Part shown: piece after piece, positions 1 to 21,275 of the stretch
How the letters are laid out: every line of letters begins with the position of its first letter
How positions within the stretch are numbered: the first letter of the stretch is position 1
DNA from: a virus
DNA length: 21,275 nt
Virus record (IMG/VR): IMGVR_UViG_3300030085_001969
Location: 1-21,275 of that record
Direction: 5' to 3' (one strand)
Translations under genes and position numbers: made by a program
Notes under the pieces: generated by a model
Seen by the model: only the letters and a program-made list of their open reading frames with translations
Databases searched by the model: none
What the model was told of the DNA's origin: nothing

Positions 1-276
1 GGCGCTCTGAAGAGCACCGAGAAGGCCTCTAACACCGGCATGTTCGTCTACGAGAACGACGAAATCAACGGTTACCCTGTGACCGTTACTAACCAGCTCG
101 CTAACAACGACGCCCTGTTCGGTGACTTCTCACAGCTGATCATGGCCATGTGGTCTGGTCTGGATCTGACCGTCGATCCTTTTGCAGGTGCAACCGCTGG
201 CACCGTCCGCATCATTGCTCTGCAAGATGTTGACTTCGCTGTCAAGCAGCCTGGCGCCTTCTGCTACGGCACCTGA
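1..276 (+). CDS. Major capsid protein, HK97 fold, C-terminal part (partial)
   Basis: The reading frame is open from base 1 and stops at 274-276, so only the last 91 residues are visible. The start lies left of the window. The visible part has features of the C-terminal end of HK97 gp5-like capsid proteins: a GYPV segment followed by TNQ, then DALFGDFSQL, a tryptophan-containing helix ending GLDL.VDP, and a closing stretch with D.A.KQPGAF. In that family this region packs in the A-domain and axial contacts of the capsid lattice. Its position immediately upstream of small head genes and connectors agrees. The alternative ATG at base 40 is internal to the frame and is not the start. Confidence 0.9.
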   Translation, partial: GALKSTEKASNTGMFVYENDEINGYPVTVTNQLANNDALFGDFSQLIMAMWSGLDLTVDPFAGATAGTVRIIALQDVDFAVKQPGAFCYGT

Positions 277-307
277 TCCAGGTGATTTGTCACATCGTTT
301 CTGACTC

Positions 308-523
308 ATGAAGATTGAAATTCTGAGGCCAGTAATGATTTCCGGTGAGCCCGCAGCAGCGGGCTCCATTTTGGAAGTCGAGGACAGTGATGCTGTGACC
401 CTTCTGGGCCTCGGTAAAGCTGTTGAGCACAAAGCAGAGGCTCCAGCGCCGGCTGCTGAGGAAAAGGCTCCTGAGCCTGCTCCGAAAAAGACCACCACTC
501 GCAAGAGGACTAAGGAATCATGA
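308..523 (+). CDS. Small phage head-region protein, lysine/alanine-rich tail
   Basis: This is a 71-residue protein. The first ~38 residues (KIEILRPVMISGEP, then AGSILEV and a GKAV segment) form a compact unit resembling the short proteins often found just after the major capsid gene in siphoviruses. The second half is low-complexity Ala/Glu/Pro followed by a basic end (KKTTTRKRTKES), so it is probably disordered. No strong ribosome-binding site precedes the ATG. It overlaps the next start by 4 bases (ATGA), implying translational coupling. A role in head completion or decoration is inferred from position only; I do not recognise a named family with certainty. Confidence 0.75.
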   Translation: MKIEILRPVMISGEPAAAGSILEVEDSDAVTLLGLGKAVEHKAEAPAPAAEEKAPEPAPKKTTTRKRTKES

Positions 524-897
524 GCATCGGCAACACTCGACGGACTTTGACCGTCCTGTCGTTTGCGCCCAACGACGTTGTTGCAGCTGACAGCAACGAA
601 ACTGGCGTTGATCTTTTGGACTACGAGGGTGACATCACTCTCATTCTCGATGCTGAGGCCGGCGGCTCAGGCGTCACCTACGCCGTCAAGGTGCAGGACT
701 CTGCTGATAACAGCACTTTCGCTGATGTCAGTGGTGCTGCTTTCACCACTACTACCGCCAACACTGCTCTCGTTGAGAGCCTTGTTGTCAACACTGATGA
801 GATCAAGCGCTATGCGCGTGTTGTCATCGATGTCACGGGTAGCAGCCCTGCTGGCGCGGTAAGCGTTGTTGGCCTTGGCCGCAAGAAGTACAACTGA
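520..897 (+). CDS. Putative small structural protein of the head (decoration-like)
   Basis: The protein has 125 residues and starts in an ATGA overlap with the previous gene. The composition is Thr/Val/Ala/Asp-rich with regular alternating hydrophobic residues (for example VTYAVKVQDSADNSTF and YARVVIDVTG), suggesting an all-beta fold. There is no signal peptide or membrane segment. Genes of this size between the capsid protein and the connector genes usually encode decoration or head-completion proteins. That role is inferred from context and composition, not from a recognised motif. A strong terminator follows 14 bases after the stop, so it would be transcribed with the capsid gene at high level. 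Confidence 0.65.
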   Translation: MSIGNTRRTLTVLSFAPNDVVAADSNETGVDLLDYEGDITLILDAEAGGSGVTYAVKVQDSADNSTFADVSGAAFTTTTANTALVESLVVNTDEIKRYARVVIDVTGSSPAGAVSVVGLGRKKYN

Positions 898-910
898 TCT
901 TTGATCTGCT

Positions 911-934
911 GCCCCCGCTGAGCGGGGGCTTTTT
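911..934 (+). terminator. Rho-independent terminator after capsid gene cluster
   Basis: There is a perfect 7-bp stem GCCCCCG / CGGGGGC (911-917 with 923-929) with a CTGAG loop, followed by TTTTT at 930-934. It lies between the head-protein gene ending at 897 and the connector gene starting at 938. The G-run in the 3' arm also sits about 10 bases upstream of that ATG, so it may double as its ribosome-binding site. Confidence 0.85.
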
Positions 935-937
935 CAT

Positions 938-1228
938 ATGGCACTTTCGTTCACTGAAGACCTCGACGCTTTCTTTGACACACCGGGTTTCACGGTGCCG
1001 GTGGTCTCTGGTGGAACAACAAGTGTGGGCTACTTTGAATCGCCGTCTGAAATCATTGCTGACGGTCTTGTGTTGACCACTGATTTTTCAGTGGTGGTCA
1101 AGACATCAGACTTTTCTTCTGTGTCGCAGGGCGACACTATGACTGTAGACAGCGTTAATTACACCGTTAGAGAGCCGATGCTTCTTGACGATGGCAAAAT
1201 CATGCGTGTGATGCTGGAGAAGACATGA
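938..1228 (+). CDS. Head-tail attachment protein, lambda gpFII-like
   Basis: The protein has 96 residues. The layout matches gpFII-type connectors: an N-terminal segment with an acidic/aromatic patch (DLDAFFDTPGF), a central strand with GYFE, then TTDFSVVVKTSDF and a closing pair of strands (DTMTVDSVNYTVREP, then IMRVMLEK). In this family the protein joins the completed head to the tail terminator ring. The position directly before a gpU-like gene, with an ATGA overlap, supports the call. The ATG sits 4 bases after the T-tract of a terminator, so expression probably depends on read-through or on translation initiated from the G-rich stem. Confidence 0.75.
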   Translation: MALSFTEDLDAFFDTPGFTVPVVSGGTTSVGYFESPSEIIADGLVLTTDFSVVVKTSDFSSVSQGDTMTVDSVNYTVREPMLLDDGKIMRVMLEKT

Positions 1229-1650
1229 CCACTAAGCGCGAGAACATCCTTGCCACGATCAAATCAACGTTGGCGAACACCACAGGTGTCGGCACCAGGA
1301 TTTACCGAAGCAGGGTTGAGCCGCTGAGTCGTGGCGAGTCTCCAGCCATTGTGATCGAGCCGATTGCAGACGACGCTGATCAAAACACCAGCATGCCCAC
1401 GCTGGACTGGACTCTCCGTATTCGCGTTTCAGTCATTGAGCGTGCAAGCATCCCTGATCAAGCTGCTGATGACACGATTGAGTCTTTGCACAGCAAAATC
1501 ATGTCAGACCTAACGGTTGGTGGATACGCAATTGATGTTCAACCTGTCAGAACTGAGTTTGAGTTCATTGAGGCCGACCAACCTTTGGGGATTATTTCCA
1601 ACGAATTTGAAATTCGATATCGCACGCAAGTGGCTGATCTGACCCAGTGA
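1225..1650 (+). CDS. Tail terminator / minor tail protein, lambda gpU-like
   Basis: The 141-residue product starts in a 4-base overlap (ATGA) with the connector gene. It follows the gpU pattern: an N-terminal helix (ENILATIKSTL), a strand with IYRSRVEPL, a PAIVIEPIADD strand, then LDWTLRIRVSVIER, a helix with DDTIESLHSKIM, and a last strand pair ending FEIRYRTQ. gpU-type proteins form the hexameric ring that stops tail tube growth and docks to the head connector. Length is close to lambda gpU (~130 residues). Gene order FII-U-tube protein supports this. Confidence 0.8.
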   Translation: MTTKRENILATIKSTLANTTGVGTRIYRSRVEPLSRGESPAIVIEPIADDADQNTSMPTLDWTLRIRVSVIERASIPDQAADDTIESLHSKIMSDLTVGGYAIDVQPVRTEFEFIEADQPLGIISNEFEIRYRTQVADLTQ

Positions 1651-1654
1651 TGAG

Positions 1655-1669
1655 TTAGCGATACGCTAA
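1655..1669. repeat. Short perfect inverted repeat in the U/tube-protein intergenic gap
   Basis: TTAGCG (1655-1660) and CGCTAA (1664-1669) form a 6-bp dyad around ATA. No T-run follows, so it is not a clear terminator. It could be a small operator or an mRNA hairpin, but may also be chance in a 155-base gap. Confidence 0.35.
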
Positions 1670-1693
1670 ACCTAACCATGCCTCCCATTTACC

Positions 1694-1933
1694 ATGTTGG
1701 ATGAACACAGTGGTCACGGCGGGAGTTACCTCCTTGATCCTGAAACAGGCGTACGCACTCTGATCGAGCGGACGCTTCCACCACAACCATCACAGGAAAC
1801 ATCCGATGGCACTGCTACTGCGCAAACGCCTGATCGTGATCGAGACGGAGTCGAGCTACGGGACGGATCCGACCCCGGACGGAGCAGACGCCGTACTCGT
1901 AAGGGATCTCAGCATCACTCCTCAAAGCAGTGA
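1694..1933 (+). CDS. Possible small gene overlapping the tail tube gene (uncertain)
   Basis: An open frame of 79 codons begins in the gap before the tail tube gene and runs 128 bases into it in another frame. The first ~37 residues look protein-like (DEHSGHGGSYLLDPETG then VRTLIERT). The part past 1806 is arginine/aspartate-rich and looks like a shadow of the tube gene. An ATG at 1678 in a different frame gives MPPIYHVG and then stops. Dropping one G from the GG at 1699-1700 would join it as HVDEHSGHGG, so this may be a frameshifted or recoded short gene. No ribosome-binding site is visible. It could equally be non-coding. Confidence 0.3.
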   Translation: MLDEHSGHGGSYLLDPETGVRTLIERTLPPQPSQETSDGTATAQTPDRDRDGVELRDGSDPGRSRRRTRKGSQHHSSKQ

Positions 1934-2744
1934 TGTTGTCAGCCGCGATCTAATTCGTCCTTACCTCGGCGCTTCTCAACAGCTGCTTGCAAACACTCGC
2001 GTTGAATGCACCTTTAGCGTTGAGCTTGCTGGTTCTGGTGCTGCAGGCACCGCACCTGCTTACGGCAAAGCACTCAAGGCCTGTGGTCTTGCTGAGACTG
2101 TTGTCGCAAACACCTCCGTGACCTACGACCCGGTCAGCGCAAGTTTCTCTTCGGTCACTATTCACTACAACATTGATGGTGTCCGTCACAAGATGACTGG
2201 CTGCCGGGGCAATGTCGCTTTGACGGCCAATGTTGGAGAAATTCCGACGCTGGATTTCACTTTCACCGGCATTTACAACGCGCCTGACGACACTGCACTG
2301 CTGACTCCGACTTACGCGAATCAGGATGATCCGCTCATCTTCAAAAACGGCAACGTAACAGGCTTCCAGCTGCTGTCTTACGCAGGTGCTTTGCAAAGCT
2401 TCTCGTTTGATCTTGGCAACTCAACTGTCTACCGAGAGTTGGTTGGCGGCACGAAGGAGGTCTTAATCACTGATCGTGCAGCTAGTGGCTCTGTCTCTAT
2501 TGAGGCTGTAGCTCTTGGAACGAAGGATTACTTCGCTTCAGCTGTTGATGACGATGCGGCTCTAGGCAACCTTGTGTTTACCCACGGCACTGTTGCTGGC
2601 AACAAGGTTCAATTCACCTCTAGCAAGGTGGACATTGGCGACGTTGCGTACGGCGATTCTGACGGCATTGCGATGCTTGAGATCCCTTACACCTGTGTGC
2701 CAGACGCTGCTGCTAACGCTGAATTCGACCTTATTTACACCTAA
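1806..2744 (+). CDS. Major tail tube protein (phage tail tube family 2-like)
   Basis: The 312-residue protein has the pattern of siphovirus tail tube proteins that begin with a basic N-terminal strand and an ESSYGTDPTPDGAD segment. Next come VRDLSITPQSSDVVSRDLIRPYLG, a glycine-rich segment (ELAGSGAAGTAPAYGKALKACGL), and a second half with LDFTFTGIYNAP and a C-terminal beta domain. It would assemble as stacked hexameric rings around the tape measure. An AGGA at 1794-1797, 8 bases before the ATG, is one of the clearest ribosome-binding sites here and fits a highly expressed structural gene. A terminator follows 23 bases after the stop. Confidence 0.88.
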   Translation: MALLLRKRLIVIETESSYGTDPTPDGADAVLVRDLSITPQSSDVVSRDLIRPYLGASQQLLANTRVECTFSVELAGSGAAGTAPAYGKALKACGLAETVVANTSVTYDPVSASFSSVTIHYNIDGVRHKMTGCRGNVALTANVGEIPTLDFTFTGIYNAPDDTALLTPTYANQDDPLIFKNGNVTGFQLLSYAGALQSFSFDLGNSTVYRELVGGTKEVLITDRAASGSVSIEAVALGTKDYFASAVDDDAALGNLVFTHGTVAGNKVQFTSSKVDIGDVAYGDSDGIAMLEIPYTCVPDAAANAEFDLIYT

Positions 2745-2767
2745 GGTTGGAAGGGTTGCATTGGGGA

Positions 2768-2794
2768 GGGAGCCTTTGCGGGCTCCCTTTTTTT
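2768..2794 (+). terminator. Rho-independent terminator after tail tube gene
   Basis: Stem GGGAGCC (2768-2774) pairs with GGCTCCC (2781-2787), loop TTTGCG, followed by seven T residues (2788-2794). It lies between the tube gene and the tail chaperone genes and would reduce transcription of the downstream minor tail genes relative to the tube protein. Confidence 0.88.
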
Positions 2795-2826
2795 GTGTAT
2801 GCTGAGCCGGCTTATCCTTTTATCTA

Positions 2827-3156
2827 ATGGCTTTTGTTCGTAAGAAGAATAAAACTTTCAAGTGGCCCGTTGAAGTGCGAGAGCCAAGCTCAGATCGTCC
2901 TGGCGAGTTCGAGACATCTGAGTTTGTAGCCATCTTCAAGAGGGTGAAGATGTCTGAATTAGAGAAGATGGGTGATGCCACTGGCCTGCCATTCCTTGAG
3001 AAAATCATGGTTGGCTGGGAAGGCATCGAAGAAGACGGGCAAGAGCTGCCTTTTTCAAAAGCCATGCTGAAAGAGTTCGCTGATGACGTTGACTGGCTTA
3101 AGTCAGTGCTCAACGCCTACACGACCACCTATTCAGAGGGCGAAGCGGGAAACTAA
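2827..3156 (+). CDS. Tail assembly chaperone, lambda gpG-like (zero-frame product)
   Basis: The 109-residue product has the tail-chaperone pattern: an N-terminal strand with KTFKWPVEVREP, FVAIFKRVKMSELEKM, and then VGWEGIEEDGQELPFS before helical DDVDWLKSVLNAYTTTY. It lies between the tail tube and tape measure genes, the invariant place of the gpG/gpGT pair. These proteins hold the tape measure and recruit tube subunits, and are not in the finished virion. It ends EGEAGN-stop with the last two sense codons inside a GGGAAAC slippery heptamer, so a fraction of ribosomes should make the longer fusion described below. Confidence 0.88.
   Translation: MAFVRKKNKTFKWPVEVREPSSDRPGEFETSEFVAIFKRVKMSELEKMGDATGLPFLEKIMVGWEGIEEDGQELPFSKAMLKEFADDVDWLKSVLNAYTTTYSEGEAGN
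3147..3153 (+). promoter_or_regulatory. -1 programmed ribosomal frameshift site GGGAAAC
   Basis: The heptamer reads G GGA AAC in the chaperone frame, the canonical X XXY YYZ arrangement, with TAA as the next zero-frame codon. Slipping back one base gives GGG AAA and opens the frame ending at 3509. Lambda uses the related GGGAAAG at the same genetic position. A 6-bp dyad GGGTCT/AGACCC (3175-3180 with 3205-3210) lies about 21 bases downstream, rather far for a stimulatory structure, so I treat it as weak. Confidence 0.88.
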
Positions 3157-3509
3157 AAGACGCTGCTATCTACTGGGTCTCTGGCGGCAAGGTTGTTGAC
3201 GACAAGACCCAGGACGATGCCGCAGCGTTTGGTTTAAAGCTGCCAAAGCCGAAAGAGGAAGAGGCGACTGACTTCGAGGTCTGGGACGAAAACTGGGAAA
3301 CCGTTCAAATGTTTCTGCGTGCGCAGACGCAGTGGAACGTATCCATGGATGGTCTGGTTGGGCTGAAATACGAAGTATTGCTGGGTTCCGGGGGCTTGTT
3401 TGACCTCTACAATGTGGAGAATCGCACTGACGTGCTTGAGCGTCTTCAGGTAATGGAGGCGACAGCCCTAACCGAACTAAGGAAGCGCTCAAATGCCAAG
3501 TCCGCTTGA
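3153..3509 (+). CDS. Tail assembly chaperone T domain, made only by -1 frameshift (gpGT-like)
   Basis: This frame has no stop from 3153 to 3509 and adds 118 residues (LKDAAIYWVSGGKVVDD, then an acidic linker KPKEEEATDFEVWDENW, then helical QMFLRAQTQWNVSMDGLVGL) to the 109 residues of the upstream chaperone, giving a fusion of about 227 residues. The junction reads EGEAGN-LKDAA. The only internal ATG (3309) lies in mid-domain, so independent initiation is unlikely. In lambda the equivalent T domain binds tail tube protein while the G domain binds the tape measure. The 3' end overlaps the tape measure start by 17 bases. Confidence 0.85.
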   Translation, partial: LKDAAIYWVSGGKVVDDKTQDDAAAFGLKLPKPKEEEATDFEVWDENWETVQMFLRAQTQWNVSMDGLVGLKYEVLLGSGGLFDLYNVENRTDVLERLQVMEATALTELRKRSNAKSA

Positions 3510-6093
3510 AGAGATCAAGATTGCTCTAAAGGTTACGGATGCTAATGCCAGCGCCGTTGTCAAAAAGCTTGAGTCTTCTTTTCGTGGCTTAGCCAATGCA
3601 TCAAAACAGCTGGATGCGCAAGGCATAAGCAAGGTCCGTGATCGAATAAAGGCTTTTGATACTGCAGGAAAAAGAAATATCAATACAATCCAATCCCAAA
3701 TCAGTGCCTTACGAGCGCTGAGGAATGAAGCGCAGATTGGATCCACGCAGTTCAAGAAGCTAACGGCTGATATTGCCAAATACGATCAAGAGCTTCAAAA
3801 AGCACAAGGCAGAAAAAGAAGTGGTGGAAGGCTTGTCGGGGCAGCAAAAAGCGTTGGAGCAATCGCAGCAGCTGGCGTTTTTGGTGGGCCTGAAGGGGCC
3901 ATTGGCGCTGGCATTGGTGCGTTAGCTGGAGGACCAGTCGGGGCTGCCGTTGGCGGCGCAATTGGGGCCCAAGTAGGACAAGTTCGACAGGCTCTTGGCG
4001 CAACTGCTGAATACCAAGCGAGGTTGACCAAGCTTCGGATTGCCTTAAAAGGCGTAACGGAGAGCCAGGGAGAGTATCAAGAAGGCTTGAGCTTTATTCA
4101 ACAAACAACAAAAGATTTTGCTGTACCTCAAGAGGTTGTAACTAAACAGTTCACCAAATTACAGGCTTCTGTCTCTGGAGCCGGTGGCAATCTTGAGGAC
4201 ACCAAGACCGCATTTAATGGAATTGTTGCTGCTGTTAGAGCCACAGGCGGTTCACTGCAAGATGTTGACTCTGCGCTGACTGCTACAGCTCAGGTGTTCA
4301 GCAAAGGCAAGGTAAGTGCTGAAGAGCTTAGACAGCAGCTTGGTGAGCGCTTGCCAGGCGCATTCACGCTCTTTGCCGAGTCAATGGGTAAGACTCCGCA
4401 GGAGCTTGACAAGGCTTTAGAGAGAGGTGAAGTCAGCCTGCAGGATTTCCAAAAATTTGCAGAGACGCTGTTCGAGAAGTATGGCGAGACCGCAAAGATA
4501 ATTGCCTCTAGCCCAGAAGCTGCTGGCGATCGTTTAAAGGTTGTATTGGACAGCTTGTCTGAAAATGTTGGTGAACTGCTCAAACCTGTAGGCTCTGCGT
4601 TCCAAGAGACATTCATCAATATTGTTGAATTTATTGACATGGCGATAGGCAGGCTCAAGCTATTCCTTGAGCTTGGAGCCACAGGTACTAAAAAGAAAGT
4701 TGACAGGCTATCTGCGGACATCACTCGCTTGTTGAAGAAGGAAGAAGAGTTCAACAAAATTGATCGCAGAGCAGGCAGAAGTGTTATTACTCAAAGCAGT
4801 AGAAGGTTAGTTTCGCATCAACTGGAGCAAAAAAGGCAGCAGCTCCAGGCCGCTCAGGCAACACTTAGGGATTTAACTGGATTCAACATTGTTGCCGAAG
4901 CACCAGGCGAGGACAAAGGCCTGCCTGGCATTGATCCCAACAAGCCAACAGGAACATCTAAAAAGGCTCCACCTAGCCAGATGGTGGTTGACTTGCAGCA
5001 AAAGCTTACTGATGGCGTAGGAGTCCTTACTCAAAGAGAACAACTTAGTGTCAAATATGCAATGGATAAGCTGAAAATTTTACAAGGCACTTTGGTAGGA
5101 ACTGAGAGAGAGATTGCGCTTTCCGAGCTGTTGAAGAGATTTAAAGAGCAAGAGTTGGCTCTTGACGAAAAAGAAGCATCTGCAAAGGACAGGGCACTAG
5201 CAAAGCTGACCAAGTTTGAGCAGCTTGAAGCGAATCTTCTTGCGAAGAAGATGGGGCTGACAGGCGAGCAAACCAAACAACAGTTGCTGCAGGCAACCAT
5301 CAACACCCTGACTGAGCAGTACGAACAAGCAATGATCGATGCTGGCGTTCCTACAGCGGAAGTTACTCGTCGCATTAAGGAAGCCGCTCAAGCAACTGTT
5401 GATCTAAAAGACAAGAGCAAAGGCTTTGCTGAGCAGTTTGGCGAAGGCATTAAGAGCATGGGAGATCTCACTGGAAATCTTGCAAACTTGGCTGTTAGTG
5501 CATTCACAAGAATGGGCGATACTCTTGCTGAGTTCATTACGACTGGTAAGGCTAACTTTGCTGATTTTGCACGGTCAATCTTGGCTGACCTCACCAAGAT
5601 CTTTGTTCGCTATGCAATGTTTAATGCAATCGCAGGCATCTTCCCAGGCATGCGTGGGTTCTTAGGCCTAAGCGCAAAAGGTTCTGTGATTGGAGGTCGT
5701 GGCGGTCCGCCGACAACGATGCCTGACTCCGTCAGCTTGATGGCAGCTAACGGAATGGCATTTGGCAAGAACAAGATTGTTCCTTACGCCAAGGGCGGCA
5801 TTGTTGGTCAACCAACATTGTTCCAATACGCCAGCGGTGGCGCTGGTCGTTTCGGCCTTATGGGCGAGGCCGGCCCTGAAGCAATCATGCCGCTGCGGCG
5901 TGGATCTAACGGCAAGCTTGGCGTCGAGGCCTCTGGAGCTGGTATGGGCAGCATCACAGTCAACGTTGACGCTTCTGGCTCAAGCGTTGAAGGAGATGCT
6001 GGGGAGGCAAACGAGCTAGGCAAAGCCATCGGTGTTGCGGTACAACAGGAACTGGTGAAACAGAAGCGACCTGGAGGCTTACTCGCAAGCTAA
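3493..6093 (+). CDS. Tail tape measure protein
   Basis: The 866-residue protein starts at the ATG after GGAAG (3481-3485). Residues ~1-110 are helical. Residues ~112-163 are a Gly/Ala-rich hydrophobic stretch (for example GAGIGALAGGPVGAAVGG) that could cross a membrane during DNA delivery. Residues ~220-330 resemble the tape-measure N-terminal domain (ALTATAQVFSKGKVSAEELRQQLGERLPGA). Long coiled-coil segments follow. Residues ~680-725 match the lambda gpH C-terminal type (ANFADFARSILADLTKIF), and GEAGPEAIMPLRRG near residue 790 is a frequent signature of these proteins. Lambda gpH has 853 residues, so a tail of similar length, roughly 130-150 nm, is inferred. Confidence 0.95.
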   Translation: MPSPLEEIKIALKVTDANASAVVKKLESSFRGLANASKQLDAQGISKVRDRIKAFDTAGKRNINTIQSQISALRALRNEAQIGSTQFKKLTADIAKYDQELQKAQGRKRSGGRLVGAAKSVGAIAAAGVFGGPEGAIGAGIGALAGGPVGAAVGGAIGAQVGQVRQALGATAEYQARLTKLRIALKGVTESQGEYQEGLSFIQQTTKDFAVPQEVVTKQFTKLQASVSGAGGNLEDTKTAFNGIVAAVRATGGSLQDVDSALTATAQVFSKGKVSAEELRQQLGERLPGAFTLFAESMGKTPQELDKALERGEVSLQDFQKFAETLFEKYGETAKIIASSPEAAGDRLKVVLDSLSENVGELLKPVGSAFQETFINIVEFIDMAIGRLKLFLELGATGTKKKVDRLSADITRLLKKEEEFNKIDRRAGRSVITQSSRRLVSHQLEQKRQQLQAAQATLRDLTGFNIVAEAPGEDKGLPGIDPNKPTGTSKKAPPSQMVVDLQQKLTDGVGVLTQREQLSVKYAMDKLKILQGTLVGTEREIALSELLKRFKEQELALDEKEASAKDRALAKLTKFEQLEANLLAKKMGLTGEQTKQQLLQATINTLTEQYEQAMIDAGVPTAEVTRRIKEAAQATVDLKDKSKGFAEQFGEGIKSMGDLTGNLANLAVSAFTRMGDTLAEFITTGKANFADFARSILADLTKIFVRYAMFNAIAGIFPGMRGFLGLSAKGSVIGGRGGPPTTMPDSVSLMAANGMAFGKNKIVPYAKGGIVGQPTLFQYASGGAGRFGLMGEAGPEAIMPLRRGSNGKLGVEASGAGMGSITVNVDASGSSVEGDAGEANELGKAIGVAVQQELVKQKRPGGLLAS

Positions 6094-6437
6094 TGGCATT
6101 ATTTCCTTCTATCGATCCGTCTTACGGAGCCCAAAAAAAGAGTGAGCCAGTTGTTAGGACTGTTCAATTCGGTGATGGCTACCAGACCAGATTAAGCTTC
6201 GGCATTAATCAAAATCCTAAAGAGTGGACTTTGGAGTGGAAAAATATTACGGAGGCACAGGCTGACACTATTGAGGATTTTCTCAATGCAAGAGCTGCTG
6301 ATAATGCAGCCTTTGAGTGGTCTCCACCTGACGAAACTGAAACCTATAAATGGATTTGTCCGTCTTGGAGCAAGGCTCTTCCATATTCAAATCTTGCCAA
6401 TATTCAGGCAACATTCCGCGAGGTCTTTGAACCGTAA
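6093..6437 (+). CDS. Minor tail protein, lambda gpM-like (distal tail)
   Basis: The 114-residue product starts at an ATG that shares its A with the tape measure stop (TAATG). It has the gpM family layout: FPSIDPSYGAQKKSEP, then VVRTVQFGDGYQTRLSFGIN, WTLEWKNITEAQADTIEDFL, and a C-terminal strand region with AAFEWSPP and YKWICPSW. gpM-type proteins form the distal tail ring between tube and tip complex. Length agrees with lambda gpM (109 residues), and the order H-M-L-K-I-J is kept. Confidence 0.93.
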   Translation: MALFPSIDPSYGAQKKSEPVVRTVQFGDGYQTRLSFGINQNPKEWTLEWKNITEAQADTIEDFLNARAADNAAFEWSPPDETETYKWICPSWSKALPYSNLANIQATFREVFEP

Positions 6438-7330
6438 TGGCAGTTTCAGCTTGGGCCGCTAGCACCGCGTTTACCGTTGGCAACATCCGACGAGCAAGCA
6501 CTGAGCAGGCATCTGGCTTGTTTTTTCGGTGTACTACTTCTGGGACATCAGCAGCAACAGAGCCAAGTTGGCCGAACAATGTTGGAGACACGGTCACTGA
6601 TGGAACGTGTGTTTGGACAGGCATTGCATCAGCTTATGAAGAGCTGTCCAAGATCAATCCCAGCGCAATCATTGAACTGTTTCAACTAAGGCTCGACTCA
6701 GCACTGCATGGCAGCAGTGATGTTTATCGCTTTCATGCTGGAGCCAATGCTGCGGTAACTGGCAACATTGTTTTTGACGGCGAAACCTATAGTCGTATCC
6801 CACTAAAAGCTGACGGGTTTGAGTATACGAACACTGGCACATTGCCTCGACCAACACTGACCGTTAGCAACCTCAGCGGCACTATCAGTGCATTGCTGTT
6901 GCTCGTCAATGCCACAACAGCTGGTAATGACCTTGGTGGTGCGGAGGTCCGTCGAATTAGAACGTTGAAAAAGTATCTTGATGGTGAAAGCGCTGCGGAC
7001 CCTAATGCTCAGTTTCCGCAAGAGCGTTGGTTTATTGATCGCAAAACAAGCGAGATGCGAGACAGTGTGACGTTTGAGCTGGCAAGCAAGTTTGACTTGG
7101 CTGGTCAAAAGATTCCCAAGCGTCAGATCATTGCCAACATTTGCCAGTGGAAGTACCGAAGCAGTGAGTGCAGCTATACCGGCAGCAACTATTTTGATGT
7201 GGATGGCAACCCTGTTGGCACGTTGGCTGAAGATGTTTGCGGAAAACGGGTCGCTAGTTGCAAGCTGCGTTTCGGCAATAACAACGAGCTTCCATTCGGC
7301 TCATTCCCTGGCGCAGGCCTAACCAAGTGA
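6437..7330 (+). CDS. Minor tail protein, lambda gpL-like, Fe-S cysteines plus N-terminal add-on
   Basis: The 297-residue product starts in a TAATG overlap. From about residue 66 (YEELSKINPSAIIELFQLRL) it matches gpL tail-tip proteins. The C-terminal domain has four cysteines, C236, C245, C268 and C275 (spacing x8, x22, x6). Lambda gpL binds an iron-sulfur cluster through such a domain, so I infer the same here. Residues 1-63 are an extra module (SAWAASTAFTVGNIRR, FRCTTSGTS, TEPSWPNNVGDTVTDG) with C32 and C58. Small beta modules of this kind occur in other phage structural proteins. It could add a surface-binding function at the tip, but that is not shown. Confidence 0.92.
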   Translation: MAVSAWAASTAFTVGNIRRASTEQASGLFFRCTTSGTSAATEPSWPNNVGDTVTDGTCVWTGIASAYEELSKINPSAIIELFQLRLDSALHGSSDVYRFHAGANAAVTGNIVFDGETYSRIPLKADGFEYTNTGTLPRPTLTVSNLSGTISALLLLVNATTAGNDLGGAEVRRIRTLKKYLDGESAADPNAQFPQERWFIDRKTSEMRDSVTFELASKFDLAGQKIPKRQIIANICQWKYRSSECSYTGSNYFDVDGNPVGTLAEDVCGKRVASCKLRFGNNNELPFGSFPGAGLTK

Positions 7331-8037
7331 GGCAGCTGTCAGACGAGCTGCGTGCTGAGATTTTGGAGCACGCCAAAGATGAGACACCACGCGAGTGCTG
7401 CGGCTTGGTTGCTGTTGTCAAAGGCCGGCATCAGTATTTTCGATGCGAAAACATCGCAGAAACACCAGATGAGCATTTTGTTCTTGCCGGCTGGGAAGCT
7501 GTAGAGGATCAAGGGGAAGTGATCGCCATTGTTCACAGTCACCCCAAGACCAACCCTGAGCCTTCAACAGCTGATCGCGTTGCGTGCGAAAAGTCAGCAC
7601 TGCCGTGGTTCATCGTCAATCCAAACACTGAGGGATGGGGCTACTGCGAGCCAGCAGGCTTTGAGTTGCCTTATGTGGGACGTGAGTTTGTCTTTGGAGT
7701 GGTGGACTGCTACACGCTCGTTCGCGACTGGTACGCAAGGGAATATGGCATCCAGCTGCGGGATTATGACCGGCGCGACAGGTTCTGGGATCGTGGCGAG
7801 AACTTGTATATGGATAACTTTGCTGCAGAGGGATTTTCCAAGATCCCGCTAGAGGAGGTGCAATGCGGCGACTTGATTTTGATGAATCTGGTCTCACCGC
7901 TGCCAAACCATGCAGCGATTTACTTGGGCGACCAGCAAGTGCTGCATCATGTGCAGGGCAGACTGTCTAGCCGAGATGTCTATGGCGGTTACTATGGGAA
8001 GAGCACTGCCTGCGCCCTTAGGCATGAAAGTCGTTAA
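7327..8037 (+). CDS. Tail tip peptidase, lambda gpK-like (JAMM + NlpC/P60)
   Basis: The 236-residue product starts at GTG in a 4-base overlap (GTGA) with the gpL-like stop. The N-terminal half is a JAMM/MPN+ metalloprotease with all ligand positions visible: E23, then H70-S-H72-x7-S80-x2-D83. The C-terminal half is an NlpC/P60 cysteine peptidase: C128 (VVDCYT), H195 (NHAAIYLG) and H207 or H208 as the third residue. In lambda-type phages this protein acts in tail-tip assembly. The NlpC/P60 half may cut peptidoglycan crosslinks during DNA entry. Both active sites appear intact. Confidence 0.95.
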   Translation: MRQLSDELRAEILEHAKDETPRECCGLVAVVKGRHQYFRCENIAETPDEHFVLAGWEAVEDQGEVIAIVHSHPKTNPEPSTADRVACEKSALPWFIVNPNTEGWGYCEPAGFELPYVGREFVFGVVDCYTLVRDWYAREYGIQLRDYDRRDRFWDRGENLYMDNFAAEGFSKIPLEEVQCGDLILMNLVSPLPNHAAIYLGDQQVLHHVQGRLSSRDVYGGYYGKSTACALRHESR

Positions 8038-8671
8038 GGTCTATGGCGCTCTGCGTAAACGGCTTGGCCAATGCCGCTTTGAGTTTGACGTAGCGACACC
8101 AGCGCAGGCGATCAAAGCACTATGCGTAAACTTTCCAGGCTTGGAAAAGTGGTTAATTGACAGCGAAAAGGACGGTATTGGCTATCGAGTAACGGTAGGC
8201 AAAGAAAAGGCGACTGAAGATAATTTGCTTCCTTTGGTCATGCCTTTCAGTGATCGTGAAGTCTTCAGCATCACGCCTGTAGTCGCTGGTGCCGGTCGCG
8301 GGGTTGGTCAAATTTTGCTTGGAGCTGCGTTGATTGTTGCAGGCATCTATTTGGCTCCAGCTGCGTCTCTGGGTGGAGGATTTTTAAAGGCAGGCGCCGC
8401 TGCTACCAGTTTGAGCACCATGGGCTATGTAAGCCTTGCAGTAGGAAATCTTGGTATTGCTTTAGCGCTAGGAGGCATTGCTCAAGCAATTTCTCCTCAG
8501 CCTGAACTAAACAGCACGTTGGATGAGGCGGCTCAGCTTGAGTCTTTCAGCCTCTCCAATGTCGTCAACACCAGTCGCCAGGGCATGCCTTGCCCAATAG
8601 CCTACGGAAGGGTATTCGTTGGATCGGCGGTGCTATCCAGCGGCCTCGACGTTGATCAGGTGCGGGCATGA
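8024..8671 (+). CDS. Tail assembly protein, lambda gpI-like
   Basis: I choose the ATG at 8024 (215 residues, beginning KVVKVYGALRKRLGQ). The same frame is open from 7910, but that would put over 100 bases inside the gpK-like gene. From 8024 the overlap is only 14 bases and the protein begins at the conserved family N-terminus. Residues 1-~75 look like the ubiquitin-like domain of gpI (YGALRKRL, ATPAQAIKALCVNFPG). Two hydrophobic segments follow (~92-115 and ~130-155, QILLGAALIVAGIYLA and SLAVGNLGIALALGG). The JAMM protease followed by a ubiquitin-like partner is the known pairing in lambdoid tails. The protein is thought to act in tip assembly and possibly DNA injection. Confidence 0.88.
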   Translation: MKVVKVYGALRKRLGQCRFEFDVATPAQAIKALCVNFPGLEKWLIDSEKDGIGYRVTVGKEKATEDNLLPLVMPFSDREVFSITPVVAGAGRGVGQILLGAALIVAGIYLAPAASLGGGFLKAGAAATSLSTMGYVSLAVGNLGIALALGGIAQAISPQPELNSTLDEAAQLESFSLSNVVNTSRQGMPCPIAYGRVFVGSAVLSSGLDVDQVRA

Positions 8672-11600
8672 CACAGACCAAATACGTTGTTGGCGCTGGT
8701 GGTGGTTGCTTTACTGGCGACACCCTAGTCTCTACGCCAAATGGTCAGGTACGCATTGATGAACTAAAAGAAGGCAGTGAAGTAATTAGTTTCGACGACA
8801 AAGCCAATACACATATTGCAAAGGTACTGAAAGTTCATGTCCACGAAAATGAACAGGTCTATCGGTATGGCTTTTGGGGGGATGAGTATGTAGATGCAAC
8901 ACCAAATCACTGGGTCTTAAATCAGTACAACGCATTTGTTGCGATTGGAAGCCTTGGATTTGATGACTGCTTAGTCGATGTCATGGGCCATCTCCGGCCA
9001 ATCACTAGTCGAAAAGATCTTGGCACAGCCACGGTCTACAACTTAACTGTAGAGCAGCAGCATACTTTTATCGCTAATAATATTCGTGTTCACAACGCTG
9101 GCATCGGCTTACGAGTCGCTGGCGCTGGTGGTGGTGGTGGCAAAGGCGGTGGTGGCAGCAGAAGCACTCCAACCGAGGCTGACGATACGCTTCAGTCAGT
9201 ACAGTTTGCAAACGTTGTCGATTTAATTAGTGAAGGAGAGATTGGCGGGCTAGATGATGGCAACAAGAGCATTTTTTTAGATGACACGCCGGTTGAAGCA
9301 GCTGACGGCAGCAATAACTTTGAGGGTTTCACAATTGCGACCAGGGTTGGAACGCAAACACAGACCCACCTTGCTGGACCTTTTAACGCAACAGAGCGAG
9401 AGACGGGAGTTTCTGTTGAGGTCACAAAGGATAACCCAGTAACTCGCAGCATTACAGACACAGACGTTGATCGCTTGCGTGTCACGCTAACGATTCCATC
9501 ACTGCAAATATTGGAAGATGACGGAGACATTGTCGGACACAGTGTTCAAATTAAAATTCAAATTCAGTACAACGGTGGTGGATATAACGACGTTATTAAC
9601 GACACGATCAGTGGCAAAAGCAGCAACCGGTATCAACGAGACTATTTAGTTGACTTAACTGGCAGCTTCCCTGTTGATGTCCGGGTAGTGCGTGTTAGCG
9701 CTGATGAAACAAGCGCAAAGCGTGCTAGCACTACAAATTTTCAGAGCTTTACAGAGATTATTGATGAGAAGTTTCGCTACCCAAACTCGGCATTAGTTGG
9801 CCTGCGGTTTGACTCACGTCAGTTCAATAGTGTTCCGAACCGCAAATACTTAATTCGTGGCATTAAGGTCAAGATTCCAAGCAATGCGACGGTAGACACG
9901 ACAACGCATCTGGGACGGATCACATACTCCGGCATTTGGGACGGCACGTTTCAAGCTGCAACGTGGACGAATGATCCAGCTTGGTGTCTATATGACTTGT
10001 TGATCAGCGAAAGGTATGGCGCAGGCGTGCCTGAGAGCACGCTTGATAAGTACGACTTCTTTGCGATCAGCCAATATTGCAACGAGCTTGTTGACAATGG
10101 AGCTGGTGGGCAGGAGCCGCGTTTTAGCCTCAACATGCTGATCAACAGCAGAGACGAGGTTTATAACGTCATCCAGCAGATGACTGCCATTTTCCGTGGC
10201 ATTGCCTATTACGGCGCTGGAACGTTGCAGCTGCTGCAGGACAAGCCGTCTGACCCGCAATATCTGCTCAGCCCTAGCAATGTTGTTGACGGCATTTTTC
10301 AATATCAGGGCACGTCCCAGAAAGCACGCCACACCGTTGCTGTTGTGGCTTGGCAGTCATACGACACCCGTGGTGATGTCGAATATGAATACGTTGAAGA
10401 CCATGATGCGGTCGCCAAGTACGGCATCATCAAAAAGGACATCAAAGCCGTTGGTTGTTACAGCCAAGGTCAAGCCAATCGCATTGGCAAATGGACTTTG
10501 CTGTCAGAGCAGAACCTAACTGAGACAATCCAGTTCAGCATTGGAATTGAAAGCGGCATTATCTTGCGACCTGGCATGGTTGTTGATATTGCTGACCCTG
10601 TTCGCGCTGGTAGGCGTCTTTCTGGTCGGGTCAAGCTTTCGACCACAACAAAAATCACTACAGATAGTGCCAATGGTTTAGTTACCGCTCTAGCTGCTGC
10701 AAACAATCCAAAGCTTTCAGTAATTCTGTCGACTGGGTTAGTCGAGCAAAGAGATGTGCCTGTTGGTGGTATCAAGCTCATAGGCGGCAAGGAAACTGCC
10801 TCTATTGGCAGGTTTGATCTTGAGACTGGCTCAGATGCCTTGTTGCTTGAAGATGGCGAAAGATATATGCAGCAAGGCACGACAGTCGCTGACGGCGCAG
10901 AAATTGACGTTGCCACTGCATTTAGCGAAGCACCTGTCACTGGATCAATTTTCTTGTTCCAAAATGACGAAATCCAATCTCAGCAATTTCGCGTTTTATC
11001 TGTAGCAGAAGGAGAAGGAGGAACTCTTGGCGTCAGTGCCATTGCTTATAACAGCACGATTTATGACGCGGTTGAAAAAGATCTCGAGCTTACTAATCGC
11101 GACATTAGCAATCTGTCGCTGATCCCCAATGCAGTTGACAGTATCAGTCTTGAAGAATTCTTATACGAAGAAGGCAGCAGCGTACATGTTGGCGCATCAA
11201 TTAGCTGGAACCACGATCGCGTCAATGTCAGTGAGTTTCGTGTTCAATATCGAATTGATAATGATAACTGGCAGGCTGTAGAAACATCTTCGCCGTCAGT
11301 CACTCTGCGAACACTGCGTGCAGGTCGCTTGTACGTCCAGATCCAAGCGAAAAACTCTTTAGGGAAAGGTAGTCAGATTACGGCCTCTAATTTTCAGTTA
11401 GTAGGCAAAACTGCTGCGCCAGCTGATGTGGCCAACTTCAGCATGATTCCTGTCAACGGGCAGGCACGTCTGACCTGGACGGAGGCTACTGATCTGGATG
11501 TCCGTGTTGGCGGTTATGTCCGCTTACGCCATTCGCCGAACTTGACGAGCGTTACTTGGCCAAATTCAACCAGCATTTCGGAACAGATCGCAGGCTCTGC

Positions 11601-12540
11601 GACTGAAGCGTACGCCGACCTTAAGCCTGGAACTTATAGCGCCAAGTTTGTTGATTCTGAGGGCCGCGAAAGCCTGAACGCCGCGTTAATTGAATTTACG
11701 AAACCTGACCTCCAAAGCGTTCAAGTTGTCGGTGCGTTGGGCTCTACAGAAGACCCATCGTTTAGCGGCATCAAAACCAATTTGGTTGTTGACGCCGTTA
11801 CCAATGAGCTGGAGCTGGGTGAGACAGGTAGCGAGCTGGCTGCTAGCGGAGATTTTGACCTTGAGGACGGTACTGCTTTGCTGCTTGAGGATGCAAGCAA
11901 CTATCAACTGCAAGGAGACAATGCATTGCACACGACGGGCGTTTATAAATTCAACGGCGGAAACGCTTTCGCTTTAAGCGATGTATTCAGCTTGAGGCTG
12001 AACAGCACGCTTCGTGCTCGCAGCTTCTTCCCATATGGAGAAAAAATCGACGATGAGCCTGACATTGATGCAGTGACTGACTTTGACGGTGCTGCGCCAA
12101 ACACTTGCGATGTAAAGCTGTTCATTCAAACAACGCAAGATGATCCAGCAGGCTCTCCGGCCTATACCAGCTTGCGTCGATTCAACAACGCAGAATTTAA
12201 AGCTCGTGCATTCAAGGTCGAAGCACACTTCAGCACTGGCGGCGGCCAAGAGCAGATTGCTGTTGATCAGCTGCGTATTCAAGCCGAAATGCCGATTCGG
12301 ACGGTAACCGGAACAGTGACGACCAGTACCAGCGCTGACGTGTCAGTGGCTTACGGGGCAGGCAATAGGTTCTATGTAACGCCTTCTGTAGGCATTGTTT
12401 TCACGACTAACGCATCAGGTGACTACTACGTCATCAGCAACTCGACGGCTACCGGATTTGATGTGTCGGTCTACAATTCCAGTAATAGCCGGATCGCCAA
12501 AGCGGTGAACTGGACTGCAACTGGCTACGGAATCGGCTGA
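8668..12540 (+). CDS. Tail tip / host-attachment protein, lambda gpJ-like, with inserted Hint domain
   Basis: The 1290-residue product starts in an ATGA overlap. Residues 1-13 are the native N-terminus (TQTKYVVGAGGG). Residues 14-143 are an intein-like Hint domain. Residues ~150-170 are the glycine-rich linker (GAGGGGGKGGGGS) common at gpJ N-termini, leading to EADDTLQSVQFANVVDLISEGEI, the conserved gpJ start. The central part (RFSLNMLINSRDEVYNVIQQM, GTLQLLQDKP) is the tip-attachment core. Two fibronectin type III-like domains lie near residues 824-921 and 922-1014. A DLE.G.ALLLEDG-type motif occurs twice (~716 and ~1063). The C-terminus probably contacts the host. If the Hint domain splices out, the mature protein would be about 1160 residues. 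Confidence 0.93.
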   Translation: MTQTKYVVGAGGGCFTGDTLVSTPNGQVRIDELKEGSEVISFDDKANTHIAKVLKVHVHENEQVYRYGFWGDEYVDATPNHWVLNQYNAFVAIGSLGFDDCLVDVMGHLRPITSRKDLGTATVYNLTVEQQHTFIANNIRVHNAGIGLRVAGAGGGGGKGGGGSRSTPTEADDTLQSVQFANVVDLISEGEIGGLDDGNKSIFLDDTPVEAADGSNNFEGFTIATRVGTQTQTHLAGPFNATERETGVSVEVTKDNPVTRSITDTDVDRLRVTLTIPSLQILEDDGDIVGHSVQIKIQIQYNGGGYNDVINDTISGKSSNRYQRDYLVDLTGSFPVDVRVVRVSADETSAKRASTTNFQSFTEIIDEKFRYPNSALVGLRFDSRQFNSVPNRKYLIRGIKVKIPSNATVDTTTHLGRITYSGIWDGTFQAATWTNDPAWCLYDLLISERYGAGVPESTLDKYDFFAISQYCNELVDNGAGGQEPRFSLNMLINSRDEVYNVIQQMTAIFRGIAYYGAGTLQLLQDKPSDPQYLLSPSNVVDGIFQYQGTSQKARHTVAVVAWQSYDTRGDVEYEYVEDHDAVAKYGIIKKDIKAVGCYSQGQANRIGKWTLLSEQNLTETIQFSIGIESGIILRPGMVVDIADPVRAGRRLSGRVKLSTTTKITTDSANGLVTALAAANNPKLSVILSTGLVEQRDVPVGGIKLIGGKETASIGRFDLETGSDALLLEDGERYMQQGTTVADGAEIDVATAFSEAPVTGSIFLFQNDEIQSQQFRVLSVAEGEGGTLGVSAIAYNSTIYDAVEKDLELTNRDISNLSLIPNAVDSISLEEFLYEEGSSVHVGASISWNHDRVNVSEFRVQYRIDNDNWQAVETSSPSVTLRTLRAGRLYVQIQAKNSLGKGSQITASNFQLVGKTAAPADVANFSMIPVNGQARLTWTEATDLDVRVGGYVRLRHSPNLTSVTWPNSTSISEQIAGSATEAYADLKPGTYSAKFVDSEGRESLNAALIEFTKPDLQSVQVVGALGSTEDPSFSGIKTNLVVDAVTNELELGETGSELAASGDFDLEDGTALLLEDASNYQLQGDNALHTTGVYKFNGGNAFALSDVFSLRLNSTLRARSFFPYGEKIDDEPDIDAVTDFDGAAPNTCDVKLFIQTTQDDPAGSPAYTSLRRFNNAEFKARAFKVEAHFSTGGGQEQIAVDQLRIQAEMPIRTVTGTVTTSTSADVSVAYGAGNRFYVTPSVGIVFTTNASGDYYVISNSTATGFDVSVYNSSNSRIAKAVNWTATGYGIG
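8686..9135 (+). repeat. 21-bp direct repeats bracketing the Hint domain
   Basis: The 21 bases at 8686-8706 (encoding VVGAGGG) match those at 9115-9135 (encoding VAGAGGG) with two differences. The last 16 bases are identical (TGGCGCTGGTGGTGGT). The offset is 429 bases, exactly 143 codons, so deleting one copy plus the domain would restore a continuous gpJ N-terminus VVGAGGGGGKGGGG. Glycine codon runs make partial matches easy, so the duplication is suggestive rather than proven. Confidence 0.7.
8707..9096 (+). other. Hint domain, mini-intein / bacterial intein-like (BIL type A-like)
   Basis: This covers residues 14-143 of the gpJ-like protein. It starts with C14 (CFTGDTLVSTPNG, then IDELKEGSEVISFDD, Hint block A). 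Block B is T78-P-N-H81. Block F is TVYNLTVEQQHTFIAN, and block G ends IRVH142-N143. These are the catalytic Cys, TxxH and terminal His-Asn of protein-splicing domains. At 130 residues there is no room for a homing endonuclease. The residue after N143 is Ala144, not Cys, Ser or Thr, so the normal transesterification step lacks its nucleophile. This is the hallmark of A-type BIL domains, which can cleave or splice by other routes. The outcome here is not known. Confidence 0.9.
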
Positions 12541-13691
12541 TGTCCTTCGTAAACGAGACAAAATCCACGCCGATCCAGAATGACACTGGAGCGAATGTCC
12601 GAGCGGACATCAACTCCAACATGGCTGCCATCTACAGCCTGAACGCCAGTTCGTCTGAACCTAGTGCTGCGAATTCAGTTGCTCGGATGATCTGGGCAGA
12701 CGAGAGCAATGACCTTCTAAAGATTAGAAACGGCACAAACACTTCATTTATCACCATTGGCTCTTTAAACGAGACCAATCTTGGACTAGCGACAAAAGCA
12801 AGCCCGACTTTCACCGGCAACGTTGGCGTGCCTGCCGGTACAGCTGGAGCGCCTTCACTTCGCAGATCCGACGACACGGACACAGGCATATTTTTTAGTG
12901 CTGGCAACACACTGGATATTTCAACCGGTGGGACGCGCCGCGCTTTTTTCGACACCAACGGGATTACCATCCGTGATCGCAAAGCGCTGAGGCTGCGGGA
13001 TACGAGTAACAGCAACTTTGTTGCAGTTCGCGCTCCAGACAATGTCACCAGTGATGTCACGCTGACTTTGCCTAGCACCGATGGCAACGCCAATGACGTA
13101 TTGCAGTCAGATGGCAGCGGCAATCTGAGCTTTGCTGCGTTGCCCCAAGCGGTGCCGACTGGATCGGTTCACATGATGGCGACGACTACTGCTCCCAGTG
13201 GTTATTTGAAATGCAACGGTGCTGCAGTCAGCCGGACAACTTACGCCGACCTGTTTGCGATTATTGGTACGACGCACGGTTCTGGTGACGGCAGCAGCAC
13301 CTTCAATGTTCCAGATCTACGCGGTGAATTTGTCCGTGGCTGGGACGATGCTCGTGGTGTGGACAGTGGCCGTAGTTTTGGCAGCTCGCAGTCAGACGCA
13401 AACAAGCAGCACAACCACACCGCATCAGCAACTACATCAATCAGCCCCTCTGACCACAATCACGTCTTCCCTGGTGACGACCAACTTGTAAACGCAAATG
13501 GCGTTGGTGGCTGGACGAACAGAATCACAGGGTCCTTTAACTACGACGCCAAGAGTCAAAGTGGTAACGGTAGGGTTTATCGCACCAGCGATGCGACCAT
13601 TACAGGCAGTACTTCTGTAACCGTGAATAATGATGGTGGCAGCGAGGCCAGACCGCGTAACATAGCAATGATGTACGTCATCAAAACGTAA
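12540..13691 (+). CDS. Tail fibre protein with tail-collar-like C-terminal domain
   Basis: The 383-residue product starts in a TGATG overlap with the gpJ-like stop. Residues 1-~90 contain a fibre N-terminus (TPIQNDTGANVRADINSNM, ATKASPTFTGNVGVP). Residues ~100-205 are short beta repeats (SDDTDTGIFFSAGNTLDIS, VTLTLPSTDGNANDVL). Residues ~209-274 match the phage tail collar pattern (APSGYLKCNGAAVSRTTYADLF, GSSTFNVPDLRGEFVRGWD). After this come two H-N-H motifs (H291/H293 and H306/H308), a kind of HxH site that binds metal in trimeric fibres such as T4 gp37. The C-terminus ends RPRNIAMMYVIKT, usual for collar-type fibres. It is probably a trimeric receptor-binding or fibre-joining protein. Confidence 0.88.
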   Translation: MSFVNETKSTPIQNDTGANVRADINSNMAAIYSLNASSSEPSAANSVARMIWADESNDLLKIRNGTNTSFITIGSLNETNLGLATKASPTFTGNVGVPAGTAGAPSLRRSDDTDTGIFFSAGNTLDISTGGTRRAFFDTNGITIRDRKALRLRDTSNSNFVAVRAPDNVTSDVTLTLPSTDGNANDVLQSDGSGNLSFAALPQAVPTGSVHMMATTTAPSGYLKCNGAAVSRTTYADLFAIIGTTHGSGDGSSTFNVPDLRGEFVRGWDDARGVDSGRSFGSSQSDANKQHNHTASATTSISPSDHNHVFPGDDQLVNANGVGGWTNRITGSFNYDAKSQSGNGRVYRTSDATITGSTSVTVNNDGGSEARPRNIAMMYVIKT

Positions 13692-13694
13692 GCC

Positions 13695-16600
13695 ATGGCC
13701 GACCGCAAAATTACTGAATTGTCTGCAATGGCTGCAGGCGATCAGGCCACGGGCGATTTGCTCACGGTCGTGGATGTCAGCGAGTCTGCTGCGGCCAATA
13801 AAAACAAGAAGATTACCGTTGAGGCTTTTGTCCAGGGGATCCCGGCAGACGCAAATGTCAACGGCGTCGATGTAGGACGTGGAGCGGGAGCTGTCGCGAC
13901 GAACACGGTTGTCGGCAAAGATGCTCTTGATGCAAATACTACGGGCTCCAATAACACGGCTATTGGCAACGCGGCTTTAACTAACAACACTGAAGGCGTT
14001 AACAATACTGCTGTCGGAAGAAACTCAGCTGCGACAATCACAGTAGGAGACGGCAATACGTCTCTCGGCAGTGGGTCATTAAGCCTTACTACTACCGCAG
14101 ACAACAACGTAGCCGTTGGATATGACAGCCTTTATTTCAACACTACAGGCGGGAACAATGTTGCAGTCGGCAAATCAGCTTTACAAGCAAACACAACTGC
14201 AAGTTCTAATGTTGCGGTGGGAGCACTTGCCTTAACCACCAACACCACTGGTGCTGCAAACACTGCTGTTGGCCAAGAAGCACTCGAAAAAAACACGACT
14301 GCTGGAAACAACACTGCTGTCGGACACCAGGCCTTAGAAGAAAACACTACTGGCCAAGAAAACACTGCTGTTGGTTCACTCGCTCTTGATGCGAATACAA
14401 CTGGCGGCAACAACACTGCCGTTGGCAGTCAATCTTTGGGAAACAATACTGGCGGTAGCAATACAGCAGTTGGCCGTGCTTCATTGAATGCTAATACAAC
14501 TGCCGACAACAATACAGCTGTTGGTCATAACTGCTTGTTGGATAACAGTACTGGTACACAAAATACAGCTGTTGGCTCTCTCGCCGCAGAAACCAATACA
14601 ACGGCTAGTTACAACACAGCTGTTGGCTATGCTTCCTTAAAGACAAACACTACTGGTGCTCAGAACACAGCAGTTGGCCGTGCTTCGTTGAACGCTAACA
14701 CAACTGCTAGTGACAATACTGCTGTCGGGAATAACGCAATGCTCGACAACACCACTGGCGAGCAAAATGTTGCTGTTGGCACTAATGCTCTTGATGCGAA
14801 TACCACTGCCAACAACAACACTGCGGTTGGCTATGTAGCCCTGACTGCAAATACAACTGGCACAAAAAATACTGCCGTCGGCGCAGGTGCTGCTGATGCA
14901 AATAGCACTGGAAATAACAATACGGCTTTAGGTTACGGAGCACTTAGTGCTAACACCACTGCTGGTGACAACACGGCTGTCGGCCATAAAGCTATGGACG
15001 CTAACACCACTGGCACGGATAACGTTGCTGTTGGTTCGTATGCTCTTGATGCAAACACCACCGCGAATGAGAATACTGCTGTTGGCTATCAAGCTTTAAC
15101 GGCAAACACTACAGGAGCAGCTAACACCGCTGTTGGCATGGGCGCATTGCGCGATAACACTACAGCCAATAACAACACAGGTGTTGGTCGAGAAGCGCTC
15201 AAGCTAAACACTACTGGCACGGAAAACGTTGCTGTTGGTTCTACTGCCCTTGACGCAAACACAAGTGGTGACAGAAATACTGCGGTTGGCACTTCAGCCA
15301 TGGGTAGCAATACCGGTGGCAGTGACAATACTGCCTGTGGCCGTGATGCTCTGTTTTCAAACACCACTGGCGGCAACAACACTGCGGTCGGGAAAAATTG
15401 TCTTGATGCAAATACAAGTGGTGACAACAATACTTCAGTCGGCATATCAGCTTTGCAGGCAAGCACCACTGGCAGTAGAAACACCGCGATTGGCGGTTTT
15501 GCGTTGGAGCAAAACACAACTGCAAATAACAACACTGCAGTCGGCTATGAATGTTTAGAGGCAAATACTACTGGCACATCAAACGTTGCTGTTGGTGCCT
15601 TCGCGCTAGATGACAGCACCACTGCAGACGACAACACTGCTGTTGGCTACAACTCTTTAACTAATAACCAGACTGGACACAGTAATGTTGCTGTAGGCAG
15701 ATCGGCATTGCAAAACAATACTGCGAACAACAATGTTGCTGTTGGATATTACGCTCTTGGCACAAACACCACTGGCACTGAAAACGTAGCCATTGGGCCG
15801 GGTTCTCTCGATGCAAACAGTACAGGAATTGAGAATACTGCTGTTGGATACTATTCCCTATCATCATGTACCACTGGCAGATTTAACACGGCAATCGGCA
15901 GAGATGCCATGTTGGACTGCACCACTGGTCAGCATAATGTTGCTCTTGGCGCAGACGCACTATATAAAAACACCACTGCGGCTCAAAATGTAGCTGTAGG
16001 TTATCAAGCGCTAGAAAATAATACGACAGGCGAATTTAACACTGCTGTAGGTTTCAGGGCTCTTGAGGCCAATCAAACATCCGATGGCAATGTGGCTGTT
16101 GGTAAACAGGCTTTGCAGTCCAACACCACCGGCAATCAAAACGTGGCTGTTGGCACGTTTACTGCCGATTCAATTACCACTGGAACCAGAAACGTCGCCA
16201 TAGGTCATGCGGCACTTGAGGCCAATCAAACCGTTACAGGCCTCACAGCCGTTGGTGCATATTGTTTGGATGCTAACTCCACTGGTGACGAAAATACTGG
16301 CGTAGGTTATTTAGCACTTAGCAGCAACACCACGGGCACTTACAACACTGCGATTGGAAGATCTGCTCTATATAACAACACGACTGCGAACCACAATACC
16401 GCCTGTGGTCGTGATGCTTTATTCAGCAATACAACGGGCGCTAGAAATACAGCAGTCGGTGCTGATTCACTTCAAATAAACACCACTGGAGGTGACAACA
16501 CTGCTGTTGGATATGACGCTTTAGACTCGTGTACCACTGGTGGCTCCAATACTGCTGTTGGAAGTGGTTCACTGCTAAATCTTTCGACAGGCGCGTATAA

Positions 16601-17249
16601 CACTGCTATAGGAGTAGGCGCTTTAGAAGATGTCACCACATCAGAGGATAATTCTGCTATTGGAAGGCTTGCAGGGCGCAACATTACAACAGGCGTCAGA
16701 AATACTTGCCTTGGTCATATTGCAGGTACCAACATTACAACAGGTGGTGACAACATTTGCATCGGCCATAACAATCAAATTAGTGCAGGAGGCGGAAGCC
16801 ATCAGATTGTTTTGGGCTCAGGTATTACTGGAAAAGGGGACAGCACATTCTTTATATCTTCAAGTTCAGGCGTTTACCACGGCGGCAACACGACTACTTG
16901 GTCTACAACTTCTGACCAACGCATCAAGAAAAACATCGTTGACAACAACGAAGGTCTTTCCCTGATCAATCAAATTGCAGTCAAAAACTTTGAGTACAAG
17001 ACATCAGCGGAGATTGAGTCTGACGGTGAGCTTCCTGGCAGCGAGGCAATCGGCGTGGAAGGCACGCAAATTGGTGTCATTGCTCAAGAACTGCAGCAAG
17101 TCCGCTCTAGCTGGGTGACGACACGGAACAACGGAACACTTTCAGTTACTGGCAGTGATGAAATCATGTGGCACCTGGTGAATTCCGTCCAAGAACTGTC
17201 GGCAGAAAATGAAGCACTCAAGGCTAGACTGGATGCTGCAGGCATCTGA
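13695..17249 (+). CDS. Giant YadA/Hep_Hag-like beta-roll tail fibre with peptidase S74 autochaperone
   Basis: The 1184-residue product starts 3 bases after the previous stop. Residues 1-~69 are a capping/attachment segment (ITELSAMAAGDQATGDLLTVVDVS), typical of fibre N-termini. Residues 70-1036 are 57 tandem units with consensus NTAVGxxALxxNTTGxx, a YadA-head or haemagglutinin-type left-handed beta-roll that should trimerise. Residues ~1037-1184 are the intramolecular chaperone: TTSDQRIKKNI contains S1073 and K1078 in the S-D-x-R-x-K spacing of peptidase S74, followed by IGVIAQELQQV and a C-terminal coiled coil (QELSAENEALKARL). Self-cleavage before S1073 would release a 112-residue chaperone. 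The gene probably encodes a long side or tip fibre that binds the host surface. Confidence 0.92.
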   Translation: MADRKITELSAMAAGDQATGDLLTVVDVSESAAANKNKKITVEAFVQGIPADANVNGVDVGRGAGAVATNTVVGKDALDANTTGSNNTAIGNAALTNNTEGVNNTAVGRNSAATITVGDGNTSLGSGSLSLTTTADNNVAVGYDSLYFNTTGGNNVAVGKSALQANTTASSNVAVGALALTTNTTGAANTAVGQEALEKNTTAGNNTAVGHQALEENTTGQENTAVGSLALDANTTGGNNTAVGSQSLGNNTGGSNTAVGRASLNANTTADNNTAVGHNCLLDNSTGTQNTAVGSLAAETNTTASYNTAVGYASLKTNTTGAQNTAVGRASLNANTTASDNTAVGNNAMLDNTTGEQNVAVGTNALDANTTANNNTAVGYVALTANTTGTKNTAVGAGAADANSTGNNNTALGYGALSANTTAGDNTAVGHKAMDANTTGTDNVAVGSYALDANTTANENTAVGYQALTANTTGAANTAVGMGALRDNTTANNNTGVGREALKLNTTGTENVAVGSTALDANTSGDRNTAVGTSAMGSNTGGSDNTACGRDALFSNTTGGNNTAVGKNCLDANTSGDNNTSVGISALQASTTGSRNTAIGGFALEQNTTANNNTAVGYECLEANTTGTSNVAVGAFALDDSTTADDNTAVGYNSLTNNQTGHSNVAVGRSALQNNTANNNVAVGYYALGTNTTGTENVAIGPGSLDANSTGIENTAVGYYSLSSCTTGRFNTAIGRDAMLDCTTGQHNVALGADALYKNTTAAQNVAVGYQALENNTTGEFNTAVGFRALEANQTSDGNVAVGKQALQSNTTGNQNVAVGTFTADSITTGTRNVAIGHAALEANQTVTGLTAVGAYCLDANSTGDENTGVGYLALSSNTTGTYNTAIGRSALYNNTTANHNTACGRDALFSNTTGARNTAVGADSLQINTTGGDNTAVGYDALDSCTTGGSNTAVGSGSLLNLSTGAYNTAIGVGALEDVTTSEDNSAIGRLAGRNITTGVRNTCLGHIAGTNITTGGDNICIGHNNQISAGGGSHQIVLGSGITGKGDSTFFISSSSGVYHGGNTTTWSTTSDQRIKKNIVDNNEGLSLINQIAVKNFEYKTSAEIESDGELPGSEAIGVEGTQIGVIAQELQQVRSSWVTTRNNGTLSVTGSDEIMWHLVNSVQELSAENEALKARLDAAGI
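13902..16802 (+). repeat. 57 tandem 17-residue (51-base) coding repeats
   Basis: Counting from AACACGGTT at 13902, I find 57 units. Fifty-five are 17 codons long and two (units 11 and 36) are 16 codons, which ends exactly at 16802. NTTG and NTTA turns tend to alternate in units 12-26, suggesting a 34-residue double unit. Units 12-15 resemble units 16-19, suggesting block duplications of four. Third-codon positions differ widely between units, so the array is old rather than a recent slippage product. Cysteines recur at unit position 8 or 12 in about a dozen units. Confidence 0.93.
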
Positions 17250-17269
17250 CCTCTACTTTTCACAGAACA

Positions 17270-17500
17270 ATGCCCGATCAAGAAACTCTGACTGCTGAAG
17301 AAATCCAGGCTCATTACAATGCCGCTCTGGATTCAGTCACGCTCATCAATGAGCTGGTGGCCTTGGACAGTCTTGACGACGAGCAGACTGCAACTGTTGC
17401 CCGCAACGTCGAGCACCTGCAGATCATGGTCGCCAAGGACTACTGGACTTCTGACCAACCCATGGCACCTCTGAACGCTGCCATCACCGCCGGTTCTTGA
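17270..17500 (+). CDS. Small acidic helical protein downstream of the fibre gene
   Basis: The 76-residue product begins 20 bases after the fibre stop. It is acidic and mostly helical (LTAEEIQAHYNAALDSVTLI, NELVALDSLDDEQTATVARN), ending AKDYWTSDQPMAPLNAAITAG. There is no signal peptide or membrane segment. Genes of this kind, with a closing KD(Y/F)W...PL..AI motif, are familiar to me as uncharacterised phage proteins near structural genes. A fibre-assembly role is possible from position but not shown. The stop overlaps the next ATG (TGATG), so the two are probably co-translated. Confidence 0.75.
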   Translation: MPDQETLTAEEIQAHYNAALDSVTLINELVALDSLDDEQTATVARNVEHLQIMVAKDYWTSDQPMAPLNAAITAGS

Positions 17501-17679
17501 TGCAACGCCCTGACCCGATGATCGCCTCCAAGCCGGGGGCGTCTGACGTAGAGGCTATGGACAACCGAGTCAAATGGCTCAACGAGCTGTACCTCTACGA
17601 CGGTCGCGATAAGCGTGACCATCCCATGCATGGCATTTACACGGGCCTTGCTCAGAAATATCAGCAATTCGCAAGCTAA
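17500..17679 (+). CDS. Small protein of unknown function
   Basis: I choose the ATG at 17500 (59 residues), which overlaps the previous stop by one base (TGATG). A TTG one codon upstream is also in frame. The C-terminal half holds the recognisable part: MDNRVKWLNELYLYDGRDKR followed by HPMHGIYTGL. No known domain is evident. It sits in a tight chain of small genes with one-base overlaps on both sides (TGATG before, TAATG after), which supports it being a real gene. Confidence 0.72.
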   Translation: MQRPDPMIASKPGASDVEAMDNRVKWLNELYLYDGRDKRDHPMHGIYTGLAQKYQQFAS

Positions 17680-17804
17680 TGGCTAAGTCACTTAGTGGGC
17701 ACAATTTTGTGCCTAGCAAGCCTAAAAAGACTCGTCAAGGGGATGGATCACATTCAAAACCGTCCCATGGACGAAAGAAGTATCGTGGCCAGGGAAAACG
17801 CTAA
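17679..17804 (+). CDS. Short basic protein, 41 residues, cyanophage-type
   Basis: The ATG overlaps the previous stop (TAATG) and the frame ends at TAA 17802-17804. The product starts MAKSLSGHNFVPSKPKKTRQG and ends HGRKKYRGQGKR. It is strongly basic, with about a dozen Lys/Arg and several Gly/Ser/His, and looks disordered. Short proteins with KKTRQG and a terminal YRGQG motif are, as I recall, widespread in cyanophage genomes and uncharacterised. A nucleic-acid-binding or packaging-related role would suit the charge, but that is inference. It is short enough to be missed by automatic gene calling. Confidence 0.8.
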   Translation: MAKSLSGHNFVPSKPKKTRQGDGSHSKPSHGRKKYRGQGKR

Positions 17805-17815
17805 TTCTTCTCCAA

Positions 17816-18160
17816 ATGATCAAGCGTCTTGTTTTTGGTGTAGCCGCTGGCGCACTTGCCTTGGCTCCCCTCTCTGCCCGCGCAGATGAGGGATTTTATG
17901 TGAACCCCGAGATCAACATCGGCGTTGGCACTGAGACCGGCGTGGGTGGTGCTGTCACCGACCTGCATGTTGGTTACGAGTTTTCCAATGGTGCTTATGC
18001 ACAGATTGGCCCAAGCCTCGTAACGCCTGACACTGGCGATTCTGAGATTGAATTCTCAGGCAAGGCTGGCATTAGCGGTGGCCCTCTGTACGGTGAGCTT
18101 TCATTCGCTACTGGCGACACCGAAACCACCGGTAACGTGAAGATTGGCGCTCGCTTCTGA
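17816..18160 (+). CDS. Exported beta-rich protein with signal peptide (outer-membrane-like)
   Basis: The 114-residue product has a clear signal peptide: basic start (MIKR), hydrophobic core (LVFGVAAGALALAPLS) and an ARA cleavage site, so the mature protein should begin at D24 (DEGFYVNPEI). The mature part is glycine-rich with alternating strands (NIGVGTETGVGGAVTDLHVG, GEVEFSGKAG-like and GELSFATGDT motifs) and ends in KIGARF. A terminal Phe is typical of outer-membrane beta-barrel strands. At ~91 mature residues it could form at most a small barrel or part of one. It probably acts in the periplasm or outer membrane of the infected cell. A role in superinfection exclusion or lysis is speculation. 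A terminator follows. Confidence 0.8.
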   Translation: MIKRLVFGVAAGALALAPLSARADEGFYVNPEINIGVGTETGVGGAVTDLHVGYEFSNGAYAQIGPSLVTPDTGDSEIEFSGKAGISGGPLYGELSFATGDTETTGNVKIGARF

Positions 18161-18202
18161 TCGCTGCTAAAACCTGACTGTCTCCTCACACAGACGGCAA
18201 GG

Positions 18203-18237
18203 AGCCCCCGTAATCGTGCAGAGCGCGGGGGCTTTTT
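18203..18237 (+). terminator. Rho-independent terminator after the exported-protein gene
   Basis: Stem AGCCCCCG (18203-18210) pairs with CGGGGGCT (18226-18233), with a 15-base loop and a run TTTTT at 18233-18237. It closes the fibre and small-gene segment just before the ATG at 18253. Confidence 0.83.
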
Positions 18238-18252
18238 GTTTACCTATTTATC

Positions 18253-18447
18253 ATGAGCACCAAACTCAACGGCAACAGGTTTTCTCCTATGGGGAGCCGT
18301 GTTCCAACAGAGCTTTTGCCAACTGCTATCCGGTACGAACATGCACGGGCAGTGCTGTTTGATCAGTTCGGTCAACACAGCAAAGCTAGAGAGTGCGAAA
18401 AGCTAAAGCGGTATTACGAGCGCCGTAGCATGGATGAGTGCATCTAA
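18253..18447 (+). CDS. Small basic protein of unknown function
   Basis: The 64-residue product starts at the first ATG after the terminator. It has a short Gly/Ser/Arg-rich N-terminus (NGNRFSPMGSRVP) and then a helical part (AIRYEHARAVLFDQFGQHSK, ARECEKLKRYYERRS). It has two cysteines (C49 and the penultimate residue) and no membrane segment. I do not recognise a family. The stop is followed 5 bases later by the next likely start, consistent with an operon running to 19410. Confidence 0.65.
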   Translation: MSTKLNGNRFSPMGSRVPTELLPTAIRYEHARAVLFDQFGQHSKARECEKLKRYYERRSMDECI

Positions 18448-18452
18448 AAACC

Positions 18453-18674
18453 ATGCAAAAGATCTACAACCTGCTTGGAGTGCTGGGCTTTGTGATGTCT
18501 GGAACCATGGCTGTCATGGGCGTGATGGCTTACACACGCGTTCCATCAATGGTCAAAAATTACGCAAGCGAGCTGAAGCTTGAGTTGACCAAAACTATTC
18601 TCGATCAGGTGCCTGCCCCAGAGATGCCTAAGCTGCCCCAAGCAACCGGGCCTGCAATCCCAAGCTTGAAGTGA
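18453..18674 (+). CDS. Small single-pass membrane protein
   Basis: I prefer the ATG at 18453 (73 residues, MQKIYNLLGVLGFVMSG), which lies just after the previous stop. An in-frame ATG at 18438 would add five residues and overlap the previous gene by 10 bases. One hydrophobic segment (LLGVLGFVMSGTMAVMGVMAY) near the N-terminus is followed by an amphipathic helix (SELKLELTKTILDQV) and a proline-rich tail (PAPEMPKLPQATGPAIPSL). I recall comparable small membrane proteins among uncharacterised cyanophage genes. A holin-like role is possible, but the single segment and proline tail do not establish it. Confidence 0.7.
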   Translation: MQKIYNLLGVLGFVMSGTMAVMGVMAYTRVPSMVKNYASELKLELTKTILDQVPAPEMPKLPQATGPAIPSLK

Positions 18675-18889
18675 GCGATCAAGTCAACTCACCAGCGCAC
18701 TACACCAAGGGTCGCGTCGAAGCTATCGAGGTGATCGAAGATGTAGTCGCTGGTGCGCCTGATGCTGTCACTGGATATCTCGTCGGTCAAACGATGAAGT
18801 ATCTGCTGCGTGCATGGCATAAAGGCAACGCGGTACAGGACTTGCAGAAAGCTGCTTGGTATTTAAATCGTGCAATTGATCGCCAATGA
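18671..18889 (+). CDS. DUF3310-family protein
   Basis: The 72-residue product starts at GTG in a 4-base overlap (GTGA). It shows the DUF3310 pattern: VNSPAHYTKGRVEAIEVIED, then a middle stretch with TGYLVGQTMKYLLRAWHKGN and a last helix AVQDLQKAAWYLNRAID. The family is common in phages, often near nucleotide metabolism genes, and is annotated as a possible SaV-like or nucleotide-kinase-linked protein. Its biochemical function is not established. The stop overlaps the following ATG by 4 bases. Confidence 0.9.
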   Translation: MSDQVNSPAHYTKGRVEAIEVIEDVVAGAPDAVTGYLVGQTMKYLLRAWHKGNAVQDLQKAAWYLNRAIDRQ

Positions 18890-19410
18890 AGATTCAGGTG
18901 TTTGACGGCCAGGTGCCTTTCGCGGCTCGCGAGAAGGCTCTGGACTATTGCTCTCGGACCAACTTTATTCTTGGCTGGACTGACCGGCCTGGTGTTGACC
19001 ACGAAAAGGCTGTGCCAAACGTGCATGCCTCTTGGTCTCAGGAGCAGTTAGACGCCAGTGGCATCTTCACCTATATCGCTCCATGCATTGAAGAGACGGC
19101 CTTTTTCACGTCTCGACGGATTGAGCAGGTAGTTGTCAATCTTGTGCGTCCTACAGACGTGCATTACGTCCATTCACATCCTGGCAAGCAGGTTGCGCTG
19201 TACTACTGCAACCTTGACTGGGAAGACGGTTGGTATGGAGAGACCTTGTTTCATGACCCGAGGGATTTAAGCAGGATCAACTTCACGTCGCCTTACACGC
19301 CAGGCAGGATCATTCTGTTTGACGGCAATATTCCCCATGCAATTAGGCCGCAGTCAGTAAACGGGCCTAAGTACCGCATTTCGCTGACTGTGCTGTTTTG
19401 CGAGGATTAG
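18886..19410 (+). CDS. 2OG-Fe(II) oxygenase-like protein
   Basis: The 174-residue product starts in an ATGA overlap. The second half is a double-stranded beta-helix of the prolyl-4-hydroxylase-like type: VHYVHSHPGKQVALYYCNL, GWYGETLFHD, YTPGRIILFDGNIPHAI and a final YRISLTVLF. The distal Fe ligand is probably H151 and a 2OG-binding basic residue probably R164. The proximal motif reads H96-S-H98 instead of the usual HxD/E. D91 or H93 could be involved, so the metal site needs a structure model. Such oxygenases are frequent in cyanophages, with unknown substrates. It is the last gene of the + strand run before a hairpin. Confidence 0.82.
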   Translation: MKIQVFDGQVPFAAREKALDYCSRTNFILGWTDRPGVDHEKAVPNVHASWSQEQLDASGIFTYIAPCIEETAFFTSRRIEQVVVNLVRPTDVHYVHSHPGKQVALYYCNLDWEDGWYGETLFHDPRDLSRINFTSPYTPGRIILFDGNIPHAIRPQSVNGPKYRISLTVLFCED

Positions 19411-19419
19411 ACACAAGAA

Positions 19420-19441
19420 AACCCCCGGCGTCCCGGGGGTT
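19420..19441. terminator. Strong hairpin, probable terminator (best for the minus strand)
   Basis: AACCCCCGG (19420-19428) pairs with CCGGGGGTT (19433-19441) around the loop CGTC. Read on the minus strand it is followed by TTTTC, so it should end minus-strand transcription coming from 19922. On the plus strand only TTCTC follows, a weaker tail, but it sits 10 bases after the oxygenase stop and may serve both directions. Confidence 0.75.
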
Positions 19442-19568
19442 CTCAAGGTCTGATCAGACAATGCAGTGACGATGGCCAGGTCGCGGCTGACACAGGTTTG
19501 CGAGCAGTGACGGAGCGGTCCTCGCGGGAAACGCCGGTATGCCTAGGGCATTTATAGCACAGGAAAAA
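19442..19568. other. 127-base intergenic region between convergent genes
   Basis: I find no convincing gene here on either strand. A TATAAATG-like sequence on the minus strand (about 19547-19554) lies upstream of the minus-strand terminator at 19420-19441, leaving room for a short untranslated transcript of about 120 bases. This is weak. No tRNA-like T-loop or cloverleaf is visible. Confidence 0.4.
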
Positions 19569-19922
19569 TTAGATCACCATCTTGGTGCCGGTGATTGGGT
19601 CGTCCGGTATCTCCTCTCCGGTGATTGGGTCAATGGTCTTCTCGTCATGAGCTTCCGGCCCGAAGCCTTCCGTCTTGATTTTCGCCATGTCCAGTTCTGG
19701 CGTGGGTGCCTCAGGTTTCTTGTCAAATGACGCCAGCCACTCGCGCAGCGCGTCACCCGTAGGCGTACCTTTCGGCCACTTCACCCACTTGAGGATCGCT
19801 TTTGGATCAGTGAATGGTCTGGCTGAGTTGCCGCACAATACGGTGTAAACAACAGGCGGACCCTCGCGTCTGCGGTTACGTTCAATCCACAGCTGTCCTG
19901 CTGTAAACCGCTCTGACTTCAT
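19569..19922 (-). CDS. Minus-strand protein of unknown function with C-terminal DPITG repeat
   Basis: The 117-residue product, from the ATG at 19922-19920, begins KSERFTAGQLWIERNRRR. The frame is open further upstream (to 20003), but those extra residues are Gly/Ile/Ser-rich shadows of the opposite gene; a second ATG three codons upstream is also possible. The middle looks like a genuine folded domain (DPKAILKWVKWPKGTPTGD, ALREWLASFDKK). The C-terminus is acidic and proline-rich, with a doubled DPITG motif. No known family is recognised. A hairpin terminator for this strand lies about 130 bases downstream. Its start shares a CATG with the divergent plus-strand gene. Confidence 0.7.
   Translation of the reverse strand: MKSERFTAGQLWIERNRRREGPPVVYTVLCGNSARPFTDPKAILKWVKWPKGTPTGDALREWLASFDKKPEAPTPELDMAKIKTEGFGPEAHDEKTIDPITGEEIPDDPITGTKMVI
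19588..19631 (-). repeat. 14-base direct repeat encoding tandem DPITG
   Basis: CCGGTGATTGGGTC occurs at 19588-19601 and 19618-19631, 30 bases (10 codons) apart. On the minus strand it encodes DPITG twice at the end of the protein, suggesting a recent 30-base duplication. Confidence 0.85.
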
Positions 19923-19923
19923 G
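19920..19923. other. Shared CATG: divergent start codons of two genes
   Basis: The plus-strand gene's ATG is 19921-19923 and the minus-strand gene's ATG is the complement of 19920-19922. The palindrome CATG serves both, so there is no room between them for separate promoters, and each leader is inside the other gene. Confidence 0.6.
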
Positions 19924-20634
19924 CCTGACATACCTGATATTGAGATACCGACGATTGAGATACGGCCCATCCCTGAGCCGCATGTTTTTCCACCGCCAGT
20001 CACGCAGAACTTAGCGCCGCGTCCGATATATCAAAAGCCTGGTTGTGCCAGGGTTCATAGAGATGCACATCTAAATCCATCCCTGCTGCGGGATGACCCA
20101 AATGGGGTCGGCATTTCTTGTCCTGAAGGTGAGATGCCTAGTTACGTCCCTCTGGATTGGAACCCGCGCAAACTGCAGATTATTGAGCCAACACCTGTTC
20201 AAAACCAAGAGCAAGAGGAGCCGCCTGCACAGCAAAAGGCTGATCCAAAGCCACCACCACCAGAGAAAAAGCCACCACCAGAGGTGAAGTGTCCGCCAGC
20301 CGACGCCACAGAAGTTGGCACATTGTCACCCAATGGCCGCAAGATTTTGGAGTCCTACGAGCTGGTGGATGGTGTCTGCAAAGAGGTTTATCGAAATGTC
20401 CCTGTAACTGAACAGCTGGTCAAAGCAATACCATCGCCCTATGAAGCTGCGCAGACTGCAGGCATTGCTGTTGTTGCAACCACCGCCGCTTTAAGCACGC
20501 CGTTCTTGGTGCGGATTATCAAGCCCGTGGTCAAAAAGGCGCTGACAAAGGTCAAAGAGATAATTACTCGCAAAAAAGAGGATCGACTTTCTACTTTCCA
20601 GCGGAGGCAGGTGCAGCGGAAGGCACGGAAATAG
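19921..20634 (+). CDS. Proline-rich protein with C-terminal membrane segment, cyanophage-type
   Basis: The 237-residue product begins with Ile/Pro/Glu repeats (PDIPDIEIPTIEIRPIPEP), then a conserved-looking core (YQKPGCARVHRDAHL, LRDDPNGVGISC, GEMPSYVPLDWNPRKL). A Pro/Lys spacer follows (~107-127, with PPPPEKKPPP). Next come a small cysteine-containing domain (VKCPPADATEVGTLSPNG, DGVCKEVYRNVPV), one hydrophobic segment (~180-200, AGIAVVATTAALSTPFLVRII) and a very basic end (KKALTKVKEIITRKKEDR). The core resembles an uncharacterised family I associate with cyanophages. Four cysteines could pair if exported, though no signal peptide is visible. The basic end would stay in the cytoplasm. It could be a membrane-anchored or virion protein; function unknown. 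Confidence 0.78.
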   Translation: MPDIPDIEIPTIEIRPIPEPHVFPPPVTQNLAPRPIYQKPGCARVHRDAHLNPSLLRDDPNGVGISCPEGEMPSYVPLDWNPRKLQIIEPTPVQNQEQEEPPAQQKADPKPPPPEKKPPPEVKCPPADATEVGTLSPNGRKILESYELVDGVCKEVYRNVPVTEQLVKAIPSPYEAAQTAGIAVVATTAALSTPFLVRIIKPVVKKALTKVKEIITRKKEDRLSTFQRRQVQRKARK

Positions 20635-21275
20635 CGTGGGTGTGAGGCGCCATCTTCACAGGCGGCACTGTGACAATTAGATCGCTGCAGACCACCGACA
20701 TTTGACCTGTGAACTGCACGCCAGCTTTTGCCAGCTCACCGCACTGCTTAGCTCTAAACAGCTCGTGCTCAAGGCGTTTAGTGGCCAACAGTTGTTGCTG
20801 CAGCTGGATATTTGTGTCAACAGCTCGCTTACATTGATCAGCCAAACGGCGATCTAGGGGCACAGAGAACGTTGCCGTAATGCCGTAGTTCAAAGACCTG
20901 CGGTCTTTCTCAAAACGTGGCAGCTCTGAGTAGTAAAGCACCTTGCCTGGTGAATCAGGCTCGCCATTGTCATCGGCATCTGCTGTTGAGTAAACAGGTG
21001 TGCGGGTGACTGACTCAAATGGCAGGTCGAAGTTTCTGCTTCCTGTAACGAAAGGAGAAACCGTAAGAGTAGGTCCAGGGCACTGAATCCCTTGCGACAT
21101 CCGGTAAACCGGATGGGGTCCAGTCATCATCTGATAGGCGTTGTTGACCACCGAGCCTGTAGATGTGCTCGAAGGGTTTGCAACTGTTGTGTTGGCGTAA
21201 GCGGGACTGGTAAGAGCAGTTATTACTGCGAGAAGACCGACGTACTTTCCTGGACTGTCTCTGTAGTTATCGTTC
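20591..21275 (-). CDS. Exported structural-like protein, cyanophage-type (partial, start beyond right edge)
   Basis: The minus-strand frame is open from the right edge to TAG at 20593-20591, with 227 residues visible. The GTG at 21151 is internal. Upstream of it the frame continues with a hydrophobic stretch (GKYVGLLAVITALTSPAYA) that looks like the end of a signal peptide with an AYA cleavage site, so the true start is outside the window. The mature part has GIQCPGPTLTVSPFVTGSRN, a segment with DNGEPDSPGKVLYYSELP, then NYGITATFSVPLDRRL and a coiled coil (VDTNIQLQQQLLATKRLEHE) ending near CGELAKAGVQF and SVVCSDLIV. The layout resembles an uncharacterised cyanophage family. It overlaps the convergent plus-strand gene by 44 bases. 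Confidence 0.8.
   Translation of the reverse strand, partial: NDNYRDSPGKYVGLLAVITALTSPAYANTTVANPSSTSTGSVVNNAYQMMTGPHPVYRMSQGIQCPGPTLTVSPFVTGSRNFDLPFESVTRTPVYSTADADDNGEPDSPGKVLYYSELPRFEKDRRSLNYGITATFSVPLDRRLADQCKRAVDTNIQLQQQLLATKRLEHELFRAKQCGELAKAGVQFTGQMSVVCSDLIVTVPPVKMAPHTHAISVPSAAPASAGK

Follow-up and report, generated by a model that had tools for sequence, protein, structure and literature searches.

The open reading frame at 13695-17249 of the window (the whole stretch of viral DNA analysed, 21,275 nucleotides) probably encodes the distal tail fibre of a lambda-like (J-bearing) phage, in which a long beta-roll built under contact rules between neighbouring coils is followed by an S74 chaperone, and whose distal part appears to be exchanged between phages as a cassette. 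The alternation of NTTG and NTTA turns along the roll is chiefly nearest-neighbour exclusion, not a period. The features to which we refer are the following:

13695-17249, plus strand: tail fibre ORF, 1184 aa, matching PHROG tail/virion families 23837, 6002, 4636 and 1980.
13695-13901, plus strand: N-terminal region, residues 1-69; residues ~1-42 are common to J-matched relatives with different distal parts.
13902-16802, plus strand: array of 57 units, residues 70-1036, consensus NTAVGxxALxxNTTGxx; 55 units of 17 aa, 2 of 16 aa.
14412-14459, plus strand: unit 11, 16 aa, without one turn residue.
15684-15731, plus strand: unit 36, 16 aa, without one turn residue.
16803-16910, plus strand: 36-residue link from the last unit to S74.
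16911-17117, plus strand: Peptidase_S74 / endosialidase-type intramolecular chaperone, residues 1073-1141 (PF13884, E 8.6e-10).
17154-17237, plus strand: long C-terminal helix, residues 1154-1181, in the AF2 model of residues 680-1184.
17270-17500, plus strand: 76-aa partner ORF with genetic linkage to fibres of this type.
12540-13691: collar-domain protein (collar fibre).

The preliminary description, made from the sequence alone, had given the number, limits and lengths of the units exactly, including the observation that they are longer than the ~14-residue repeat of the YadA head. Gly5 is found in 57/57 units and Asn1 in 56/57. It had also suggested that units 11 and 36 could be kinks; however, 16-residue units account for 219 of the 4,990 spacings in the arrays scanned and are thus ordinary, bearing no mark of special kinks (the residue absent is Thr14 in the alignment used). 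Three PHROG families of virion structural or tail spike proteins (23837, 6002 and 4636) cover the array with E-values of 1e-190, 8e-180 and 7e-159, a likeness by family name. A Pfam search of the full-length protein at E up to 10 gave S74 as its sole match (39.2 bits, cut-off 22), and no C-terminal YadA-type membrane anchor was found. The S, D, R and K of the SDxRxK motif are invariant across 32 aligned tails, and the C-terminal region has structural matches in 7dc3, 3gw6 and 3gud; the fibre thus carries the C-terminal domain that defines fibres with an S74 intramolecular chaperone, which, from the family, is predicted to drive trimer folding. There was no Rfam match in 12400-18000, no tRNA in the window, and no near DNA match of the window in the phage collection.

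In AF2 single-chain models, strands span positions 2-4 of the unit, mostly also 11-12, and repeat every 17 residues; this is a beta-solenoid with one coil per unit, in agreement with the earlier expectation of one turn per unit. The five models are not alike, with mean pLDDT of 62-79 and 57-73. The proposed YadA-like roll is borne out to the extent that BoaA resembles part of each model, at a Z of about 13; the best-described case is 3S6L against residues 2-177 of model A1 (Z 13.5, rmsd 3.0, 132 of 155 residues, 30% identity), while the Foldseek match to a YadA-like head is weak (E 2.8). The proposal is weakened by an apparent change of handedness within each model: stretches 206-381 (A2) and 2-177 (A1) match BoaA or LpxD, which we take to be left-handed helices, whereas stretches 1-207 (A2) and 171-408 (A1) match other helices, presumably right-handed, so that each model appears to mix the two hands. 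The fibre has no sequence match among solved chains at E up to 0.01, and the repeat profile gave only one weak match (7ar9, E 0.03). At E up to 10, with HMMER filters that drop most matches above about 0.1, PF05658 (YadA_head) matched neither the array segment nor the complete protein; applied to bacterial heads, this model does give matches.

The YadA-type left-handed parallel beta-roll has a coil of 14, rarely 15, residues (mostly 15 in UspA1; PMC9543794), unlike the units of 17 and 16 residues found here. With the YadA-like heads of trimeric autotransporter adhesins (BoaA, BpaC), the array shares a conserved Gly, a single coil per unit, an Asn ladder and variable outer positions; it differs from them in its S74 C terminus. 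We conclude that the fibre combines S74 with a relative of the YadA beta-roll whose units have 17 residues. The 57 units would stack as a parallel roll; with the 4.8 A rise per layer of BpaC (PMC9543794), its length would be ~27 nm, within the 25-30 nm predicted for the rod, and most likely three chains would lie side by side, as in YadA heads. This architecture has already been reported for a marine phage: the legend of Figure 3 in Mizuno et al. 2014 (PMC3909814) describes a pelagiphage tail fibre with YadA-like (3S6L_A) and S74 domains. The part of that paper compared gives it a conserved N terminus, repeats and a variable distal part proposed for host binding, as here, and a T7-like N terminus, unlike here; unit length, unit count and neighbour rules do not appear in it.

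Relatives of the repeat segment are encoded in 528 pattern-matched stretches of IMG/VR, and the fibre itself has matches in 117 named phage records; cyanobacteria or other marine hosts account for many of these. As the preliminary description anticipated, unit number varies, with 24, 59, 50, 36, 52 and 43 units in relatives L082-L087 (the ORF of L086 is cut at its start), the S74 tails of which are 72-78% identical. Nucleotide matches of relatives commonly stop at 13816 or 13822, and the distal fibre differs among relatives with J 65-90% identical. The 76-aa ORF was present in 58/273 loci searched (the window's own included, some contigs twice), and an ORF with at least 8 units accompanies its family in 63 of the 80 loci retrieved; PHROG gave nothing for the 76-aa ORF at E up to 1, and Pfam gave only two weak matches, neither of which reached the cut-off. 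In three cultured phages whose backgrounds differ from that of the window, the fibre is built from units of this kind: 32 in gp52 of Pelagibacter phage HTVC111P, 33 in gp55 of Methylophilales phage Venkman and 24 in gp37 of Roseobacter phage CRP-1. A relative of the 76-aa gene lies one gene after the fibre, directly after it and before it, respectively; the S74 motif pattern was unmatched in these three proteins. Because similarity stops and resumes around the distal fibre and the 76-aa gene, the two appear to move between phages as a cassette, while the N-terminal ~42 residues would dock the fibre to the tail. The YadA-named fibre ORF108 of S-TIM4, reported as mutated in laboratory evolution (PMC6224464), was dropped as functional evidence, its unit scan having given 6 scattered weak matches and no array.

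Only 36 residues separate the rod from the chaperone, and no receptor-binding domain of its own was recognised in this link; host contact is therefore expected from the rod itself, either through its variable faces (positions 6, 7, 10, 11, 16 and 17) or at its tip, which makes the rod a plausible putative adhesin. Rods in other fibres often serve as spacers, and a collar-domain protein and J are both encoded here, so that the rod could be a mere spacer, with binding left to the collar fibre or J. We consider this a serious but less likely possibility, given that the link holds no recognisable binding domain and that it is the distal part that varies among relatives with similar J.

The neighbour rules of the putative adhesin were learnt from 156 arrays in three sets. 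Set 1 was chosen by J, S74 tail and an N-terminal query (including the first 13 residues of unit 1), set 2 (59 arrays) by similarity to units 12-32 of the window, and set 4 (53 further arrays) through the linked 76-aa gene. The selection of set 2 could favour the same alternation; thus, our claims rest on sets 1 and 4. Sets 1 and 2 were also reduced to 90 cluster representatives, clusters being joined above 60% identity. Arrays of fewer than 12 units were dropped, as were those whose exact two-unit strings overlapped by more than 20% with those of an array already kept; a run of units ends at any spacing other than 17, which leaves pairs across 16-residue units uncounted. Units were called by a profile trained on the 17-residue units of the window, which favours similar units.

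The reported NTTG/NTTA alternation is real and beyond chance in the window: position 15 is Ala in 15 of the 57 units, no two of which are adjacent (P 0.007 under random placement), and 9 of the 14 spacings equal 2 (permutation P 0.00013). Neighbouring Ala15 pairs are depleted in the 43 set-1 arrays without the window (17 observed, 57.1 expected), in set 4 (19 versus 52.1), in set 2 (28 versus 178.5) and in the 90 representatives (44 versus 198.8); in 23 arrays from bacterial genomes, where Ala15 is rare, the difference is not significant (1 versus 3.6, P 0.09). The source of the exclusion appears to be a conflict at position 16. Ser, Asp or Asn16 occurs in 83-84% of the Ala units preceded by a Gly unit, whereas Gly units have Ala or Thr16 in 58-61% of cases when preceded by an Ala unit and in 20-25% when preceded by a Gly unit; in the window alone, Ala15 is followed by Ala/Thr16 9 times (3.55 expected, P 0.0008). 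An Ala15 unit would thus pair with Ser/Asp/Asn16 of its own and favour Ala/Thr16 in the next, so that two successive Ala turns are disfavoured and alternation results.

Coupling between columns fades sharply beyond adjacent units: in each of sets 1, 2, 3 and 4 it is much weaker at lags 2 and 3 than at lag 1, which supports one coil per unit. It includes same-column couplings, (10,10), (12,12) and (16,16), charge pairs, (7,7), (11,11) and (17,17), and size compensation, (9,3). The other replicated rules are Asp10 followed by Gly/Thr/Ser10, the Asn12 ladder and Leu9-Ala3 packing, the first of which is visible in the window alone (9 versus 2.88 expected, reached in 0/5,000 shuffles). A small control of bacterial 14-residue YadA heads (32 arrays, 375 units, 299 lag-1 pairs) gave no clear signal. 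These rules look like the imprint of coil packing, and probably of three-chain packing; the integrity of the array would come from contacts between adjoining coils rather than from recent duplication.

One coupling skips a layer. Asp17 is followed two units on by Lys/Arg6 85 times in the 90 representatives (45.2 expected, z 6.7), 26 times in set 1 without the window (13.4 expected) and 21 times in set 4 (9.4 expected); the reverse direction was not seen, set 4 included, and the signal is absent from the window's own array (2 versus 1.76 expected). Among 289 column pairs, (17,6) ranks first for Asp to Lys/Arg at lag 2, and it is second by z among all pairs at lag 2 in set 4. Glu17 pairs with Lys/Arg6 at lag 3 in the representatives (82 versus 34.5); in set 4, however, Glu17 shows 16 versus 6.0 at lag 2 and 7 versus 5.2 at lag 3, and Asp17 is also raised at lag 4 (14 versus 7.1), so that the idea that Glu reaches one layer beyond Asp, prominent as it was in sets 1 and 2, was withdrawn as a general rule. 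In the AF2 models, positions 17 and 6 flank strand 2-4 at its opposite ends; hence, a single chain can hardly join them, and the pairing is most likely a contact between different chains of the trimer, lending the putative homotrimer indirect support. A coupling within one chain, made possible by steeply slanted coils, or a signal passed on from other couplings is rather unlikely: the models are single chains, and the lag-2 pairs (12,12), and (12,3) in set 4, do look like chained lag-1 effects, but the (17,6) coupling is charge-complementary and one-directional, as well as being so highly ranked.

We also considered whether the alternation records duplication of two-unit or four-unit blocks, as the preliminary description had proposed; we regard this as improbable. 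The greatest likeness is between units 12 and 16 (88% aa, 82% nt), and units 18 and 23 share 82% aa. The reported echo of units 12-15 in units 16-19 holds for that first pair, but the blocks share only 69% nt, against a mean of 53% (sd 5%) for all 4-unit block pairs and a maximum of 70%. Whole units show no two-unit period (lag-2 similarity for units 4-53, z 1.0 in protein and 0.85 in DNA); the four-unit signal is present but weak (z 2.6 and 1.9, uncorrected for the 16 lags tried), and lag 13 is as strong (z 2.4 and 2.8). Tandem Repeats Finder gave no tandem repeat in the DNA, and codon identity at identical residues is 0.389 versus 0.362 expected, i.e., synonymous codons are nearly randomised. 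Among 118 arrays of at least 20 units, 2 contain two-unit blocks that match each other at 90% nt or above, and none contains such four-unit blocks. DNA identity and codon use thus led us to reject recent block duplication.

Sets 1 and 2 both have an Ala15 excess at lags 2 and 4, which also favours the duplication account and part of which survives the exclusion models. With the neighbour count alone held fixed, the excess persists at lags 2 and 4-9 (z 2.2-8.4); with local density fixed too, it is left in sets 1 and 2 at lag 2 (313 versus 258, z 6) and lag 4 (z 2.6), and lags 3 and 5-8 have none. Under plain shuffling, set 4 has 55 at lag 2 versus 45 expected. Beyond spacing 1, the Ala15 hazard is nearly flat (0.50, 0.49, 0.51 and 0.53 in set 2; 0.50, 0.42, 0.47 and 0.39 in set 1). 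A strict two-unit period as the main cause is therefore ruled out by the spacing hazard and the exclusion models, with a residual lag-2 preference remaining. That neighbours differ through selection against identical adjacent DNA, which would reduce slippage, is very improbable: DNA identity between units is indeed low (mean 54%, units 4-53), but Gly15-Gly15 neighbours are common (1,464 pairs, yet under the pooled expectation of 1,723), alike neighbours are favoured at Asn12-Asn12 and Ser8-Ser8, and the rules are chemical and act across different columns.

This fibre type is widespread, yet has no sequence match among solved chains at E up to 0.01, and the neighbour rules point to contacts that can be tested in a fold left ambiguous by single-chain models; they also explain a duplication-like pattern that is not duplication. 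The cassette with its linked small gene offers a handle on how phages swap the parts that contact the host. A bolder reading, which we judge evenly balanced between right and wrong, is that the array is a self-avoiding protein lattice, in which every 17-residue layer limits what the following one may be, and the stagger of the three chains is fixed by acid-base pairs that skip a layer. If this is true, the quaternary structure of a phage fibre would be readable from the sequence statistics of a single gene, and rods would be free to diversify under local rules.

The window's tail fibre gene, part of a source virus record of 28,458 bases, lies downstream of the gene for a J-like tail tip protein and of another for a fibre with a collar domain. 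The coordinates and the count of 57 units in the preliminary description were exact. The units follow the consensus NTAVGxxALxxNTTGxx, and all 57 carry Gly at position 5.

Parts of the fibre gene and its small partner
13695-17249: tail fibre ORF, 1,184 aa
Residues 1-69: N-terminal region of the fibre
Residues 70-1036: 57 repeat units, 55 of 17 residues and two of 16 (units 11 and 36)
Between the last unit and the chaperone: link of 36 residues
Residues 1073-1141: Peptidase_S74 chaperone (PF13884, E 8.6e-10)
C-terminal end of the fibre: long helix in the AF2 model of residues 680-1184
17270-17500: 76-aa ORF, whose 3' end is where similarity to relatives restarts

In many relatives with J (the tail tip protein) 65-90% identical, nucleotide similarity to the window ends at ~13816-13822; it restarts at 17496-17500 in nine loci (L004, L007, L026, L040, L045, L051, L059, L065 and L140), and in others it restarts later or the locus ends first. 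Among 37 ORF rows with an N-terminus at least 55% identical (the window included, a few contigs counted twice), three ORFs continue into an array of this type: those of the window, L002 and L137. In L002 and L137 the ORF reaches the contig end after 16 units. The places where similarity ends and restarts suggest that the distal part of the fibre and the 76-aa ORF pass between phages as a cassette. The 76-aa ORF is linked to fibres of this type: it is present in 58 of the 273 loci searched, and of the 80 loci that best matched its family, 63 contain an ORF with at least 8 units. Its conserved family (invariant DSV, RN..HL and W in 15 aligned rows) has relatives in HTVC111P, Venkman and CRP-1; in PHROG the ORF matches nothing at E up to 1, and in Pfam it has just two weak matches, both below cut-off. 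Locus L311 holds a 57-unit array beside an 85% identical partner, its unit content differing from that of the window's 57, and L087:3457-9176 holds a pair of such ORFs in succession (43 and 39 units), the second beginning with three near-identical units. Further downstream in the window are a Phage_OMP-type small beta-barrel gene (17816-18160, PF24653) and a 2OG-Fe(II) oxygenase-like gene (18886-19410, Pfam below cut-off; PHROG 81/274). Among named phages, the best 12 matches listed for J have 28-37% identity and form a mixed group (phages of Rhizobium, Prochlorococcus, Pseudomonas, Klebsiella and Morganella). J (8668-12540) also carries a Hint/mini-intein-like domain at 8707-9099 (residues 14-144), inside its Gly-rich N-terminus, with TIGR01443 above cut-off, TIGR01445 just below it, and Pfam Intein_splicing and Hint below cut-off. 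This domain is present in 2 of the 75 J relatives holding the neighbouring part (L020 and L074, 92% identical), and the remaining relatives listed are continuous across the site. The residue directly after the domain is Ala, which is unusual for splicing.

Position 15 of the window's units is Gly in 39/57 and Ala in 15/57, and the alternation between them noted earlier exceeds chance: Ala15 units never stand side by side (P 0.007), and their spacing equals 2 in 9 of 14 cases (P 0.00013). We compared this array with four sets. Set 1 (44 arrays, 1,462 units, window included) came from loci found via J, the S74 tail and the N-terminus; window units 12-32 matched 528 stretches, and the best 80 of these supplied set 2 (59 arrays, 2,645 units), which was chosen by similarity and is possibly biased; set 3 (23 arrays, 737 units) came from bacterial genome contigs, and set 4 (53 arrays, 1,621 units) from the 80 loci that best matched the 76-aa family. 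Sets 1 and 2 were reduced to 90 representatives by joining clusters above 60% identity (highest pairwise array identity 65%). Unless stated otherwise, expected counts were obtained by shuffling whole units inside each array. Neighbouring Ala15 pairs numbered 17 versus 57.1 expected in set 1 without the window (z -6.8), 28 versus 178.5 in set 2 (z -15.1), 1 versus 3.6 in set 3 (P 0.09), 19 versus 52.1 in set 4 (z -5.6) and 44 versus 198.8 in the representatives, of which 67 fell below expectation and 7 above (arrays with expectation of at least 0.5). After one non-Ala unit, the chance of the next Ala is nearly flat over distance (0.50, 0.49, 0.51, 0.53 in set 2; 0.50, 0.42, 0.47, 0.39 in set 1). 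A model that keeps the number of Ala neighbours constant leaves an excess at lags (distances in units) 2 and 4-9 (z 2.2-8.4); one that also holds the Ala count per 10 units constant leaves an excess at lag 2 (313 versus 258, z 6.0) and at lag 4 (z 2.6), and none at lags 3 and 5-8. Set 4 has 55 lag-2 pairs versus 45 by plain shuffling. Therefore, neighbour exclusion is the main rule behind the alternation, with some extra Ala-Gly-Ala preference in sets 1 and 2.

Position 16 offers a possible cause. When an Ala unit comes after a Gly unit, this residue is Ser, Asp or Asn in 83% of cases in set 1 and 84% in set 2; when a Gly unit comes after an Ala unit, it is Ala or Thr in 58% and 61%, compared with 20% and 25% for Gly units after another Gly unit. 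Ala15 is followed by Ala/Thr16 147 times versus 69.6 in set 1 without the window, 125 versus 66.4 in set 4, and 9 versus 3.55 in the window array alone (P 0.0008). Two successive Ala15 units would place conflicting demands on position 16, and the exclusion would arise because these demands clash; the conflict may be steric in nature.

Growth by block duplication, proposed in the preliminary description, is not borne out. The window array has no tandem repeat at the DNA level, unit pairs in units 4-53 share on average 54% of bases, identical residues use the same codon at a near-random frequency (0.389 versus 0.362 expected from codon use), and the best pair of 4-unit blocks reaches 70% nucleotide identity (mean 53%, sd 5%). 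The array is therefore old or strongly turned over, rather than freshly duplicated. Among 118 arrays having at least 20 units, nucleotide identity of 90% or more between blocks occurs in two arrays for 2-unit blocks and in no array for 4-unit blocks. The most alike 4-unit blocks among the arrays scanned are in L257 and L250, both bacterial genome contigs (89% and 81%), above every phage array scanned.

AF2 predictions of residues 680-1184 (32-row alignment; pLDDT 78.5, pTM 0.62; five models 62-79) and of units 12-35 (63 rows; pLDDT 72.9, pTM 0.64; five models 57-73) both have one coil per unit. Foldseek against the PDB placed S74-type chaperones first (7dc3 at E 1.1e-3; 3gw6 and 3gud weaker) and returned the YadA-like head of BoaA (3s6l) at E 2.8, and BFVD matches included S74 and YadA-like proteins from phages and giant viruses. 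By VIA-align, residues 223-381 of the first model match BoaA with Z 13.2 (rmsd 2.6, 129 residues) and residues 2-177 of the second with Z 13.5 (rmsd 3.0, 132 residues), but the remaining halves align to other helices (Z up to 10.7 and 16.3), which we take to be right-handed. The YadA-like beta-roll suggested earlier, putatively a trimer, stands as the best reading of the array, as a prediction that part of each model favours and in which the apparent handedness changes within each model. PMC9543794 describes rolls of 14 residues with a 4.8 A rise, a conserved Gly and, in BpaC, a three-layer expansion; the window units have 17 (two of 16) and also have a conserved Gly, the invariant Gly5. A pelagiphage tail fibre described in PMC3909814 combines YadA-like and S74 parts with a variable distal region, and the window fibre combines a predicted YadA-like roll with an S74 chaperone. 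YadA-named proteins from other viruses appear in PMC6224464, PMC12220804, PMC7029224 and PMC12906663. Searches of open-licence papers, judged mostly from titles and abstract openings, gave no recognised description of the neighbour rules of this repeat.

Coupling between columns is far higher at lag 1 than at lag 2 or 3, which is the pattern expected if each unit forms one coil. The strong lag-1 pairs common to sets 1, 2 and 4 are (10,10), (12,12), (9,3), (11,10), (12,3) and (13,14). After Asp10, the next unit in set 2 favours Gly10 (observed/expected 180/56), Thr10 (139/52) or Ser10 (110/37), and Asp10 (23/94) and Glu10 (2/28) are depleted there; the three favoured residues together give 125/35.8 in set 1 without the window and 109/32.8 in set 4. 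Also in set 2, position 12 stacks like on like (Asn12 on Asn12, aliphatic residues on aliphatic ones), and Leu9 goes with Ala3, Gly9 with Phe3 or Leu3. Opposite charges pair at (7,7), (11,11) and (17,17) when sets 1 and 2 are pooled. At lag 2, enrichment (set 1 without the window; set 4) is found for Ala15 to Asp10 (64/28.8; 47/24.7), Ala15 to Ala/Ser6 (81/44.2; 60/36.2) and Gly15 to Tyr6 (247/184.1; 309/240.3). The direct-looking coupling at lag 2 is (17,6): Asp17 with Lys/Arg6 gives 85/45.2 in the representatives, 26/13.4 in set 1 without the window and 21/9.4 in set 4, and Lys/Arg17 with Lys/Arg6 is depleted (13/39.6, 5/14.0 and 5/11.5, respectively). The reverse direction gave no signal against expectation from array frequency, nor in set 4, and the window array, too small to show the signal, has 2 versus 1.76. 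Glu17 pairs with Lys/Arg6 at lag 3 in the representatives (82/34.5) and the window (4 versus 1.27, P 0.016), which set 4 did not repeat (7/5.2); there, Glu17 pairs at lag 2 (16/6.0), and Asp17 also at lag 4 (14/7.1). In the AF2 models, positions 17 and 6 flank strand 2-4, and ordinary strand geometry places them some 15-20 A apart within one chain. For this reason, the Asp17-Lys/Arg6 coupling at lag 2 is better read as a probable contact between chains of the fibre.
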